Of a stretch of 64,000 nucleotides of DNA, positions 1 to 64,000 are shown piece by piece. How positions within the stretch are numbered: position 1 is the stretch's first letter; every line of letters begins with the position of its first letter. This DNA comes from a virus. A model generated the notes under the pieces. The model saw only the letters and a program-made list of their open reading frames with translations. It had not been told where the DNA came from and searched no databases. A program made the translations under genes and the position numbers. The DNA is taken from positions 1 to 64,000 of IMG/VR virus record IMGVR_UViG_3300023112_000008; one strand, written 5' to 3'.

Positions 1-207
1 CTCCAGTGGCTGGGGCTTATCCCCGACTCGTCCCTCCCAGAACATCGCTACACACTTCATTAGGTGGAACCTGGTTTGAGGTCTTCCACAGAAGGTCAAT
101 TCCACGTTCTAGCTCTGGGGCTTTTCCAGTCTGTCGCAACCAATGGTCGACCCGGCCTTGCTGGCGTTCACGTTAAATCTGATATCACGATGCGCCACAA
201 AAAAGAC

Positions 208-235
208 TTGCAATCCCCTCATGTCCCCCTAGACT
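208..235 (+). promoter_or_regulatory. Putative promoter for the replication operon
   Basis: TTGCAA (208-213) and TAGACT (230-235) are separated by 16 bp, a fair sigma70-type pair. They lie about 60 bp upstream of the first gene of the rightward replication block. The same TAGACTCA string recurs in front of the genes at 54257 and 57595, so it may be a shared phage promoter element. Assignment is by sequence resemblance only. Confidence 0.45.
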
Positions 236-243
236 CACTCACC

Positions 244-266
244 AGGCGAGACCATTTTAATCGCCT
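244..266 (+). promoter_or_regulatory. Inverted repeat downstream of the promoter
   Basis: AGGCGA (244-249) and TCGCCT (261-266) form perfect 6-bp arms around an 11-bp AT-rich centre. It sits between the putative -10 box and the first start codon. It could be an operator for one of the winged-helix proteins encoded just downstream or a hairpin in the mRNA leader; the sequence does not decide. Confidence 0.3.
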
Positions 267-298
267 CACCCCACTAAGCATCACCTCCGAGGTTCACC

Positions 299-592
299 AT
301 GACACGCCGTGAGCAGGGATACCTCCGTGTCCCGAGACAACTTGTGAGCGACAAAAGCATGAAGTCCTCGGACCTCCGTGTATTCGCTGTGCTCATGGAC
401 ATGTGCACTACAGCTGACGAGATAGAAGATGGACTAGATGCCATCACTGAACACACTGGACTGACCAAGCGGACGGTCTGCGAGTGTTTGTCTAGGCTTG
501 AAGGGCGTGGGTTCATTACGCGAGAGAGTCGTCGCGGACCTTACACTGGGCTCATCACCATTAGCGATGCGGCGGCAGACCTCAGTGCATAA
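299..592 (+). CDS. Small winged-helix DNA-binding protein
   Basis: This 97-residue protein has the layout of a winged helix-turn-helix domain: an early helix (SSDLRVFAVLMDMC), then LTKRTVCECLSRLEGRGFI as the recognition helix and wing start. That pattern is typical of phage replication initiators and small regulators. It is the first gene of the rightward replication operon, and the next two genes also encode winged-helix domains. GAGG lies shortly before the ATG. It may bind the origin or repress the operon; the role is inferred from position and fold only. Confidence 0.6.
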   Translation: MTRREQGYLRVPRQLVSDKSMKSSDLRVFAVLMDMCTTADEIEDGLDAITEHTGLTKRTVCECLSRLEGRGFITRESRRGPYTGLITISDAAADLSA

Positions 593-602
593 GCGTAAAA
601 GC

Positions 603-923
603 ATGCCTCAGGTAGTAGACCAGGTCGTTAAGGACGCAGACCTCAACGCATCTACGAAGATCATCTACCTCTACATCGCAGCCGCGTATCGTCTCAACTA
701 CTACACAAATCCCCACAACTGCGGCTCCTACGAAATCCTCGCAGAGGCTACCAACTTCAGCGTGGCTACCGTAAGGCGTGCCCTAAAGCAGCTAGTTGAA
801 GTGGGACTACTCTCTATCGACTCAAGCTCCGACAAATTCGAGACGTGGCTCCCAGTGAAGATCCTTCACCTTGACGGTGGGCTGAACCTGCTACGGCAAA
901 TCGCCAACGCAGGTGGTGCGTGA
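603..923 (+). CDS. Winged-helix replication-associated protein
   Basis: I chose the ATG at 603, eleven bases after the previous stop; an upstream ATG at 567 would overlap the previous gene and adds no conserved-looking sequence. The protein (106 residues from 603) contains a clear winged helix: an N-terminal helix (STKIIYLYIAAAYRL), then EILAEATNFSVATVRRALKQ and LVEVGLLSID. Its stop overlaps the GTG of the following initiator gene, which implies translational coupling. It is probably a paralogue of its neighbours, acting in replication initiation or its control; that is inference. Confidence 0.6.
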   Translation: MPQVVDQVVKDADLNASTKIIYLYIAAAYRLNYYTNPHNCGSYEILAEATNFSVATVRRALKQLVEVGLLSIDSSSDKFETWLPVKILHLDGGLNLLRQIANAGGA

Positions 924-2455
924 GAAAGACCACGCGTCCGTTCACGATCATCTTAGATGACCTAATCCGCAGCCCTGACATCACCTCCACTGAGTTCCGA
1001 CTCTACACACTGCTCCTCTCCTACTGTGCGAAGGCCGCTAACAAGGACAAGACGTGCCGCATTCCGAAGGTCGTCCTCGCAGGGGAGATCGGCATGTCGG
1101 TGACAGGGCTGACCAAGGCGCTCCGCAAATTGGAGACGTTAAAGCTGGTCACGGTCAGCTACGACACGCCCCAGAAGCCAGCGTATACGATCAACACATC
1201 ACCCCCAGAGACGATCTGTCCCGACGAATTCAAGGGTCGGTTTTGGACGAAAGCCCTCGACTACATCAAAGCTAAAGGTGGGCTGAAGCTATTCCAGCGA
1301 AAGACCAACAAGCGCCCCACCAAGGAAGCGCGTCGGACTGGGTGGCCGAAGGGTCGGATTCCGGGACCACCTCCTACCTCCGATGTTCTCACCGATGAAG
1401 TGGGGGCACAAGTCCATCAACAGCAGAGTCTAACAGACTCAACCCATACACTGGAGTGTATGAGCTCGGACGCTGAAGGTGAGCCCAACCCACCAACTCC
1501 AGTTGGGGGTACCCCCCACTCCAGTGGGGGACCCCCCTCACTCCAGTGTATGGGTTCAGGTCAAACCCCCCAACTGGAGTGTATCCCGTATAAGAGTAAG
1601 AAAGAGATTACTGAAAGAATACCTTACGGTATGCCGCTTCACGGCGAGAGTCGTGCTCTCGCACGCCCGGAGGGCGCAACTCTCTGCGCTCGTTCTGCCC
1701 AAGAAGAAGAACCAGAAAACTCCGCCATCGGAGCTGTACGCCGTTTTGATATCAGTATTTCTGAGGAGGCTCTAGTGCCTGAATCTGAGGAACAGCGTTT
1801 AGAGCGCAAAAGACGACAAAAAGAGCGGAAAACAGGTCAGCTCGACTTCAACATGGGACCTAAAGCCAAGCGCGACGGTGGTTCTGAGGTTGCGCCCAAG
1901 GGGAGAAAGAAGCACCAGCGTGGAGCTGGGCCACCTCCCACAGGGCCTAGGAGCAACCCTGATCACCGATCTACCCAGGAACACGCCGACGACATGACCA
2001 AGGGCCCTCAGGACGTCTCAGCCGTCCCTGGGGACGCGTGGGGGCTATACGCCCATTTCAGCAAGGCAGTCCGACAGAAATATCCGAATGCTCGACCTAG
2101 TAATGCGAACAAGAAGATATTAGGTCGATGTAAACAGCTGGGCCGGGATTACGACCCTGTCAGGCTCTACGAGATGATCCAGGTCCTTGTGATGGATTAC
2201 GAGAATTTTGGAATCGCCAGGGTGTTCATGAAGTTCAGTGGAACCCCGGTTCCGACCTTCGATCAATTTCAGGCGAATGCTGAACTTCTTTCATCGTTCG
2301 TTGGAATTGGCGTGATCTCTCCTCCAGCTGTTCGTCGTAGCCATTACGCCGACGATTACGCCAAGAGGAAGGGAGGGAGTTCGTCTACCAAGGTAGAAGA
2401 TTCTGGCGACCCGATTAAGGCGCTGCGCGACAAATACAACCCAACCAACAAATAG
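920..2455 (+). CDS. Replication initiator protein, lambda O-like
   Basis: The 511-residue protein starts at a GTG overlapping the preceding TGA. Residues 1 to about 95 form a winged helix (VVLAGEIGMSVTGLTKALRK, LETLKLVTVS). A long low-complexity middle follows, then a C-terminal domain from about residue 375. The gene directly precedes a DnaC-like loader and a DnaB-like helicase, the same order as lambda O-P and related initiator-loader pairs. The middle of the gene (1448-1581) carries a cluster of palindromic repeats followed by an A-rich stretch, as in lambda O, whose gene contains the origin. The initiator role is well supported by context but not proven. Confidence 0.7.
   Translation: MRKTTRPFTIILDDLIRSPDITSTEFRLYTLLLSYCAKAANKDKTCRIPKVVLAGEIGMSVTGLTKALRKLETLKLVTVSYDTPQKPAYTINTSPPETICPDEFKGRFWTKALDYIKAKGGLKLFQRKTNKRPTKEARRTGWPKGRIPGPPPTSDVLTDEVGAQVHQQQSLTDSTHTLECMSSDAEGEPNPPTPVGGTPHSSGGPPSLQCMGSGQTPQLECIPYKSKKEITERIPYGMPLHGESRALARPEGATLCARSAQEEEPENSAIGAVRRFDISISEEALVPESEEQRLERKRRQKERKTGQLDFNMGPKAKRDGGSEVAPKGRKKHQRGAGPPPTGPRSNPDHRSTQEHADDMTKGPQDVSAVPGDAWGLYAHFSKAVRQKYPNARPSNANKKILGRCKQLGRDYDPVRLYEMIQVLVMDYENFGIARVFMKFSGTPVPTFDQFQANAELLSSFVGIGVISPPAVRRSHYADDYAKRKGGSSSTKVEDSGDPIKALRDKYNPTNK
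1448..1632 (+). repeat. Candidate replication origin: five palindromic iterons plus A-rich tract
   Basis: Five copies of a dyad with core ACT-CC-AGT or ACT-GG-AGT occur at 1448-1459, 1493-1506, 1513-1530, 1539-1548 and 1572-1581. The arms are perfect in the first three, for example CCAACT/AGTTGG. Centre-to-centre distances are 46, 22, 22 and 33 bp, so the last four sit at whole multiples of 11 bp. An A-rich run (about 1586-1630) follows directly. Iterons inside an initiator gene next to a helix-destabilising tract match the lambda origin plan. Confidence 0.6.
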
Positions 2456-2461
2456 GTCGAA

Positions 2462-3112
2462 GTGTCGGACGACTGGAACATCAGCTTTTATTGTCCACCC
2501 CTATGGGCTGAGCCAAAGGACAAGCTGACCGAGGGTGCATTCGTTAATGCGATGGTCGGTCGGGAGTATTGGTTCGTTAGTGGATCAAAGATTCCATCAC
2601 AATGTCGATACAGATCAGAGATCGCCAAGATGGTTGCCTCTCTCCCTGAAGACGCTGCAGCAGGCAAGGGCGCAATCTTCTACGGAGGTTATGGTCACGG
2701 TAAATCGAGCGCGTCCGTAATCATGCTCAAGGCAGCCTACGTGCGAGGCGCTCAGATGTTTTTCCGTAAGGCGAACCTCATGAAGGATGCCTTTCTGAAG
2801 CAGTGGGCGTTTCTCTCACCCGAGGGCGTTCCAATCTGGTCAATGATGACGCGCTGCCAGTTTGCGGTTCTAGATGATCTCGGAGCAGAGCTGGTCTTAG
2901 CTGGCTACGAGAAGGGCGACATCCGGATCATGGAGTCTATCGTGCGAGATCGATACGACGCCAAGCTACCGACATACATCACAACCAACCTAGAGATGAA
3001 GGATCTGATGACAGCCTATCCTTCCCTCAGTTCTATTTTCCTGGACTCCTCCAGGTATTACCTCGTAGAGGTAACGGGAAAGAACTGGCGAAACCCTGAC
3101 GTGAGAGATTAG
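2462..3112 (+). CDS. DnaC-like helicase loader ATPase
   Basis: This 216-residue AAA+ protein has a Walker A motif GGYGHGKSS (75-83), a Walker B motif FAVLDDL (134-140) and a sensor-like TYITTNLE strand. That matches the compact loaders of the DnaC/IstB group that place a replicative helicase on DNA. The start is GTG at 2462, and its stop shares a base with the GTG of the helicase gene downstream. Its place between an initiator and a DnaB-like helicase supports the loader role. Confidence 0.85.
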   Translation: MSDDWNISFYCPPLWAEPKDKLTEGAFVNAMVGREYWFVSGSKIPSQCRYRSEIAKMVASLPEDAAAGKGAIFYGGYGHGKSSASVIMLKAAYVRGAQMFFRKANLMKDAFLKQWAFLSPEGVPIWSMMTRCQFAVLDDLGAELVLAGYEKGDIRIMESIVRDRYDAKLPTYITTNLEMKDLMTAYPSLSSIFLDSSRYYLVEVTGKNWRNPDVRD

Positions 3113-4497
3113 TGGATACGACCCCAGACAGAGCCCTCATCTTTTCAATTATCCAGGGAGGGGTTCCAGCCTTCCAACACGCTAAGAGCATGGGGATTAC
3201 GACTACCTCCATCATCGACGCAGAGGACAGGATGATCTTCAGCGCGTGCGAGGATGTGTTCTTGCCGAAAGGTCGGATGCCATCGGTCTCTGATATTCGG
3301 CAGCACTACAACATCGAGCTACCCACGCCCGACGTTACGTTTGACTATGAGCTGTGCGCTAAAGACATCATGACCCGCACTCTCATGACAAGGCTCAACC
3401 AGGGTCTAGGCCCCATCGAGGATCTGATTCCCACTGATCCTTATGCGGCCCGTGATGCTCTTGGGGAATTGGTCAAGTCCACCAACTGGACCCTGGGCAA
3501 GGTTGCCAGGACAAACTCCCCTAGTGCAATCAACGAGGTCAGGAAGCGCTACCTAGAGGCTAAGGCAAGAGAGGGAGGGCTCCTTGGGTTCTCGTCTCCG
3601 TGGCCCTCTAGAGACAAGGCCAGTCTCGGTCTGCAGGGTGGTGAGGTCACCGTCCTTCTGGCCAAGCGCAAGACCGGAAAGACCTGGATTTTGCTCAAGT
3701 GGTTGGAGCATATCTGGACAGCAAAAAAGGAAGACGGCACACCTGAGCTCGGACCTGGTGAGTGCGTCCTGGTCGTATCGATGGAAATGCCGGTTTGGCA
3801 AGTGCTCAGGAGACTCTTCGCGATTCACAAGAAACTGGACTACGAGAAGTTCCGTGCCGGTGACCTAAGTGATGAGGAAGAGGGCCGGTTCCTGAACTGG
3901 TGCGACGATATGGAGAAGCCTGACCCTCAGCGGTCTGAGGTAATCGTCGTCGCGTCTGACCGGTGCCGCACCGTAGATGACATCGTTGGGTTCGTCGCCC
4001 AGTATCGACCCAAGGCCGTGTTCATCGACTCGTTCTACATTCTTGACGCTCCGGGCCGTCTTCAGATGTGGGAGCGAATGATTCACAACATCAAGGCGAT
4101 CAAGCTGGACATTGCTGCTCAGTTCCTGATCCCGTGCGTCACTACGACCCAACTCAGTGGTCAGGTAAAGCGCGGTGACCTGAATGCTGAGGCTGATGCT
4201 GTGGCCTATGCCAAGGCTGTGGGTGATTACGCCGACTCCATCGACGGCATTTTCGGCAATGACAAGTTCAGGGATAGCAACCGGCGTATCCTGCGCGGCA
4301 TGGAAGCGCGAGAGTTCAAGACAGTTGACCTTGAGATCGCGTTCAACCCTGGAACACACGAATACGGCGAGATTCGCGTCTTGGATAAAATCGAAGACGG
4401 AGACGGAAAGAGTCTGGACAGCACCGGGGACGAGGACTCAGACTCTGGTATGGGAGGGGACTCCTTCTACGATGAAGACACGATCCTGATTGAGTAG
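3112..4497 (+). CDS. DnaB-like replicative DNA helicase
   Basis: The 461-residue protein resembles the RecA-fold C-terminal half of DnaB helicases: Walker A AKRKTGKT (184-191), the SLEM-like motif VVSMEMPVW, and Walker B AVFIDSFYIL. About 150 N-terminal residues would hold the DnaB N-terminal and linker region. The last 30 residues are highly acidic, a common site for partner binding in replication proteins. It should unwind DNA at the fork with the loader encoded upstream and the primase downstream. GTG start, overlapping the upstream stop. Confidence 0.85.
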   Translation: MDTTPDRALIFSIIQGGVPAFQHAKSMGITTTSIIDAEDRMIFSACEDVFLPKGRMPSVSDIRQHYNIELPTPDVTFDYELCAKDIMTRTLMTRLNQGLGPIEDLIPTDPYAARDALGELVKSTNWTLGKVARTNSPSAINEVRKRYLEAKAREGGLLGFSSPWPSRDKASLGLQGGEVTVLLAKRKTGKTWILLKWLEHIWTAKKEDGTPELGPGECVLVVSMEMPVWQVLRRLFAIHKKLDYEKFRAGDLSDEEEGRFLNWCDDMEKPDPQRSEVIVVASDRCRTVDDIVGFVAQYRPKAVFIDSFYILDAPGRLQMWERMIHNIKAIKLDIAAQFLIPCVTTTQLSGQVKRGDLNAEADAVAYAKAVGDYADSIDGIFGNDKFRDSNRRILRGMEAREFKTVDLEIAFNPGTHEYGEIRVLDKIEDGDGKSLDSTGDEDSDSGMGGDSFYDEDTILIE

Positions 4498-4500
4498 CTA

Positions 4501-5613
4501 GTGGACGCAGACGGTATTGCGAAGATATGCGAGGCCCTGTTCCTCGACTATGGACTGGCCTACTCAGGTTCACGATCTCGCGGTCCGCACATGTCGATTT
4601 CATGTCCACTTGCGCTTAAGACGCACGGGGATGCCCACGATGGCAACCTGTCCTGCTCGGTGCAGATCGTTGATGACGGGCATAGCTTAGTTCGGTGTTG
4701 GAGTGGAAACTGTAGGTTCAAGGGAACGCTACTCCGACTCGTTAAAAAGGCTGTGGAGTATCGCGGGAACACGCCAGAGCTCTTAGAAGTCCTCAAGGAA
4801 GTTCAGGCGATAGAGGGGATCACCCTCTCCTCAAAGCATTCCCGGTCTACCAAGGCCATCCAAAAGATCATCAATAGGAAGAAGACCTTCGCCCAGGATA
4901 GGGATGTGATCCCTGAGAGGTTCTTCGACCCGTTCGCCGGTAGCGTGCCGCAATATGCCGTTGATCGAGGAATCACCCTGGCGACTGCTAAGGCGTGGGG
5001 CCTGGGATACGACAAAGAGAAAGGCTACCTCGTCTTCCCCGTTCGCCGTCGGGATCAAGCGCTCGTTGGACTGGTAGGTCGCGCATGCAGTAGTAAGGCG
5101 AAGCGAAAGCACCAGAACTACATGGGGCTGGACAAGTCTAAGCACCTCTACGGTGCTCACATGCTGGAGACTGGTAAGTCGATCATTATCGTAGAGGCGT
5201 GTGTCGATGCCATCATGACGTGGCAAGCACTCACAGGAAGAGCCGGGGTCGTGGCCTCTTTAGGTGAAGGATTTTCTGAGACTCACATCAAATTGATTAG
5301 CGCCATGCGTCCACCAGCCGTTTACATCTTCACTGATGGGGATAGTGCGGGCCGTCTAATGGCTAACAAAATCTTCTATGGGCTACGCGAGACCGCGCCA
5401 GTCAAGATCATGGAGTGCCCGTGGGGCCCGGTCACTGGATACAAAGAGGTCACAAGAGGTAGGACGGTTATCAACAAAGCGATACGTCCTGGAGTAGATC
5501 CAGCCATCCTTCCGCCCGATTACATCAATCGCCTTTTCGATAATGCACCCCTCATCAGAGGGAAGATCAAGTGGACTAACCCTCCTACGGTCTTCGACCC
5601 GTCAGTAACCTAG
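4501..5613 (+). CDS. DnaG-like primase with zinc-binding and Toprim domains
   Basis: The 370-residue protein begins with a CHC2-like zinc site (Cys35, His42, Cys66 and Cys71 are candidate ligands). The Toprim motifs follow: IIIVEACVDAI supplies the catalytic glutamate and FTDGDSAGR the metal-binding aspartates. It should make RNA primers at the fork with the adjacent DnaB-like helicase. It is shorter than bacterial DnaG (near 580 residues) and seems to lack the C-terminal helicase-binding domain, as is common in phage primases. The GTG start lies three bases after the helicase stop. Confidence 0.82.
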   Translation: MDADGIAKICEALFLDYGLAYSGSRSRGPHMSISCPLALKTHGDAHDGNLSCSVQIVDDGHSLVRCWSGNCRFKGTLLRLVKKAVEYRGNTPELLEVLKEVQAIEGITLSSKHSRSTKAIQKIINRKKTFAQDRDVIPERFFDPFAGSVPQYAVDRGITLATAKAWGLGYDKEKGYLVFPVRRRDQALVGLVGRACSSKAKRKHQNYMGLDKSKHLYGAHMLETGKSIIIVEACVDAIMTWQALTGRAGVVASLGEGFSETHIKLISAMRPPAVYIFTDGDSAGRLMANKIFYGLRETAPVKIMECPWGPVTGYKEVTRGRTVINKAIRPGVDPAILPPDYINRLFDNAPLIRGKIKWTNPPTVFDPSVT

Positions 5614-5687
5614 TAGTTACACGCAAGTTATGGCCAAGCCCTCTGCTCGGGTAAAACAAGGGTGGAGATACGGAGTCTCTCCACAAC
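5614..5687 (+). promoter_or_regulatory. Leader with hairpin before the SF2 helicase gene
   Basis: GTGGAGA and TCTCCAC form a perfect 7-bp inverted repeat with a 9-base loop; the only purine-rich stretch that could be a ribosome-binding site (GGAG) lies in the loop. It may tune helicase translation. A 26-codon open frame (5630-5710) also crosses it, but I do not count that as a gene. Confidence 0.3.
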
Positions 5688-7181
5688 ATGCCTACATCGG
5701 ACGATCCTGACATCTATAAGCTCAATGGCTATCTTGGAATCCTTGCCAAGAAGCTGAAGACATCTGTCCAGCTTGACATGCAGGAAAAGCTCACGCTCTA
5801 CACCAAGGCCTGGGGAAATGCTGCACCGACAGAGGTCGAGGCATTCCACAAGGACAACGGTTACTTCTGGATACCTAGGTTCTTTTTCGAGAACTGTATA
5901 TCGAAGAGAATGGTGGGTAAGCACCCTATCAAGTTCGAGTGGGCCAACGGAGCACCTCAGAACCTTCCGCTCAATGCAGTGCTCGATTCAAAGCGCGGTC
6001 AGCCGTTGGCAGTTGACCGAATGGTGGCTCACCTACAGGAACACTCAGGGGGGATCCTCGTAGCTCCGACTGGGTGTGGAAAGACGATCCTCGGATACGC
6101 CATTGGTCAGCGACTGAATACATCAATCGGTGTGCTGGTGTATGCAGGCCACATGGTCGACAACTGGATAGAGACAGCGAAATGGCTGTTCGATCTAGGT
6201 GACGATGACATTGGCCTTGTCCAACGAGACAGGTGCGACCTAGGCAAGCCGGTCACCATCATGATGGTCCAGAGCCTACTGACTGAGAAGCAGTATCCAC
6301 AGGAGCTCTACGACCAGTTCGGTGTGATCATTGCCGATGAGGTGAACAGGTTCGGCGCACCACAGTGGAACGAGGTCATGAAGCTCTTCCCTGCGAGATA
6401 TCGAGTGGGCATGTCCGCTGACCCTAAGAGAGACGATGGACTGGACCAGCTCGTCCAGTGGCACTTCGGCAAGATCGCCCACAAGGTTGTCATGTCTCGA
6501 CCAAAGCCCGACGTGATTCAGCTCCTCTACAAGAAGACCTATCACCAAAACAGCTACTCAGACGTTTGGAAGAGGACCCCTTCAGGGGATCCAATGCCGA
6601 ACGCACTGAAATACGACAAGCTGCTGGTCAAAGACGAAGCTCGCAATGAGTTCATCGTTGACGAGATGGTCAAGATGCGGAGCAAGGGCCGCAAGATCCT
6701 AGTCTTCGCCAAGCTCAAGGATCACCTCAAGCTGCTCAAGGCACAGTTTGAGCAGAAGTGGAACGTCCTCGACCGGATGGTGATTGCCCTAGAAGACGAG
6801 TCAGAGGAACTAGAGTTCGATGCAAACGAGACGAAGATCACCCTCCTAGTAGGGGGGCTCGAAAAGAGGAAGAAGGACAAGGGGAAGATGGCCGAGGCTA
6901 TGGCCGGTGATGTCATCTTCTGCACCTATGCGTTCGGTCGTGACGCGATGAACGTGCCGCACATCGATACCCTCATTCTGGCTAGTCCTGCGGGCAAGGT
7001 CCTACAGGTCATTGGCCGACTACGAGACAAGGGACCTGCGGACCGTCGACCACTCCTCGCAATGGACATCTACGAGGACTGTGGCTACTCCAGACGTAAG
7101 GCCCAGAGGAGAGCAGATACCTACAACCAGCTGGGAATAAAGATCATCCACGCCACCAGAACTCCGAAGCCAATCGAATGA
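5688..7181 (+). CDS. Superfamily 2 DNA helicase (UvsW/RecG-like ATPase)
   Basis: The 497-residue protein has SF2 helicase motifs: I APTGCGKT (126-133), II DEVN (217-220, where DEAD/DEAH is usual), III-like MSADPKR, and motifs V/VI near the C-terminus (FCTYAFGRDAMNVP, LQVIGRLRDKG). This is the plan of phage UvsW-type helicases, which act on branched DNA in recombination-dependent replication and repair. Its place between the primase and the RecA-like gene fits. The DEVN box and the SAD in place of SAT are departures from consensus but are seen in divergent phage members. Confidence 0.8.
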   Translation: MPTSDDPDIYKLNGYLGILAKKLKTSVQLDMQEKLTLYTKAWGNAAPTEVEAFHKDNGYFWIPRFFFENCISKRMVGKHPIKFEWANGAPQNLPLNAVLDSKRGQPLAVDRMVAHLQEHSGGILVAPTGCGKTILGYAIGQRLNTSIGVLVYAGHMVDNWIETAKWLFDLGDDDIGLVQRDRCDLGKPVTIMMVQSLLTEKQYPQELYDQFGVIIADEVNRFGAPQWNEVMKLFPARYRVGMSADPKRDDGLDQLVQWHFGKIAHKVVMSRPKPDVIQLLYKKTYHQNSYSDVWKRTPSGDPMPNALKYDKLLVKDEARNEFIVDEMVKMRSKGRKILVFAKLKDHLKLLKAQFEQKWNVLDRMVIALEDESEELEFDANETKITLLVGGLEKRKKDKGKMAEAMAGDVIFCTYAFGRDAMNVPHIDTLILASPAGKVLQVIGRLRDKGPADRRPLLAMDIYEDCGYSRRKAQRRADTYNQLGIKIIHATRTPKPIE

Positions 7182-7702
7182 GCAACGAACACTTCACTAA
7201 GCTCGTCAAGAACGCGACGTCGCGACGTCGATGGCGTGAAAGACGTGCAAAGGCCGAACGCACGCTCAAGAAACGTCGTAAGCGTTACGCCGATGACCCA
7301 CTCTATGCAGATAGCATCAAAGAGTCTGTAAAGCGACAAAGAGAAGCGAGGGGGCCGAGTGATCGTAAGCGATCATTCAATCGAGATAAGATCATCATAC
7401 TGAATGGCGTTAGCGTCACTCTTTATAGCAGCGGGAAGGCCGCACATCTCGTCGGCGTATCGCCCCGCACTTTGGCAAATTGGGAAAAGAAGGGCCTTAT
7501 TCCCATAAATAGAGCAAAGGACAGTTTAGGGCGTCGTTGGTATCCAGCTGGGTTTGTCGTGTTCTTAGCAGAGCAAGCTGCAAAAAGACCAAAAGGTCGA
7601 CTAGATCGATGGGCAGACTGGGTAAAAGACTCTTGGACGAACCATCAACTAAGTGCTCACCCAATTCCAATCGTGGGTGATTACATCGAGAGCAACAAAT
7701 GA
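7178..7702 (+). CDS. MerR-like helix-turn-helix DNA-binding protein
   Basis: This 174-residue protein has a very basic N-terminal third and a MerR/excisionase-type helix-turn-helix (YSSGKAAHLVGVSPRTLANW, then EKKGLIPINR and a wing with RRWYPAGFV). Such domains read short DNA sites, often to regulate a nearby operon. It overlaps the helicase gene by 4 bp (ATGA) and the next gene by 4 bp, so it is cotranslated with recombination genes. No effector domain is visible. The target is unknown. Confidence 0.65.
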   Translation: MSNEHFTKLVKNATSRRRWRERRAKAERTLKKRRKRYADDPLYADSIKESVKRQREARGPSDRKRSFNRDKIIILNGVSVTLYSSGKAAHLVGVSPRTLANWEKKGLIPINRAKDSLGRRWYPAGFVVFLAEQAAKRPKGRLDRWADWVKDSWTNHQLSAHPIPIVGDYIESNK

Positions 7703-8088
7703 CCAAGCCTACGCCCAAGCCTACGCCCAAGCCTACTCCCAAGACCGACCCTGCCGTCGCTGAGGCCTCTAGGGCTCCTGTAGTGGCCGAAACCAAGATC
7801 ATTGTTCATAGGACAGTGAAGTTGGACGGAGTGGATCACGACTCTGCGTCGTCCGAAGAGACGATTGCGATCCATGCGTTTGCGACAACTCCAGCCATGG
7901 CCGTAGTGTCCGTTCCAGTCAAGCTCAGTCGTCAGTTCCAGAGCGTCGGTGTGGAAATAGGCGTCTACCTTCCCTGCTACAAGGAAGAGCTGCCCCAGGC
8001 CATCGAAGAGGCGTATCGTCTGGCCAAGGAGCGGGTTGCACGAGAGATACCCCTCATCAAGACCTCTCTCGAAGAGGTAACCGGGTAA
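7699..8088 (+). CDS. Hypothetical protein with TPKP repeats at the N-terminus
   Basis: This 129-residue protein of unknown function begins with about four PTPK units, coded by 12-bp direct repeats at 7703-7741. A folded-looking beta/alpha domain follows, ending in two helices (EELPQAIEEAYRLAKERVAR). I recognise no catalytic motif. It sits between a DNA-binding protein and the RecA-like gene, so a part in recombination or single-strand binding is possible but not shown. Confidence 0.55.
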   Translation: MTKPTPKPTPKPTPKTDPAVAEASRAPVVAETKIIVHRTVKLDGVDHDSASSEETIAIHAFATTPAMAVVSVPVKLSRQFQSVGVEIGVYLPCYKEELPQAIEEAYRLAKERVAREIPLIKTSLEEVTG

Positions 8089-8089
8089 T

Positions 8090-8109
8090 CTGTCGTATAC
8101 TCACGACAG
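8090..8109 (+). promoter_or_regulatory. Perfect inverted repeat enclosing a TATACT box before the RecA-like gene
   Basis: CTGTCGT (8090-8096) and ACGACAG (8103-8109) are perfect 7-bp arms around ATACTC. TATACT (a -10-like string) spans the left arm and loop, and the 3' arm touches the only ribosome-binding-site-like bases (ACAGG). It may be a promoter-operator or an mRNA hairpin governing recA. Confidence 0.4.
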
Positions 8110-8115
8110 GTCCAC

Positions 8116-9417
8116 ATGCCGAATAAAAAACCTACAAAGAAGGTCGCCCCACAGATGGCTACTGATGCTCCTGCCCCTCCAGAGAGTTCTGCCAAAAAGG
8201 TAGTTGCTAAGAAGAAGGCTATCAAGAAAAAGGCCACCAAGAAAAAGGCTACCAAGAAGAAAAAGGACGAAGTAGTCGATCCCTTTGAGGCCTTTGTTGC
8301 AGCGGCTAAGACTCGGTGGCCCGGTTCTATCGAAAAGGCATCTGATCTTCCGGTTGACGGAACGCCGACGATGAGCACCGGGAATTTCGTACTGGATCGT
8401 ATGACCTATGGTGGGCTGAGGCGTGGTCGCCTCTACCGTTTCTGGGGAATCCCTAAGAGCGCCAAGACGGGTTCAGCCCTGAACTGTGCGGAGGCCTTTA
8501 CCAGCAATCACTGCTCGAACTGCTTTGAGCACAGACTTAAGTGTGAGTGCAAGGGCGAGTTCAACTACGCCAAGTGTCTCTACGTGGACGTTGAGGGCCG
8601 TATCTCAGACAACAGGCCATGGGCTGAAGCTCACGGCATTGCGACCGAACGGCTGCTCATGGTCTCCCCCAAGGGAGGAGAGCAGGTAGTCGATATTGCC
8701 GATGCTGCGTTGCGGTCAGATGCTGGAATTGGTCTGGTGATTATCGACTCCATCGCCCAGATGACTAGCACGGACGAGGTGACCAAGGCCGCAGAGAAGG
8801 GGAAGACCATCGGTCGCAACGCGATGTTGGTTAACTCTGCGCTCCGCAAGTGGGTTTGCTCAATCGTGAGTAAGGACATCACTAGCACGAATAAGCCGAC
8901 GATCATTCTGATCAACCAGCTTCGGAACAGGGTTGCCGCATTTGGTAACCCAGATGTCATGCCGGGTGGAATGGGCCAGGGCTACGCCAGTGCGTGTGAC
9001 ATCAAGTTCACCAAGCGACAGAAGCACTACCTACTCCCAGACGGTAAGGGTGGGATCAAAGACCACGTCGTCAAGTTCGGGAGCAAGTTCAAGCCTGGCG
9101 AAGACGATACGGCAAACTTTGTTGAAATCGAGGCCAAGGTTACGGACTCAGGGATTTGCCCTCCTGGTCGTTATGGCACGTTCAACTACTGGATGCAGCC
9201 TGGTCACGGGCGACGATCAGGCGATACCGACAATACTCTCTGGCTGTGGGAATACGCCAAGAAGTATGAACTCCTCAAGAAGAAGGAGAAGGGGCAGGGC
9301 TACGTCCTCGGAAATCTGGAGGCCAGAACCCAAAAGGAGATGGAGAAGATATTCATCGAAGACCTGGACGCACAAGAGCAGGTCTGGCTCGACCTCATGG
9401 TGATCCTAGGTAAGTAG
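8116..9417 (+). CDS. RecA/UvsX-like recombinase with lysine-rich N-terminal tail
   Basis: This 433-residue protein shows the RecA core: a P-loop-like GIPKSAKTGS (111-120), Walker B LVIIDS (207-212) and a RecA-type INQLRNR strand. It should form filaments on single-stranded DNA for strand exchange. Three things are odd: the first 50 residues are a histone-H1-like lysine tract (KKATKKKATKKK); the P-loop has Ala where Gly precedes the catalytic Lys; and a Cys cluster (CSNC, CEC, near 133-146) suggests an inserted zinc knuckle. It closes the rightward replication operon. Confidence 0.8.
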   Translation: MPNKKPTKKVAPQMATDAPAPPESSAKKVVAKKKAIKKKATKKKATKKKKDEVVDPFEAFVAAAKTRWPGSIEKASDLPVDGTPTMSTGNFVLDRMTYGGLRRGRLYRFWGIPKSAKTGSALNCAEAFTSNHCSNCFEHRLKCECKGEFNYAKCLYVDVEGRISDNRPWAEAHGIATERLLMVSPKGGEQVVDIADAALRSDAGIGLVIIDSIAQMTSTDEVTKAAEKGKTIGRNAMLVNSALRKWVCSIVSKDITSTNKPTIILINQLRNRVAAFGNPDVMPGGMGQGYASACDIKFTKRQKHYLLPDGKGGIKDHVVKFGSKFKPGEDDTANFVEIEAKVTDSGICPPGRYGTFNYWMQPGHGRRSGDTDNTLWLWEYAKKYELLKKKEKGQGYVLGNLEARTQKEMEKIFIEDLDAQEQVWLDLMVILGK

Positions 9418-9639
9418 CTATGTCTCGTCTACGATCCGCAGAAGCGGATTCTCGTGTTGTAGGTCATCGGCGAGGTAGTCAAAGCGCGGCGGCACGGCCA
9501 TGCGGCCGGTTTTTTTTGGGTCGCCACTGTCGTGACGAATCGTGATCCACTTCCCATTGATGCCGATGACCGTCCCCTCTCGACTGTGATTACGCTTCTC
9601 GGTGCGCCGGAGCAGAACCCGGTCGCCGATCTGAAACAC
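9418..9639 (-). CDS. Small SH3/KOW-like protein
   Basis: This 73-residue protein has a short beta-barrel pattern (QIGDRVLLRR, EGTVIGINGKWITIRHD), like SH3 or KOW domains that bind nucleic acid or protein. It starts at a GTG overlapping the TAG of the gene upstream (TAGTG). Its stop abuts the stop of the convergent RecA-like gene. Function unknown. Confidence 0.5.
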   Translation of the reverse strand: MFQIGDRVLLRRTEKRNHSREGTVIGINGKWITIRHDSGDPKKTGRMAVPPRFDYLADDLQHENPLLRIVDET

Positions 9640-10196
9640 TAGTTCTTCTTCCGGCCAGCCTTTAGCTGGTGATCCTCGGGGTCGTGCTTACTCGTGGTCT
9701 CGATCAGCCTCTTCGGCTCTCCGTCCTTTTCATCCCCACTGTGTTTGTTTAGATACTCCTGCGGACTCATGGTGACTTTGCGGCTTGGTCGAGATTTGAG
9801 GCTGTCGAAGAAGCCTCTGGTGGACATTGGAAGATCCTCGATCATCCAGCCCATTTCCTCGGTCAGTTCGTCGTGGAACTCATCAGCCTTTGACCCACGA
9901 GAGAAGATGTCGTGCTCTTCCTCTTCCTCTACCGGCTCGCTCTTCACGCGGTTGATGAGCTGGTCCTCGGCCATTCCTGTAAGGAACTCCTCGACCTCGA
10001 CTCCGACGTAGGAGTCGAAGTTGAACGTCGAGAACCTGCGAGCTATCTCGCTCATGTCCTGGACGATAGCTGTCTGGAGTTGGTGCTCAGAGAGCGAGTT
10101 CCCCTCGGCCAATCGCCTGAGGAACATTCCCCGCATGAGCTTGGTGCGGTCGTCCCCATTGAGGACGGTCATTTCTACGCCTAGTCGTTTCTTCAT
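9639..10196 (-). CDS. Hypothetical acidic protein
   Basis: This 185-residue protein is not recognised. The N-terminal 90 residues look helical (MRGMFLRRLAEG, QLQTAIVQDMSEIARRF). An acidic linker (EPVEEEEEHD) and a polar, lysine-rich C-terminus follow. It heads a short leftward group with the SH3-like gene, which it overlaps. No catalytic motif is visible. Confidence 0.55.
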   Translation of the reverse strand: MKKRLGVEMTVLNGDDRTKLMRGMFLRRLAEGNSLSEHQLQTAIVQDMSEIARRFSTFNFDSYVGVEVEEFLTGMAEDQLINRVKSEPVEEEEEHDIFSRGSKADEFHDELTEEMGWMIEDLPMSTRGFFDSLKSRPSRKVTMSPQEYLNKHSGDEKDGEPKRLIETTSKHDPEDHQLKAGRKKN

Positions 10197-10233
10197 ATTC
10201 TATTCTACCCAGCCGTGTAGAAGAAATTGACGA

Positions 10234-10470
10234 CTACAGGCCGTAGAGCTTCTTTGCTTGGGCTTTAGCGATGTTCATGTAGGCCATGCACTCACCCTCA
10301 AGCCTGCCCGTAAAGTAGGCGTGCCTCGCCTTGATACGGTCCCAGACAGCTGTGTATTCGACCGTTGCGGGGCGGAGATTGCTCAACGCTTCCTGGTCCT
10401 CCAAAAGGGGTCCCATGTCGATGTCTACGTGGAAGGCGACACTGATACGCTCTGATTTGTGGTCACTCAT
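10234..10470 (-). CDS. Hypothetical small protein
   Basis: I chose the ATG at 10470 because AGGAGA lies at good spacing before it; a start further upstream (10515) would run into the preceding gene. The 78-residue product (MSDHKSERISVAFHV...) has a beta strand followed by helices and no known motif. It follows the 10478-10810 gene with a 7-bp gap, so the two form a unit. Confidence 0.5.
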   Translation of the reverse strand: MSDHKSERISVAFHVDIDMGPLLEDQEALSNLRPATVEYTAVWDRIKARHAYFTGRLEGECMAYMNIAKAQAKKLYGL

Positions 10471-10477
10471 TGGTCTC

Positions 10478-10810
10478 CTATATGGCGTCGGGAAAAGTGC
10501 AGACCACGCCTGCATCCATCAGAATAAACTTGATGGAAGATCCTACACCTTTAACGACAGGGCGAATGCCTGGGTGTCTAAACTCTTTGTAATCTTGGCG
10601 CCCCATGGGCTCGCGTAGGCGGAGCACACACATCAGTTCACCACCGGGAACCTCCTCGCCAAGGTTGAACCTCTTGAGCTTTCTACACTCCTCTCCATCC
10701 GGTGTTTCCCACTTACCGATGAATACATCATGTATGGAACCGGCCAGGCGAAGAGAGTGTGAGCTGTATGCGAATTCACCGCGCTCTAGTTTCGGCTGGG
10801 TCTGACTCAT
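10478..10810 (-). CDS. Hypothetical protein
   Basis: This 110-residue protein is rich in beta strands (GSIHDVFIGKWETPDGEECR, GELMCVLRLREP). I do not recognise it. It begins a leftward pair divergent from the methyltransferase at 10904, so the roughly 90-bp gap between them must hold promoters for both directions. Confidence 0.5.
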   Translation of the reverse strand: MSQTQPKLERGEFAYSSHSLRLAGSIHDVFIGKWETPDGEECRKLKRFNLGEEVPGGELMCVLRLREPMGRQDYKEFRHPGIRPVVKGVGSSIKFILMDAGVVCTFPDAI

Positions 10811-10855
10811 CTGTAACTCTCTTACTTGGTTCCGTCGACTGGACTTCTATCAGAC

Positions 10856-10884
10856 TTGTACCCTGGGGGTGAGAACGGTAGTAT
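10856..10884 (+). promoter_or_regulatory. Putative promoter for the methyltransferase gene
   Basis: TTGTAC (10856-10861) and TAGTAT (10879-10884) are separated by 17 bp, and a strong ribosome-binding site (AAGGAGGTG) and ATG follow at 10904. This is a good sigma70-like match in a divergent intergenic gap, but it is assigned by eye only. Confidence 0.45.
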
Positions 10885-10903
10885 GCGCAATAAGGAGGTG
10901 ACC

Positions 10904-11791
10904 ATGACTACGAGTTCATTCTACGTTGGCGATGTATCTGACGGGTGTCCTGAGATCAAGGACACGAGTTGCGACTTGATCGTGACCAGCCCACCTTACT
11001 TTAAGCGAAATGGTTACTCGGACGACCTTATGTGTCGTCTTGGTGAAGTGTTCGCTCGGGTTTTGAAGCCTGGCGGCAGAGCTTACGTGATCATCGCCCA
11101 AATCAACGAAAAGCTGGACCGTCCTCTTGATGCTCAGCGCTGTATTATGGATGGAGGAGAGAAAAATCTCGCCCCAGGCCAGACGATCATCTGGACCAAA
11201 TCGATTGCAGTCGGTGGTTGGGTTGAGAAGTGCCCGTCCTGTCAGACCAAGACTAGGACCGAGGTAGTATCACGCGGTCACTTCCAACCGATCAATTCAA
11301 AGAACCTTCTCAACTACTGTTGGGAATATGTTCTGAGTTTTGTCAAGAAGCCTGTGAAGGCTCTGCTCCCTCTAGACCGAAAGGGGATCGGCGTTGCCTA
11401 CGCAGATAAGACGAACATCACTCGATGGGCCAACGCGGCTGACGCGGTCCACTGCCCTGGGGATATCTGGTACATCCCCTATGAGACAACAGGTTCCTCT
11501 ATTAAGAAGACACACCGACACGAGTTTCCGGTTGAGCTTGCACGCCGCCTAATCGTAGGCAGTGGGGTCTCTAAAGGCTCAACGGTGTTCGATCCTTTCC
11601 TTGGAGGGGGCACAACCGTAATCACAGCTGCCCAGCTAGGAATGAACTCTCTTGGGTATGACATCAACGAAAACGCAGTGAACGCTCTCCGACATTCATG
11701 GTCTCTCGGCGACACGGGTATAACCAAGTGTCCCGAAGATGAAACCAAACACAATGGAGGTCAAAATGAAGAAGAGTCTAAGCACCCGTAA
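10904..11791 (+). CDS. Beta-class DNA methyltransferase (N4C or N6A type)
   Basis: The ATG at 10904 has a near-perfect ribosome-binding site (AAGGAGGTG), so I reject an upstream start at 10826. The 295-residue protein has the catalytic motif TSPPY near residue 35 and the S-adenosylmethionine motif DPFLGGGTT near the C-terminus. Catalytic before cofactor motif marks a beta-class amino-methyltransferase; SPPY is common in N4-cytosine enzymes. A Cys pair (CPSC) may bind zinc. No restriction enzyme lies beside it, so it probably protects phage DNA or marks it. It overlaps the next gene by 26 bp. Confidence 0.85.
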   Translation: MTTSSFYVGDVSDGCPEIKDTSCDLIVTSPPYFKRNGYSDDLMCRLGEVFARVLKPGGRAYVIIAQINEKLDRPLDAQRCIMDGGEKNLAPGQTIIWTKSIAVGGWVEKCPSCQTKTRTEVVSRGHFQPINSKNLLNYCWEYVLSFVKKPVKALLPLDRKGIGVAYADKTNITRWANAADAVHCPGDIWYIPYETTGSSIKKTHRHEFPVELARRLIVGSGVSKGSTVFDPFLGGGTTVITAAQLGMNSLGYDINENAVNALRHSWSLGDTGITKCPEDETKHNGGQNEEESKHP

Positions 11792-12395
11792 CGTACTACT
11801 CAATGTTCGCCAGTTCGTAGCTGATGACAGTGAGCGCGGTCAACGGATCCAAGAATTGAACGATCAACTTTCCGCCGCGATCGCCACCAGGGCGAACGCT
11901 GCAACAGAGGCCCTCAACATTTTGAAGGACTACCTGTCGCACCAGTCGGAAGTTCACGGCTTCAACGCTGATCTAGTCGCCCCGGCTGTCGGCTTCAATC
12001 CCGTAGCATTGGCACAGCTAGGGGCCACCAAGAAGGTTACCAAGAAGACCAAGAAGAAAAAGAAGAAGGTCACCAAGAAGGTCACCAAGAAGCGGTCAAC
12101 TCGCAGAAGCGGTCGAGCCGGTAAGACGTTTACGACGTCCGACGACGTCAAGATCAGGAACCTGTCTCCCAAGGAGTTGCAACTCGTAGAACTCTTGGAC
12201 GACCGAGACCGCAAGTTCACCACAACCAAAATGCTGGTGGGTAAAGGCATCATCCCCAAGGAGAACCACGCTACGGCGAAGGTCAACGCCCTCCGTAAGA
12301 AGGGTGCCCCCATCGAGAGCGCACGTCAGGCACGAGCCAACGACGATAGAGTCTCGAAGAAGGCACGCGGCTACCGTCTTATCTCTGTGGGCTAG
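11766..12395 (+). CDS. Hypothetical DNA-binding protein with histone-H1-like lysine tract
   Basis: I chose the ATG at 11766 for its GGAGG; it lies inside the methyltransferase gene. The 209-residue product has a helical N-terminus (about 1-85), a central tract made almost only of Lys, Thr and Val, and a C-terminal winged-helix-like part (SPKELQLVELLDDRDRKFTT, HATAKVNALRKKGAPIES). The lysine tract resembles eukaryotic H1 tails and the recombinase tail at 8116, so it likely binds DNA non-specifically. Function is inferred. Confidence 0.6.
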   Translation: MKKSLSTRNVLLNVRQFVADDSERGQRIQELNDQLSAAIATRANAATEALNILKDYLSHQSEVHGFNADLVAPAVGFNPVALAQLGATKKVTKKTKKKKKKVTKKVTKKRSTRRSGRAGKTFTTSDDVKIRNLSPKELQLVELLDDRDRKFTTTKMLVGKGIIPKENHATAKVNALRKKGAPIESARQARANDDRVSKKARGYRLISVG

Positions 12396-12397
12396 CT

Positions 12398-12799
12398 ATG
12401 ACGCTGCCTGAAGAGATCGCAGCTCTTGCGAAGCAACTTTACGAAGTCTGTGAGCGCTATAAGGTCGAGACAGTCGTGCTGACCCAACACATAGGTCAGC
12501 ATGACGACTCAATGAATCAATTCACTGTTGAAATTGAGCACAAACTAGGACTCATAGACATAGTCAAGGATCCGCCATACTTCTGCATGCCAGAAAATGG
12601 CGAGGAGATCGCCCCAGCCTTATCCGCTGGGATTGCCTGTTTAGTGGATCACAAAAAGCGTGCACTGCTGAACGCTCGCAGTGATTTATCCGAGGCAGAG
12701 AACGACCTGATTACCTGCGAGGACAATCTCAGGACTGTGTCTCTACTTGACCCAGGCGTGCTCGATCAGATCGTCATGGCTATGGAAGAGTCAGACTAG
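12398..12799 (+). CDS. Hypothetical protein
   Basis: This 133-residue acidic protein has helical segments (PEEIAALAKQLYEVCERYKV) and no motif I recognise. It follows the lysine-tract gene with a 2-bp gap. Its TAG stop overlaps the convergent thymidine kinase stop in a shared CTAG. Confidence 0.5.
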   Translation: MTLPEEIAALAKQLYEVCERYKVETVVLTQHIGQHDDSMNQFTVEIEHKLGLIDIVKDPPYFCMPENGEEIAPALSAGIACLVDHKKRALLNARSDLSEAENDLITCEDNLRTVSLLDPGVLDQIVMAMEESD

Positions 12800-13398
12800 A
12801 CCATTTGCCAACGGCTGGCTGGATCGAGCTTCATCAGCTTGGTCCAGCAGTCTGGGCATACTGGTCTGTAGCTTTCTGCTCCGCCAACTTGTAGCTGACT
12901 ATCTTTAAGCCCCTCTCCGATGTAGAGGCTCCTAGTAGCCGTTCCGTGTGTGTTGCAGGCGTCGCAGTCCGCCGAGAGCCAATGTACGTGGTCAGCTACG
13001 GCCAGTAACCTTGGAATAGAGTGCCCGAACGGGTCTAGTTCTGATGTCGCACCTAGACCGGATACGAGGACGATAGCCTTTTCGCGGATCCTACAAATGT
13101 AGGCGTAGAGGACAGATTCATCTGGAAAATGGTTCGGCTCATCGATCCAGACCACATCAACATCAGCATCCTCTACGAACGTGGCCATATCAAATGCGTG
13201 CTCGAATTCGTGGCAGGGAAAGTCTTCCCCATTCTTCGTAGAGAGCGATGAGGGATCGTGCTCGTGATCTCTGCGGCTGATCGCGGGCCTTACTAGCAGA
13301 ACCTTCTTTCCGTGACGGGCGTATCGACGGGCCGCGTCTAGTGCTCCCGTGGTTTTTGCGGCACACATCGGTCCGCACCACACACGGAGGAGCTTCAC
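12796..13398 (-). CDS. tdk: Thymidine kinase (type II)
   Basis: The 200-residue protein matches the cellular/poxvirus-type thymidine kinase family: P-loop GPMCAAKTT (family usual GPMFSGKST), Walker-B-like VVWIDEPNHF, and a zinc site made by CDAC and CPDC. It phosphorylates thymidine for dTTP supply and works with the deoxynucleoside kinase two genes upstream. Ala-Ala replaces Ser-Gly in the P-loop, but the Lys-Thr pair is kept. It starts at GTG overlapping the upstream stop (GTGA), so it is coupled to it. Confidence 0.85.
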   Translation of the reverse strand: MKLLRVWCGPMCAAKTTGALDAARRYARHGKKVLLVRPAISRRDHEHDPSSLSTKNGEDFPCHEFEHAFDMATFVEDADVDVVWIDEPNHFPDESVLYAYICRIREKAIVLVSGLGATSELDPFGHSIPRLLAVADHVHWLSADCDACNTHGTATRSLYIGEGLKDSQLQVGGAESYRPVCPDCWTKLMKLDPASRWQMV

Positions 13399-13874
13399 GA
13401 CATGCGTCCGTCGTCCTCGTAGGGAAGATCATCATATATGCTCTGGTGCCCAGGCCTACGCGCCTTAGGTTGTACCATTTTTGCCCGACTTTCCTCCTGC
13501 TCAGGAGGACGAGGGTCCATCGGCGGTACCATCTCTTCATTGATAGTAGGACTGATCACCTCGCAGTAGACACCACAACCGGGGCGTGCCTTACCTGCGA
13601 GTTTGGTGACGATGAGCTCTGGACCACCGGCCCCCTGATCATCGCAGACATCGATTGCATAGTGGACGACATCGCTCTCACCAGCATCGATGATGTTCTG
13701 TTCCATGTCCCAGAAGCAGTCAAGCACGGTGTCGATGGCCCTATAGATAAGGGTGCCGAAGCCCTGTTTGAGGCCTACGAATCGTCGCTTCTTTTCGACC
13801 TTGGGTTCCGACTTCACCCGTCGCTTGGCGATGATGATCGGGACGGCCTGGTCGCCTCTCATAAAGATGTTCAT
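13395..13874 (-). CDS. Hypothetical protein between nucleotide kinases
   Basis: This 159-residue protein lies between the two nucleoside kinase genes, overlapping the thymidine kinase start. A basic N-terminus (KRRVKSEPKVEKKRRF) is followed by an alpha/beta-looking core and a proline-rich C-terminus. I recognise no motif. Its place in a nucleotide-salvage cluster is the only functional hint. Confidence 0.5.
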   Translation of the reverse strand: MNIFMRGDQAVPIIIAKRRVKSEPKVEKKRRFVGLKQGFGTLIYRAIDTVLDCFWDMEQNIIDAGESDVVHYAIDVCDDQGAGGPELIVTKLAGKARPGCGVYCEVISPTINEEMVPPMDPRPPEQEESRAKMVQPKARRPGHQSIYDDLPYEDDGRMS

Positions 13875-13877
13875 AGG

Positions 13878-14573
13878 CTACAACCTAGCGAAGTTTCGCA
13901 TGAAGCGCACGTCTTCGTTCAGGACCTCATTGATCTGGCTGTTGGTGCCATCGATGTCGTCGTTGAACTCGTTCCAATCAAACACTACAACTCTGGTGAA
14001 GCGGCTCATGGCGTCCATCATTGCCTCGTGCTCGTCATGTAGGCGCTTCAAATAGCCCAGCGGCACTCCGGACTCCTCTTCACGCCCTCGGGTCTTGGTC
14101 CTCTCGTGGCACACCTCAGGGTCTGCACGCAGGTAGACCATGACGTCTGGGTAGCGAAGGTATCGCTTGAGACTGCCGAACGTATCTGCGTAGATGTCCC
14201 ACTCTTCCTGGGTCATGTTCCCGTCCATCGATACGAGTCGGCCGAAGCATCCATCGGCGTAGATACTTCTGTCCTGGACAGCCCCAATGCCGTTAGCAAC
14301 TAGCTCGGCAGCTAGCGTGTGCTGCTTGAACCGCTCCTTGAGGGCATACATCTGAAAGGTGAACCCCCAGCGAGACGGGTCTTCGTAGAAGAGTCCCAGG
14401 AGAGTCCTAAACGCTGGCTTGTCGACCGGCTCAGGAAAGAGCCTCGTTCTATCCGCCCCGCGAACCTCGGTCAGCTGGCTGCAGAAGGTCGACTTCCCCA
14501 CTCCGATATTTCCCTCTACGGCGATGAACACTCCTTGGTCGTCGGTGTTCAGATGGCCTGCTGGTGGGATCAT
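13878..14573 (-). CDS. Deoxynucleoside kinase
   Basis: The 231-residue protein has the features of the dNK family: P-loop GNIGVGKST near residue 22, the QDRSIYAD substrate-binding motif, and an arginine-rich lid (ERTKTRGREEE). It transfers phosphate from ATP to deoxynucleosides and thus feeds phage DNA synthesis. Its ATG overlaps the stop of the methyltransferase gene upstream (ATGA). Confidence 0.85.
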   Translation of the reverse strand: MIPPAGHLNTDDQGVFIAVEGNIGVGKSTFCSQLTEVRGADRTRLFPEPVDKPAFRTLLGLFYEDPSRWGFTFQMYALKERFKQHTLAAELVANGIGAVQDRSIYADGCFGRLVSMDGNMTQEEWDIYADTFGSLKRYLRYPDVMVYLRADPEVCHERTKTRGREEESGVPLGYLKRLHDEHEAMMDAMSRFTRVVVFDWNEFNDDIDGTNSQINEVLNEDVRFMRNFARL

Positions 14574-15316
14574 GGGGTTCTCCTGGTAACCGTGGTCGCT
14601 TTTGCCAACTCCTCGACCGCGAGCTCGAAGTAGTCAGGTTTGTTTTCAAAACTGATGTGTCTTCGCCCAGTCGAGTGGGCTGCCCTGGCAGTGGTGCCGC
14701 TCCCAGCGAACGGATCAAGCACGAGGTCGCCCTCATTGGAGAATATCTTGATGATGTCCTTGAATATCTTGTGGGGCTTCTTGTTGGGGTGGGCATGGCT
14801 CATAACCGGGTGGTGGAATTCGCCACGCTCGTAGCTGACATCTCTACGCTTGTGGAAAGTCCAACCTCCCTTGTTCTTATTTATCGGCTTCACCGCCCAC
14901 AAGCAGCACTCGTCGCCCTGCACCGGAACGCGGTGCATGTTTCGAGGAATCGGGTTGTTCTTACGCCACCTCATTTGGCGCTTTACTACAACACCGAGCG
15001 TTTGTAGGTGGGCCGCAATAATACCGAGCAGCTTCCAGTCGTTCCAGATGACCAGTGACCCACCCTTCTTGAGGGACCTCACCGCGTCCTCAAGCCATCC
15101 AGTCTGATCGAACTCGTGGTCCCATTCGCCGAAGTCGATGCTCCTCCGACCCATCGTATGTAAGTTATTGGTCTGACTTACATTGTAAGGAGGGTCACAT
15201 AAAACTAGATCAACGCTTCCTGGAGTGACCAACTTCAACAGTTCAAAGGCATCGCCCAGATAGATTGCTGACTTATTGAGGAGGTGGGTTTGTTTTGGTG
15301 TCCACACGCCGCTCAC
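14570..15316 (-). CDS. DNA adenine-type methyltransferase, intact copy
   Basis: This 248-residue beta-class methyltransferase has the catalytic motif CDPPYN near residue 41 and the cofactor motif DPFAGSGTT near residue 200. It probably methylates adenine-N6 or cytosine-N4. The GTG start at 15316 overlaps a TGA of the upstream frame. A diverged second copy of its first 40 codons lies beyond an HNH gene at 15865-15981 (23 of 28 aligned residues identical), so the gene was duplicated at its 5' end when the HNH gene arrived. Confidence 0.85.
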   Translation of the reverse strand: MSGVWTPKQTHLLNKSAIYLGDAFELLKLVTPGSVDLVLCDPPYNVSQTNNLHTMGRRSIDFGEWDHEFDQTGWLEDAVRSLKKGGSLVIWNDWKLLGIIAAHLQTLGVVVKRQMRWRKNNPIPRNMHRVPVQGDECCLWAVKPINKNKGGWTFHKRRDVSYERGEFHHPVMSHAHPNKKPHKIFKDIIKIFSNEGDLVLDPFAGSGTTARAAHSTGRRHISFENKPDYFELAVEELAKATTVTRRTP

Positions 15317-15839
15317 GCTCTCGACTCCCGTCGCAGGTTGTGCATACCCATTGCACGTTTAGATAGTTTGTTTTGTCGTAGCCCATGAAGTGGTCTGCCC
15401 GAATGAGACTCCGCCCATCTGCTGCCCGACCGGGAGTGCTGCCGCAGTCCTCGCATATTGACGGCCTTACCAGATCGCCACGTGCGATAGCGTGTTGCAC
15501 GGCTACGCGGGCCCTCGCTCTTAGCTGAGCGTGCTCTCTCTTCCGATAGACTTGTTGGTAGGCCTGCTGCTTTCTCCTCGCCTCTGGCGTGCGCCTGGTG
15601 GCGTTCCTCTTTTCTTTGATGTCTTGTCTTCTTTTCCTCGCTCTCTGACGTTCGGCGTAAGCGGTGTTCTCTACCCGTTGCTCCTTCTTTCGTTCCCGGT
15701 CTTGCTTTCTGCATTTCGCCCTGTTGGCTTCCCTGTGCTTCCGCATGTAGGCAGCATTGAGCGCTCGGTGGCAGTTGAGGCAACGTCCGTTTTTGTGGAT
15801 TGATGGTATTTGGCAGTCTCTGCAATTTGGGGTAGGCAT
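15273..15839 (-). CDS. HNH-family homing endonuclease-like protein
   Basis: This 188-residue basic protein has an N-terminal zinc knuckle (CRDC, CLNC), a long Arg/Lys-rich helix, and a C-terminal zinc/HNH-like module (ICEDCG, IRADHFMGYDK, WVCTTCDG). The layout fits free-standing phage HNH endonucleases, although the His-Asn-His triad is not textbook. It is inserted between a methyltransferase 5' fragment and the intact methyltransferase, overlapping the latter by 44 bp. GGAGG lies before the ATG and touches a hairpin. Confidence 0.65.
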   Translation of the reverse strand: MPTPNCRDCQIPSIHKNGRCLNCHRALNAAYMRKHREANRAKCRKQDRERKKEQRVENTAYAERQRARKRRQDIKEKRNATRRTPEARRKQQAYQQVYRKREHAQLRARARVAVQHAIARGDLVRPSICEDCGSTPGRAADGRSLIRADHFMGYDKTNYLNVQWVCTTCDGSRERERRVDTKTNPPPQ

Positions 15840-15846
15840 CTATCCT

Positions 15847-15875
15847 CCGACCCAAATTGTAACATGGAGGGTCGG
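15847..15875 (-). promoter_or_regulatory. Hairpin overlapping the HNH ribosome-binding site
   Basis: On the minus strand, CCGACCC and GGGTCGG form perfect 7-bp arms (15869-15875 with 15847-15853) around a 15-base loop. The 3' arm covers the first two bases of the GGAGG that serves the HNH start at 15839. Such pairing could reduce translation, as known for phage T4 homing endonucleases. Confidence 0.4.
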
Positions 15876-15981
15876 TCAGGACCAGGTCTACGGACTCTGG
15901 CCGAACGCTCTTTAGGAGCTGGAAAGCATCGCCAAGGTAGATGGCGGACTGTTCTGGTAAGTAGAGAGAATCGCCTGACAT
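15865..15981 (-). pseudogene. Duplicated 5' fragment of the methyltransferase gene
   Basis: From an ATG at 15981, 39 codons read as the start of a methyltransferase, including SAIYLGDAF and motif-IV-like LTDPP, and align with the intact copy. After DPP an extra Cys precedes YN, then similarity ends and the HNH gene begins in another frame. The fragment's own frame stays open, without resemblance to a protein, to 15313, where its TGA overlaps the intact gene's GTG. It looks like the remnant left by insertion of the HNH cassette. Confidence 0.7.
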
Positions 15982-15996
15982 GGAATGGTGGTGATT

Positions 15997-16869
15997 CTAC
16001 TCGTCTAAATTGAGATTGGAAGAAACTACCGGAGCTTCGGCAGTGATATCACGAGGCTCTGACTCGCGTTCTTCGTAATCTCCTTCTTTCCCATCTTCGG
16101 CCATAGTGAGAGCCGCATTTAGGATGTTGATCTTTTGTTTTGTCATTGATCGTGCGGACCTCAATTTAGCGCCCGACCCAATGATGGACTTCTGAGCAGC
16201 ATCGGCTACATCAAAGAGCTCATCTAGTGATGAGAGGTGGACAGTGAGCGCTCTAGCCACCCGAGCACTTCGCGCTTGGATGTCTTGGCTATGGCGTTCC
16301 AACTCCTCACGCTGTTTAGCAGCTGCGGCTCGGATCTCAGGTATGACTCTTTGCGCCGCAGCGTCTCGCTGCTTCAGCCGGTCTAGTTCATCCTGAGCTT
16401 GCTCAAACTTGAGCCTCTCCTTGCCGTAGTGCCTCTCTAGTGCCTCACGAGCAGTCCATTCACGGTTGTAGGCCTCGCGCCATGCGTTGTCGATGAACTC
16501 GTCTAGTTCGACCTCTTCCGCCTCGTTGAGAGTCTCTGTGGTCTTCGCAGTCGCGATGTCATTGATGAACCATTCGACTCCGAGGTCTGCGGCCGACTTA
16601 AGGCTAGCAGACCAGCCTCCGGGGGAGAGGATCATAGGGATGCTTAGCTTCTCAGCTAAGGCTCGTGCGTCGTAGAAGTGCTTGTGCCCTACCCACGAGC
16701 TAAGGACTACGACAGCGTCGGGAACCTTGGTCGGGTCAGTCGTGCGGCCCCGAGTGTGGTCCTGCTCAAACTGTTCATAGTTGAAGGCGGCTGATAGCCA
16801 CGGGGGGACGTTTTTTCCCTTCCCTCCAACGATGTAGATTCGACGCTTTGCTGGTTTGGACTCTGACAT
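15997..16869 (-). CDS. DUF2325-like domain fused to a coiled coil
   Basis: I chose the ATG at 16869, which has GGAGG; upstream frame overlaps the next gene. The first 110 residues (RRIYIVGGKGKNVP, VVLSSWVGHKHFYDARALAE) resemble DUF2325, a small Rossmann-like domain seen in regulators and phage-defence-linked proteins. A long charged coiled coil follows (about 130-260: REALERHYGKERLKFEQAQ). The acidic C-terminus is probably disordered. The coiled coil suggests an oligomer or a partner-binding scaffold. Function unknown. Confidence 0.6.
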   Translation of the reverse strand: MSESKPAKRRIYIVGGKGKNVPPWLSAAFNYEQFEQDHTRGRTTDPTKVPDAVVVLSSWVGHKHFYDARALAEKLSIPMILSPGGWSASLKSAADLGVEWFINDIATAKTTETLNEAEEVELDEFIDNAWREAYNREWTAREALERHYGKERLKFEQAQDELDRLKQRDAAAQRVIPEIRAAAAKQREELERHSQDIQARSARVARALTVHLSSLDELFDVADAAQKSIIGSGAKLRSARSMTKQKINILNAALTMAEDGKEGDYEERESEPRDITAEAPVVSSNLNLDE

Positions 16870-16912
16870 CTTCACCTCCACGTGGTTATACCCGCGCGGT
16901 TGATGTGATGAT

Positions 16913-17308
16913 CTAGAGTAATCCGAGGAAATCGAGAACGCCGACATCTGACATGGACATGTCCTCAAGTGCTTCAGCTAATCGTGGTTCCAAGGAGTCG
17001 AGCATTCGTTGCCCCTTTTCGGTCCTACGATATTCGGGCAGGCTGATCATCTTTCCCATGCGCTTCGCCCAACCGCCCTCTATCCACTCCTCGACTACGC
17101 ACACAGTGACCTCTCCTTGCATCCCGATGGTGAAGTTGTCATTGAGGTAGAGGTCTGGAGTTCTCTGTCTGACCAGTTCAAGGTCTGCCTCAAGCGCCTC
17201 CATCAATAGGGCTGGCTGAATGCGCGAGGATTGGCGGTGTGAGGGGACGCGGCGGACAATCATCGCCTGGAGGAGAAGTAGCCGTTCAGCGTAGTTGAAG
17301 CCGTTCAA
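16913..17308 (-). CDS. Hypothetical protein, winged-helix-like
   Basis: This 131-residue protein starts at TTG with GGAG at good spacing, two bases after the upstream stop; an ATG at 17263 is the alternative. Helix and strand order with RRTEKGQRMLDSLEPRL suggests a winged helix. It may be a distant paralogue of the next gene (17310-17669), as both share overall length, an early helix and a late TLP/SLEP-type segment, but similarity is weak. Confidence 0.5.
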   Translation of the reverse strand: MNGFNYAERLLLLQAMIVRRVPSHRQSSRIQPALLMEALEADLELVRQRTPDLYLNDNFTIGMQGEVTVCVVEEWIEGGWAKRMGKMISLPEYRRTEKGQRMLDSLEPRLAEALEDMSMSDVGVLDFLGLL

Positions 17309-17309
17309 C

Positions 17310-17669
17310 CTAGTCTCCAGCGCCAGCGAGCAGGATAAGTGGATCGCATACCGGCAATGTATCGATCAACCTAGTGACTTTCGGATTTAGCCTAGCGACG
17401 TAGCGCTTTGTCCTGTCGTTGCGGAAGATCAACCCGTTCTTCTCGCTTAAGAGATTGCGCTGAAGTAGAAATTTGAGAGTTCGGTCGGGGGTCGCTCGCC
17501 GTGAAAACTGAGTAAAGCAAAACCCAGTTGATGTAGTCGACCTCTCAATGTCCTCTTCAAGGTTCTTCAATAGATCGGCCTTCTTGATGGGCATTGAGTT
17601 GGGTACACGCCAGATCACGAACGCGTTTGCGACAGTTTGTTTGGGTAGGTTCTTCTTACTCATGATCAT
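17310..17669 (-). CDS. Hypothetical protein, winged-helix-like
   Basis: This 119-residue basic protein has a pattern of helices then strands (KADLLKNLEEDIERS, TLKFLLQRNLLSEKNGLIFR) that may be a winged helix. Two ATGs two codons apart (17669, 17663) could start it. It is part of a leftward run of small genes, 16.0-18.4 kb. No function can be assigned. Confidence 0.5.
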   Translation of the reverse strand: MIMSKKNLPKQTVANAFVIWRVPNSMPIKKADLLKNLEEDIERSTTSTGFCFTQFSRRATPDRTLKFLLQRNLLSEKNGLIFRNDRTKRYVARLNPKVTRLIDTLPVCDPLILLAGAGD

Positions 17670-17685
17670 TCTTGTTTATACCCGA

Positions 17686-18366
17686 TTAGGGGTAAACCCA
17701 TGGAAGGTGATTGGTTCCGTCGATTACGAAGGCTCTTCTCATCCAATCTATTTTGATTGAATCGCTACCAGTTAAGCGAGGGTGTAGTCCAAGAAATCTT
17801 AGTAGTGACTCCATACTTCGGGCGGTAGACGGCAGCTTCGCGAAGCGTGTTACGCCTCCACGAGTGATGTTGAATACGAAGCCGGTCTTGATTTCAGAAC
17901 CGACCAGACCCTCGACCCCAGCTACGAGCACACCGTCAGGCATACGCTTGAACCAGTTGAAATGTGGTGACGTTACCCTTGGACAGATTGGACCGATGAA
18001 TCCCCACTTTGCTGGGTCACCGAACAGGTGCTGGCACACACGTTGAATTCTCCTGGTGCGCCCCACCTTTGAACCCATAGCTGTGGCTTTCCTGAGACGC
18101 TTACGCTCTGTAATTCGGATAGATCGAATCCTGAGCTGTCGTTCCATCTCAACAGCAATGTCAGCAACCACCGTATCGGCTGCAACCTGGTCGTCTGTCA
18201 GTAACTTCGACAGGGTAAGTAGGGGGGAGTTTTCTGAATTCCAGTAGATTTGGGACAACAACATAGTTGCTGCAATGGCCGATACCCTGTCTTTATCCGG
18301 GAGTATTCCTAGTCTTACGGCGTCTAGGGCAGTCAATTCTACAGTTTGGCGTTGTCGCCTACTCAT
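17686..18366 (-). CDS. Hypothetical protein
   Basis: This 226-residue protein is not recognised. The middle third is rich in Arg and Lys (RSIRITERKRLRKATAMGSK, RTRRIQRVCQHLFG) and could bind nucleic acid. It is the first gene of the leftward group and diverges from the MoxR-like gene at 18440, with a 73-bp gap that must hold promoters for both. Confidence 0.5.
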   Translation of the reverse strand: MSRRQRQTVELTALDAVRLGILPDKDRVSAIAATMLLSQIYWNSENSPLLTLSKLLTDDQVAADTVVADIAVEMERQLRIRSIRITERKRLRKATAMGSKVGRTRRIQRVCQHLFGDPAKWGFIGPICPRVTSPHFNWFKRMPDGVLVAGVEGLVGSEIKTGFVFNITRGGVTRFAKLPSTARSMESLLRFLGLHPRLTGSDSIKIDWMRRAFVIDGTNHLPWVYP

Positions 18367-18439
18367 AGTTATGAGCGTAACTCTAGAACTTCACCACAGG
18401 TATAAGTAGTTGTGCTTGATGTGGCCCCGGAGAACGTAG

Positions 18440-19630
18440 ATGCCTAGAAAACGATCAGCAAAGGACTTGTTAGCAAAACTGAGCGTTGACTCAGATGGCC
18501 TAGCAGGACTCGTAGCTTCCCCGTTTGGGATGCTGAACGAACTGGTGAAGAAAAACGCCAAGTCCGTAATGGATCCAGGACACTGCGATGAGTTAGTTAC
18601 GAAGTTACTTGGTAGTGGGAAGGTAGCCCTTCCAGTAGAAGACGCTATCAAACTCCTCTCTGTAGCAGACCTAGCTGGACTTGCTGTACATCCATACTTC
18701 ATTCGGGCTGCCGCTCGTCAGGGTGTTTCGTTTTATGTAGCAGCAGATGGGTCGCTCAACAGGCAAACACATGCGGATGCGGCTCAGATCGTTCCAGTGC
18801 CGTTATCTGGTGAACCAGACCCCAACTTCTACATAGAGCCAGAGTGGTTTAGCTATCTCTCTGCTTTCGTAGACGGTGGGCTACCTGTAATGCTCATCGG
18901 CCCACCAGGCTCAGGAAAAACAACTGCAGTAGAGCGACTCTTCGTCAGAAGAGAGCAAACACTTCAGATCGTTTCGTGCACACCTTCGATGACTGCAGAT
19001 GACTTTGAAGGAACCACTGACCTGCGCAACGGTGAAACCATCTTTACCCCGTCTGCCTGTGCTGTCGCCGTTAAGGAAGGCCACGGTCTGTTGTTAGATG
19101 AGGTGGATGCTGCCATGCCAGAGGCGTGCTACTCGCTCTACCGTGCGCTTGACGGGAAAGACATGCGTATTGCCCGACAGGGATATGAGAGTCGAATCGC
19201 GCCAGCTCCATCATTCCGGGCTGTGGGAACCCAGAACACTGAAGGACGAGGTGACGATCGTGGTATCCACCACGGACGCTCATACCAGGATGAGGCTTTC
19301 CTAGATAGGTGGGCCAACTACATCCGCGTCGATTACCTACCGTTCGATACCGAAGTGATTGTCCTATGCAAGAGGACTGGACTCCCAAAAAAGAAGTCCA
19401 AGATGATTGTGAAGACTGCCACTGAACTGAGAAGGGCGTTCGAGACAGATCGAATAATGCTCTGCATGACTATGCGACGGACGTTGTCGGTTGCTGCTAA
19501 CATCGCGGCTGGCCTGACACCGGCAGTAGCGTGGAGGTTTGCGGTCCAGAACCGAGCCACCAACGAGGACCGTCAGATCATTGATGACTTCGTGAACAGG
19601 ATCTACGGGTCCGCAGCAGGTAAGCACTAG
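18440..19630 (+). CDS. MoxR/CobS-like AAA+ ATPase
   Basis: This 396-residue AAA+ protein has Walker A IGPPGSGKTT (153-162), Walker B GLLLDEVDAA and a sensor-like AVGTQNTEGRG. MoxR/CobS ATPases act as chaperones with VWA-domain partners. A CobT-like protein with a VWA domain is encoded 1.1 kb downstream (20703), and such pairs occur in several large phages. The phage target is unknown; remodelling of a metal- or nucleic-acid-bound complex is possible. The stop overlaps the deformylase start. Confidence 0.75.
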   Translation: MPRKRSAKDLLAKLSVDSDGLAGLVASPFGMLNELVKKNAKSVMDPGHCDELVTKLLGSGKVALPVEDAIKLLSVADLAGLAVHPYFIRAAARQGVSFYVAADGSLNRQTHADAAQIVPVPLSGEPDPNFYIEPEWFSYLSAFVDGGLPVMLIGPPGSGKTTAVERLFVRREQTLQIVSCTPSMTADDFEGTTDLRNGETIFTPSACAVAVKEGHGLLLDEVDAAMPEACYSLYRALDGKDMRIARQGYESRIAPAPSFRAVGTQNTEGRGDDRGIHHGRSYQDEAFLDRWANYIRVDYLPFDTEVIVLCKRTGLPKKKSKMIVKTATELRRAFETDRIMLCMTMRRTLSVAANIAAGLTPAVAWRFAVQNRATNEDRQIIDDFVNRIYGSAAGKH

Positions 19631-20154
19631 TGCCCGACGACACGACAAAGGACGATGAGTGGGAGATCCTCTCCTACCCAGACAAGAGGCTGAGGCTCGT
19701 ATCCGAGCCGATTACAGAGATCACCGACAAGATCCGGAGTAGGGGATTGGCCCTGATGGATCTAATGCACAAGGCAAGGGGGATTGGTCTTGCTGCTCCG
19801 CAGGTTGGGTGGCACGTGCAGATCCTAGCTATCAACCTGTCCGGTAAACGCCAGGATGGTCTGATCTTCCTGAACCCTAAGATCGTATCCTCATCAAAAG
19901 CCACCTTCTCTGCGACAGAGATGTGCCTGTCGGTGCCGGGGATTTCTGGGAAGGTCGAACGTCCCCGTGAGGTCACCATCACCTCCATGAACTTTGACGG
20001 CGAGCTAAACGAGTTCACGCTAGACGGGCTCTTAGGTAGGTGTTTCCTTCACGAGTTCGATCACCTACATGGGAAGCTGTTTATTGATCGCCTTAGTCCA
20101 GCTAAGAAGCTCTCAATTAAGAAGAAGCTCAAGCTGCTCGGCGGTCCTGAATGA
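19630..20154 (+). CDS. def: Peptide deformylase
   Basis: The 174-residue protein has all three deformylase motifs: GIGLAAPQVG (51-60), EMCLS (97-101, family usual EGCLS) and HEFDH (141-145), which supply the Cys and two His metal ligands and the catalytic Glu. It removes the formyl group from nascent proteins. Phage deformylases are known, above all in marine myoviruses. GTG start overlapping the upstream stop; 4-bp overlap with the RNase H gene. Length is normal for the family. Confidence 0.88.
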   Translation: MPDDTTKDDEWEILSYPDKRLRLVSEPITEITDKIRSRGLALMDLMHKARGIGLAAPQVGWHVQILAINLSGKRQDGLIFLNPKIVSSSKATFSATEMCLSVPGISGKVERPREVTITSMNFDGELNEFTLDGLLGRCFLHEFDHLHGKLFIDRLSPAKKLSIKKKLKLLGGPE

Positions 20155-20699
20155 TCCACCCGATGGTGGAGACCACCAGCATGAACGCGACTAAGCCCGC
20201 GCACACCAAGAAGTGGCTTAAGTATAGGACCGGTCGTCACATCGATGATAAGTCGATCTGGATGTTTATTGACGGTAGCTCTACCGGCTGGCACGCAGCG
20301 GTCATTCTCAATCCGTTCACTAAGAAGATCACCAGAATTGCGAAGTTCAGAAAGCCCAACAAGAGCGCAAACGTCGGAGCGGAGCTCATGTCGCTGGTCA
20401 TCGGCCTGCAGGCAGACGAAGCTGAGCCAGACAAGAGAATCATCGTAGTCCATGACTACATCGGTACAGGAGCGTGGTTGGTCAAGGCCTGGAAGATCAA
20501 GAGTCCCGAGGTGTTGGACATAGTTCAAGGGATCAACTACACCATCGACATGAAGGCGTTCACATCAGTCAGGTTCATCCACCATGGTGGACACCAGAAA
20601 GACGATACGGATTTCACTCGCTGGAACAATGAAGTAGACCAGCTCTGTACCAACCAGCAGGAGGTACACGCAACGGTCTGTTGGAATCCAGAGTTCTAG
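20151..20699 (+). CDS. rnhA: Ribonuclease HI-like protein
   Basis: The protein (182 residues from the first ATG, which overlaps the previous stop) shows the RNase HI fold and acidic residues in order: Asp in MFIDGSS, Glu in NVGAELMSL, Asp in VVHDYIG and Asp in WNNEVDQL. It would degrade RNA in RNA-DNA hybrids, for example primers. Two in-frame ATGs a few codons later are alternative starts. It sits among replication-linked genes. Confidence 0.75.
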   Translation: MIHPMVETTSMNATKPAHTKKWLKYRTGRHIDDKSIWMFIDGSSTGWHAAVILNPFTKKITRIAKFRKPNKSANVGAELMSLVIGLQADEAEPDKRIIVVHDYIGTGAWLVKAWKIKSPEVLDIVQGINYTIDMKAFTSVRFIHHGGHQKDDTDFTRWNNEVDQLCTNQQEVHATVCWNPEF

Positions 20700-20702
20700 C
20701 TA

Positions 20703-22364
20703 ATGGAGAAGCGGTTAGACCCTCGTCACTTGATGACGGCCCAAGAGACAATTGCGGCTACCCTTGCAGGATCTGACGTTGCGGTCGTGTTTGACTCAGA
20801 GACCCCATGGACCGATCTCAAGACCAAAACCATTCATCTAAGGCCAATCCCAGATCAGCTGGACCCAGAAGCCATTGAGGATCTTCGTGGAGACTGTGAC
20901 CACGAGCTGGGGCACATAATCCACACTGACCCTGAGGCGATTGTGGGGATCAAGCGGCAACTCGTAAAGAGCATTGCCTTTTCTATCGAAGACGGTCGTG
21001 TTGAGCGTTTGATCGGGGCTGAGTGGATCGGGTGTGGAGAGAACCTGGAAAGGTCCTCCAAACGAGCCGTGCTCCGCATTGGAGCTGAGGCTGAGGACGA
21101 CGAGGCGAATCGGAGGGCCCGTGCCGTTTGTGGGTTGAGTCTGATCGCCTATGGATGGGATGCTCTTGCCGCTGTCGATGCCTTGGGCGCAGACATCGAA
21201 CACTATTATGAAGACCTCGGTGTCCTCATTAACTTCCTCGGGGAGTGCGGATCCACCTCGGAGGTAGTCAGCCTGGCAGAGACGATCATCGATCGTTGGA
21301 AATGGGCCCCGACTGGTAAGTCCAGAGCGAAGTCCAAGGGCGCGAAGGAGAACGCCGTCGCGAAGGAGATATCCTCCTTCTCTCTGAGCCCAGCTACCGA
21401 CAGGAAGCAACTGCTCAAGACGATTGGATCTACTGATGTGTGTGGGTCATATCGAGCAAAGACGGATCGTGACGTTGTCGAACCTATTCGTCCTCCATCA
21501 CTTGACCTTGGAAGACTCTATGGGCTCTTCTTTGAGGGAGTAAGACAAACAGCGCCAATTCTTCGCAGACGACTGATGATGCAGTTCAGGTCCACAGGTC
21601 ACCGAACTAAGTCTCTACAGAAGAAGGGTAAGCTGGACGAGAGGAACCTCTGGCGATCCGGCATAGGGGACGATCGGCTCTACAAGGTCCGTACTACGGC
21701 TCAGACCAACAGGTCTATAGTCACAATCATGGTTGATTGCTCTGCGTCTATGACACGGGCCGCACGCCCTCCAGCCTTTGAGGGGGAAGCGCTAGCCCTC
21801 AGAACACGCTTGTTTGTGGCAGCGCAGGCTGCTGCAGCCGTTAGTTCGTCGTTGGACGCGCTAGGGGTGCCAAATGAAGTATTGGCCTTCTCGACCGCTA
21901 AGAGAACGCCTGGAGCTCAATTAGAGTTCGATAGGGTGCGACCAATCCGACATCTCATCATTAAGCCGTTCCATAAGTCATTTCAGTCCTGTCGAAGTAA
22001 GTTCATGTGGCTAGCCTTCTTTGAGCACTGCTCTGAGAATATCGACGGAGAAGCGGTTCTGTGGGCCTCGCGGAGAATCCTATCGAGGCCTAATCGAGGA
22101 GACCGACCTGTGCTTATGGTGTTCTCAGACGGAGAACCGGCGTCTTCGCCAGAAAGTAACGCTGTCCTGGCCCAACATCTCAGGAAGTCCATTAAACGGG
22201 CTGAGGCATCGGGGATCACTATCTTTGGAATCGGAATCGGAAGTGATGCAGTTAGATCCTTTTACGACAACTCCGTTATCGTGTCCGACGTAAGCAATTT
22301 GCTTTCAACCTTCTATGACTTGATTAAAAAAGTTCTTCAAGAGCGTCGGACCAGTCGGGTATAA
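20703..22364 (+). CDS. CobT-like metalloprotease/VWA protein
   Basis: The 553-residue protein has a zinc-protease motif HELGH (67-71) and, in the C-terminal 220 residues, a von Willebrand A domain with the MIDAS motif DCSAS and later FSDGEPASS. This matches phage CobT-like proteins, partners of MoxR/CobS ATPases. In bacteria CobS-CobT load metals into cobalamin precursors, but phage copies lie outside such pathways, so the role may be chaperone or protease. The only gap from the RNase H gene is 3 bp. Confidence 0.75.
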   Translation: MEKRLDPRHLMTAQETIAATLAGSDVAVVFDSETPWTDLKTKTIHLRPIPDQLDPEAIEDLRGDCDHELGHIIHTDPEAIVGIKRQLVKSIAFSIEDGRVERLIGAEWIGCGENLERSSKRAVLRIGAEAEDDEANRRARAVCGLSLIAYGWDALAAVDALGADIEHYYEDLGVLINFLGECGSTSEVVSLAETIIDRWKWAPTGKSRAKSKGAKENAVAKEISSFSLSPATDRKQLLKTIGSTDVCGSYRAKTDRDVVEPIRPPSLDLGRLYGLFFEGVRQTAPILRRRLMMQFRSTGHRTKSLQKKGKLDERNLWRSGIGDDRLYKVRTTAQTNRSIVTIMVDCSASMTRAARPPAFEGEALALRTRLFVAAQAAAAVSSSLDALGVPNEVLAFSTAKRTPGAQLEFDRVRPIRHLIIKPFHKSFQSCRSKFMWLAFFEHCSENIDGEAVLWASRRILSRPNRGDRPVLMVFSDGEPASSPESNAVLAQHLRKSIKRAEASGITIFGIGIGSDAVRSFYDNSVIVSDVSNLLSTFYDLIKKVLQERRTSRV

Positions 22365-22446
22365 CCCTTCAGACCCAGTGACTATTTGTTACTGGGCAAT
22401 CGCCAATGTCCCAGAGGGACCAGGTAACACAAGAAGGCAGAAATCA

Positions 22447-23316
22447 ATGGCAAACCATCGCGGAGCAGGAGCTCCACCACCCAAGCGCGGAGGAGGCGGC
22501 GGCAATACCAAGCCCCTTTACTTCCTCAGCGAGACAGTAAACGGGACTGACGGCAAGCCGTTCGTCAAACTGGTCAAGGCTCTCAAGCTGCGGCCCGACA
22601 CGAAGAATCACCCGGTTCTTACTCTCGACGACTTCCAGAACATGGACGACGGCTACAGCGTCAACATCCATATGTTCGATCTCCGGGGAACCAAGGACAA
22701 CATTGTTGTCTGCCCCAAAACGGCTGCGGACCCTCGTCCGTGCCCGATCTGTGAGGTCTTGAACAAGGACCCCACGTGGTATGTGGCTCTTACCGCCATC
22801 GACCGCAACAAGTACGAGTTCGATGACACGAAGAACCCTGGCAAGAAGCGCGTCTATCAAGACTTGAAGCGCGTCGTCCTCGTGACCAACACGTGGTGCC
22901 CCCGGATGACCGTGAACTGCGAGCGTGCTGGCGGTTGGCGTGGAAGCCACTTCGAGGTCAGTCGGTCCGCACCTACCAAGGTGATGCGGAACGGACGAGA
23001 GGTCACCTCTTACAAGGACTCGCCCCGGATTGGCGACGTCTGGTACTTCACCGAGAAGTACGATGAGGAGAAGCTCAAGGCTGAGTTGGAGACGGCGGCA
23101 GCGACTTACGGCCTTCCGGTCGAGAAGTTCGTCCAGACCTTCGACTACGACGTCTTCTTCAAGAAGAAGAGTCACGCCCAACTGTCCGCAATCGCCAACG
23201 ACATCAAGAACGATGGTTCGGCGCTGAAGGACCCTGAGCCAGCAGCGGCAGCACCGGCGGCAGCACCGGCCACCGGCGCCTCTGATGAGAAGGCCGAAGC
23301 GGAACTCAACTACTAA
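22447..23316 (+). CDS. Single-stranded DNA-binding protein, gp32-like
   Basis: I chose the ATG at 22447 with AAGGCAG upstream; the frame is open further left but lacks a site. The 289-residue protein has a glycine-rich N-terminus, a core with a Cys zinc-site pattern (CPKTAADPRPCPIC) as in T4 gp32-type proteins, and an Ala/Pro-rich linker ending in an acidic tip (EKAEAELNY). Such tails bind replication partners. It coats single-stranded DNA during replication. A strong terminator follows. Confidence 0.75.
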   Translation: MANHRGAGAPPPKRGGGGGNTKPLYFLSETVNGTDGKPFVKLVKALKLRPDTKNHPVLTLDDFQNMDDGYSVNIHMFDLRGTKDNIVVCPKTAADPRPCPICEVLNKDPTWYVALTAIDRNKYEFDDTKNPGKKRVYQDLKRVVLVTNTWCPRMTVNCERAGGWRGSHFEVSRSAPTKVMRNGREVTSYKDSPRIGDVWYFTEKYDEEKLKAELETAAATYGLPVEKFVQTFDYDVFFKKKSHAQLSAIANDIKNDGSALKDPEPAAAAPAAAPATGASDEKAEAELNY

Positions 23317-23340
23317 AACTTCTTGACGTTCGCAAACGGA

Positions 23341-23375
23341 GACGGCGCAGCACCCCCGCTGCGCCGTCTTTGTTT
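23341..23375 (+). terminator. Rho-independent terminator after the SSB gene
   Basis: A perfect 11-bp GC-rich stem (GACGGCGCAGC, 23341-23351, with GCTGCGCCGTC, 23358-23368), a six-base loop and a T-rich tail (TTTGTTT) form a classic intrinsic terminator. It ends the 18.4-23.3 kb transcription unit. Confidence 0.9.
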
Positions 23376-23431
23376 ATGGTCGGGCAAAAACGATATCAGC
23401 GGCAGCGGTAGAATGGTTGAGAGGAGGCCGG

Positions 23432-26400
23432 GTGGCAAAGAAGAAGAAGAAGCTGAAGCCGAAGTACAAGGATGAGCTATGGGATCCAACTGACCTTTGC
23501 GAGATCAGCCCAGAGGAGCTTATTGAAGCCGTAAAGGCTGAGGGTGCATATAGTTACGATCTTGAGACAACTGGGCTGTCCCCCCGCAAAGACCGAATAG
23601 ACGGCATTGCCTTCTACGTCCCCAACGAGAAGAATCCAGAGCGTAAGCCGATCCGGGCGTGGTTCCCGTTCGCTGATGGAACAATGGACCACACTGTCGA
23701 AGGTGGCAAGGTAGTCGCGCTCCGGGCGACACTAGACCAGTTCGACACAATGACTCGCCTACGTCCAATTTGGGGACTCAAAGACGTAATCGCGATCCGG
23801 CACAACGGGATCTTCGATGACGCATTCATCTACCTATCAAGCGGTCTCGATGAAAACATCATTGTCGAGAACATCATCGCCGACAGTATGCTCGCCGACT
23901 ATGTCGCCGACGAACGACGTAAGCGTTATGGATTGAAATTGCGGGTCGAACAGGTGTTCGGGCACAAGATGACCTCATATAAGGAGGCTGCGGCCGGACA
24001 GGCCTCGTTCGCGTTCGCCATGAAGAAGCCCCTTGGCGTCTACGCTTGTGACGATACGGCGTGGACCTACCGTCTCTGGCGCTGGGCCATGGAGTCGATC
24101 CGGAAACAGGATCCTCCGCGAGAGCACAAGGATCAGTGGTGTTCTCCGCTAGACGATACGCCTGGAATCTACAGCGACCTGGAGAAGGTCTTCTGGAAGA
24201 TTGAAATGAGAATCCAGCGGATCCTCATGGAGATGGAGATCACTGGCTGCTTCATCGATTGGGAGTGGTTGGTCGTCGTCCAAGAACGGCTGCAGAAGCA
24301 GAAGAAGACAATTGAGGAGGAGATCAAGGAGGAATACGGTTGGATGCCGAAGATTCGGTCGCCAAAGCAGACCTCAGACTTCCTCTACAACCCGGTCGAC
24401 AAAGGTGGCATCGGGCTCCCGACCCAAGGTGTCGATTACAACGCGGTCACGGACCAATACGCGACCGGTGACAAGGCGATTAAGCACAGGGCGAGGGAAT
24501 TCCCCGTCGTTGCAAAGATCCTCAAATACAGGTCCCTAGGCGTTGTCGAGAGCTCGTTCTGTCAGAAGCTAATCGGACTGGCCCAGGCAGAGACCAGGAT
24601 CTACGCACGCTTCAGGCAGACCGGCACGGTCATCGGTCGTCTGAGTTGTCTTTCCGGAATGTCAATGCTCTCTATACGCCTGAATGGGGCGAATCTAAGG
24701 CGTTTAGTCAAACTCTCAGAACTTGGTCAGTTTATCGGATCTGATGTTAGGATCATCACTCATAAGGGTCGTGAGCGCCGCGTGTTGAATCTGTTCAACA
24801 AGGGGCCAGGCCTGATGTTTGAGGTGGTGGCGGATGACGGCAGCAAAATCAGATGCACAAGAGACCACAAATTTTTCACCAACTCCGGGTGGCGTGCTCT
24901 CAAGGACATCAAACGAGGGGACAGACTGCTTCGAGCCGAGGTATGTGAGGCTCAGGAAGCCGATAAGAGGCAGGCGGTGGGTGCTGGATCGACCGTCGTT
25001 CTTCAAGGTGTTCGTGGACGACAAGAGGCCGGTTTACAAGAAGTCGAAAATCTATGGTCTGACGGATGGGATTGCACTCACGTGCAAGGCGATCTACGGC
25101 TGGGAGATCGATGTGTTCCGAGGCCGTTCGAGGCGACGTCCGGACTTAGACGAGATACTTCCACTTGCACCGACATGGGTGCGACGAGACAAGTGCAAAG
25201 GCTTCATACTCTCCAGGGAGTCGTTCAAGGAGATCTTCGTAGACAGCGACCTGACGCAGGAGAAGGCGAAGAAGACCTACGGGATATCTCACCAGGCCAT
25301 GATCCGGGCCGTGAAGACTTACAAGGAGTTCCACGACCCACTGGCGATGAAGCACGGACGACTCCTGAGCGCGGCCAAACGGAAGGAGGAGGCGTTCTTT
25401 CCAAAGTCGGCTTTGGTGGAGGAGATGTCAGAGGGGAGATCCCCTCAAGAGATCGCGGCCAAGTTCGGCGTGGGGGAGTCGATTATTTTGATGGACATGT
25501 ACCACCACGGAGTATCCGCGAACCCTCACGGAACCATGTCGTGGGTGAGCCGATTGACGGACAGCGAGTACTTGGCACTGGTCGCACTGAACCCACGAAT
25601 AGGAGAGCTTCCAACGGACCCGAAGATGGCTTTCACCGAGCTGGTGGAGGCCTATCAGAGGCTGATGCAACTAGCCCACTCGGTCAAGCAGAGCGGATCG
25701 ATCATGGGGGCGTTGATCGAGAGGGGGACGATCGAGAAGGATCATCTAACGTTCGCTTCAAATCGGGCGGAGATGAGGCTGTCCCGTGCGCTGACGGCGG
25801 TTGGAATCCAGCATCGGCGACTATTCCATTTCTACAAGAACTGGCAGGCCGACTTCGCCTGGATAGATCAGAAACTACTGGTCGAGGTAGATGGCGCGTG
25901 GCACCAGAAGTGTGCTGCTACCAAGGATCGGGATCAGAAGAAGACAAAGAAGGCGAAGGAGCTTGGTTACCGAGTAGTGAGGTTCACCACCAAGCAGGTC
26001 GACAAGAACCTTCCTACGGTGATTCGGGAGATCGCGTTCGAACTTGGACACGAGTTACCAGCATCACTCCAGTCAGCGTCGAAGATGTCTGGGACCTCAC
26101 CGTAGAGGGGGATCACAGTTATCTAGCTCACGGGTTTGTCAACAAAAACAGTGCGGACCCCGTCAACCTGATGAACCAGCCACGAGAAAAGGACCTGATC
26201 CGCAAGGCGTTCTGCGCTCACCTTGAAGATGACTACGACGATGATCGCAACGAGCTAACGCTGATCGATGCTGACTACGGGCAAATGGAACTGCGCATGG
26301 CAGCTCACCTCGCCCGTGAGAAGAACATGATCGAGGTCTTCTCGGCGGTTGATGGGTGTGAGGCTGGTCCCGACGGTGGTCCGTGCGAGCGATACACGTT

Positions 26401-28354
26401 CCACGAGTGCTTCGCCTGTCACACGTGCCAGCCTCCAATTGAGCTCCCTGACGGCACCATGTCCTGCATTAAGTGCGGGGCTACAGGAGGAGACATTGAA
26501 CATCAGAAGCGGTGTCGTCACGTAGATCCTCACCAGCGAACGTCAGAGGACGTAGGCGTCCCTCGAAACCCTCTCGCTAAGTGTTTAGACGGGTCAACGC
26601 TGCTTCTGGGCATGCAGCCCGGTAATGGCAAGTGTTGGATTCAACCAACGACGATTGAGGACTTGGTGGGCGATATCGAGCCCAACGAACATCGACACGT
26701 GCCTGTGACCACCGTGACGACATCTGAGGGGCTGGCCACGGCTCACACTGCGCTCAAGCGTCACAACAAGCAGACGAAGATCATCATTACTAGACGCGCT
26801 ATTGTGATTGCTACCGTCGATCATAGGTTCCAGGTGCTCGGAGAGCATGGAGCGTTAGACCCTAACACGCCGAGTTATGTGCACGTTCCTGGGCGCAGCC
26901 TTGTAGAGGCCCAAAACCTCGAAAAGGGTATGAAGCTCCCCTTCATCGATATGGGGCATGAACAATCGATGGACCCCATGTGGCACCAGACAGGTCGTCA
27001 TGGTGCGCTGGAGATCAATCCGTTCACCAAGGAGGTCCAGGAGGGAGGACCGGCCACCATCGTCCTTGATGAGAAGTGGGCCTACTTTGCAGGAATCTTC
27101 GCCGGGGACGGCTGCGCGTCCGGAAACTCGTGTTCCATCTCTCACGGACATACGCCGGAATACAAGGAGTGGCGGGACACAGTTCGAGAGGCTTGTGATG
27201 CCGTAGGGCTTCCCACCTCAATGCGAGGGGACAAGCGTCAGACAGCGATCGGCTCACGCGTCGTTCGTCGCTACCTCTCTGGTCTGAGGATCTGTGAGGA
27301 ACTCGGCAAGGGTGACCAGGGCGCGAAGATCATGCGTGTCCCGCCGTGGGTCCTCAGTGGCGGACCGAAGATGATGTGGTCCTACATCGCTGGCATCTTC
27401 GATACCGATGGAACGGTCGGTAAAAAGAAGGCTGGGACGGCCAGCTTTACTACGAAGTCCCCCGAATTCGCCGGTCAAATGGCCTTCATGCTTCGCTGGC
27501 TTGGGATGCCTGTCCTCTGCCAGCCAGGGTTCAACAAGACCTACGAGCGGTGGTACTACACGGTTCATGTTTTGGGAGAGGGTATTGAGCGGTTCGCTCG
27601 ACACTGCCCAATGCGGCTCAAGGAGAAGGTTGACCGGCTCCACGAGAGGGCCGCAACTATCAAGCGTAAGTGTGCACCTACTAACGATGAGGTGATTGCC
27701 GTCATTGATGGCGGCGAACGGACGGTCTACGACTTCCAGATCGACACGGAGGACCACCTCTACAATCAGGGCGGCTTGGTCGGTCACAATAATGCTAATT
27801 TCGGACTTTTGTACAGAATGGGTGCGCCAAAGTTCTGCGTGTATGCAGGGTTGTTTGATGAGGACGGCAAGCCCCGTGTCGGCTACGGACAAGAGTTGAT
27901 CGAGAAGTGGCACGCGGCTTACCCTGGCATCGCTGCTTGGCACGAGCGGGTTCTTCATCAGCTGTGCGTCGACAACTACATCGCCTACACCATTACGAGA
28001 CGCAGACGTCGCCTCGACATTGAGTGGAAGAAGAACGATTACCGGGCAGGAACCCAGGCCATTCAGTTCAAGGTTTCAGGCAGCTGCCAGGACCTCATCA
28101 AGCTGGCCATGATCAAGCTCTTCGAGGTGCGGAATCAAAAGGTCGCGAACACGCCTCCAGCTGAGTCGCGGCTCTGGAAGAAGTTCCGCTTCATGATCCA
28201 GGTCCACGACGAGTTGATCTTCGAAGGTCCGAAGGCGATGAAAGAGGAGCTCTGCCTCCTGGTCAAGGAGTGCATGGAGGGCGCAGCCAAGGGCATGCGT
28301 ATTCCCTTCGTCGCTGATGCGCGGGCCGGGAGGACCTGGGATGAGCTACACTAG
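23432..28354 (+). CDS. polA: Family A DNA polymerase with two inteins
   Basis: I chose GTG 23432 for its GAGGAGG; a TTG at 23417 lacks a site. The 1640-residue precursor has a 3'-5' exonuclease (YDLETTG, YACDDTAW), then polymerase motif A (DADYGQMELR), motif B (RNPLAK, then NANFGLLY) and motif C (VHDE). Two inteins interrupt it: residues encoded by 24647-26149 just before motif A and 26582-27790 inside motif B. Removing both leaves about 736 residues, normal for a phage PolA. A Cys-rich zinc-ribbon-like insert (CFACHTC, CIKCG) lies between motifs A and B. It is the replicative polymerase. Confidence 0.88.
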   Translation: MAKKKKKLKPKYKDELWDPTDLCEISPEELIEAVKAEGAYSYDLETTGLSPRKDRIDGIAFYVPNEKNPERKPIRAWFPFADGTMDHTVEGGKVVALRATLDQFDTMTRLRPIWGLKDVIAIRHNGIFDDAFIYLSSGLDENIIVENIIADSMLADYVADERRKRYGLKLRVEQVFGHKMTSYKEAAAGQASFAFAMKKPLGVYACDDTAWTYRLWRWAMESIRKQDPPREHKDQWCSPLDDTPGIYSDLEKVFWKIEMRIQRILMEMEITGCFIDWEWLVVVQERLQKQKKTIEEEIKEEYGWMPKIRSPKQTSDFLYNPVDKGGIGLPTQGVDYNAVTDQYATGDKAIKHRAREFPVVAKILKYRSLGVVESSFCQKLIGLAQAETRIYARFRQTGTVIGRLSCLSGMSMLSIRLNGANLRRLVKLSELGQFIGSDVRIITHKGRERRVLNLFNKGPGLMFEVVADDGSKIRCTRDHKFFTNSGWRALKDIKRGDRLLRAEVCEAQEADKRQAVGAGSTVVLQGVRGRQEAGLQEVENLWSDGWDCTHVQGDLRLGDRCVPRPFEATSGLRRDTSTCTDMGATRQVQRLHTLQGVVQGDLRRQRPDAGEGEEDLRDISPGHDPGREDLQGVPRPTGDEARTTPERGQTEGGGVLSKVGFGGGDVRGEIPSRDRGQVRRGGVDYFDGHVPPRSIREPSRNHVVGEPIDGQRVLGTGRTEPTNRRASNGPEDGFHRAGGGLSEADATSPLGQAERIDHGGVDREGDDREGSSNVRFKSGGDEAVPCADGGWNPASATIPFLQELAGRLRLDRSETTGRGRWRVAPEVCCYQGSGSEEDKEGEGAWLPSSEVHHQAGRQEPSYGDSGDRVRTWTRVTSITPVSVEDVWDLTVEGDHSYLAHGFVNKNSADPVNLMNQPREKDLIRKAFCAHLEDDYDDDRNELTLIDADYGQMELRMAAHLAREKNMIEVFSAVDGCEAGPDGGPCERYTFHECFACHTCQPPIELPDGTMSCIKCGATGGDIEHQKRCRHVDPHQRTSEDVGVPRNPLAKCLDGSTLLLGMQPGNGKCWIQPTTIEDLVGDIEPNEHRHVPVTTVTTSEGLATAHTALKRHNKQTKIIITRRAIVIATVDHRFQVLGEHGALDPNTPSYVHVPGRSLVEAQNLEKGMKLPFIDMGHEQSMDPMWHQTGRHGALEINPFTKEVQEGGPATIVLDEKWAYFAGIFAGDGCASGNSCSISHGHTPEYKEWRDTVREACDAVGLPTSMRGDKRQTAIGSRVVRRYLSGLRICEELGKGDQGAKIMRVPPWVLSGGPKMMWSYIAGIFDTDGTVGKKKAGTASFTTKSPEFAGQMAFMLRWLGMPVLCQPGFNKTYERWYYTVHVLGEGIERFARHCPMRLKEKVDRLHERAATIKRKCAPTNDEVIAVIDGGERTVYDFQIDTEDHLYNQGGLVGHNNANFGLLYRMGAPKFCVYAGLFDEDGKPRVGYGQELIEKWHAAYPGIAAWHERVLHQLCVDNYIAYTITRRRRRLDIEWKKNDYRAGTQAIQFKVSGSCQDLIKLAMIKLFEVRNQKVANTPPAESRLWKKFRFMIQVHDELIFEGPKAMKEELCLLVKECMEGAAKGMRIPFVADARAGRTWDELH
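24647..26149 (+). mobile_element. Intein 1 in the polymerase, with an out-of-frame endonuclease gene inside
   Basis: The 501-residue intein runs from Cys (block A, CLSGMSMLSI) to Asn before Ser. It joins GRLS to SADPVNLMNQ, the usual PolA sequence. Block B is CTRDHKFF; block F is VWDLTVEGDHSYLAHG; the end is VNKN, with Lys where penultimate His is typical. Between the splicing blocks the intein frame reads about 380 codons of Arg/Gly/Glu-rich sequence without domain character. The +1 frame there encodes a convincing endonuclease. The intein frame has no stop. Confidence 0.85.
24945..26105 (+). CDS. Vsr-like (EDxHD-type) homing endonuclease nested out of frame in intein 1
   Basis: This gene uses the +1 frame relative to the polymerase. 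The start is probably GTG 24945 (after CCGAGG) or GTG 24981 (after AAGAGG); open frame extends to 24819. The product (about 386 residues) has two or three helix-turn-helix repeats (SFFKVFVDDKRPVYKKSKIY, SFKEIFVDSDLTQEKAKKTY) and a C-terminal nuclease core: Glu in AEMRLSRAL, Asp in ADFAW, EVDGAWHQK and Asp in TKDRDQKK. This order fits the Vsr-like EDxHD homing nucleases linked to split-intein genes. It stops just inside the C-terminal splicing block. Confidence 0.8.
   Translation: MRLRKPIRGRRWVLDRPSFFKVFVDDKRPVYKKSKIYGLTDGIALTCKAIYGWEIDVFRGRSRRRPDLDEILPLAPTWVRRDKCKGFILSRESFKEIFVDSDLTQEKAKKTYGISHQAMIRAVKTYKEFHDPLAMKHGRLLSAAKRKEEAFFPKSALVEEMSEGRSPQEIAAKFGVGESIILMDMYHHGVSANPHGTMSWVSRLTDSEYLALVALNPRIGELPTDPKMAFTELVEAYQRLMQLAHSVKQSGSIMGALIERGTIEKDHLTFASNRAEMRLSRALTAVGIQHRRLFHFYKNWQADFAWIDQKLLVEVDGAWHQKCAATKDRDQKKTKKAKELGYRVVRFTTKQVDKNLPTVIREIAFELGHELPASLQSASKMSGTSP
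26582..27790 (+). mobile_element. Intein 2 in the polymerase, LAGLIDADG type
   Basis: The 403-residue intein runs from Cys (CLDGSTLLLG) to Asn (GLVGHN) and sits inside polymerase motif B (RNPLAK joined to NANFG). Block B is ATVDHRF. Two LAGLIDADG motifs (YFAGIFAGDG and YIAGIFDTDG) mark an in-frame homing endonuclease. The residue after the splice point is Asn, not Cys, Ser or Thr, which normal splicing needs; see findings. Confidence 0.88.
28328..28353 (+). repeat. Direct repeat, copy 1, at the 3' end of the polymerase gene
   Basis: The last 26 bp of the polymerase gene (coding for RTWDELH, up to the first two bases of its stop) recur exactly at 29340-29365, beyond the HNH gene. Weaker similarity continues to about 28386. 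Confidence 0.9.
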
Positions 28355-28427
28355 ATAAGGACTTACGTTAAAAGGACATACGGAGATCCTCAAATCAGGA
28401 CCTTGATGTTGCAAACTACGACTGGTA

Positions 28428-28450
28428 TCGTCTTCATTGATAGGAGACGA
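28428..28450 (+). promoter_or_regulatory. Hairpin sequestering the HNH ribosome-binding site
   Basis: TCGTCTTC (28428-28435) can pair with GGAGACGA (28443-28450), eight pairs including one G-T, around a 7-base loop. The 3' arm contains the GGAG that serves the ATG at 28454. Folding would hide the ribosome-binding site, the arrangement described for T4 homing endonucleases. Confidence 0.55.
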
Positions 28451-28453
28451 CTG

Positions 28454-29152
28454 ATGGGTAGGAAACCAGGAACGTGGGTTACAGCAAAGGGCTACAGCAT
28501 CCTCAACGCAGATCGTGAGGAGATCATTCGACGGGTGCTGACGAGAGAGACGCTGGAATCAATCGCGTCGGACTACGACACGTCCTACACCAACCTCTAC
28601 CGATGGCTCGGCAAGGAGACTGACGTATTTGAGCGCGAGCTCACGTGCGTATTAGTCGAGTGCGACAACACGTTTCCATTCAAGGGGCGTCAACTCGCTT
28701 GTTGCAGAAAGCACATCAAACGATACTGCGCCAGGGGAGGTCCTGGTGAGTTTCGTCCGTGCTCTTTCCCTGAGTGCGATGAACCTGTGCTAGTCCCGAC
28801 GCCAAACCCAGATCGTCTCTGGTGGTGTGGAAAGCGGCACAGTGATATTCACCACCAGCGTGCAGCTAATGGCTTCTACGAGCGTCTACTGGGCGCTACA
28901 CAACAGTGTGTTGGGAGACTGATCTCCGGAAAGCGCTGCTCCGAGCACATGTGTATCGATGTGCACCACACGGTCTTCACCAAGAAGGGCAGCGACAAGT
29001 CGAGCCCCGAGATCTTTCTCTGTCCGACGCACCACCAGGCCATTCACCGGGGAATGGCGGTATACAAGGATGGAGAATATCGGTGGATCGTCGGAGAGAT
29101 CCTCGAAGGATTGCGGTCTAAGCACCCGGTGTTGGTAGAGGAGCTTCACTAA
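28454..29152 (+). CDS. HNH homing endonuclease with zinc knuckles
   Basis: The ATG at 28454 is chosen for its AGGAG. The 232-residue protein has an N-terminal helix-turn-helix (REEIIRRVLTRETLESIAS, SYTNLYRWLGKE), two Cys/His zinc modules (CCRKH, CGKRH), and a C-terminal HNH core (IDVHHTVFTKKG, LCPTHHQAIH). It is a free-standing homing endonuclease. It lies after the polymerase gene, and a direct repeat of the polymerase 3' end lies on its far side, so it probably invaded there. Confidence 0.78.
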   Translation: MGRKPGTWVTAKGYSILNADREEIIRRVLTRETLESIASDYDTSYTNLYRWLGKETDVFERELTCVLVECDNTFPFKGRQLACCRKHIKRYCARGGPGEFRPCSFPECDEPVLVPTPNPDRLWWCGKRHSDIHHQRAANGFYERLLGATQQCVGRLISGKRCSEHMCIDVHHTVFTKKGSDKSSPEIFLCPTHHQAIHRGMAVYKDGEYRWIVGEILEGLRSKHPVLVEELH

Positions 29153-29356
29153 ATGACGCCAGAAGAATCAAATCGCCTACACCTTGACTGGTGGGGGCAG
29201 TGTCGAACCTGCAAGCATTGGCAGGCGCCCGAAGAGAGGCCAAATCTCGGAAGTTGGGCCTGCGGGAACGAGAAGTCTCCGCTCCACCAAAATCTGACGC
29301 AGTCGGGTGGTCAGTGCGAGGAGTGGGAATCGTTTGACGGGGAGGACCTGGGATGA
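29153..29356 (+). CDS. Small cysteine-rich protein
   Basis: This 67-residue protein begins directly after the HNH stop. Cys pairs (CRTC near 17-20, then ACGN and QCEEW) suggest one zinc site. Its last codons use the duplicated polymerase-end repeat in another frame. It may belong to the same mobile cassette as the HNH gene. Function unknown. Confidence 0.5.
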   Translation: MTPEESNRLHLDWWGQCRTCKHWQAPEERPNLGSWACGNEKSPLHQNLTQSGGQCEEWESFDGEDLG

Positions 29357-29365
29357 GCTACACTA
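29340..29365 (+). repeat. Direct repeat, copy 2, of the polymerase gene end
   Basis: An exact 26-bp copy of the polymerase 3' end (28328-28353), here out of the polymerase context and followed by a related leader (GACATACAGGAG versus GACATACGGAG after copy 1). The two copies bracket the HNH gene and the small Cys-rich gene. Confidence 0.9.
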
Positions 29366-29400
29366 AGTGCTTATAGCGCAGAGACATACAGGAGTTTGAG

Positions 29401-29622
29401 ATGAAACAAGAGTTCTACAGGCAATGCAAGTTCAAGTCGGGCGACTCGGAGACCGTAGCCTGGGTCGACGAAAAGGGAGTTGAGGTCGGCGGCAAGGTGG
29501 CCTTCAAGGCCCAACCTGATAAGTGGTGGGAGGTCTTGTCGATGGGAGAGCACCGGATCACCAAGCAGCAGGCCAAGAACCTGGAACGAAGGAACGTGCA
29601 GTTCCAAGTGTCCATCAAGTAG
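29401..29622 (+). CDS. Hypothetical small protein
   Basis: This 73-residue protein has a good ribosome-binding site (CAGGAG). Short strands (AWVDEKGVEVGGKVAFKA) suggest a small beta domain ahead of a C-terminal helix. It lies just after the duplicated polymerase end and may have been the original neighbour of the polymerase. No function is known. Confidence 0.5.
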   Translation: MKQEFYRQCKFKSGDSETVAWVDEKGVEVGGKVAFKAQPDKWWEVLSMGEHRITKQQAKNLERRNVQFQVSIK

Positions 29623-29626
29623 TCCG

Positions 29627-29803
29627 ATGCGTCTTAAGTTCAAGGAAGTCCGAGTTATTGTCGATGGGTGCGATCACTACAAGCACGGCATCGAGCCCAT
29701 TCCGGGGAAGATTGAGTTGGACGGGATCTATCGCTGTAAGCGATGCAAAGCCGTCTGTCTGAACTACTGGGCACTACACGACGACATCATGAAACGAGGA
29801 TAG
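29627..29803 (+). CDS. Small zinc-ribbon-like protein
   Basis: The 58-residue product from ATG 29627 contains one CKRCKAVC motif, half of a zinc ribbon, and Cys/His near DGCDHYKHG. The gene lies four bases after the previous stop and one base before the next start, so it is cotranslated with them. Confidence 0.45.
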   Translation: MRLKFKEVRVIVDGCDHYKHGIEPIPGKIELDGIYRCKRCKAVCLNYWALHDDIMKRG

Positions 29804-29804
29804 C

Positions 29805-30011
29805 GTGACGATCGATGAGGGGCTGGACGATCCGCATATTATGCGTTTAGTCTATGCCGCCCACGCTGCGTGGTGCAAAGAGCTCAGGCAGCAGGGTAGA
29901 AAGGTGTCCTCTCATTACGAGAGTATTCCTGCCCATCCAAGAGAGTGCTTGCGACTAAACGTCGCATCCGTTCTCGCGGTCCTAAACTTGGAGACGAGCC
30001 CTGATGCGTAA
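29805..30011 (+). CDS. Hypothetical small helical protein
   Basis: This 68-residue protein starts at GTG. It looks all helical (HIMRLVYAAHAAWCKELRQQ, LNVASVLAVLNLE). It is packed between neighbours, overlapping the next gene by 8 bp. Function unknown. Confidence 0.45.
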   Translation: MTIDEGLDDPHIMRLVYAAHAAWCKELRQQGRKVSSHYESIPAHPRECLRLNVASVLAVLNLETSPDA

Positions 30012-30189
30012 AAAACCACTCTTTGTCCTCCTGTCGTGTCAGCTGTTGATACTAGTCACGGTCCTGGCGGCAAACTCCTCGGCCAAACGGATCGAACCTG
30101 TCTACACTCCATCCAAAGAGCACTGCCCTTTGGATCCGTTTGATACCGATGAAAATTGGAAGAATGATGGCCAACCTGAACATCGCTGA
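30004..30189 (+). CDS. Small membrane-anchored protein
   Basis: This 61-residue protein has a basic start and a hydrophobic segment (LFVLLSCQLLILVTVLAA, residues 6-23), then a polar, acidic C-terminus. It is probably a signal-anchored inner-membrane or secreted peptide. LLSC resembles a lipobox but the hydrophobic run continues past the Cys, so I favour an anchor. A role in lysis or superinfection exclusion is possible but unsupported. Confidence 0.45.
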   Translation: MRKKPLFVLLSCQLLILVTVLAANSSAKRIEPVYTPSKEHCPLDPFDTDENWKNDGQPEHR

Positions 30190-30373
30190 TATGCGGACCA
30201 AGAACGTCCAGAACAGGTTCCGCGCTCTCAAGCGCAAGCGGACCAACTGCACAAGCTGTGGTCGGAGGACCATGGTCTCTGTGCGGCTGAAGATATGTCA
30301 GACCTGCTTCCACGGTGAGGTCTTGAGCGCCAAAGAGGACATACACGCTTTGTGGGGATATGACCTCGATTAA
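30164..30373 (+). CDS. Small zinc-ribbon protein
   Basis: From the ATG pair at 30164/30167 the product is about 69 residues with CTSCGRR and ICQTCFHGE, a four-Cys zinc ribbon. It overlaps the previous gene and the next one. Such small ribbons often bind nucleic acid or RNA polymerase; nothing here decides. Confidence 0.45.
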   Translation: MMANLNIADMRTKNVQNRFRALKRKRTNCTSCGRRTMVSVRLKICQTCFHGEVLSAKEDIHALWGYDLD

Positions 30374-30518
30374 CCCCATTGCAAAAGCTGACACCTTCGT
30401 TCTCTGGATGAAGACACTAGACCAGGAAACCAGGACTCGCGTGCTGAACACGATCAACAGCACTTTTTGCGCCTACTGTGCGAGAGTCAGGGACAACTGT
30501 TGCTGTGGGAGGGCATAG
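30360..30518 (+). CDS. Cysteine-rich micro-protein
   Basis: A 52-codon frame starts at ATG 30360 inside the end of the previous gene and stops at 30518, three bases before the next start. Its C-terminus reads FCAYCARVRDNCCCG, a dense Cys cluster able to bind zinc. Tight packing on both sides supports a real gene despite its size. Confidence 0.35.
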   Translation: MTSINPIAKADTFVLWMKTLDQETRTRVLNTINSTFCAYCARVRDNCCCGRA

Positions 30519-30520
30519 CC

Positions 30521-30694
30521 ATGGTCGAAAAGGCCATCGCCGACTACATCAAAGCGCGACACGGTATTGATGTCAGCATTCACCGCTCATCAGGTAACGG
30601 AGTCATTGAGTTTGTGGCTCAGGCTTTCAAGGCTGGGATCGAGTGGCAACGGGGCCAAAACCAGGTAAAAGAGAGTATAGAGGAACCTAAATGA
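30521..30694 (+). CDS. Hypothetical small protein
   Basis: This 57-residue protein has GGGAGG before its ATG. It is a mixed alpha/beta peptide (ADYIKARHGIDVSIHRSSG) with no known motif. It overlaps the HU gene by 4 bp (ATGA). Confidence 0.45.
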   Translation: MVEKAIADYIKARHGIDVSIHRSSGNGVIEFVAQAFKAGIEWQRGQNQVKESIEEPK

Positions 30695-30999
30695 AGACTA
30701 TGACGAAGCGTGATCTGATTGACCGTATCTGCGAGAGGCGCCCTGAGCTTCGCAAGACAGATGTGACCAACACTATCACCACATTCTTGGACACCATCGG
30801 GACTAGCCTCACGCAGGACATGCGTGTTGAGCTACGAGATTTCGGCGTGTTCACCCCTAAGGATCGCAAGGCTCGTGTGGCCCGCAATCCCAAGACTGGA
30901 GCCCCAGTCGAGGTCAAGGCCACCAAGGTCTGCGGCTTCAAGGTGGGCAAGGCCCTCAAGACCCGCCTGGCAGAGTCCTACAAGCCATCAGCCGAGTGA
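30691..30999 (+). CDS. HU/IHF-family DNA-bending protein
   Basis: The 102-residue protein matches the HU family: helical N-terminus (KRDLIDRICERRPELRKTDV), the RVELRDFGVF strand, then the DNA-binding arm with RNPKTGAPVEV. It forms dimers that bend and compact DNA, perhaps in replication, packaging or gene control. Phage HU homologues are known. GTGA overlap with the next gene. Confidence 0.82.
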   Translation: MKTMTKRDLIDRICERRPELRKTDVTNTITTFLDTIGTSLTQDMRVELRDFGVFTPKDRKARVARNPKTGAPVEVKATKVCGFKVGKALKTRLAESYKPSAE

Positions 31000-31235
31000 G
31001 TCACACCTTCGCCTGTGGGCATGAGATGAAGTCCGGTGACTTTGGAATGACCGGACACTTCGGCTGCGTCATCGACACGAGACGGGAGTGCCCTGACTGC
31101 CTCGGCTGGGAACGCGGTGACCGCGTAGCCATGCTGAAGGAGCGGATCAAACGCCTGGAGGATCACAAGTCTGGTGGCGAAGAGGACGAGACTGAGGCAG
31201 TAGAGGACTGGGAAGAGGAGCAGGAGGAGGACTAG
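30996..31235 (+). CDS. Hypothetical acidic protein with metal-binding N-terminus
   Basis: This 79-residue protein starts at GTG overlapping the HU stop. It has a possible zinc site (FACGHEM, GCVID, CPDCLGW), a short helix and a strongly acidic C-terminus (EEDETEAVEDWEEEQEED), which may mimic DNA or dock on HU. Its stop overlaps that of the convergent lipoprotein gene in CTAG. Confidence 0.45.
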   Translation: MSHTFACGHEMKSGDFGMTGHFGCVIDTRRECPDCLGWERGDRVAMLKERIKRLEDHKSGGEEDETEAVEDWEEEQEED

Positions 31236-31774
31236 ACTGCGACTCCGCCGATGTCTCCATCTCCATCCAGGTCCTTGCCGAGCAGTTTCTCCATCATGTC
31301 CAGGCGGGCCGCGCCCTTTGCGATCTCAGTGTCTCGCTTACCATCGCTCTTAGCTGAGAACACCTGCTTGGTCAGGTAGCCACCGATCGTGGTGATGAGC
31401 AGGCCGATCGTCGCCTTCAGCCACGTCCAGAAGTCCTGAACGTCCCCCTTGAGGCCAGCCTCTTCGTCTCGGGTGACCAAGTCCTCGGTGGCTTTCTCCC
31501 ACTCCTTCCGCTGCTTCTCCGCCCAAGCGTTGGCTAGGTCACCGGCCGCGAGCTTCGCAGTCTCCCGGACCTCGGCCATGTCGACCTTGCCATCGTTGTT
31601 GAGGTCGGCGACCTTTACGAGCTTCTCGCGAGACAGTCCTCGGCGCTCCAGCTTCAGGTCAACCGCCTCGGCGATGTGGTCTACGACCGCTTCGGTGACG
31701 AACTCTCCAGTGCTTTCCTTGAAAGCACCGCAGCCGGTTGTAAGAAGCACGATTGTCAGAAGGATATGTCGCAT
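31232..31774 (-). CDS. EF-hand lipoprotein with a membrane segment
   Basis: This 180-residue protein has a lipoprotein signal (IVLLTTGC, Cys15), a first EF-hand-like loop DLNNDGKVDMAE, a coiled region, a hydrophobic segment (ATIGLLITTIGGYLTK) and a second Asp-rich loop DLDGDGDIGG near the end. A lipid anchor in one membrane plus a later membrane helix recalls unimolecular spanins, which fuse inner and outer membranes at lysis, but their helix is usually at the very C-terminus. A calcium-responsive role is inference. Confidence 0.6.
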   Translation of the reverse strand: MRHILLTIVLLTTGCGAFKESTGEFVTEAVVDHIAEAVDLKLERRGLSREKLVKVADLNNDGKVDMAEVRETAKLAAGDLANAWAEKQRKEWEKATEDLVTRDEEAGLKGDVQDFWTWLKATIGLLITTIGGYLTKQVFSAKSDGKRDTEIAKGAARLDMMEKLLGKDLDGDGDIGGVAV

Positions 31775-31828
31775 GATGGCACTACCGCATCACTAGGTTA
31801 ACTAGTTAAGATACCTACAAGGACATCA

Positions 31829-32176
31829 ATGACTGGTTACTGTGTCGTCGAACATTGCGAGCGTTTGGGTTATGCACGCGGGTATTGTAAACGCCACTAC
31901 ATGCAGATTTTGAGGCACGGACACCTGACGCTGGAATCAGAGCGGGGTGGACCTAAGGAATGCGATGCCACTGGCTGCACTTCAGGGCAGGCCAGCGGAG
32001 GTCACTGCAGAAAGCACGCCCGACAGATCAAACTCTACGGGGAACTGCGGCCAGATCGTGAATACATGACCGGTAAGAAGCTGTGCGCAGAGCTAGATTG
32101 CGATACGAAGGTTAGAGCTCGTGGTCTGTGCGCGAAGCACTACACGAAGCACCGTAGGGCCGGGACTCTCCCTTAG
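31829..32176 (+). CDS. Triple zinc-knuckle protein
   Basis: This 115-residue protein consists of three repeats of a C-x4-C...G-x-C-x2-H module (GYCKRHYMQILRHG, GHCRKHARQIKLYG, GLCAKHYTKHRRAG). The module is usual as a DNA-targeting arm of phage HNH endonucleases, including the one at 28454. Here no nuclease follows, so it is an orphan targeting module or a regulator. It is a lone rightward gene between two leftward ones. Confidence 0.6.
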   Translation: MTGYCVVEHCERLGYARGYCKRHYMQILRHGHLTLESERGGPKECDATGCTSGQASGGHCRKHARQIKLYGELRPDREYMTGKKLCAELDCDTKVRARGLCAKHYTKHRRAGTLP

Positions 32177-33030
32177 AGGAAGAGATAGCAGGCGATGCCG
32201 ATCGCCGACCCGATGACTGACGAGGCGACCATCATGAGGCCCACTCGGAGCTTCTTGGGCTCGACTACTGGCCGTTCTGCCCAGTGCAGGGCAAGGTCTG
32301 CCAGAGGAATGCTGATGTGCTTACCTTTGTCGGTCCGCACGATCCCACAGAACACATCGTGCTCCGAGCCATCATCCAGCTTGATCTTCTTCCTGGCGTA
32401 GTCCACGAGGGTGTATGGGCCCTCGTTGGTGGCCAGTGAGTAGACTAGGTCGCTAATGGCCGGGGGCTGGCGGTCGGAGAGCTTCACGTCCTCCATTTGT
32501 TCTGGGTTCTCAGCGTGGTCCGCATCGATTTCATCATCTGTAAGGCCGAACACGGCCTTTTTGATGTATCTGTCGGAGACGAATGGCCGGATCTTTTCTG
32601 CGAAGTCCTGTCTCATCTTCTCGGCAATATCGCCCTCGATGGCGGTGTGGCCTCCGGTCGTCACCGTCACAGCGCCGGTCGAAGCATCGTAGAGCACGTT
32701 GTTGGTTCCGGCGGCGAGCGCCTGGATGGCTGGAAAGGTGGACTGGCCGACCTTGAAGGCAGCCTTGATGTCACGGCCGAATCCACTGAACACTGCGGTG
32801 CAGCCACAGCGGCACCCGTATTTGTATCGTTCGTCGTCATCTAGCGAATCAAGGCAGTTCTTTGTCGAACCGTCTGCAGCCTTGTAGTTCACTTGACCGT
32901 TTGCGAATGTCTCCGTTCCCATATCCTTGTATACCCGAAACGACGGAGTTCCGCTTGAGGTCGTAGAAGTTACGGGAGAGATAAGGTGCCCTGAAGCGCC
33001 ATTCTCTGTAGAATGATCCTGATGCTCCAT
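32173..33030 (-). CDS. Hypothetical protein with C-terminal membrane anchor
   Basis: This 285-residue protein has a Thr/Ser-rich start, a Cys cluster (YGCRCGCTAVF), a soluble middle, and a C-terminal hydrophobic helix (VGLMMVASSVIGSAIGIAC). It is therefore probably tail-anchored in the membrane. GAGGGG precedes its ATG. I do not recognise its family; its gene is leftward among rightward genes. Confidence 0.5.
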   Translation of the reverse strand: MEHQDHSTENGASGHLISPVTSTTSSGTPSFRVYKDMGTETFANGQVNYKAADGSTKNCLDSLDDDERYKYGCRCGCTAVFSGFGRDIKAAFKVGQSTFPAIQALAAGTNNVLYDASTGAVTVTTGGHTAIEGDIAEKMRQDFAEKIRPFVSDRYIKKAVFGLTDDEIDADHAENPEQMEDVKLSDRQPPAISDLVYSLATNEGPYTLVDYARKKIKLDDGSEHDVFCGIVRTDKGKHISIPLADLALHWAERPVVEPKKLRVGLMMVASSVIGSAIGIACYLFL

Positions 33031-33053
33031 CTGACACCCCTCTGGAGGACATA

Positions 33054-33254
33054 ATGAATCGCGTCGTGAGTGTAGACAAGTCTCTTTCTTCTGGAGGCAA
33101 GGTTACTTGGTTCGTAACGCTTGAAGGCGGCGGCGGTTCCAGGACCAGAATCGAGGTTGGCGAGGCTGAAGCTCAGCGGTTTGAGCAGGCACTAAACGCC
33201 CAAACCTCTGATGGCGGAAGTCGTCTGCTGACCGAAACCATGCCTCTCTCTTAA
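33054..33254 (+). CDS. Hypothetical small protein
   Basis: This 66-residue beta-rich protein (GKVTWFVTLEGGGGSRTRIE) has GGAGG before its ATG. It diverges from the gene at 33030; the 23-bp gap holds ribosome-binding sites for both directions, so promoters must lie inside the neighbouring genes. Function unknown. Confidence 0.45.
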   Translation: MNRVVSVDKSLSSGGKVTWFVTLEGGGGSRTRIEVGEAEAQRFEQALNAQTSDGGSRLLTETMPLS

Positions 33255-33263
33255 GGGGTTAAT

Positions 33264-33545
33264 GTGACTAGGAAGAACCCTGAAGAAGACTTGGACCTTA
33301 ATACGACTAACGAGGAGTCCGGTTCAGGACCCTCGTGGGGCGTCGAGGTAGAGCCAACGGGACCTGGGAACAGTGTGTTCTACTCGGCCCGCAGAGTTGT
33401 CCTAGGAGATGATTACGTCGAAATTCAGCTCCTAGATGGCAAATACATGACGTTGGCTACCGGGCAGGTGCGCAAGGTCTTATCGATGCGTGCGAATGGG
33501 GCATCGGGCTATACTGGCAAGACTCCTTCGGACGAGATTTATTAG
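33264..33545 (+). CDS. Hypothetical protein
   Basis: This 93-residue protein starts at GTG. It has an acidic N-terminus and a small beta domain (NSVFYSARRVVLGDDYVEIQ). It ends immediately before the GTG of the metallopeptidase fusion, so the two are probably cotranslated. Not recognised. Confidence 0.45.
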   Translation: MTRKNPEEDLDLNTTNEESGSGPSWGVEVEPTGPGNSVFYSARRVVLGDDYVEIQLLDGKYMTLATGQVRKVLSMRANGASGYTGKTPSDEIY

Positions 33546-34838
33546 GTGGACCGTCTTATCTCCGGTTTTCGACTGCTCCCCTCAGGGACAAGAACAGCAA
33601 ATGGGCCCCTAAAGCCTAGCGCTGATGATGATGTATGCCCTGAGGCTGTTGCTGAGTTTTTTGATTCAGTTTATATAGCAACCGAGAAGCTGAGATCGTT
33701 CGGGCTCTCTGATAAGGACTTTGGCGGTCCAATCAAACTTGTCGCCAGAAAAGGCGATGAGAAGGCGAATGGTCGCTACACGCCGGGCACCGACTCAACA
33801 GTCATCTTCCACCCACCGGTCAGAAGCGCCCCAGATGTGCTGTGGGTAATTATCCACGAGACGTTGCACCGCATCTGGGCGAAGCAGCTCACCAAAGAGT
33901 CACATAAAATTTGGGGCTTAATCTGCAATTCGATTGGTAAGCCGATCGATGGAGATATGGCCGATGCTCTGACCAGGACCGTCAAATCCAATCCTGAGCG
34001 TTCTAGTCTCTGGTTCTTCTTTCAGAAGCACTTTGGGGATGACTTAGGGGTGTTTCGCAACTGGCTCACGACCAAAAAGATGAGCGATTCGTTCCCTAGT
34101 GACTACTCCAACGCAAACCCGTCTGAGGCGTTCGCTGAAGTAGGAGCGGACATAATCCTTGGGCGAGGTCGAGCTGGCCGAGAGATTCGCCGGTCTGGGT
34201 CTATGGTCAAGAAAGTGTTCTTGTCCCTGGTTCAGAACCTTCGCCATGAAGAGATGTCCGAGGACATAGCACTGGTTCGACACGTTCCCGGCCCCGGAGA
34301 AGCTCGATCAGATCCGAATTTTCTCCAGCTGCAGGTGGACTTCTACTACTTGCGTTGGAAATTAGGCGATTGGGTCCGCAAGCGCCTGTCTAGTAGTGAT
34401 GTAATCAAGTTAGAGGAGCGACCTCACGCGACACTTTATTACGGGGCCGATAGGCGAGACCTAGCTCAGATCCAAAAGATCATCGGAGGGCATGGTCGGT
34501 CATTAAGGATGATGCTTGGGTCGCTCAACGTATTCGAGCACGAGGATAAGGACATCCTCTATTTTGAGCTGATCGGCGATCCTCTGCCAACTCTACACGC
34601 GCAGATCAAAAAACTCCCAAATACTAGACCGCCGACGCACCCAGATTACGTGCCGCATTTGACTGTGGCCTATATGAAAAAGGGTTCAGCTAGGAAATTC
34701 ATCGGATCAAATCCTTTGCGGATGATCATTAGTGCACGTCGAGTAACGGTAATAGATTCGGTTGGAATCGAATCAATGATCCGCACCACCCAAGCTGAAG
34801 AACTTGTCCGGGAGCCACTACTGCTTGCTGGACGGTAG
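33546..34838 (+). CDS. Zincin-like metallopeptidase fused to a 2H phosphoesterase domain
   Basis: The 430-residue protein has two parts. The N-terminal half carries HETLH (104-108) and a downstream Glu in NPSEAFAEVGADI, the pattern of a gluzincin-type peptidase. The C-terminal half has two H-x-T motifs (HAT 294-296, HLT 371-373), the hallmark of 2H phosphoesterases, which act on 2',3'-cyclic or 2'-5' nucleotides. Phage 2H enzymes such as Acb1 destroy CBASS signalling molecules. The gene precedes the portal region, so a virion or anti-defence role are both possible. Confidence 0.6.
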   Translation: MDRLISGFRLLPSGTRTANGPLKPSADDDVCPEAVAEFFDSVYIATEKLRSFGLSDKDFGGPIKLVARKGDEKANGRYTPGTDSTVIFHPPVRSAPDVLWVIIHETLHRIWAKQLTKESHKIWGLICNSIGKPIDGDMADALTRTVKSNPERSSLWFFFQKHFGDDLGVFRNWLTTKKMSDSFPSDYSNANPSEAFAEVGADIILGRGRAGREIRRSGSMVKKVFLSLVQNLRHEEMSEDIALVRHVPGPGEARSDPNFLQLQVDFYYLRWKLGDWVRKRLSSSDVIKLEERPHATLYYGADRRDLAQIQKIIGGHGRSLRMMLGSLNVFEHEDKDILYFELIGDPLPTLHAQIKKLPNTRPPTHPDYVPHLTVAYMKKGSARKFIGSNPLRMIISARRVTVIDSVGIESMIRTTQAEELVREPLLLAGR

Positions 34839-34846
34839 GTAGGAAC

Positions 34847-35575
34847 ATGGGCCTTCTCTCTGAGATGCAGATCGAAACAGCCTCTGGACCGGTCCAAATC
34901 GGCGTTTTAGCCAATAAGACTGTCCTAAACCCAGATTTTTCTGTGGTGGTGCTGACGTGGACTGGTTCACGCCTCTTCGTAACTGAGGCGTTTGACTTCC
35001 GGTCAATCGGCGAACAACAGATTTTCGATGTTGAACTTGATGATGGCTCACTCGTTAAAGTGTCCCCCTCCTCACAGTTCATTCTCAAAAATGGCTCCAC
35101 GAAGATGCCCCCGGAGCTGAGTCCTGGGGATTCGCTTCTGCCGCTTTACTTAGCCAAAAACGCGAACGGCTATCCGACCTATCAGATCCCAGGACACGCT
35201 GTAAAAAAGAAAATATCTAGACTTATGGCGGAATGGGTGCTTGGCCATGCCCTAGAAAAGGGCACCTACGTTGAGCACATCGATGGGAACAGAGAAAACT
35301 ATCACCCAGATAATCTCCGGATATACTTCGACGCACAGAAGGCCAAGAGGTCCCACAAGAACATCGCTGTCAAGACGGTAGGCGCAGCGGACGCGCTCTT
35401 CAACGAGTGTGCTGCTGCCAGCCCATTGATGGCTGAAATCGTCAAACCAAAGAAGAAGACCAACCACAAGGTGGTGCGATCTACGCCTGGTCGGCTAGAC
35501 GAAGTTTTTACCGCATCTGTCCGAACTATGGGCTCGTTGTCCATATCCGGTGTGTTCCTGGACCTCCCGGCCTGA
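34847..35575 (+). CDS. Hint-like domain fused to an HNH nuclease, free-standing
   Basis: The first 110 residues follow the Hint (intein) fold pattern (DVELDDGSLVKVSPSSQFIL, LSPGDSLLPLY) but lack the N-terminal Cys and have SPSSQ where an active block B reads T-x-x-H, so splicing is not expected. An HNH core follows (VEHIDGNRENYHPDNLRI). The C-terminal 90 residues are basic then beta-like. It lies 41 bp before the portal gene, which holds an endonuclease-free mini-intein, so it may be the trans-acting homing enzyme for that site. Confidence 0.65.
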   Translation: MGLLSEMQIETASGPVQIGVLANKTVLNPDFSVVVLTWTGSRLFVTEAFDFRSIGEQQIFDVELDDGSLVKVSPSSQFILKNGSTKMPPELSPGDSLLPLYLAKNANGYPTYQIPGHAVKKKISRLMAEWVLGHALEKGTYVEHIDGNRENYHPDNLRIYFDAQKAKRSHKNIAVKTVGAADALFNECAAASPLMAEIVKPKKKTNHKVVRSTPGRLDEVFTASVRTMGSLSISGVFLDLPA

Positions 35576-35616
35576 TAGAGTAGGATCGAGCTAACTGTTG
35601 AAACCATGGGACTAAG

Positions 35617-37896
35617 ATGGCACTTCGCGACGATGCGCTAAACTACCTGCGCCAGGTATTCGGCCGTGAACGCGCCGAGCGTGATCGGGCTGAATCTCCC
35701 TCGGCCGAGGCCGAGAAGCACATCCCGTCATCCATCTTCTCGGTATGGGGCCGAGAAGACGTCGGCGGACTACTCAGCGTCTCGCAGAACCTGATGGACA
35801 GGTATGCAGATTATGAGCAGATGGATGATTATCCGGACATCAACTGTCTCACTGCAGATACTACGATTTACGTGGTTGAAGACTCCATTATCAAGCCCAC
35901 TAGGATCCACGACCTAGCTGCTCACGGCGGTGGCCCCAAGATCCTGGCCTACGACACAGAGAAGGACAAGCTCGTCGTAGTGGCGTCTGAGAATCCTCGC
36001 ATTTCTGGCGATAAGCAGGAGGTGGTTGAGGTCGGGTTTAGCAATGGTGAGAAAATCAAGTGCACCCCTGGGCACAAGTTCCTCACGGTCGAGCACGATT
36101 ACATCAATGCCTCTGATCTAGTCGAGGGAACGGTTGTGGTCTCTTGTTGGTCTGGGTTTGACCCAACAGGAATGACCGCCTTTCTGCACTCAACATCAGG
36201 CCGATTGAAGGTGACCCAGGCCGCGATTCCGGCTGGGGTCGAAGACGTCTACGACGTCACAACTAAGACCCACAACTTCATCGCTAATGGGATTGTTGTC
36301 CATAACAGCGCCCACCACTACTTCACAAACGATGCGACCCAGCCGGATATTGACACCGGAAAAACCGTTTGGGTCCATTCTAGCGACGAAGCTATCAAGA
36401 GCATGTCGGACGTGCTGCTCAACAAGCGGCTACGAATTGAAGACGATATCTGGTCCATGGTCTACACGACCGTGAAGATGGGCAATAACTACGAGGAGGT
36501 GCTGATCACTGATAACGGCGTTGTCGGCCTCAACTCTCTTCCCTGCCCCACCATGCGCCGTGTCGAGCAGTCCAATGGCTCGATCATTGGTTACGTCCAG
36601 GACATCACTGGGAAGTTCACGCAGGACGCCTCGGACCTTCGCGGGATGCTGGCCGGTCAGGCTAAGGTCCCGGACCACGTCGCCCTGTTCGAGGAGTGGC
36701 AAGTCCTACATACGCGCCTTCGTGGCACGGCCCGCAGAACTCCATACGGGTTCGGTGTGGCTGATGGAGCTCGCTGGATCTGGAAGAGACTGGTTCTTCT
36801 CGAAGACTCGATGCTCATCTACAAGCTGACCCGAGCTCCAGCCCGGTTCGCCTTCTACATCGACGTCACCGATATTCCATCTGACAAGGTGGAGTCCTTC
36901 CTACGCAAAGCCAAGCAAGACCTGCGGAAGCAGAAACTTGTTAACCCGAGGACCCAGCGCCTCGACATGCGTATGAATCCGATGGACAACCTTCAGGACT
37001 TCTTCATCGCGGTCCGCGAAAATCGCGAGCTAGCCCGTGTAGAGGTTCTCCAAGGCCCTGACTATCAGGCGACCGAGGATGTGGAGTACTTCCAGCGGAA
37101 GCTACACGGCGTCCTGAAGATCCCCAGGAACTATCTAGGGCAAGACGACGGCATCCCAGCCCGATCGATCCTCTCTTACGAGGATGTGCGGTCCGCACGC
37201 GTCACGATGGGAATCCAGCGCGAGGTCAGGAACAGCATTCGTCGTCTGATTCAGATCGATCTTGCGGCCCGAGGGATCAACCCCTTCAGGCAAGACCTTC
37301 AGGTGATGATGACGGTCCCGTCCGGGATCTATGAGCTGGCGCACAACGAGATCAAGAACGCGAGAGCTGACTTCGCAACGCGAGTCCAGCCGTTTGTCTC
37401 AATGCGCTATATCCAGGAGAAGATTCTCAAACTGACCGGCGATCAGATAGAGCGGATCGAGAAGGAGCGGGAAGAGGATCAAAAGAAGGAAGCTGCTCAG
37501 CAACAGGCTATGGGCGGAGGTGATGATGGCGGTGGTGGCGGCGCTCCTGCTGCTGATGGTTCTCCGCCAGATGACGCTCCAATGCACCCAGGAAACGCTG
37601 AGATCGGCCCACCACCGGGCTCTGGGGGTCGACCAGACAGTAAGTCGGAGTGGAAGTCTTACGATAGGGCGCGGCGCATTGAGGAAAAACGTGATCGCAT
37701 GTCCCGGCAGCGTGATCAAGAGATTCAAGACACAATGCACAAGGTCATTGTCGGTAATAAGCAGATGGCCGCACAGCTCGCCCATCAACAGCAATTCTTC
37801 CGCGAGTTCAAGCACGCCGCATTCTCCCGGAACGGGAACGGCGGTCTGATCTCAGCCCCTCAGGGCGGCGGTCATCGACGACGTCGCATTAAGTGA
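35617..37896 (+). CDS. Portal protein with a mini-intein
   Basis: The 759-residue precursor resembles myovirus portals: the early motif MDDYPDIN joined to SAHHYFTNDATQ, then a stem and crown region with RAPARFAFYIDV and an Arg-rich C-terminus. A 154-residue intein (35845-36306) splits the conserved motif; the mature chain would be about 605 residues. The portal is the dodecameric DNA gate of the head. The C-terminal part is Gly/Pro-rich and charged. GTGA overlap with the next gene. Confidence 0.82.
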   Translation: MALRDDALNYLRQVFGRERAERDRAESPSAEAEKHIPSSIFSVWGREDVGGLLSVSQNLMDRYADYEQMDDYPDINCLTADTTIYVVEDSIIKPTRIHDLAAHGGGPKILAYDTEKDKLVVVASENPRISGDKQEVVEVGFSNGEKIKCTPGHKFLTVEHDYINASDLVEGTVVVSCWSGFDPTGMTAFLHSTSGRLKVTQAAIPAGVEDVYDVTTKTHNFIANGIVVHNSAHHYFTNDATQPDIDTGKTVWVHSSDEAIKSMSDVLLNKRLRIEDDIWSMVYTTVKMGNNYEEVLITDNGVVGLNSLPCPTMRRVEQSNGSIIGYVQDITGKFTQDASDLRGMLAGQAKVPDHVALFEEWQVLHTRLRGTARRTPYGFGVADGARWIWKRLVLLEDSMLIYKLTRAPARFAFYIDVTDIPSDKVESFLRKAKQDLRKQKLVNPRTQRLDMRMNPMDNLQDFFIAVRENRELARVEVLQGPDYQATEDVEYFQRKLHGVLKIPRNYLGQDDGIPARSILSYEDVRSARVTMGIQREVRNSIRRLIQIDLAARGINPFRQDLQVMMTVPSGIYELAHNEIKNARADFATRVQPFVSMRYIQEKILKLTGDQIERIEKEREEDQKKEAAQQQAMGGGDDGGGGGAPAADGSPPDDAPMHPGNAEIGPPPGSGGRPDSKSEWKSYDRARRIEEKRDRMSRQRDQEIQDTMHKVIVGNKQMAAQLAHQQQFFREFKHAAFSRNGNGGLISAPQGGGHRRRRIK
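35845..36306 (+). mobile_element. Mini-intein in the portal protein
   Basis: The 154-residue element runs from Cys (CLTADTTIYV) to Asn (NGIVVHN) before Ser, with block B KCTPGHKFL and block F VYDVTTKTHNFIANG. All splicing residues are canonical. There is no endonuclease domain, so it is either degenerate or mobilised in trans, perhaps by the neighbouring Hint-HNH protein. Confidence 0.9.
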
Positions 37897-38585
37897 AATT
37901 CTTCGTCGATGACGAAGAGCTTCGCAAGAGCATCGAAAACTTGAAGACGAGCATTCCTGCGGCTGCTAAAGAGGCAGGGCGGAACTCTCTTAGAGAGCTG
38001 GCTGAAAAAACGGCACAACGTGTTAGGGATATGATCCCTAATGATGGCGGTTGGTACGACATCTACCGAGACAGCATCCAGTTGGATGAGATTAGCCCAG
38101 ATGAGTATGATGTAGTAGCGAAGATCATCGAACTGAACTACGGCGATCTCGAAGCCGACACTACTTTATTGTGGCTCACCGGTGGTGATGATGTGGCGCT
38201 GCTAATGGCCACAGAGAACCCGTGGACCGTTGACACGCTCCCGTCAGTAAAAGATGGAATCACTACAGAGTTGATCGTTAGACCAGCTTCTGAGTCCGAG
38301 ACTGATTTCCACCGAAGACGACATCGATCGAATGCGACCGAGCTAAAGACGGCGTTGAGCAGGCTTAGGAGGCCTATCCAGCCGAATGAACTAGCCGTCA
38401 TAAACGGCCGCACATTGGCGGATGTCCCGTTTTTAGCCCTCCGAATGGAGTATGGCCTCGGAGGGTTCCCACGTCTGCCAATCTGGAACCGACTCGAAAC
38501 AGAGGGAGACAGAATTATGAACTCCTCTGGATTCGGTAAAGAGGCGCTTGAACTGTTTGCCAAGAACTTTGACAAGCAGCAATAG
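37893..38585 (+). CDS. Neck/tail-completion-type protein (HK97 gp10-like)
   Basis: This 230-residue protein starts at GTG overlapping the portal stop. Its helical N-terminus (ELRKSIENLKTSIPAAAKEA) and the segment RVRDMIPNDGGWYDIYRDSI resemble gp10-type head-tail connector proteins. Position right after the portal supports a connector role, but homology is by pattern only. Confidence 0.55.
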   Translation: MKFFVDDEELRKSIENLKTSIPAAAKEAGRNSLRELAEKTAQRVRDMIPNDGGWYDIYRDSIQLDEISPDEYDVVAKIIELNYGDLEADTTLLWLTGGDDVALLMATENPWTVDTLPSVKDGITTELIVRPASESETDFHRRRHRSNATELKTALSRLRRPIQPNELAVINGRTLADVPFLALRMEYGLGGFPRLPIWNRLETEGDRIMNSSGFGKEALELFAKNFDKQQ

Positions 38586-38639
38586 GGAAAAATAGCTTTT
38601 AGTCAACTGCGGCCAAAACCGCTTGCCCGATGACGAGCT
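38586..38639. other. Short gap after the TnpB-like gene with hairpins
   Basis: This 54-bp gap separates convergent genes. It has GCGG/CCGC arms (38609-38622) and, just inside the tnpB end, AGGCCG/CGGCCT arms (38643-38669). In TnpB systems the guide RNA scaffold spans the gene end and continues past the stop, so this stretch is where one would be sought. Nothing proves a transcript. Confidence 0.25.
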
Positions 38640-39755
38640 TCAAGGCCGGTTAACAGCAGCCCACGGCCTGGTGACCGTAAATTTGTTCCTGACATTGAGC
38701 GCGGCATTCTTGCTCATCGGACTTTCGTTGCCACACGAATCGCAGAGGAAGGTGTGTTTTGTGATGCTCCCAGAAGCTCCACAAAGCGAGCACCTCTTCT
38801 CGTTACCGGATACGTTCACGTAATAAACCGGTATCGCCGCAGCCGCAGCCTTCTCTTCAATCCTACGACGAAGCACTTCATAGAAGTGCGGCCTCATCGA
38901 TGGCTTGCTTCTTTTCCTCTTCGAAGGTGGAGGGATGCGAAGGTCCTCGATGACGAGGATTGATCCGCTTCCAACCCACTCAACGAGTCGGTTAGCTGCT
39001 GCGTGGCAAAAAGTCCTAGTTCGCATGTGACGCCGTCTGCTTAGCCGTTTGAGGACTCGACGCACAGAACGCGTCTCAAGTCCATCTGCCTTACGCACAG
39101 CCAGTCGCCGCTCAAGTCTTCTCTTTGTTTTTCGGCTTGTCTCCTCCATTACATTCTGAGCAACGGTGACGATTCGGAGAGATTTCCCCTCGGCGCTTAC
39201 CGCTGCTACTTCATTCTTACTCCCTACTGCAACGCCAGCAGGAAGGGTTCCTTCTCGTTTTGATTCTTTAAGAGTCACGGACACGGTCGCTACGAGTCGT
39301 CCCCTTTTAAGGGAGACCGCGAGTGTGTCGAAGGACTTCACGTTTTTATAGTCAGCCTCGAACCGGGCTGGAATGCTGCAAGGTATGTCCTTACGGCCCG
39401 CAATTGTCCAAATTCTGATCGTCTCTTTACGGGGTGGGCAGGCATCGCGCTTTGCCTTGCCGATCAAGAATAGGGCGCGTGGCTTACTGAAGTGAATCGG
39501 CCCATATATCCTCCGGTTTCTCCTCCGAGCGCGTGAGTATTCAGATGCCACCGATCGAATAGCAGTGCATGTGAGCTGAGATTTCAGAGAGCCTTTCACT
39601 TTTGCGTAGCTGAGCTGATGCATATCTACTGCGGAAAGCGCGGTTCCGTCTTCAAACGCAATCTCAGACACGCGCTCTTGGATGAGTCTGAATGACTCAA
39701 TTGTTGCCATAAGATCAGCGTCGTTGGCAATCCTAAGTGGAAGCACTTTCTGCAT
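38640..39755 (-). CDS. tnpB: TnpB-like protein with substituted RuvC catalytic residues
   Basis: The 371-residue protein has the TnpB plan: an N-terminal DNA/RNA-binding part, a RuvC fold and a four-Cys zinc ribbon (Cys322, 325, 338, 341). RuvC-I reads GVAVGSKN with Ala176 where Asp is expected; RuvC-III reads PMSKNAALNV with Ser348 where Asp is expected; only Glu270 (VIEDLR) is kept. It should not cut DNA. The frame is intact and the zinc site is kept, so it may be maintained as an RNA-guided binder. It lies antisense inside the structural operon, and no TnpA is present. Confidence 0.78.
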   Translation of the reverse strand: MQKVLPLRIANDADLMATIESFRLIQERVSEIAFEDGTALSAVDMHQLSYAKVKGSLKSQLTCTAIRSVASEYSRARRRNRRIYGPIHFSKPRALFLIGKAKRDACPPRKETIRIWTIAGRKDIPCSIPARFEADYKNVKSFDTLAVSLKRGRLVATVSVTLKESKREGTLPAGVAVGSKNEVAAVSAEGKSLRIVTVAQNVMEETSRKTKRRLERRLAVRKADGLETRSVRRVLKRLSRRRHMRTRTFCHAAANRLVEWVGSGSILVIEDLRIPPPSKRKRSKPSMRPHFYEVLRRRIEEKAAAAAIPVYYVNVSGNEKRCSLCGASGSITKHTFLCDSCGNESPMSKNAALNVRNKFTVTRPWAAVNRP

Positions 39756-39898
39756 CAGACCAGTCTACGCACTCGTTGCTGACAGGGTCAACCTCTAGTG
39801 CGCATCAATTGCTTTGTTAGCACCTAATAGTGCTGTGGACCCTCGACTAGCTCTAAGGTCAACAGTTATCATTACGACCTGATGCGATAGGGGAGTTT
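39756..39898. other. Intergenic region before the next structural gene
   Basis: These 143 bp lie between the start of the TnpB-like gene and the rightward gene at 39899. GGTCAAC occurs twice (near 39788 and 39857), and CTGATGC, a string shared with other late leaders, lies near the start. It may hold promoters for both directions. I could not find convincing transposon ends. Confidence 0.3.
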
Positions 39899-40762
39899 GT
39901 GGCTGGGTTAGAGTTTGGTGAGCGTACTGGAAACGTAGACTTCTACGATTTCGATGAGGCCCTGGTCAGGGGACTCGGGGCGCTACCGGACACTGCAAAG
40001 AACCAATACTACCTACCGCTTGAAGGTATCTTCGTTCGCATCGATGGGCGCCAGGAGCCTATTGACCGGGCTTTGGTCGTCTACAAGAGGCCTGAACCGA
40101 CGCAGATCAGTGCGACAGTCCCAATGATCGCAATCATTCGTGACTCTACGACACCGTCCGAAGAGCGACTTCTCACTCCTGTAGTCTCTTACCGCCTCCC
40201 CTGCGAGGGCGCACAGCAGGTCTCTGCTGGCGGTTGTCTAGGGTGGACCTCCTACGAGCAGAAGGACAAAGAGCAGCCATACGACTTTTTCTACACCATT
40301 GAATGCTGGGCCCGGTTTCGCACCGTTGCACAAATCCTGCTGCAAATGATGATGAAGCGATTTCCCCACCGGGGGACTGTGACCGTCGTCGACGGCATCA
40401 ATAATCCTCGCGTCTATGCCACATTCCAACAGGGCGTTGACGACCTTACTGATGTAAGCTCTCTGGTGGAGCGTATCCCAGGGTACTCTCTATCTGTAAA
40501 GGTCGAAGCGGAGCTGACGTTGGACAAAGAGCCTATCTGTATACCAGCCTTCACCGGCACGGTTACTGATCAACCCCTTCCTGGGGTTGGTGGACCGGGC
40601 TACCAGCTCGTTCCAGGGCCTGGCGGCTACGGCCTTGTTCCTGCTGATGCTAATGGGATCCCGCTTTGCCCTGGTGGTGAACGTGATCCTGATCCTGGTG
40701 TTGGCGGAAGCTACGGCACAGGCAAACCAATCGTCCGATCGGGCGTTTACGGGAGTCAATAA
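39899..40762 (+). CDS. Probable tail-terminator or connector protein
   Basis: This 287-residue protein starts at GTG with GGGGAG upstream. It has an alpha/beta core of about 220 residues (RTVAQILLQMMMKRFPHRGT, RIPGYSLSVKVEAEL) and a Gly/Pro-rich tail. Position between the portal/neck genes and the tail sheath fits a tail-completion or terminator protein. No firm family match. Confidence 0.5.
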   Translation: MAGLEFGERTGNVDFYDFDEALVRGLGALPDTAKNQYYLPLEGIFVRIDGRQEPIDRALVVYKRPEPTQISATVPMIAIIRDSTTPSEERLLTPVVSYRLPCEGAQQVSAGGCLGWTSYEQKDKEQPYDFFYTIECWARFRTVAQILLQMMMKRFPHRGTVTVVDGINNPRVYATFQQGVDDLTDVSSLVERIPGYSLSVKVEAELTLDKEPICIPAFTGTVTDQPLPGVGGPGYQLVPGPGGYGLVPADANGIPLCPGGERDPDPGVGGSYGTGKPIVRSGVYGSQ

Positions 40763-41064
40763 TGAAACGCGATCAGACTTATCAAGTGGTGTCACGAAAC
40801 GCTGTCACGGTGGAATTCGCGAACGGTAACGTCGTGAGCTACCCAGCAGGGTTCATGTTCACCTCGCACCCAACCAACGCATCAGTTGCCCGCCTCTTGC
40901 GAAACAACTCGATCCGCAAGGTCACTGATCGAGAGATCCCGACCTTTGCCAAGAAGATCGACGTAGCGTCATCGTCTCAGCCAGCTAAGGCAGCTCCAAC
41001 TCCTGCCGTGGCCAAGAAGTCCAAGAAGTCAACCAAAAAGCAGCCTTCGGGCGGCGGGGAGTAA
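40762..41064 (+). CDS. Small tail-associated domain protein with lysine-rich tail
   Basis: This 100-residue protein has a domain (YQVVSRNAVTVEFANG, SYPAGFMF, SVARLLRNNSI) that recurs at the N-termini of both fibre proteins at 44910 and 46400. Its C-terminal 35 residues are Ala/Lys/Pro-rich (KKSKKSTKK). It directly precedes the tail sheath gene. The shared domain is probably a tail-attachment module; this copy may cap or decorate the tail. Confidence 0.6.
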   Translation: MKRDQTYQVVSRNAVTVEFANGNVVSYPAGFMFTSHPTNASVARLLRNNSIRKVTDREIPTFAKKIDVASSSQPAKAAPTPAVAKKSKKSTKKQPSGGGE

Positions 41065-41067
41065 GTC

Positions 41068-44001
41068 ATGCCGATTATTCAATATCGGTCAGCAGGTGTT
41101 TACGGCCAGGAGAAGGCTCCAGCACGTGCCCCTGATCAGTTCTCGCCCGCAAAAATGGGCATCGTCGGTTGGACCCAGAAGGGCCCCACCAACTTCCCAA
41201 TCGAGATCCGCTCGGTTGAGGACTTTACTCGTGTGTTCGGTCCGTCCAACACACGCGGTGTAGTTCCTCAGGAGATTCGTGGGTTCTTCGGAACTGGTGG
41301 AGAGCGAGCATGGGTTAACCGCATCGCACCCGCCGACTCGACCTTCGCGTCGGTGGCCATCGATGACACTCCCGGACCGGAGAAGTGGACCTTTACGGCC
41401 AACGGCCAGGGTCTCTGGGGCAACGACCTGAAAATCCGTGTAAGCGGAAACAGGAACTTCCTCAACTTCACCACGAATTCGTGGGACAAGTACGATCTCC
41501 AGATCCTCGCCCCCGCCGACTTCAACCCGGCGTTCGATGATGCTGTGGAAACCTACGAGGCAATTCAGTTCGATGATCCGGCTGCTCCGGACTATCTTCT
41601 GAACGTGATTGCGGACCCCCGCCGTCCGAGTCTCCTGGTCACCACGACCATTGGCGTAGGTGGCGTACCTTCAGGGATGCTCCCTGTCACCGTACTAGCC
41701 GAGTCAGTGGGCACTGGTGGTGGGGCTCCTCTTGCCTCCCAATTCACAACGACTATCCAGAACGTACCTGTTCTGGAGAACACGTTGAAGTTGATTGCGG
41801 TGTCCGGGACGACTAAGTTCCTGGCCCACACTCCTACGACCGGAACGATTAACGGCACGGATACAGCTTTCACGCTCCAGCTTACTAACCTTCCAGTGGT
41901 TGAGGGCTCAGCCCGCGTCTTCTACCAGAAGCAGCTTCTCACCAACGAGGTGCTTCCTGCTAGCGCTGGTCTCGTAGACGGCGTCAACAAGGTCTTCACC
42001 TTCAACGCTGGTGTTGTGGACAACCCGGTCCACCAGGAAATTACCAGCTTCAGCCTGAAGTATGCTGGCTCTGCGGCCGTGACTCAGACGCTGTCGACCA
42101 CTGGTGGTGTGGCCGCAGTCTATGACTTGTCAGGCGTGGCCTTGTCGTCCACAGAAGTTCACCCAGGAACGCTCGCCATTTCGGTGAATGTTGATGGCGT
42201 TGGCCTGGCGACTATCACCGATGACGGTGCTGGTAATCTGACCGGCGGCAGTGGCTCCCTCCCACTCGGTGGGACCGTTGATTACGCTTCTGGTTTGATG
42301 ACCGGTATCACGGCGCCGCTCGTAGCGCTTTCCGATGTCGACGCTAACCACGCCGTCTCCAACCTCATCACTAAGGACGCCGTCGAGACCCTTGAGGTCA
42401 GTGGCCTTGGTGGCACCAACATCGTTGGTAACGTCGTCTCTCAGGGTGGTGTAACAGGAACGATCCTGTCCATTTTGGGAAGTGTATGGAAGGTGGGCGG
42501 TGTCACAGGTGGCCCGTTCATCGCAGGCGCTTTCACGACCGATGGGCCTGGAACTGGAACGGTCGATCTGGCTTACGCCAGTGAAGTGGAACAGGATGTC
42601 CCTCTCCTCGGATCTATCGATGGCGCTGGAATTAACCTGATCGACCTGACCGACAGCGCAACCAACCTTTCAGTTGGCTCTGGGCTGATCGAGGTCACGA
42701 CTCTCGTGGCTCCTCTGGCGGGGACGTTCTTCTTCCTCGACTACGTCTGCCTCGGTAACGTCTGGTCGAACACGACTGGAAACCTGCTCGGCGACGTGAC
42801 GGCTACGTCCACGATCAACGCTGATACTGGTGCCGTCTCGATGACGACAGTGTTCGCGCCCCTCACGGGCTCGACTATCAATTCCTGGTATCAGACTGGT
42901 CAGTATGCCGAGGACAACGGCCTGGGCGCGATTGTTGGTGATGTTGATGCCACTGGCACGAACACAATCAACTACGCTACTGGAGCCTTGGACTTCACCT
43001 GGGTTTCGCCGCCACCGGCTGCGACACCGATCACGGCGTCATACACCAAGCTGTCGTCCGCAATTCAGTTCCAGATGACTGGTGGAACTGATGGAACGGT
43101 TATCTCGCGGAACGAGATATCGAACCCGACGCTGGATGGGACCAAGACGGGTATTTACGCCCTGGATCTCGTTGAGGAACCTCTTAACGTGGTGGTGCCA
43201 GACTTCGAGGGCTCAGCGTTCGTACAGGCAGACATCGTAGACTTCTGCGATGCCCGTCAAGATAGGTTCGCGCTCTTCGCGCTAGCTAACGGCACTACGG
43301 TGCCCGAGGCGATCCAGTATGTGCTGGTGACCCAGGCCTTCAACACGAAGAACGCGGCTATCTACTACCCGAACGTCTACTTCATCAACGACTCGACCGA
43401 CCTGCCCGAGCTCATTCCCGCCAGTGGCTTTGCCGCAGGCGTGATCGCGAAGACGGCTCGGAACAAGAACATCGGCAAGTCACCTGCCGGTGTCGTCGAT
43501 GGAGCGCTGGACGCTGCTGGAACGGTCGGACCTGAGTTCAAGCTCACTCGCTTGGACCAGGACAACCTCTACCAGTCTAGGGTCAACCCGCTGCCGTCTA
43601 CTGCGGCTACGGGGTTCATCATCAACGGTGCTCGTTCTCTGTCGAAGGAGCCGCGCTGGCGCTACGTCAATGCTCGCCTCCTCAACAACTTCCTGATGTA
43701 CACCACGTCGTTGCAGCTTCAGTGGACCGTGTTCGAGAACAACGGACCGGCACTCTGGCAGAAGATCGAAACGGCTCTCCGGGGCTACTACAGCTCGCTC
43801 TTCCGTTTGGGCTACTTCTTCGGGAACACTCAGGAAGAAGCGTTCTTCATCAAGTGCAACGCGAACAACAACAGCTCGGTGACGATCGACCAGGGCAAGG
43901 TCCTGATCGACATTGGCTTCTCGCCGAACAAGCCAGCTGAGTTCGTGATCTTCACGCTGTCTCAGCCAGCTGGCACTGCTAGTTCGCAGGCGTCGGTCTA
44001 A
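41068..44001 (+). CDS. Contractile tail sheath protein
   Basis: The 977-residue protein starts as sheath proteins do (SAGVYGQEK, MGIVGWTQKGPTN, FTRVFGPSNTRG) and ends with the conserved sheath C-terminus (RWRYVNARLLNNFL, FTLSQPAG). It forms the contractile outer tail tube that drives DNA injection. A long beta-rich insertion (about residues 170-690, Gly/Thr-rich repeats) makes it much longer than the usual 400-700 residues; it probably decorates the tail surface. A terminator follows. Confidence 0.85.
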   Translation: MPIIQYRSAGVYGQEKAPARAPDQFSPAKMGIVGWTQKGPTNFPIEIRSVEDFTRVFGPSNTRGVVPQEIRGFFGTGGERAWVNRIAPADSTFASVAIDDTPGPEKWTFTANGQGLWGNDLKIRVSGNRNFLNFTTNSWDKYDLQILAPADFNPAFDDAVETYEAIQFDDPAAPDYLLNVIADPRRPSLLVTTTIGVGGVPSGMLPVTVLAESVGTGGGAPLASQFTTTIQNVPVLENTLKLIAVSGTTKFLAHTPTTGTINGTDTAFTLQLTNLPVVEGSARVFYQKQLLTNEVLPASAGLVDGVNKVFTFNAGVVDNPVHQEITSFSLKYAGSAAVTQTLSTTGGVAAVYDLSGVALSSTEVHPGTLAISVNVDGVGLATITDDGAGNLTGGSGSLPLGGTVDYASGLMTGITAPLVALSDVDANHAVSNLITKDAVETLEVSGLGGTNIVGNVVSQGGVTGTILSILGSVWKVGGVTGGPFIAGAFTTDGPGTGTVDLAYASEVEQDVPLLGSIDGAGINLIDLTDSATNLSVGSGLIEVTTLVAPLAGTFFFLDYVCLGNVWSNTTGNLLGDVTATSTINADTGAVSMTTVFAPLTGSTINSWYQTGQYAEDNGLGAIVGDVDATGTNTINYATGALDFTWVSPPPAATPITASYTKLSSAIQFQMTGGTDGTVISRNEISNPTLDGTKTGIYALDLVEEPLNVVVPDFEGSAFVQADIVDFCDARQDRFALFALANGTTVPEAIQYVLVTQAFNTKNAAIYYPNVYFINDSTDLPELIPASGFAAGVIAKTARNKNIGKSPAGVVDGALDAAGTVGPEFKLTRLDQDNLYQSRVNPLPSTAATGFIINGARSLSKEPRWRYVNARLLNNFLMYTTSLQLQWTVFENNGPALWQKIETALRGYYSSLFRLGYFFGNTQEEAFFIKCNANNNSSVTIDQGKVLIDIGFSPNKPAEFVIFTLSQPAGTASSQASV

Positions 44002-44024
44002 GGCCCGGTCACTCGGCCTCTGTC

Positions 44025-44056
44025 GAAACCCCCCGTCTTAGACGGGGGTTTCTTCA
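44025..44056 (+). terminator. Rho-independent terminator after the sheath gene
   Basis: GAAACCCCCCGTC (44025-44037) and GACGGGGGTTTC (44041-44052) form a 12-bp stem with one bulged C and a three-base loop. The T-run is short. It ends the portal-to-sheath transcription unit. Confidence 0.8.
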
Positions 44057-44297
44057 TGTACGGATACCTAACCAATCTGTTCCAGTCTCTTCCTTAGCCG
44101 CACTGAGATGGTAGCTTTCTAATTCGACAAGCCTGTGCGGGGGCCTAGTATCCGCAACTAAGTCATGCGAATTCCACGAACTGCAATCCGAATCGACGCC
44201 GGGCGTCACAGGAGCTTTCACCAGCCCTCCTAGTTGAATTACGGGCCCAGGGTACGTACCAACGGACCCCTAAATCCCGTAATCCTAGGAGGATGCA
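44057..44297. other. Intergenic region with a structured leader
   Basis: These about 240 bp hold no gene. ATTACGGG (44238-44245) and CCCGTAAT (44276-44283) are perfect 8-bp arms enclosing GGTACGTACC (44251-44260), itself a palindrome. The structure ends just before CTAGGAGG and the ATG at 44298, so it could be an mRNA leader that controls that gene. I see no tRNA. Confidence 0.45.
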
Positions 44298-44528
44298 ATG
44301 TTTGTGGTACCAAAACACGACCGAGAATGGGTCGCGTGGATCAAGGAGGAGGTCGCCCACAGGCGTCTCCCCTGTATGGCCGGGTGTGGAACCAAGGCCA
44401 CCAAGATCAAGCTAGTAGGGAAGAGATCAGGCGCCTTCTGCGGCTCTTGCTACGGCGAAATCTACTATGGGAACATTCCCAAGCTCGACCGACCGAAGGG
44501 TCTTAAGCGGGCCCGCAGGCGTCACTAG
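44298..44528 (+). CDS. Small zinc-binding basic protein
   Basis: This 76-residue protein has a strong ribosome-binding site (AGGAGG). It contains CMAGCGTKATK and FCGSCYGE, a four-Cys zinc site, and ends in a basic stretch (KGLKRARRRH) that suggests nucleic-acid binding. It lies alone between the sheath terminator and a leftward gene, behind a structured leader. Its stop shares CTAG with the convergent gene. Confidence 0.55.
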   Translation: MFVVPKHDREWVAWIKEEVAHRRLPCMAGCGTKATKIKLVGKRSGAFCGSCYGEIYYGNIPKLDRPKGLKRARRRH

Positions 44529-44770
44529 ACACTAGCCAGCAAGTCCAACACGGTTGCCGTCGTGATTAACCGTCGAGGCGCCCAGATAATGCAGTCTGGG
44601 TCTGTCTGTCGGTATACCTTCACGTTTGATGCGCCCCAGTCGTCGCGATCCCTGTTCTCGAACTCCACGACCCAGAGGCACTGTCGCTGACTTGGCGTCC
44701 AGCCGTCACCTATGAACCTTACAGTTTCGCCGTGCTTGAACATTTTGAGCTCTGAATTCTGCTGATCCAT
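44525..44770 (-). CDS. Hypothetical small protein
   Basis: This 81-residue protein has GGAGG before its ATG. It has an SH3-like start (MFKHGETVRFIGDGW) and strands rich in Trp, recalling the protein at 9418-9639. Function unknown. Confidence 0.45.
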   Translation of the reverse strand: MDQQNSELKMFKHGETVRFIGDGWTPSQRQCLWVVEFENRDRDDWGASNVKVYRQTDPDCIIWAPRRLITTATVLDLLASV

Positions 44771-44845
44771 CCCTACACCTCCAGTCGTTGATTACTTCTA
44801 CCCTTCTCGGCCTCTGCGGACGAGCAGGATACTCGACCTGCCTGG

Positions 44846-44879
44846 GACTTATCGCTAGTCGCCGGTGTATACTGATGCT
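44846..44879 (+). promoter_or_regulatory. Putative promoter for the first fibre gene
   Basis: TATACT (44868-44873) lies in a 16-bp block (44864-44879) repeated exactly before the second fibre gene at 46355-46370. A related GCTAG string precedes both. No good -35 box is visible, so a phage-specific activator may be needed, or the block is conserved for another reason. Confidence 0.4.
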
Positions 44880-44909
44880 TCAGTCCCTTATCTGGGGAGG
44901 GCATCACCT

Positions 44910-46349
44910 ATGGCATGGATTGTCAAGACTTACGTCGTCATCTCTCAGACCCCAATCGTGGTCGAGGACTTGGCGCTTGGGACTACTACAAGCTACGAGG
45001 CGGGAGAGTTTTTCACTGCTAGTGAGAACAACCCATCTGTAGTTCGGCTGCTCGCAGCGCAGCATATTGTTGAGTCGTTCGGCCCCTCCCCTTCTGGGTT
45101 CGTAATTGACAACACCACCGGCATTAACAGCCTCCAGGCTGTACTGGGTGTAGGAAATATCACCGGTGGTAACCCGATCATCATGTCCAATGGGGACAAC
45201 CTCATTGGTGCCACTGACGGTGGATGGAGTATTGGCCAACCTGGAGCTAGACGGCCCGCAAATATCTACGTTGGAACGCAGATCGTGGTTGGGAACACGA
45301 TCACCATCGATACCAACTCCATTGTGGGAAGCGGCGCTTTGGCGCTGTCCTCGACTGGTGCGACCTCTGATCTGACCCTCACCGGGCGAGGGACCGCAAT
45401 CGCCTTAAATGAGGCTACGGAGCTGACGCTCGACACGACAAACCAGACAATCGTCGGATCTATCAACGAGCTTGATGCGGCCATTGCAGCGATCTCAATT
45501 GATTTGCCTGCGGTTCTCGTTGCGGGAAACACCACAGGGCCGACTAGCATCGTCATCACTAGTGGCCAGCAAATCGGCGGCGGACGCGCAAACTTCGGGA
45601 GCGCAACTTCTGCGGCTGCAGATGGCGATCTATCCGCAGGTGATGGCACCAATGAGATGTCCTGGGACGCGAGCGCAAAACTGCTTCGTGTTGGTGATGC
45701 GCTTTATGGCGCAGCGACACCGCTTTCTGTAACGGCTACTGGTGCTGGCGGGTTTGACCACTACCGCATATCAGCGAACACTGCTGGCGGCACCTTCAGG
45801 GGGTTGAAGGCTCGCGGCACACCAGGCTCTCCTACGGTCTACCTTAATGGCGATACCGCTCTCTCCGTGTCCGGCTTTGGCTACCACCCAAGCGCTGGTG
45901 GTGACGGCATGATGCAGCTTGGTGCCATCCGAGTTATCGCGGACGGTGTCCCTGGTGCTACTTCGGCACCAGGAAAGCTCCAGTTTGGGACTACGCCTAC
46001 GGGCGCCCAATTCAGCACCAGCCGCTGGGAGATGTTGAGCGCGGGACACTTCGTTGCGGTTGCCGACAACGCCTACGACATTGGTGCCTCTGGTACTACT
46101 CGTCCTCGCACAGGCTACTTCGGAACGAGCGTCGTCACGCCTACGCTCTCGGTCAGTAGCGGTATCACGAACTCGACCGGTATTGCTTACGCCGGAGCTT
46201 CTCCTGTGTTCACGGCAGAATTGGCTCTTTTGACCGCAGTGGGCGATAGCGCCTATTTCACCAAGGCTGCGGCCAATACCTACCTGGCCTTCCGCCACTC
46301 CACAGGTGGGGGTGACATTACCGATTTTCACATGGTGATGCTCAGCTAG
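44910..46349 (+). CDS. Tail fibre protein 1
   Basis: ATG 44910 has GGGGAGGG upstream. The 479-residue protein begins with the attachment domain shared with 40762 and 46400 (KTYVVISQTPIVVED, NPSVVRLLAAQHIVE), followed by beta-repeat shaft sequence (DNLIGATDGGWSIG, DNAYDIGASGTTRPRTGYFG). The repeated IGAS/TRPRT units also occur in 46400. It is probably a homotrimeric side fibre or appendage. Confidence 0.65.
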   Translation: MAWIVKTYVVISQTPIVVEDLALGTTTSYEAGEFFTASENNPSVVRLLAAQHIVESFGPSPSGFVIDNTTGINSLQAVLGVGNITGGNPIIMSNGDNLIGATDGGWSIGQPGARRPANIYVGTQIVVGNTITIDTNSIVGSGALALSSTGATSDLTLTGRGTAIALNEATELTLDTTNQTIVGSINELDAAIAAISIDLPAVLVAGNTTGPTSIVITSGQQIGGGRANFGSATSAAADGDLSAGDGTNEMSWDASAKLLRVGDALYGAATPLSVTATGAGGFDHYRISANTAGGTFRGLKARGTPGSPTVYLNGDTALSVSGFGYHPSAGGDGMMQLGAIRVIADGVPGATSAPGKLQFGTTPTGAQFSTSRWEMLSAGHFVAVADNAYDIGASGTTRPRTGYFGTSVVTPTLSVSSGITNSTGIAYAGASPVFTAELALLTAVGDSAYFTKAAANTYLAFRHSTGGGDITDFHMVMLS

Positions 46350-46354
46350 CAGCT

Positions 46355-46370
46355 GGTGTATACTGATGCT
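46355..46370 (+). promoter_or_regulatory. Putative promoter for the second fibre gene
   Basis: Exact 16-bp copy of the TATACT block at 44864-44879, 30 bp before the ATG of the second fibre gene. It probably came with the gene duplication. Confidence 0.4.
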
Positions 46371-46399
46371 GTAACTGCAGCTTCCCCGGCGGAGTAGCC

Positions 46400-48292
46400 A
46401 TGTCAGCGTCCACCAAGACTTATCTTGTAGTCTCTGCTCTACCAGTAGTGGTAGAGGACGGGGGCATCTCGATCAGCTACCAGCCGGGGGCTGTTTTCGA
46501 GGCTCTAACCTCGAACCCTTCTGTTGTAAGACTGCTCGGGATTGAGCAAATCATCGAGACGACAGGGCCTTCATCGACCGGAACAACGGTAATTCAAGGG
46601 CCCATTGGCCCTATCGGGCCTGTTGGTCCCATCGGCCCCATTGGTCCGAATGGGGGGCTCCTAGTCGCGCTCGTGATCGATCCCACAACCGGCGGGAACG
46701 ACATCGAGATGACCGATGCTGACAACATCATCGGCCAGTCTGATGGTGGTTGGGGAATCGGGACACCGGACGCGGGGGCGACTCTGCTCCGACCCGATAC
46801 GATTTATGTAAAGACCAGCATCATCATCGGGGACACGGTCACAGTCAACACTGGAGCGGTCACCGGCAGCGCCGCTCTATTAGTGATCTCCGGAGCGGCA
46901 ACTGACCTGAGCCTCTCTGGGGGCGATGCTGTAGCGCTCTCCAACGATAATGGTGGAGCTGTCGTCCTTACCGCTGGAGCAAAGAACGGTATAGGAACAG
47001 ACGGCAAGATCGAGTTCCGTGGAAACTACGCGAACCCCCTTGTCATGGACGTTGATGGAGCCGTCAACCTCTACGATACGTCTGCAAATAAGGTCATTGA
47101 GCTCCTTGCAGACCCAGGGGCTCTTAGGGTGGGCCGCAATACCGCACTGACCGCAGCCGAGGGTGACTTCATCTTTGGCAACGACGCTACGCTGACCGGA
47201 GTTCAGACAGGGATCCTATTCTGGGATGCGAGCACCTCGGAGCTGGTGCTCAGGGACAATACCGCCAACCGGATGATGCTTATTGGAGGGGCCTCAAATG
47301 AGCTCGCCATCTACGGCTCTACCGGCATTCGAGGGCTAAAGGCCACTGTAAACGGCGGAACGGCCGAGTTTAGAGCTGAAGACGCTGCGGACCGAACTGG
47401 AGTGGACGCGGTCCTATCTGTTCTCCTCCGTGGTGGAAATGCCGATGGGGTTGAGAACGGCGGTGTCCTCACACTGGAGGCGGGTCGCGCCCTTGGCTCA
47501 GGAACTGATGGCGAGCTACGCCTCCGAACCGGAAACACCGATAGGTGGATCGTCGGTCCGACCGGCCACCTCGTGGCCGGAGTCGATAACACCTATGACA
47601 TCGGCGCATCGGCGGCGACTCGCCCAAGAACCGTCTTCATCGGAACTAGCGGTGTAGTCGCGGAGGGAGGAACGAGCGCTGTCACGATCGGTGATGGCGC
47701 GATCACAGCCACCGTCGGGCTGGGACTCACGGCCGGGGCGGCAGGCGACCTAGACCTAGCTGCGCGTGGCAGCACCGCTATCCCATTTAACGAAGTCGGC
47801 CACCTGGCCTTTACCGGCACAGTGGCCGGGTTCTCGGTGGTTCGCGCCGTCAACACGATTGAGACGGCTGGCACACCAGACCTGGCCACCGTTCTTGGAC
47901 TTGGAAACACCACCGGCGCCAACGATATCCTGATTGCAGCAGGCCAGGAACTGACGGCCGCGCCGGGCGATTCGCTCTCAATCTCCTGCACCGACCCCGC
48001 AGGAGACACGGTTCCTGGAACCGTGACCATTTCCGCTGGTAACGCCAACGGTCCGACGAACAACGACGGTGGGGACGTCACGCTTCTGCCTGGTAATGAG
48101 AATGGTGCAGGGAATCCTGGCCGTATTCTCCTCACGTCTAGTGGCACATCCTATCCGCTTACGGACGCAACGACCTCTGGGCCCGCGCTGACCACGACGG
48201 CACAGACCCTTGTCGAGGCCATCAATGAACTTGATGTGGCCACTGCTACTGACTCGGACAACCACATTATCGCCAACCAGGTCTTTAGGTAG
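46400..48292 (+). CDS. Tail fibre protein 2 with collagen-like segment
   Basis: The 630-residue paralogue of the previous fibre has the same N-terminal domain (KTYLVVSALPVVVED, NPSVVRLLGIEQIIE), then a short collagen-like run (GPIGPIGPVGPIGPIGPNG) and beta-repeat shaft sequence (DNTYDIGASAATRPRTVFIG). Collagen-like Gly-X-Y runs give rigid trimers in phage fibres. It differs by roughly 150 added residues. It is likely a host-contact fibre. Confidence 0.68.
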   Translation: MSASTKTYLVVSALPVVVEDGGISISYQPGAVFEALTSNPSVVRLLGIEQIIETTGPSSTGTTVIQGPIGPIGPVGPIGPIGPNGGLLVALVIDPTTGGNDIEMTDADNIIGQSDGGWGIGTPDAGATLLRPDTIYVKTSIIIGDTVTVNTGAVTGSAALLVISGAATDLSLSGGDAVALSNDNGGAVVLTAGAKNGIGTDGKIEFRGNYANPLVMDVDGAVNLYDTSANKVIELLADPGALRVGRNTALTAAEGDFIFGNDATLTGVQTGILFWDASTSELVLRDNTANRMMLIGGASNELAIYGSTGIRGLKATVNGGTAEFRAEDAADRTGVDAVLSVLLRGGNADGVENGGVLTLEAGRALGSGTDGELRLRTGNTDRWIVGPTGHLVAGVDNTYDIGASAATRPRTVFIGTSGVVAEGGTSAVTIGDGAITATVGLGLTAGAAGDLDLAARGSTAIPFNEVGHLAFTGTVAGFSVVRAVNTIETAGTPDLATVLGLGNTTGANDILIAAGQELTAAPGDSLSISCTDPAGDTVPGTVTISAGNANGPTNNDGGDVTLLPGNENGAGNPGRILLTSSGTSYPLTDATTSGPALTTTAQTLVEAINELDVATATDSDNHIIANQVFR

Positions 48293-48300
48293 GGACGCCA

Positions 48301-48642
48301 ATGGCTACATTTTCAAAGGTAATTCTCTCAGGCAGTACTGATGGACGCCCCGTTTCTGTGGTGCAAACAGCCACCGCTGGTGATCTCTTACACACCGCTG
48401 ATGCCTCGGCGATCGATGAGGTATGGCTCTACGCGCTAAACCGGCATACGGGCGATGTCGTACTCACTATCGAGCTTGGCGGCGTAACCGCTGGTGATCT
48501 GATCACCGTTACCCTCACCGCTGATGGTGGGCCGGTGCTGATTGTTCCTGGCACGCCCATGACCAACAGCCTCGTAGTCCGAGCTTTTGCTGATACGACC
48601 GCTGTCGTATCAGTGTTCGGTTGGGTGAACAGGATCTCCTAA
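48301..48642 (+). CDS. Small structural (virion) protein
   Basis: This 113-residue beta-rich protein (TGDVVLTIELGGVTAGDLIT) looks like a compact beta sandwich. It lies 8 bp after the second fibre and overlaps the next gene (TAATG), so it belongs to the same unit. It may be a fibre tip or tail accessory protein. Confidence 0.5.
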   Translation: MATFSKVILSGSTDGRPVSVVQTATAGDLLHTADASAIDEVWLYALNRHTGDVVLTIELGGVTAGDLITVTLTADGGPVLIVPGTPMTNSLVVRAFADTTAVVSVFGWVNRIS

Positions 48643-48821
48643 TGGCTGTAACATTTGATTTAGGTAACGGCACTAGTGCCCATGTTGAGGATAACGCACA
48701 CCTAATCGATGTGCTTGGTAAGGGTATGGTCGAGGCGCAAAACGTCGTGCAGGGTGACAAAATCTGCAATGTTGCAGGCCAGCCTCATAACGAAGTCCTG
48801 TCTGCTCCGGTGGTCGTCTAA
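48642..48821 (+). CDS. Hypothetical 59-residue protein
   Basis: ATG 48642 overlaps the preceding TAA, and the gene ends in the base that starts the next ATG. The product is acidic and beta-like (VTFDLGNGTSAHVEDNAHLI). Packing supports a real gene; function unknown. Confidence 0.45.
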   Translation: MAVTFDLGNGTSAHVEDNAHLIDVLGKGMVEAQNVVQGDKICNVAGQPHNEVLSAPVVV

Positions 48822-51031
48822 TGGCTAACACGCCAGCAGCACAGATAGTCGTACTTATCGAAGGCGCGGCTCCGATTGTGTCCGTTCTCTTGGGCGGCGC
48901 TAGTCTTGGCGCTCAGGACGGGGCTGATTTGGGCACGGGCGGCGCTGCCGTGGCACAGGCAGAGGCCGCAGCACACGCGGGAACTATCGCCTTCAACCGC
49001 GCCGTGGAATTCAGGGACGACCGCTACGCGCTCACCGCCTCAACAGCCGGGGGCTTGAATCAGTCTGGCTGCTACCGGAGAGGTCAAGGTGGGGTTGAAC
49101 AGTGGGGCCTAGTTTCTGAGGCTGGTGACGAGGCTCTACAGGTTGGCGCGACCAGTGGACTGTTTGTTCTTCACCCGAATGGCGTCCCAACGCTCTGCTA
49201 TCTCAAGAACACTACCGGCAACAGGATCATGGCGTTTAGTACGACAGACGGCGTCAGCGGATCGAACTGGATCTCGACGGGCGTGATTGCTGCAACGGGG
49301 GCGACCGTTCTCCAGGCGGGTCAGGCTATTGCCTTCAAGAGTTCAATCGTTTGGTCGCATATCCGTCATTCTGATTCTGCGGGCAACGGCTGTATCACCC
49401 AGTTCGATTTCAGTACGGGGCTGCTCACGCGCTACGACCCTGTAGCTCTCTTCGACGCGGTCAACCCAGGCTGCTCTTACGGGCTGCACGTTCACGACAG
49501 CGTCTTGTTCGTGTTCGGCTGGACACCAGGGACGGCAGGCTACAGCGTGGCTAAACTCGCTGGTTCGTTCGCAGCCGTCCAGACCGCTACGAATCAGTTT
49601 GGCGAAGCTGCCGCTGGTAACACGGGAGCCTACGGTCACTCGGCCATGTTCACTGACCCGGCCACTGGAGACCTGATCGTCTTCATGTCTGGCGACACGA
49701 ACGGTGGTGGCGGTATCCCCGGTGTCCGTGTCGGACGCATTCAAAACGCAACCGGCGGTTCCCCTTCGTTCTCGGAGATCCAAGCGACAGTCTTGGGTGC
49801 TGTCGAAGGGGCAGATAAATACGCAGCCGGTGGCGGGGCCGCGAGCGAGATTCGCCGCTTCTCTGTTTTCGTAGACATCGTCACTGCCCCTGGCACTGTT
49901 CGCACGTTCATTTACACCTGGCTCCCTGGCGGCACTACCGAGTGCTGGGAGTGGAAGGGTATCGGAGCAGAGATCGAGTCGGTCGGTGCGGGTGCTGGGA
50001 TTTCCGACAACTACGCGATCCCCTACGTGACGGCGGGTGGGGGACACCGTACACCCAGCACGGCGCGAATCTCAATCGGCGACATCGCGAATCCACCCGC
50101 TGAAGTCTCGGGTGGCACTCAGATATTCTTCCGCGCAGCAGGAGCAGATACAGCCAAGACTCTCCAGTTCAGAGGCTCCGACAACCAAGGCGCACCGACC
50201 ACTATCGTTCCTATCGTTGCTGCGTCTCTCACGTTAACCAAGCCATTGCTCGACCTTGACCTGGAGGTCTACTACAAATTCAACGACAACGGTGACGACT
50301 CCTCCCCCAACCTTCGGCACCTCACCTACTCAGGCGCTGAAGCCTACGCGACCGGGAGGTTTGGGAACGGTTACTCGCTAGCGGGCGTGGACGGCGTCCA
50401 CGCCGAAACGAGCCCTACTGATCTCACCGCTCTTGAGTTGGTCGGCCACTACACGATCTCCGCGTGGATCAATCTCACGTCGCTGGCCACGCGCTCCGTG
50501 ATCTGCGAGAAATATAGCAACCCTGGAGGCTGGACTCTCTACGTCGAACCCACAGGAGAAGTTGAGTTCGTCTACAACGGCACAGGCATAGTCCTCACAC
50601 CTACGGGGGACATTACCGCTGCGACCCTCCAGCACGTCATGGTGGTCGCAGACGGAGATACGATCAAGATTTTCGTAGACGGGGTCGAGCGTGCGTCCAC
50701 TGCATTCGTAGCCAATGCAGCCACCGCTACTCCGTTCTGGATCGGAGACTCGGTGAGTCAAGTCGCGCCATTCAACGGAGTGATTGACGAGCTTGCAATT
50801 TGGACACGAGCCTTGGGCGCAACTGAGCGCGGGTACGTCTACAATTCAGGCGCAGGCTTTGAGCTAGAGGGGCTCACTCCCTACGCGGCGGGTCAGCCGT
50901 CGATCAGTGCGAACACTGTTATCAATCTGACCCCAGACGGCGGTAGGACGCTCTACAGCGTGATCCTCGACACGGCGAGCGCGGGCATTGACGAGGGCGA
51001 CACGGGCCTCTTGATCGCAGAACTGGCATAG
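48821..51031 (+). CDS. Tail protein with a LamG/concanavalin-like lectin domain
   Basis: The 736-residue protein has a long N-terminal beta-rich region and a C-terminal LamG-type domain (about 485-690: LEVYYKFNDNGDDSSPN, YTISAWINLTS, GVIDELAIWTRAL). LamG domains bind glycans, so it is a candidate receptor-binding protein for a host surface polysaccharide. It follows the fibre genes, which fits. Confidence 0.7.
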   Translation: MANTPAAQIVVLIEGAAPIVSVLLGGASLGAQDGADLGTGGAAVAQAEAAAHAGTIAFNRAVEFRDDRYALTASTAGGLNQSGCYRRGQGGVEQWGLVSEAGDEALQVGATSGLFVLHPNGVPTLCYLKNTTGNRIMAFSTTDGVSGSNWISTGVIAATGATVLQAGQAIAFKSSIVWSHIRHSDSAGNGCITQFDFSTGLLTRYDPVALFDAVNPGCSYGLHVHDSVLFVFGWTPGTAGYSVAKLAGSFAAVQTATNQFGEAAAGNTGAYGHSAMFTDPATGDLIVFMSGDTNGGGGIPGVRVGRIQNATGGSPSFSEIQATVLGAVEGADKYAAGGGAASEIRRFSVFVDIVTAPGTVRTFIYTWLPGGTTECWEWKGIGAEIESVGAGAGISDNYAIPYVTAGGGHRTPSTARISIGDIANPPAEVSGGTQIFFRAAGADTAKTLQFRGSDNQGAPTTIVPIVAASLTLTKPLLDLDLEVYYKFNDNGDDSSPNLRHLTYSGAEAYATGRFGNGYSLAGVDGVHAETSPTDLTALELVGHYTISAWINLTSLATRSVICEKYSNPGGWTLYVEPTGEVEFVYNGTGIVLTPTGDITAATLQHVMVVADGDTIKIFVDGVERASTAFVANAATATPFWIGDSVSQVAPFNGVIDELAIWTRALGATERGYVYNSGAGFELEGLTPYAAGQPSISANTVINLTPDGGRTLYSVILDTASAGIDEGDTGLLIAELA

Positions 51032-51035
51032 TTCT

Positions 51036-51263
51036 GTGGCCGAATTAAGCGCACCATTCCTCTGGACGAAAGGGGCAGCACAAACACCACGCCCTAGTGC
51101 TCCATTCCTCTGGACGAAGGGGGCGGCTCAGACTCCGCGCCCCAGTGCGCCTTTCCGATGGCTGAAGGGCGCCCCAGTGCTTCCCTCCCTGGTGACTACA
51201 GGGCTGAAGCCTAGATTCTTCCCTAGAAATAGAAGATTCGATCTTCCGGGGCCGATTTCGTAG
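51036..51263 (+). CDS. Short protein with tandem 16-residue repeats
   Basis: This 75-residue frame starts at GTG just after the lectin gene. Its first 48 residues are three tandem units of SAPFLWTKGAAQTPRP (the third degenerate), encoded by 48-bp DNA repeats. The rest is basic. No clear ribosome-binding site. It may be a virion peptide or a recent repeat expansion; function unknown. Confidence 0.35.
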   Translation: MAELSAPFLWTKGAAQTPRPSAPFLWTKGAAQTPRPSAPFRWLKGAPVLPSLVTTGLKPRFFPRNRRFDLPGPIS

Positions 51264-51340
51264 TCATCGCATCAGCTGATGACATTTAGGTCATTCTCTG
51301 GTACGCTCCATCAATCCCCGGTAAGTGCAGGAGAATACAC

Positions 51341-51667
51341 ATGACAGACCCCATTACGTCACTCCCACAAGAGATCGTGCCGCAAACCGAGAAACCAGCT
51401 GTCGCGCCGCCGCCTGTCCCAGTGCAGGTCGAACGGGTCGTATTCCTGGCGGCTCGGCTTCGCGAGCTCCTCGCCACAGAGGCAAACCTTAGGACTCTAG
51501 TGGCCGAGCTACAATCCGAGAATGCCCTTTTCCGGGCTAAGCAGTCGCAGTCTGAGATTGATGGACTTGAGGCGGAGTTCGATGTAGGAGAGGGCACGGT
51601 CCTCCAGAAGCGACCTGATGGGAGTGTTTGGCGAATCCCACCAGAGCTTCTGCAGAAGCAGGGCTAG
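51341..51667 (+). CDS. Coiled-coil protein
   Basis: This 108-residue protein has CAGGAG before its ATG. A Pro-rich N-terminus leads into a coiled coil (RLRELLATEANLRTLVAELQ) and a small C-terminal part. It may be a structural or chaperone factor for the preceding tail proteins. Its stop overlaps the convergent gene in CTAG. Confidence 0.5.
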   Translation: MTDPITSLPQEIVPQTEKPAVAPPPVPVQVERVVFLAARLRELLATEANLRTLVAELQSENALFRAKQSQSEIDGLEAEFDVGEGTVLQKRPDGSVWRIPPELLQKQG

Positions 51668-52011
51668 TCGATCTCAGCTGATTTACGGGCCGCAAGGCAG
51701 GCGAACTCGCTCGGAATGAACTCCCTACAAGCATCAGGACGTGCATCGTAGATTGAACAAGAGCACTGCTTTCCTACAGACCCACGAAGCGATATGCAGG
51801 TCACGAGCCCCTGAACGTTCGTCTTGGTTCGCACCCCTATCTCGAAGGGGTCGTTTATCTTGCTGACGAGGCGTCTGACCGTCTTCTCGGTATACGCCAG
51901 TCGGAGACGACGAACATCGCCATCCCCGACATAGACGTAGGTATCAGCCTTGTTGGAGGAGATACAGCATGCCCCGCAGGACTTGCAGTCAATGCCCTCC
52001 GGGTCGACCAA
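51664..52011 (-). CDS. YkgJ-like cysteine-cluster protein
   Basis: The 115-residue protein carries CKSCGACC at 9-16 and further Cys in CSCSIYDARPDACREF, the signature of the YkgJ/UPF0153 family, thought to bind zinc or an iron-sulfur cluster. Its role in phages is unknown. TTG start directly after the stop of the L7/L12-like gene, so it is probably coupled to it. Confidence 0.65.
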   Translation of the reverse strand: MVDPEGIDCKSCGACCISSNKADTYVYVGDGDVRRLRLAYTEKTVRRLVSKINDPFEIGVRTKTNVQGLVTCISLRGSVGKQCSCSIYDARPDACREFIPSEFACLAARKSAEID

Positions 52012-52338
52012 CTACATGTCCCCGATTAGGGTTAGCGCGTTCCGCAAATTAGCGCGAGCCTCGTCTATCTCACCGTTACCAAGAGCCTCTTCTGCGGTAT
52101 GAATACAGCCGAGGGCGGTTAGACGATCGAGGGGTCCTGGGTCAGTGAAGACCCTAGCTCCGCATTCACGCAACTTCATGGCGAGTGCTTGGGTCATGGC
52201 CGGGTTCAAGTCCGGAAGAACGACCGGAGCCATGTCCATCCATTGTTTGGAGGTCTTGAGGTCGAACCCGTAGGCGGACCTGATCTCCTTAATCACTGCG
52301 ATCTTCTTCTGCCCTGCGTTCTCCAGTTTAATGGCCAT
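52012..52338 (-). CDS. Ribosomal protein L7/L12 C-terminal domain-like protein
   Basis: Residues 4-63 align well with the C-terminal domain of ribosomal protein bL12: KLENAGQKKIAVIKEIRSA, then LKTSKQWMDMAP and AMKLRECGARVF match the usual AGA-K-AVIK-VR, LKEAK-LV-AP and LK-LEEAGA-V. That domain recruits translation GTPases. The bL12 N-terminal dimer domain that binds the ribosome is absent, and an extra helical part follows. It might act as a decoy or modulator of host translation factors. Confidence 0.65.
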   Translation of the reverse strand: MAIKLENAGQKKIAVIKEIRSAYGFDLKTSKQWMDMAPVVLPDLNPAMTQALAMKLRECGARVFTDPGPLDRLTALGCIHTAEEALGNGEIDEARANLRNALTLIGDM

Positions 52339-52365
52339 TAGGACCTCCCTTCTCTCTGATACTTT

Positions 52366-52884
52366 CTACCCGATCTGCTCGGGCTTCTTGGAGAGCCTAC
52401 CACCGCCGCATGCTGGGCATTTAGCTTCACTGGTTTGGTAGGAGTCGTTGCTTGTAGTGAATGGCAGGGTGCATGTGAGGCATAGAACGCCAATGTTCGC
52501 TGGTCCGTCGGTGATGGTTGCCGGGCCCCCATCACCGCGCTTGAACATCTGAGTAGGAGCACGTCTGTGCGCTGCCCTATCGGCAGCAACTGCAGCTTCC
52601 GCGCAGGGGTCGCAGTATTCCGCGTGATTGTCGACCCCGTGCTCGCAGAGGTCCACACCAGCCGGTAAGAGCTTCGTAGTGTCTGGGTGAGATCGTATGT
52701 GGATATCAAGTAGGTCCTCAATCGATGCCCAGACGGCGAAGGAGTCCTTTCCGGTCATCCACCTTGTGACGGCAGAGCCGTCCTCGAAAACGGCTACCTG
52801 TGCAACGCGACCTGTTCCGGAAACACCGGTCTGATCTGTAATGCGGATCATGTTGTAGAGGCCAGGAGGGTATGAAGTAGTCAT
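52366..52884 (-). CDS. Hypothetical protein with zinc ribbons
   Basis: This 172-residue protein has an N-terminal beta domain, a middle with CEHGVDNHAEYCDPC, and a C-terminal zinc ribbon (CLTC ... CPACGGG). Its ATG overlaps the start codon of the divergent gene at 52883 within CATG. The zinc sites suggest nucleic-acid or protein binding. Function unknown. Confidence 0.5.
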   Translation of the reverse strand: MTTSYPPGLYNMIRITDQTGVSGTGRVAQVAVFEDGSAVTRWMTGKDSFAVWASIEDLLDIHIRSHPDTTKLLPAGVDLCEHGVDNHAEYCDPCAEAAVAADRAAHRRAPTQMFKRGDGGPATITDGPANIGVLCLTCTLPFTTSNDSYQTSEAKCPACGGGRLSKKPEQIG

Positions 52885-53164
52885 GCCCTCTCATACTAGA
52901 ACCAAGGTCTATTTCATAGAAAATACTGAGACGGGCCGCATCAAAGTGGGGTTCACGACAAGCTCGGTTAACGCTCGCGTAGTTGCGCTTCAGACGGGAT
53001 CTGATTGCCAGTTACGACTTCTTGGTTCCGTTATCGCGGATCAAGCGGCGGGGACAACAGAGCTCCAGCTTCACAGGCTGTTCAGTAGGTGGCACCACCG
53101 TGGCGAGTGGTTTACTAGAGAGATCCTCCCGATGGTCGTGGAACTGCTTTCGGAACCAACTTAA
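52883..53164 (+). CDS. T5orf172/MUG113-type GIY-YIG-related protein
   Basis: The 93-residue protein matches the small GIY-YIG-like family (VYFIENTETGRIKVGFT, AGTTELQLHRLFSRWHHRGEW, the Glu-x-x-x-His and Trp being typical). Such proteins are possible nucleases. AGGAGGG lies before the ATG, and its GAGGG could pair with CCCTC just after the start codon. The gene diverges from 52884 with overlapping start codons. Confidence 0.7.
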   Translation: MPSHTRTKVYFIENTETGRIKVGFTTSSVNARVVALQTGSDCQLRLLGSVIADQAAGTTELQLHRLFSRWHHRGEWFTREILPMVVELLSEPT

Positions 53165-53666
53165 CGTATACGCTCCGCTTCGACCGGCGAATGGTGACTA
53201 TCTTTGCGTCCACCAATCTGTATACGAGCCACTCCACTACATCATGTGGAACGCGTAGATCCCTAGAGAGCGCCGGGATTGATGACTGATTAAGTTGGAT
53301 CGCACCGAGTAGGTCTTGGGCTACATAACCGTCGATAGGAGGTGTCGTAGTTATGATCTCCTCCTCGCGTGCTTCCTCCCGACGTTGTATCTTGGCTGCA
53401 TAGGGCATCATTACTACATGATCGAGACAGTAAGGTTTGTTTCCGACGGTGCGGCCCGTGCAATCTGGAATCTCACATGGGGGACCATAGCAACGAGCAG
53501 ACCCGCGACGACGCCTCGCCGGTTTGTTAGACGATCTGCGAAGAGCTTCGATGAACAAAAGTCGCCTGTCTGTTGCCAACGCCCTTGGCCCCCTGCTCGC
53601 GGTACTTACCTCTGATGCGCCCTTTAATACCTTACAGCCATAGTCCATAAACCGCATGAATCTCAT
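53115..53666 (-). CDS. Hypothetical zinc-binding, winged-helix protein
   Basis: The frame starts at 53666, with a more likely ATG at 53648 (about 177 residues); neither has a good ribosome-binding site. It has a basic middle with CEIPDC and YCLDH (zinc knuckle as in phage HNH proteins) and a C-terminal winged helix (SSIPALSRDLRVPHDVVEWL). It overlaps 50 bp of the convergent gene. Possibly a remnant or relative of homing-endonuclease targeting arms. Confidence 0.45.
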   Translation of the reverse strand: MRFMRFMDYGCKVLKGASEVSTASRGPRALATDRRLLFIEALRRSSNKPARRRRGSARCYGPPCEIPDCTGRTVGNKPYCLDHVVMMPYAAKIQRREEAREEEIITTTPPIDGYVAQDLLGAIQLNQSSIPALSRDLRVPHDVVEWLVYRLVDAKIVTIRRSKRSVYVKLVPKAVPRPSGGSL

Positions 53667-54180
53667 TTACACGCATAGGTCTGGTGGTCGTATTTGGCAG
53701 GGGGATAAGAACGACGTTAAAGCCCTCCTTCAGCGCCCTAATAAAGAAGTTGATCTAATCGGTCTATTTGCGCAGGAGTTTCAGCCGACTGATCCAAATA
53801 ATCATTACGAACTACTTAGGGGCGGGTACGACGATAATGACGCTGCAAATGATGATGAGTTGAAAAAAGTTGGAGAATTAGCCAGTCATTTCTCGGATAG
53901 ATTCGCGGTTGCTCTACGCGAGGGGAAAGGGTGCGTGTCGTCGTGCAACATGGGCCTCAATCGCTCTGGGTTGGTGACGGCTCTTACGTTGATGAAAGCG
54001 ACCCACATGGGACCTGAAGAGGCGATCAGTCTTGTGAGGCGGAATAGGACTCCCCAACAAGGGTTGAGCGCCCTCTGCAACAGAAAATTCGTGGAAATGA
54101 TCCGCAAACTTGGCGCTACAAGCGGGTCTAAGTCGACCTGGACCAAGTGGAACAGGGAATCTCCGAAAGCGCGGCGGTAA
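53656..54180 (+). CDS. Dual-specificity phosphatase-like protein
   Basis: The 174-residue protein has the C-x5-R-S phosphatase loop SCNMGLNRSG (Cys97, Arg103) and an upstream acidic loop (GGYDDND) that can supply the general acid. The C-terminal helices (PEEAISLVRRNRTP) fit the dual-specificity fold. It could remove phosphate from proteins or from RNA 5' ends. Ser replaces the usual His before the active Cys. Start overlaps the divergent gene. Confidence 0.65.
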   Translation: MNLIYTHRSGGRIWQGDKNDVKALLQRPNKEVDLIGLFAQEFQPTDPNNHYELLRGGYDDNDAANDDELKKVGELASHFSDRFAVALREGKGCVSSCNMGLNRSGLVTALTLMKATHMGPEEAISLVRRNRTPQQGLSALCNRKFVEMIRKLGATSGSKSTWTKWNRESPKARR

Positions 54181-54200
54181 TATGGACCGACGCATCCGAT

Positions 54201-54231
54201 TCTGTTAGACTCAGTTGTGGTGATGCACAAC
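54201..54231 (+). promoter_or_regulatory. Putative promoter ahead of the endonuclease/tube genes
   Basis: TGGACC (54184 region) and TAGACT (54206-54211) form a weak sigma70-like pair. The block TCTG-TAGACTCA-TTG-TG-TGATGCACA is nearly repeated before the tail-tube paralogue (57552-57578). GTTGTG (54214-54219) and CACAAC (54226-54231) form a perfect 6-bp hairpin in the leader. Confidence 0.45.
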
Positions 54232-54256
54232 ACGAGCATCTGTCACAGGAGACGAC

Positions 54257-54273
54257 ATGGCCAGAGCAGTTGA
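54257..54273 (+). repeat. Repeat of the tail-tube gene start (copy at the Vsr-like gene)
   Basis: The first 17 bp of the endonuclease gene match 55116-55132, the tube gene start, in 16 positions. The one difference (GCC/GCT) is synonymous for Ala. ACAGGAG lies upstream of both. Confidence 0.75.
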
Positions 54274-55090
54274 GAAGCAGCGCAAGCGGCGCCGCAGCTT
54301 GGATTCCAAGCAGCGGACCGAAGCGGTGCGTCTCTATGAGCTCGGCCTATCTGGTCCTAAAATCGCTCTGCAGTTTGATGTAGGAGTTGACCAGGTCTAC
54401 AAGGTACTCCATACCGCAGGCGTGTGCCGCGATGTGACTGGCTGTCGAAACCGGCGATGGACGGACGATCAAGAAGACCAGATCATTGATGCTTACCTGG
54501 AGGGCGAGACTCAGGTCGGATTAGCCCGAACCTGGAATACAAGCCAGTCAGCGATCTCCTCGATCCTGAAAAGGACGGGAACCCAAACGCGCTACAAAAA
54601 GCGAGAGCTTTCTGCGACTGAGCTGCAGAGCGTTAAGAATCGGTATGAGGCCGGAGAGACGGCAGGCGCTATTGCTGAAGACTTTGACGTCTTCCACAAG
54701 CGCATTCTCGTCGAGCTCAGGCGTATGGGAGCGAAGATTAGGAAACGCCCTGGCTTCCACACGTGGACTGATGACTGCGGTCGCGCCTTCACATTCAAGT
54801 CTCTCTGGGAGCTACGAGTTGCCCAGCATTTGGACCTGCTTGGGAAGTCTTGGGACTACGAAAAAGCTAAATACACAGTCATCGTAGATGATGGTGTCGC
54901 CACCTACACGCCAGACTTTTGGATCTACGCAACGTGCGGAGAGCTGGAGGCTGTTGTGGACGTCAAGGGCCGATGGTGGCCCACTGGGCAGCAGGAGAAA
55001 ATCGAACTCTTCTGCCAACAGTATCCCCACATTCCGTTCGAGATTTGGGACGCTCGCGTCCTAAAGGGATCAGGCGTTCGCCTTTTTTAA
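54257..55090 (+). CDS. Vsr/DUF559-like homing endonuclease with helix-turn-helix repeats
   Basis: The 277-residue protein starts with MARAV, the same first five codons as the tail-tube gene it precedes (16 of 17 bases identical). Helix-turn-helix repeats follow (TEAVRLYELGLSGPKIALQF, QIIDAYLEGETQVGLARTW), then a nuclease core with Glu in SLWELRVAQHL, Asp in YTPDFW and VVDVKGRWW, the PD-(D/E)xK layout of Vsr-like enzymes. It is a sibling type of the nested gene in intein 1. It seems to use the original tube promoter and start. Confidence 0.75.
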   Translation: MARAVEKQRKRRRSLDSKQRTEAVRLYELGLSGPKIALQFDVGVDQVYKVLHTAGVCRDVTGCRNRRWTDDQEDQIIDAYLEGETQVGLARTWNTSQSAISSILKRTGTQTRYKKRELSATELQSVKNRYEAGETAGAIAEDFDVFHKRILVELRRMGAKIRKRPGFHTWTDDCGRAFTFKSLWELRVAQHLDLLGKSWDYEKAKYTVIVDDGVATYTPDFWIYATCGELEAVVDVKGRWWPTGQQEKIELFCQQYPHIPFEIWDARVLKGSGVRLF

Positions 55091-55115
55091 GGTATGAACA
55101 GGAGCATAAACCCTT

Positions 55116-55598
55116 ATGGCTAGAGCAGTTGACACAGACCTCTATCACAACTTCCGGTTTCACGTTGTCGACCCGGCGGGTCAGAACCTGGACCCAGTTG
55201 CAGGCTTCCGGACCGCCAGCATCCCCGACCTCACCGTCGACATGGCGGAGTACCGTGAGGGCGTGTTCAAGTACACCCGAAAGTATCCTGGCATTCCGAA
55301 GGTCGGTGATTGCTCCCTGAGCAAGGGCGTGGTCAAGAAGGACTCCGACTTCCTCCTCTGGATCTTCAAGTGCATCAACGGCGGTGAGACCTACCGTTCT
55401 GACATCACGATCCAGGAATACCACATTGCCGACGAATGGGGCATTGACGGTAGTCCCTCGAAGGTCATTCAGCTCAAGGAGGTCTTCCCGACCTCTGTCA
55501 AGCCGACCGGTGACAAGGACGCTTCGAGCTCCGACGTCGCCATCCAGGAGATCACCCTCGCTGTCGAGGAGATAGTCGTGGAACTCGTTGTCAACTAG
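55116..55598 (+). CDS. Tail tube protein (gp19-like)
   Basis: The 160-residue protein has the start and fold of T4 gp19-type tube subunits (DTDLYHNFRFHVVDPAG, then a beta-barrel core). It forms the inner tube inside the sheath. Endonuclease genes lie on both sides: one upstream shares its first five codons, one downstream shares its last nine (IVVELVVN and stop). GGAG lies before the ATG. Confidence 0.82.
   Translation: MARAVDTDLYHNFRFHVVDPAGQNLDPVAGFRTASIPDLTVDMAEYREGVFKYTRKYPGIPKVGDCSLSKGVVKKDSDFLLWIFKCINGGETYRSDITIQEYHIADEWGIDGSPSKVIQLKEVFPTSVKPTGDKDASSSDVAIQEITLAVEEIVVELVVN
55570..55598 (+). repeat. Repeat, copy 1: 3' end of the tail-tube gene
   Basis: The last 29 bp of the tube gene match 56773-56801 at the end of the GIY-YIG gene in 27 positions. 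Both differences are synonymous (CTC/CTG for Leu, GTT/GTC for Val). Confidence 0.88.
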
Positions 55599-55615
55599 AG
55601 ACTTAGGTTTCTACC

Positions 55616-55667
55616 TTGATTCGGGCATAGTTGCGGGCTAGTCTGGGATACAAACCCAGGAGCCCGC
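55616..55667 (+). promoter_or_regulatory. Promoter and ribosome-site hairpin of the GIY-YIG gene
   Basis: TTGATT (55616-55621) and TAGTCT (55639-55644) are 17 bp apart, a fair promoter. GCGGGCT (55633-55639) pairs with AGCCCGC (55661-55667), and CTGGG (55643-55647) with CCCAG (55655-55659). The AGGAG serving the ATG at 55674 lies in the 3' arm (55658-55662), so it would be hidden in any transcript that includes the whole hairpin, such as readthrough from upstream. Confidence 0.55.
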
Positions 55668-55673
55668 AATTCC

Positions 55674-56801
55674 ATGTACAGAGTCGTAGTTATCAAGAAT
55701 CCAATTGATGGCGCAGTAATTTACGTTGGCCGAGAGAAGCAGTCTGGAAACGGCCGATACGCGCTCAACAGGCTTTTGTCGGATACAAGGCGTGGCGGTA
55801 ACAGCAAACGTCATTTAGTGGTCAGACGCTTGGTCGAACAAGGCCTTAGTTTGTGCTACCTAGCTATCGCCGAGAATCTGCACGTAAATGCAGCTAAGAA
55901 GCTGGTGAACGAGCTACGGGAACAGCACGGAGTTCAGCTCTCCCGTTACGGGTCCACTCGGCCTCGTGTCCACCAGAAAACCGATCCCAACTCGCCATAT
56001 TTGGACAAAGCAGAGGTCTACTACGTCTACGAACTGATCCGGCCAGACACCGACAATGTGTTCTACGTGGGCAAGGGGTCAGATCGTCAGCAACCACGAG
56101 TTGACGCTCACATCCGGAAGGCTAAGTCCGGGAAGAAGGGGCACAAGTTCGCGATCATCCGCAAGCTACTTGCGGCCGGTCTCAAGCCCGTTGAGCATAG
56201 GATCGCCGAGAACCTCACCGAGTCCAAAGCGCTCAAGCTCGAAGTCGAGCACATTAGTTCAATAGGATTGAACCTTCTTGCAAACGATGCCTCTGGTGGT
56301 CAGACGGCGCCCACTGGCGATGACCACTGGACGCGTAGGCATCCGGAGAAGGTTCTACGAGGTGAGAGCCATCCCATGCGGAGGGATCCTAGTCGAGCCG
56401 CACGCGGGCCGCAAAACGGCGCATACACTAAGCCTGAGTGCCGGGTTCGCGGCGCCAAGCACGGGATGTCGAAGCTGGATTACCAGCAGGTCACGAGGAT
56501 CCGTGCGCGGTATCAAGAGGGATTGGACTCAGGGAAGCGAGTAACCGGGAAGCGCCTGGCCGCAGATTATGGCGTGACTCCTACCCAGATATCTCGTGTA
56601 CTTCGTGGTGAGAGTTGGGACCTGCCGAATCTCATCAAGAAGCACGGCAACGCGAAGCTCACTAAAGAGCAGATCGCGTCTATTCCAGCGAAGCTCGCTG
56701 CAGGGTTGAATCAGAAGCAGCTGGCAGAAGAACTAGGCGTGAGTCATAGCCTCATCAACTACTACGCCAAGAAGATAGTCGTGGAACTGGTCGTCAACTA
56801 G
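55674..56801 (+). CDS. GIY-YIG homing endonuclease with tandem domains
   Basis: The 375-residue protein has two GIY-YIG-like units: a degenerate one (YRVVVIKNPIDGAVIYVGRE, residues 1-85) and a full LEM3-type one (VYYVYELI, NVFYVGKGSD, catalytic Glu in LEVEHI, about 110-205). Helix-turn-helix segments follow (TPTQISRVLRGES, QLAEELGVSHSLINY). The last nine residues, KIVVELVVN, copy the tail-tube C-terminus. It was probably inserted into the tube gene's 3' end. Confidence 0.75.
   Translation: MYRVVVIKNPIDGAVIYVGREKQSGNGRYALNRLLSDTRRGGNSKRHLVVRRLVEQGLSLCYLAIAENLHVNAAKKLVNELREQHGVQLSRYGSTRPRVHQKTDPNSPYLDKAEVYYVYELIRPDTDNVFYVGKGSDRQQPRVDAHIRKAKSGKKGHKFAIIRKLLAAGLKPVEHRIAENLTESKALKLEVEHISSIGLNLLANDASGGQTAPTGDDHWTRRHPEKVLRGESHPMRRDPSRAARGPQNGAYTKPECRVRGAKHGMSKLDYQQVTRIRARYQEGLDSGKRVTGKRLAADYGVTPTQISRVLRGESWDLPNLIKKHGNAKLTKEQIASIPAKLAAGLNQKQLAEELGVSHSLINYYAKKIVVELVVN
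56773..56801 (+). repeat. Repeat, copy 2: fused to the end of the GIY-YIG gene
   Basis: Second copy of the tube gene end, here translated as the C-terminus of the endonuclease and followed by the terminator expected after the original tube gene. Confidence 0.88.
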
Positions 56802-56831
56802 ACGCCCCGTATCTAGACCCAATTGGAAGAT

Positions 56832-56856
56832 AGCGCCCCTAGTGGGCGCTCTTTTT
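56832..56856 (+). terminator. Rho-independent terminator after the tube/GIY-YIG unit
   Basis: AGCGCCC (56832-56838) and GGGCGCT (56844-56850) form a 7-bp GC-rich stem with a 5-base loop and a CTTTTT tail. It is a clear intrinsic terminator. Confidence 0.88.
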
Positions 56857-56858
56857 CA

Positions 56859-57065
56859 TCAGTCAGACTTGGTGTGTCGACGTCGCTTTCCGCTGCTCAC
56901 ACGCTCAAGACGTGAGGCCATTCCGGGAATGGCGTCAGCCAACTTCTTAGCTAGGCTCACCTCAGCCGCGTCGAGGCCTGTTCCCCCTTCCAGGCACTTG
57001 ATGATGACCTTGAGCTCCCTATCGCTCAGGTCCAGAGTCCATACGAAGTTGCGCTGGAGGTGCAT
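56859..57065 (-). CDS. Hypothetical small leftward protein
   Basis: This 68-residue frame (LDLSDRELKVIIKCLEGG, LAKKLADAIPGMASRLERV) looks helical with a basic C-terminus. It lies opposite to the tail genes, next to the terminator. No strong ribosome-binding site. A plausible but uncertain gene. Confidence 0.4.
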   Translation of the reverse strand: MHLQRNFVWTLDLSDRELKVIIKCLEGGTGLDAAEVSLAKKLADAIPGMASRLERVSSGKRRRHTKSD

Positions 57066-57149
57066 CGTGGGCGCCTATCGGGTAATCTGAGATCTCACCC
57101 GGCGGTGCCGGAATTAGCATCAGTTTACAGCAAGAGAAGACCAGACCGT

Positions 57150-57542
57150 ATGGAGAACGGACTCAAGTACCACGGATCGTGGGACAATGCCTGCCCGAGC
57201 GGCGTCTCCTACACCGAGCACGTTCAATCTCTTCCTCTGATGTTGGTCCAGATGTACTGGCAGGCTGGAGGGACTGGAATTTTTGCGGTCCATCCGATGA
57301 TCGCGTCAATGCTGAGCGTGGTAGATCCGGCCCGCTTCGGGTCGTTCAAGTTTCACGAGGCCCAAGAATGGCCGGTCGAGGTCGGGGCCATAGGTGGTAT
57401 CTCGGTGTGGGCTGACGTCTCTATTGGTGGAGCCGAGATCCTGATAGTTGATGAGCCTGGGTCCCTGCAGCCTCACGCGAGGGTAACGCTCTCTAACTTC
57501 ATCGACGTTCCAGAGGTTCTGGACAGAATGGCGCGTCTCTGA
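57150..57542 (+). CDS. Hypothetical protein, possible virion component
   Basis: I prefer the ATG at 57150; the frame is open to 57060. The 130-residue protein (GTGIFAVHPMIASMLSVVDP, GGISVWADVSIGGAEILIV) is beta-rich and not recognised. It sits between the two tube paralogues, so a tail-related role is possible. Confidence 0.45.
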   Translation: MENGLKYHGSWDNACPSGVSYTEHVQSLPLMLVQMYWQAGGTGIFAVHPMIASMLSVVDPARFGSFKFHEAQEWPVEVGAIGGISVWADVSIGGAEILIVDEPGSLQPHARVTLSNFIDVPEVLDRMARL

Positions 57543-57551
57543 GCGGGCGAA

Positions 57552-57578
57552 TCTGATAGACTCATTGATGTGATGCAC
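57552..57578 (+). promoter_or_regulatory. Putative promoter of the second tube gene
   Basis: The TAGACT (57557-57562) and TGATGCACA block resembles that at 54201-54231 in front of the first tube locus, so promoter and gene were probably duplicated together. No good -35 box is seen. Confidence 0.4.
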
Positions 57579-57594
57579 ACCGGAGGTTAACCCC

Positions 57595-58167
57595 GTGGCC
57601 AGAGCGCTCAGCACCGATCCCCTACAGAACTTCTCCTATTACCTGCTAGACATTCCAGTCGCGGCAAGCCCTCCAGTAGCGTTCCCATTCAAAATCGGCC
57701 AGGGACTTTCAGAGGGACAGCTACTGAGCTTTAAGTCCATCTCAATTCCATCCGTATCAATGGGGATGAAGACGATTCAGGAGGGAAACTGGCCGTATGC
57801 ACACCAAATTCCTACAGGACAGATCACAACAGGAGATACGACTATCGAGGCTGCTGTGACCCCGCTCTCAATGGACTTCTATCTGTGGTTCTTCCAGGCA
57901 GTGTGGGGAACAGGGGCGCCCCGGCGTAACTTCACTGTGGTCCACACGAGAGCTGACAAGCTCATCCCCAGGCGGGTCGTCAATCTCTTTGGGTGCGTCC
58001 CTAAAAGCTGGCAGCCGTCTTCTAACTTTGATGCCAGTTCCAGCGAGCTATCGATCGAGAGCTTAACCGTGTCTGTGCACCAGGTAGAGGTTCTCCCAGG
58101 GATCCCAGGACCCCCCAGTGTTCCAAATGCTCCAGTGGTCCCAGGGGTCCCAGGAGCTTCTATTTGA
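57595..58167 (+). CDS. Tail tube paralogue with collagen-like tail
   Basis: The 190-residue protein starts at GTG with CGGAGG. MARALSTDPLQNFSYYLLD parallels the tube protein at 55116, and the core continues in the gp19 pattern (TTIEAAVTPLSMDFYLWFFQ). The last 25 residues are Pro/Gly-rich (PGIPGPPSVPNAPVVPG). It may form the tube tip or a junction ring, as tube-related baseplate proteins do. Confidence 0.7.
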   Translation: MARALSTDPLQNFSYYLLDIPVAASPPVAFPFKIGQGLSEGQLLSFKSISIPSVSMGMKTIQEGNWPYAHQIPTGQITTGDTTIEAAVTPLSMDFYLWFFQAVWGTGAPRRNFTVVHTRADKLIPRRVVNLFGCVPKSWQPSSNFDASSSELSIESLTVSVHQVEVLPGIPGPPSVPNAPVVPGVPGASI

Positions 58168-58217
58168 TACGCTCTTTTTGGCCTGAAAGTGTTAATCTGA
58201 TGCACAGAGGAAGTCAC

Positions 58218-58487
58218 ATGAGAGCACTACGAAATTCCATCTTCGCCATCGGGCTGGCCCTGTCCACCGGCTGCTGCGCTACCGTAGACCTGATCCGGGC
58301 CGACTACACGAAGGCTGACCGAGCTACCTTCGATGCAGTCGCTCCCGCCTACGAGGCTTACCTCGACGGGGACACGACGCTCGACAAGGACGCGAAGAAG
58401 CGAGGTAAGCGGACTATCACCACCTGGCGCCTCCGCCTGGAGCAAGCTGAAGCTCCCGTGCTTCCTGCTGATGGCGAAGGAGAGTAG
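58218..58487 (+). CDS. Small lipoprotein
   Basis: ATG 58218 has GAGGAAG upstream. The 89-residue product has a signal sequence and lipobox (FAIGLALSTGC), then a charged helical part. Phage lipoproteins act in lysis (outer spanin) or in superinfection exclusion; here the tail region and absence of a clear inner spanin leave both open. Confidence 0.55.
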   Translation: MRALRNSIFAIGLALSTGCCATVDLIRADYTKADRATFDAVAPAYEAYLDGDTTLDKDAKKRGKRTITTWRLRLEQAEAPVLPADGEGE

Positions 58488-58489
58488 CC

Positions 58490-58849
58490 GTGGCCGAACT
58501 CACAGGTAGCCTTGAAGACCTCGCGAAGGATCTCGGCGGTAAGGTCCTCGATCAGGTTAAGGACGACTTCGGTGATGCCTGGGACAGCGTCAAGGATGAG
58601 GTCAAGGACATCCTCGCTGACGTAGCCAAGGATGCGGGGCGTCTTGCAGTCAAGAAGCTCCAGGGCGAGGACGTCTCTGAGGCCGAGAAGCACATCAACG
58701 CGCAGCTCCTCAATCTGAAGGTCGCAGGTGAGATCCTCGCGGTCCGCACCTTCTGGGAATCCTTCGGCAAGGTCATGGAAGTGATCGGAACTGGCCTCGG
58801 TGCCATCGCCAAGGCTGGGATTAAGACGCTCCTAGGCGGACTGGGATAG
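58490..58849 (+). CDS. Hypothetical amphipathic helical protein
   Basis: This 119-residue protein starts at GTG two bases after the lipoprotein stop. It is almost all helix (DDFGDAWDSVKDEVKDILAD) with a Gly-rich, apolar C-terminus (VIGTGLGAIAKAGIKTLLGG) that may insert in a membrane. Pairing with the lipoprotein suggests a joint envelope role, perhaps lysis; not proven. Confidence 0.45.
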   Translation: MAELTGSLEDLAKDLGGKVLDQVKDDFGDAWDSVKDEVKDILADVAKDAGRLAVKKLQGEDVSEAEKHINAQLLNLKVAGEILAVRTFWESFGKVMEVIGTGLGAIAKAGIKTLLGGLG

Positions 58850-58854
58850 ATATG

Positions 58855-58887
58855 CCACTAACCCAGGAATTTCCTGGGTTTTAGTGG
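58855..58887. terminator. Bidirectional terminator
   Basis: A 33-bp near-perfect palindrome: CCACTAA and CCCAGGAA pair with TTCCTGGG and TTAGTGG. A T-run on one side and A-rich bases on the other allow termination in both directions. Confidence 0.75.
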
Positions 58888-58986
58888 TCCATCTCCGTTG
58901 ACTCGCCCTAGTGATGCATATAGGATGACCGCATCACCAACTTCGGTGACGAAACCAGGCCTAAACAATAGGGCAAGGAAAACAAC

Positions 58987-59451
58987 ATGACAGTTCGCAC
59001 TCAATACGGTGTGCCATCGGCGTTGGCTACGGTCAACAACACCGCCCCGGTCGCCTTCACCGTCAACCGTCCGCGTACCCTTCCGGTAGAGCGGAACACC
59101 ATCGACCACGTGGCTCGTCCATACCGTCGTCAGGAGTTTGAGGGTGGCCTTGCCGTCCTGCAGCTCAACGCAGCATGCGCTATCGGCGATGTCGCCGTTC
59201 GCGCGGTCGAGATCATGGCTTGGGACGGAACGGTCGCTCGGACCGTGCTCAGCACCACTGGCAACGAGTATCTCGGTAACGCGACAATCACGACTGAGCT
59301 TCTGGCTCGGCTGATCATCGCGGAAGACGAGGCTGGCGCCCGCGTTTCTCTCTTCAAAGTCACCGGCGGCACCATCGCTAGCTGTGGACTCACCGGTCGG
59401 TTCGACTTCGGCCTCCACAACGCCAACTACGGGAGCAACCAGGGCCTCTAA
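58987..59451 (+). CDS. Probable head or virion surface protein
   Basis: This 154-residue beta-rich protein (LAVLQLNAACAIGDVAVRAV, FKVTGGTIASCGLTGRFDF) has a good ribosome-binding site (AGGAAA). It sits after a strong terminator in its own unit with the gene at 59511, a pattern of highly expressed virion proteins. I cannot assign a family. Confidence 0.5.
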   Translation: MTVRTQYGVPSALATVNNTAPVAFTVNRPRTLPVERNTIDHVARPYRRQEFEGGLAVLQLNAACAIGDVAVRAVEIMAWDGTVARTVLSTTGNEYLGNATITTELLARLIIAEDEAGARVSLFKVTGGTIASCGLTGRFDFGLHNANYGSNQGL

Positions 59452-59510
59452 GCCTAACGGCTTAGAACACACCTGGCTGATCTTCCTAGGAAACAAGAAG
59501 GAAAACCAAC

Positions 59511-59945
59511 ATGAGTCTTTACAGTCAACTGCCTCTCGGAAATGTCACCCTCCCCTCCGGCGGAACCGCCGTCGTCACTGGCGCTCAGATGAGCGTCCGC
59601 GTCGAGGAAGACGAGATGCTTCTTCATCTCAACTTCCAAGGCAACATTCTCGGTGTTACCGCCGCCGTTCTCACGATGGGCTTCGAGGTCGATGGCGTTG
59701 CCGCGACCGCTCTGCCCCTTTTGGGTCACACGTTCCTCACTGGGCAGCTTCAGCTTCCCGTGAACTTCACGCTTCCCGTGACCCTCACCAAGGGTGAGCA
59801 CGTGGTTGCGCTGACGGCGAACACCACCACCGCTGCTGCAGCGACGGATGGCACCGCTTTCGATTGCCGCTTCTCGGCGACCCGCGTGTCCAACGCGGCT
59901 GCTCTGGCGCACGGCGTCGACAGCAAGGTCCAGGGCATCTTCTAG
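59511..59945 (+). CDS. Probable virion decoration or fibre-related protein
   Basis: This 144-residue beta-rich protein (EMLLHLNFQGNILGVTAAVL, LPVNFTLPVTLTKGEHVVAL) shows a beta-sandwich pattern. Leader sequence before its start (AAGGAAAACCAACATG) closely resembles that of 58987, so the two are regulated alike. A strong terminator follows. Confidence 0.5.
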   Translation: MSLYSQLPLGNVTLPSGGTAVVTGAQMSVRVEEDEMLLHLNFQGNILGVTAAVLTMGFEVDGVAATALPLLGHTFLTGQLQLPVNFTLPVTLTKGEHVVALTANTTTAAAATDGTAFDCRFSATRVSNAAALAHGVDSKVQGIF

Positions 59946-59965
59946 GCCTAGACCCAAGGATCAAA

Positions 59966-60001
59966 ACAAGCCCAGAGGGTTTCCCTCTGGGCTTGTTCCT
60001 T
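59966..60001 (+). terminator. Rho-independent terminator
   Basis: A perfect 14-bp stem (59966-59979 with 59983-59996; for example AGCCCAGAGGG and CCCTCTGGGCT) with a TTT loop and T-rich tail. One of the strongest terminators in the window. Confidence 0.92.
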
Positions 60002-60156
60002 GTACTGATGTCTCTACGAGCCTTGAGGCGCTTCCGGGGGATTAGGCTCTGGCTCCACGTAAAGCTCGCAGAACGTGGCGTGGGGCCGTGAGGACATGTC
60101 TACACTACAGAAGTAGCCCCCACAGCCCTCTGTAGCGCAGGGGAAGAACCCCACGG
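60002..60156. other. Intergenic region between terminator and holin-like gene
   Basis: These 155 bp lie between a terminator and the end of a leftward gene. A 27-codon leftward frame is present but has no clear ribosome-binding site, so I do not call it. No RNA gene was recognised. Confidence 0.4.
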
Positions 60157-60498
60157 CTATTCGGTGAGGACTTCTGGCTCAGGGGCCTCATCAGCCTCTA
60201 CGGCGTCCTCAGCGTCATCGTCGTCGAGCTCCGCGTTTTCTAGCCTGTGAGCTGACATGGCAAGCTCCACCACCGCTGACTCCACCTTAGCCTTCTCCTT
60301 ACCGATGTCCGCAGCACCCTGGCTGAGGATGAAGACGCCAGCGAGTCCAAGGATCGCTTGGACGAGAGTAGCTGTAGCTTCTGGATCGAGTCCGAAGCCG
60401 TATTTGTTTGCGAGGAGGACAGCGGCCGATGCGGCTGCCCCGCCAATAGCTGCGAGTGCCTTCTTGGAGCCGAACAGGCCCTTGAGTGCTTCCTTCAT
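60157..60498 (-). CDS. Holin-like two-helix membrane protein
   Basis: The 113-residue protein has a basic start (KEALKGLFGSKKALA), two hydrophobic helices (AAIGGAAASAAVLLA and ATLVQAILGLAGVFILS) and a charged, very acidic C-terminus. That is the plan of class II holins, which form the lethal membrane holes that time lysis. No endolysin is seen beside it in the window, so the call rests on topology. Confidence 0.6.
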   Translation of the reverse strand: MKEALKGLFGSKKALAAIGGAAASAAVLLANKYGFGLDPEATATLVQAILGLAGVFILSQGAADIGKEKAKVESAVVELAMSAHRLENAELDDDDAEDAVEADEAPEPEVLTE

Positions 60499-60512
60499 TT
60501 GGAGTCTCTCTT

Positions 60513-60971
60513 TCAGGCCCGACTATACGCTTTTTTACGCCTTTTACGACGCCCTGATGCGCGTATTTGAGTTCTCCGGAGGGCCGCAACTAATAGCGGA
60601 ACTTCGGCCGAAGCTACACGCTCATCAAGGTAGAGGAGGTCGAGCTTCTTAGTGGTCTTCACGAGCTTCCCAGAGACCTCCAGAAGCCCCCAGCCGACCG
60701 GAACCTCTGATACCGGGATAATGCCCTTGGGGGCCATAAAATAGCGCTGCTGGCCGATGCCTGGCCCAGAGTTCCGATACCACTTCTTCAGATCCCGGCG
60801 GAAATCAGCTTTAGACGTCTTACATTCGATTAGGGTCGAATGCTGCCCTCGCCAACCTATCGCGTCCGGAACTTCCCCGCTCTGAGCTTGAGTTTCCGTA
60901 AGTACAACAGAGCAGTTGCGGCCCTTGATTAGCCACTTCTTAGCGATTTTTACTAGGTCGTCGTGGGTCAT
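60513..60971 (-). CDS. PD-(D/E)xK nuclease-fold protein
   Basis: The 152-residue protein has Glu26, PDAIGW (Asp36) and IECKTS (Glu49, Lys51), the restriction-endonuclease-like core (MmcB/VRR-like). Basic residues close the C-terminus. It may be a DNA-repair or resolvase-type nuclease. It ends 14 bp before the holin-like gene. Confidence 0.65.
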   Translation of the reverse strand: MTHDDLVKIAKKWLIKGRNCSVVLTETQAQSGEVPDAIGWRGQHSTLIECKTSKADFRRDLKKWYRNSGPGIGQQRYFMAPKGIIPVSEVPVGWGLLEVSGKLVKTTKKLDLLYLDERVASAEVPLLVAALRRTQIRASGRRKRRKKAYSRA

Positions 60972-61019
60972 TACTGATATCAGTATCCCGCACGACGTAA
61001 CCTATAACAAGCGAGTAGT

Positions 61020-63968
61020 TTACTGCACCTGCACAAATGGCTTGCTGAAGCTCACTGATTCGCCATTCTCCATGGCAGCGGCTTCAATCACGACGAAGAA
61101 TCGCTTATCGCCGGTTGGTTGGGCGGACAAGGCCGTTCCGAGAATACCGATCTCGGTTGAGGACGCTGGCGGAGTAGCAGCTCCGGTGGAAAATACTGGC
61201 ACCGCCCCGGACCCCTCAGCGTAGACCTTGATGTCGTAGGTTACGGTCCCCGTATCAACGCCTTTGACGAAGATGCAAATCTGAGATATCTCGGTTTGAA
61301 CCGGCGCCAGACGCCCTACAAATGCGCCATGAACTGCACCAGCAGCAGCCGTCGAGCTCATTTCAAAGAAATACTCGAAGTCTGAAGCGAACAACGGGTA
61401 AACCGGCCTCGCGTCTACAGTTCCAGCAATGTTGCCGAACACTGGATCATCGAGGTAGAAATCGGTGATCGATGCGAACCCGGCGATCGGCACCACGCCA
61501 AACGCAAGGGTGGCGTTAATGGCTGAGTAACCTGCTGCTGCGTTGCCGCCCACAGAAATGTCTCGTGTGATAGCGATCTGGATGACACTGCCAGGTGTCA
61601 TTAGGCTAGCTGGGATTGATCTGATAATGGACGTTCGGTGAGGATCGATATCGGCAGTTACGGTTACGTCGAAATCTACTGAAGAAATTGGGATTACGGC
61701 CCCACCGCCAACGTCTGCGATATTACCCGAAGTGTTCAGGCGAACTGTTCCGCCAGAGGCAGTATCAAGGCCGTATTGGAGCCTCAAGAGTGCGTCACTG
61801 TTGCCATCCCAGTTGTCTGGAACTACGAACCTGGCAGATGCGGCCTGGTCGGTCAAATCTGAGTAGGTGATGACTGGAATGTCAGTCGCGAAGAAATCGT
61901 TGCTGGGAGAGGCTGATCCTGAAACTGGCGTGAAGATATCAACGACCGGCTCCATGAGCCGCGTGCTGACTTGACCTGTATAGCGGAATTGAAACGCCGT
62001 GACGCGCCAGCTGCCTGTGTGAAGGTCAGCGCCATCTCCCCCCAGTCGCTTCACATAAAACTGAATGGTGTCTCCGGGGAGAAAGTTGATCTCTCCTGGG
62101 TTTACCAGTACTTTGATTACGCTGCGGGTTAGGTCGGTAGTAGCAGGTACGACCAGATTGGCGGTTGCAGCTGGGAAAGTTACAGTATCGACGGTGCCGG
62201 TCGACGATCTGATGATCTTAGCTGTCGTCTCTAGCACGATGTCCTGGGCTACGGCCGTAGTCATCTGGTAGGACGCCAGGAGCTCCATGTCCCCGCCGTC
62301 GTAGTCTGCAGGGACTACGAAGTCGAATAGTTGTCCTGTGGTGATGACGTCAACGTAGTCCTGAACCGGGACATCAGCAGAAATGAAGCCTGCTGTGGGT
62401 GCGGTGACTCCTAGGATATCTCTAGTAGTAAGCACACCGTGCGAGACAAGCCCTGTAGGGCTGATGGGCGCTCCCGTGGCTGTGAGTTCACCGCTGACAT
62501 TGAAAGCGATAGAGGTAGTGTCAACTCTCACTTCTGCGATTGCATTAGTCGGACCGCCGGTGATCAACAGACCCTTGTCAGAGTCCATCGTCACCTTGCC
62601 AGCTACCGCACCCCCAGAGCCAGATGTCGAGAAGGCGATTGCTCCTCCAGCTATTGTGAGCTGTCCGCCACCGTCGAAGGTAATTGAGGAGGTATCAACG
62701 CGAACTCTAGCGATGCCGCCACCAACGACCTCAAGTCCGAAGTCTTCATCGAACGTGGATTGCCCTACGACGAGTCCACCGGGACCAGAGGTGGCCAGGG
62801 AGACGGCTCCAGCACTTAGCTGCCAGGTCCCGGCATCCTCATTCCACACGAAGGCGCTATCCTCAGCACGGACGAGGTGAGTATCGTTTGGCTGCAGCGC
62901 TGAGGTAATACGACCGAGCCCGAAGTTAGCCGTTGTTGGGTCAGCGGGTACTACCTGAATGCTGGTCCCATCCCGGTAGTCTGTGTCGCCGCCGAAATCG
63001 ACAAACTGAGCATCTGCTGGGGTGGCAAACACTCCGTAGAGCCTGTCGGCGGTAACGGCGGTAGGGACCTGGCGGTAAACGATTACGACATCACCGGTGC
63101 CTGAGTTGATTCCTTGAAGAGTACTGGCGTAGAAGATTGCTGCCCATGCGGTCGAATCAGTGTTGATACGGGCCGCAAGATCAGTCATCGAATCAAGCGC
63201 CGACGCACCTATCGCTGGAGCGAAGGCCCCAGAACCGCCTGCAAATGTCCAGGTTTCGGTGGTTCCTCCGTCTGAGAGAACAAACGTATCGCCGATTTGT
63301 GCTGTATTGACCAGGTAGAACGCACCACCGTTAGAGACTGCGTTGTTAACGCTGTCGAGCTGGTTCGCTGAGAGCAAAGTCTCTTTCCAGCTAGCTCCGC
63401 CAGATACGGCTACATCGACGTAGGCTTTGGAGGCTGCCGCCGTAGGCCCACTAGGAGTCACCGGGAGACCGAGCACCTCTTTACCCGAGCCCATGAGAAT
63501 GTCGTCAATGGCGACAATCTCGCCCCTGGTGACATCAGAAGTCGATTGGAGTGATAGGTCCTCGTTGGCAGCAGAGCCACCGATTAGTACCTGTCCACCC
63601 GCACGGCCCGCAAGGATCCCATACTGAGTGTGAACATCGCCAACGGTCAGGCTGCTGAGACCGTTGTGATCAACCGCTCCGCCCTCCGCCGGGGATGAGT
63701 GGTCGTGTTGGGCGTTGGTGAAATCGGTGATCGTAGGAGTAGGCAGAGTCTTGTTCGAGAGGGTCTGCGCTAGGTTCTCGTAGACGACCGCGTCGTTAGC
63801 AGTTGGGTCCTTAAATGTGATGTCGCGGTCAGTTACCGCTGGCTCAACCCAGATGAGATTGATGGCACGAGTAGCCGCCAGGTCCAACAGGCGGACGCGT
63901 GTGGCTATTTGCGGATCATCTAGAGTCTGGTCACTCTGGAGACGTAGTACCTGCTTCGTGGCTGCCAT
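61020..63968 (-). CDS. Very long tail-fibre-like protein
   Basis: The 982-residue protein is made of beta-repeat sequence. Its N-terminal 130 residues (TLSNKTLPTPTITDFTNAQHDH) resemble phage fibre attachment regions, the middle repeats Gly/Ser/Thr-rich units with RVDTSSI/RVDTTSI (three copies), and the C-terminus contains carbohydrate-module-like strands. It is leftward, unlike the fibres at 44910-51031. It may be the main host-range fibre. Confidence 0.65.
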   Translation of the reverse strand: MAATKQVLRLQSDQTLDDPQIATRVRLLDLAATRAINLIWVEPAVTDRDITFKDPTANDAVVYENLAQTLSNKTLPTPTITDFTNAQHDHSSPAEGGAVDHNGLSSLTVGDVHTQYGILAGRAGGQVLIGGSAANEDLSLQSTSDVTRGEIVAIDDILMGSGKEVLGLPVTPSGPTAAASKAYVDVAVSGGASWKETLLSANQLDSVNNAVSNGGAFYLVNTAQIGDTFVLSDGGTTETWTFAGGSGAFAPAIGASALDSMTDLAARINTDSTAWAAIFYASTLQGINSGTGDVVIVYRQVPTAVTADRLYGVFATPADAQFVDFGGDTDYRDGTSIQVVPADPTTANFGLGRITSALQPNDTHLVRAEDSAFVWNEDAGTWQLSAGAVSLATSGPGGLVVGQSTFDEDFGLEVVGGGIARVRVDTSSITFDGGGQLTIAGGAIAFSTSGSGGAVAGKVTMDSDKGLLITGGPTNAIAEVRVDTTSIAFNVSGELTATGAPISPTGLVSHGVLTTRDILGVTAPTAGFISADVPVQDYVDVITTGQLFDFVVPADYDGGDMELLASYQMTTAVAQDIVLETTAKIIRSSTGTVDTVTFPAATANLVVPATTDLTRSVIKVLVNPGEINFLPGDTIQFYVKRLGGDGADLHTGSWRVTAFQFRYTGQVSTRLMEPVVDIFTPVSGSASPSNDFFATDIPVITYSDLTDQAASARFVVPDNWDGNSDALLRLQYGLDTASGGTVRLNTSGNIADVGGGAVIPISSVDFDVTVTADIDPHRTSIIRSIPASLMTPGSVIQIAITRDISVGGNAAAGYSAINATLAFGVVPIAGFASITDFYLDDPVFGNIAGTVDARPVYPLFASDFEYFFEMSSTAAAGAVHGAFVGRLAPVQTEISQICIFVKGVDTGTVTYDIKVYAEGSGAVPVFSTGAATPPASSTEIGILGTALSAQPTGDKRFFVVIEAAAMENGESVSFSKPFVQVQ

Positions 63969-64000
63969 TAGATGACCTCGCTCGCTTCGATGCCGGGCAT

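What the first reader, a model, noticed from the sequence alone, without database searches (positions are those of the whole stretch)
24647..26149. Intein whose endonuclease is a separate gene in a different reading frame, with both frames open
Seen: PolA intein 1 has canonical N- and C-terminal splicing blocks in the polymerase frame. The roughly 1.16 kb between them encodes, in the +1 frame, a protein with helix-turn-helix repeats and a Vsr-like nuclease core, starting where the N-block ends and stopping just inside the C-block. The polymerase frame over this stretch reads low-complexity Arg/Gly/Glu-rich sequence yet has no stop for about 387 codons; the longest other shadow frame I noticed here is about 245 codons. 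Known: homing nucleases are normally fused in frame in inteins; an EDxHD (Vsr-like) family has been described as free-standing genes between halves of split-intein genes. Inference: an endonuclease gene invaded a mini-intein out of frame, and selection keeps the host frame readable so that a 1640-residue precursor can splice. It could be the intermediate between mini-intein, split-gene and fused-intein states, with separate translational control of the nuclease.
Basis: partly seen in the sequence, partly recalled or inferred. Interest (0 to 1): 0.92.

Follow-up and report, generated by a model that had tools for sequence, protein, structure and literature searches.

The report
Inteins with out-of-frame homing nuclease genes
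In this phage's DNA polymerase gene, one stretch of DNA appears to be read twice, in one frame as the middle of a self-excising protein insert and in a shifted frame as a DNA-cutting enzyme that probably spreads the insert; eleven phage sequences carrying two unrelated nucleases share this layout, and in all of them the polymerase frame stays free of stop codons.

Summary
Confirmed and extended. The PolA ORF (23417-28354) is open through an intein at 24647-26149. Inside it, one base out of phase, lies a ~403-aa nuclease gene (GTG 24894 to TAG 26105; DUF559, I-Bth0305I/EDxHD-like). Three more viral contigs (57-73% nuclease identity) have the same layout at the same PolA site. A second, unrelated nuclease family (HNH_3, seven distinct loci) sits out of frame, in the same phase, in PolA inteins at essentially the same site.

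In all 11 loci the polymerase frame has no stop, although about 73 are expected even under a conservative shuffle. T-ending codons before AA/AG/GA are 0/722, against 330/2145 elsewhere. Seven HNH relatives interrupting phage DNA polymerase genes as (annotated or inferred) introns have 7-25 such stops each. The nuclease frame is under purifying selection; the polymerase frame is conserved only as 'no stop'. A sister phage carries a 134-aa mini-intein, and others have an empty site.

Best reading: homing genes overprinted inside cis-splicing inteins. In this phase every host stop can be removed silently. The closest precedent is the out-of-frame HNH 'ShiLan' insertion (PMC11855218), which has no splicing domain. 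An unread preprint on actinophage inteins is a prior-art risk. Splicing, nuclease translation and cleavage are untested.

The parts
23417..28354 (+). Phage family-A DNA polymerase precursor (PolA) with two inteins; one open frame of 1645 aa
   Evidence: ORF; DNA_pol_A E 9.6e-50
24647..26149 (+). Intein 1 in the polymerase frame, 501 aa, inserted GRLS|SADP; Cys1, TRDH block B, terminal Asn, +1 Ser; penultimate residue Lys
24647..24937 (+). N-terminal splicing block (IntN), about 97 aa
   Evidence: 58% identical in L002 and L003; 48% in mini-intein L010; modelled as beta-rich, pLDDT 56-76
24894..26105 (+). Nested nuclease gene in the +1 frame, GTG start conserved in 4 of 4 members of the family, 403 aa, TAG stop hidden in the GTA-GAG (Val-Glu) codons of the intein C block; frame open from 24819
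24945..24947 (+). Alternative conserved GTG start for the nuclease
   Evidence: Invariant GTG
24894..24943 (+). Dual-coding zone: end of IntN (GWRALKDI..GDRLLRAE) and start of nuclease (VLSRTS..FEPRYVRL); silent divergence drops from about 0.36 to 0.17
24944..26050 (+). Nuclease body; the same DNA in the polymerase frame is a stop-free, low-complexity Arg/Gly/Glu-rich linker
   Evidence: modelled as disordered (pLDDT about 25)
25800..26042 (+). DUF559 / I-Bth0305I-like catalytic domain of the nuclease (QADF...VEVDG..H...RD)
   Evidence: (residues 328-408 of the ORF from 24819)
26051..26149 (+). C-terminal splicing block (IntC) RVTSITPVSVEDVWDLTVEGDHSYLAHGFVNKN
26582..27790 (+). Intein 2 of PolA (403 aa) with an in-frame LAGLIDADG domain, an ordinary intein for contrast

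Best explanation
Intein 1 is a mobile, cis-splicing intein whose homing endonuclease is a separate gene overprinted in the +1 frame rather than an in-frame domain. Proposed working: (1) a ribosome in the PolA frame makes a ~1640-aa precursor whose two splicing blocks flank a ~370-aa meaningless linker; the blocks fold together across it as in a mini-intein and splice to restore PolA. (2) A ribosome starting at an internal GTG (24894, or 24945) in the same mRNA makes a free ~400-aa nuclease, with three predicted helix-turn-helix-like repeats followed by a DUF559/EDxHD-like core. (3) The nuclease cuts intein-free polA at GRLS|S, and repair copies in intein plus nested gene. (4) Because a truncated polymerase would be lost, selection removes every polymerase-frame stop. 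In this phase stops arise only where a codon ending in T precedes AA, AG or GA, and T to C there is always silent for the nuclease. Shown here: architecture, stop avoidance, selection on the nuclease frame, recurrence with two nuclease families, and mobility signatures. Inferred: splicing, translation start, cleavage specificity.
For: Same layout in L002, L003, L023. Independent second family: HNH_3 (PF13392, E 1e-12) nested in the same phase in PolA inteins of L044, L100, L101, L102, L104, L105, L114, all with open polymerase frames of 874-1208 codons. Pooled, T before AA/AG/GA is 0/722 against 330/2145 elsewhere in the same genes; about 73 stops expected by within-gene permutation, 0 seen. 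Controls: seven HNH relatives that interrupt DNA polymerase genes have 7-25 stops in this phase and T before AA/AG/GA 127/359. Nuclease frame pN 0.17-0.30 against pS 0.48-0.66; host frame pN exceeds pS. For all 11 nuclease proteins a silent recoding with zero host stops exists in the phase used; in the other phase 10 of 11 have at least one unavoidable stop. Mobility: W-L002 exteins 27% identical against intein blocks 58-61% and nuclease 58%; L003 and mini-intein L010 share 84-93% identical exteins; empty sites in L016, L021, L022. Shine-Dalgarno-like sites precede HNH-family starts (dG -5.8 to -9.8). HNH relatives interrupt polA within a few codons of the intein site (GRLSSSNPNL), and an intron-borne HNH enzyme nicks an intronless phage DNA polymerase gene (PMC3428280).
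Against: No experiment shows splicing, nuclease translation or cleavage. The window intein has Lys in place of the penultimate His. SD-like sequence before the window-family GTG is weak (dG -3.0 to -4.1 against a random mean of -3.2). AlphaFold with shallow alignments gave only moderate models (nuclease pLDDT 57; in the intein, IntN folded but IntC not). The loci are related, so pooled counts are not fully independent.
Confidence: 0.85

Rival explanations
1. Chance: the polymerase frame is a shadow ORF kept open by GC-rich codon usage.
For: Long shadow ORFs do occur in the most GC-rich contig: same-phase runs up to 232 codons in L003, whose within-gene shuffle P is only 0.05-0.06.
Against: 0/722 against 330/2145 T-ending codons at stop-making positions, P 4e-45; family members down to 50% GC are equally open; polymerase-gene-borne HNH relatives at 54% GC have 7-11 stops.
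Confidence: 0.01
2. True split gene: IntN and IntC are separate polypeptides that trans-splice, with a free-standing nuclease gene between them, as in the fractured-gene split inteins of Dassa et al. 2009 (from memory; paper not held).
For: An I-Bth0305I/EDxHD-like nuclease between two intein halves is the recalled fractured-gene gene order.
Against: No stop ends the N half and none separates it from the C half in any of 11 loci; a split gene would not need stop avoidance.
Confidence: 0.04
3. An RNA intron (group I) carries the nuclease ORF and the intein motifs are incidental.
For: HNH relatives of the second family are annotated in introns of phage DNA polymerase genes (PMC3428280).
Against: Intein models match the polymerase frame on both sides; no Rfam family at the PolA intein in the window or in L002, L003, L023, L044, L101, though Rfam also missed the annotated introns in L115 and L116; the interrupted polymerase genes there stop within or shortly after the 5' exon, whereas here the frame stays open.
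Confidence: 0.02
4. The nuclease was once fused in frame and reached the +1 frame through compensating indels near both junctions, rather than by out-of-frame invasion. The present working would be the same.
For: Most intein endonucleases are in-frame domains, and both nested ORFs start near intein residue 80, close to the usual endonuclease insertion region.
Against: No in-frame version of either nuclease was found; relatives of the HNH family occur as separate ORFs inside interrupted DNA polymerase genes.
Confidence: 0.25

Closest known systems
[quoted passage not shown]
   Same: Mobile endonuclease ORF out of frame inside an inserted stretch, with the host frame free of stops; GTG start; translation of the nuclease unresolved.
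   Different: ShiLan has no detectable intein or intron splicing element and is thought to stay in the protein. Here canonical intein blocks flank the nested gene, so the linker can be removed. Different host gene, and a DUF559/EDxHD-like nuclease in one of the two families.
Inteins with in-frame nested homing endonuclease (e.g. PI-SceI; PolA intein 2 in this window)
   Same: Splicing blocks flank an endonuclease in the usual insertion region between blocks B and F; homing-type distribution.
   Different: The nuclease is in another frame, would be made as a separate protein, and cannot be part of the precursor.
Fractured genes with split inteins and free-standing EDxHD nuclease (Dassa et al. 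2009, from memory; not held)
   Same: Related nuclease fold class (I-Bth0305I-like) located between intein halves.
   Different: Host gene not broken; cis- rather than trans-splicing arrangement; strong stop avoidance.
Group I introns with HNH endonuclease in phage DNA polymerase genes (I-PfoP3I, PMC3428280; PhAPEC7, PS3, phiL7)
   Same: Homologous HNH_3 nuclease family inserted in the same polymerase region (GRLSS.PNL) in PS3, PhAPEC7 and phiL7.
   Different: RNA splicing, and the host phase is full of stops within the nuclease ORF.
[quoted passage not shown]
   Same: Cited by PMC11855218 for overlapping reading frames in actinobacteriophages; may describe comparable inteins.
   Different: Not held and not read, so overlap with this finding is unknown.

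Membership tests
Intein (cis-splicing Hint domain) | N- and C-terminal splicing blocks in frame with the host protein, Cys/Ser/Thr1, block B T..H, terminal Asn, +1 Ser/Thr/Cys | tested here: met
   Cys1, block B His, terminal Asn and +1 Ser/Cys in 11 of 11; block B Thr in all but L100; penultimate His in all but the window (Lys)
Intein (cis-splicing Hint domain) | Catalyses excision and extein ligation | not testable with these tools
   Needs expression of the precursor
Intein with nested homing endonuclease | Endonuclease domain encoded in frame in the intein | tested here: not met
   Nuclease is in the +1 frame in 11 of 11 loci
DUF559 (PF04480) | Match above Pfam gathering score | tested here: met
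   45.8 bits against cut-off 20.6
EDxHD / I-Bth0305I homing endonucleases | Sequence and fold similarity to the I-Bth0305I catalytic domain | tested here: inconclusive
   hmmsearch 3r3p E 0.048; Foldseek top hit 3r3p, probability 0.89 but E 0.31 on a pLDDT-57 model
Fractured gene with split intein | Host gene split into two ORFs with a stop or a new start between the halves | tested here: not met
   Host frame open in 11 of 11
Group I intron | Catalytic intron RNA structure | tested here: inconclusive
   No Rfam match at the intein in the window or the nested loci searched, but annotated introns in L115 and L116 were also missed; intein blocks in the open host frame argue against an intron
ShiLan-type out-of-frame HNH insertion | Out-of-frame endonuclease ORF in a stop-free insertion without splicing domains | tested here: not met
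   Out-of-frame ORF and open host frame are present, but splicing domains are present too
Homing endonuclease (function) | Cuts the vacant allele and promotes its own copying | not tested
   Only indirect: intein and nuclease 58% identical across 27%-identical exteins, empty and mini-intein alleles

The most novel reading that the evidence does not exclude
A recurrent class of overprinted inteins: unrelated homing endonuclease genes (at least DUF559/EDxHD-like and HNH_3) have separately settled inside cis-splicing PolA inteins in the same phase. That phase lets the host frame be kept stop-free by silent T-to-C changes alone. The nuclease is thereby freed from the precursor, yet indels in it also break an important replication gene, which would slow the usual decay of homing genes.
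Probability: 0.65. Interest if true: 0.85.

Novelty: new variant of a known kind. Interest (0 to 1): 0.8.

Why it matters
It shows how an endonuclease gene can live in an intein without being fused in frame, and adds an overlapping-gene state to the known mini, fused and split states. The stop-avoidance signature is simple and quantitative and can be scanned for genome-wide, so such hidden nucleases, which domain searches of host proteins miss, can be found. It also offers a natural case of a mobile gene entangled with a replication gene, and a ~370-residue unstructured insert that an intein apparently tolerates.

Tried and rejected
Chance shadow ORF (rejected). Sequencing frameshift (rejected: 11 separate loci). 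Split gene or trans-splicing (rejected: host frame open everywhere). Group I intron (no Rfam match at the intein, but annotated phage introns were also missed, so that test is weak; rejected mainly on the intein blocks). Programmed frameshifting: no stop or classical slippery site seen in the host frame at the junction; not pursued. Nuclease relatives in sequenced phages: none for the DUF559 family; the bacterial genome scan found none for it and one contig for the HNH family. A scan of all fetched loci for other nested ORFs gave only low-complexity shadow ORFs besides the two families. It also showed that within-gene shuffling alone can flag shadow ORFs, so the argument rests on homology, codon-position bias and the controls in interrupted polymerase genes. 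The AlphaFold model of the intein did not fold IntC, probably because the alignment was shallow.

Full report
OBSERVATION. The window is part of a 134,749-base virus record. PolA (23417-28354) is a single open frame of 1645 aa with two inteins. Intein 1 occupies 24647-26149 exactly (GRLS|C...VNKN|SADP) and is recognised by Pfam and NCBIfam intein models in the polymerase frame. In the +1 frame the DNA is open from 24819 to 26105 and encodes a DUF559 protein.

RELATIVES. A nuclease search of viral contigs gave L002 and L003 (58% and 57%). A search with the PolA C-extein gave L023 (73%). In all three the same intein sits at the same PolA site, the nuclease is in the same +1 frame, and the polymerase frame is open. 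L010, whose exteins are 84-93% identical to those of L003, carries a 134-aa mini-intein of the same family without a nuclease; no match to the nuclease profile was found in its 275-kb contig. L016, L021 and L022 are empty. W and L002 are 27% identical in the exteins but 58-61% in the intein blocks and 58% in the nuclease, as expected of a mobile element.

SECOND FAMILY. L044, another PolA with an intein at essentially this site, has a low-complexity linker that in the +1 frame encodes an HNH_3 endonuclease. Searching with that nuclease, without regard to the host frame, gave L100, L101, L102 (near-identical to L103), L104, L105 and L114. All are nested in a PolA intein in the same phase with an open host frame of 874-1208 codons. 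Nested ORFs start at intein residue 80-81 (HNH family) or about 83 (window family, from the coordinates), and end on a stop hidden in the C block, most often the TAG in a GTA-GAG Val-Glu pair.

STOP AVOIDANCE. In this phase a host stop forms only when a nuclease codon ending in T is followed by AA, AG or GA. Such junctions are 0/722 in the 11 nested genes, whereas T ends 330/2145 codons before other codons; about 73 stops are expected by conservative permutation. For the window gene alone, 19.7 stops are expected under the phage's codon usage and none is seen. Controls: seven HNH relatives that interrupt phage DNA polymerase genes have 7-25 stops in this phase and T at 127/359 such junctions. 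PhAPEC7 and PS3 are annotated with joined exons, and the phiL7 group I intron is reported in PMC3428280. These control genes are mostly less GC-rich, but the two at 54% GC still have 7 and 11 stops. A dynamic-programming check shows that for all 11 nuclease proteins a silent recoding with zero host stops exists in this phase, while in the other phase 10 of 11 have at least one unavoidable stop. That may explain why both families use the same phase.

SELECTION. In the nuclease frame pN is well below pS in every pair; in the host frame pN exceeds pS, so only openness is kept there. In IntN, silent divergence drops from about 0.36 (110/299) to 0.17 (13/75) once the nuclease frame begins at GTG 24894, which marks a dual-coding zone and supports that start or an earlier one.

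EXPRESSION. HNH-family starts (ATG, GTG or TTG followed by S[VI]S[KR]xW) have Shine-Dalgarno-like sequences (dG -5.8 to -9.8 against a random mean of -3.2). The window family has a conserved GTG but only weak SD-like sequence, so its initiation remains open.

NUCLEASE. The catalytic region matches DUF559, and more weakly 3hrl and the I-Bth0305I domain 3r3p by sequence. 3r3p is also the top fold hit (probability 0.89, E 0.31, on a model of pLDDT 57). The model shows three three-helix, helix-turn-helix-like repeats before it. I call it DUF559-type and EDxHD-like, not a proven EDxHD member.

PRECEDENT. Inteins with in-frame endonucleases, phage DNA polymerase introns with HNH enzymes, and the out-of-frame HNH ShiLan insertion in a methylase (PMC11855218) are known. 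ShiLan is the closest but has no splicing domain. I found no held paper describing an out-of-frame homing gene inside a cis-splicing intein, but a preprint on non-canonical actinophage inteins could not be read.

VERDICT. The observation and its main inference hold, and the layout proves recurrent. Splicing, nuclease expression and cleavage remain inferences.

Noticed in passing
window 34847-35575: Free ORF with an intein block-B-like N-terminal half followed by an HNH_3 match (E 9e-6), just upstream of the portal gene; possibly a free-standing or relict Hint-HNH element.
   Followed up: partly
window 35617-37896: Portal protein (Portal_T4, E 1e-48) carries a mini-intein (Intein_splicing, E 5e-13).
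   Followed up: partly
L014 (G000:C1 about 98448): Another mini-intein elsewhere in the same phage genome, in a terminase-like protein; at least four inteins in one 135-kb record.
   Followed up: no
L023:1268-8128: PolA of this 203-kb phage contig holds at least four inteins within one gene and runs past 2287 codons.
   Followed up: no
L017, L020: A different intein family, in L017 with an HNH-like motif in frame, is inserted one codon upstream (GRL|C...N|SSADP), so this PolA motif is a hot spot for several elements.
   Followed up: partly
L003 vs L010, intein N block: A ~90-nt stretch of IntN is nearly identical while the rest of the intein is diverged, suggesting recombination between inteins.
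   Followed up: no
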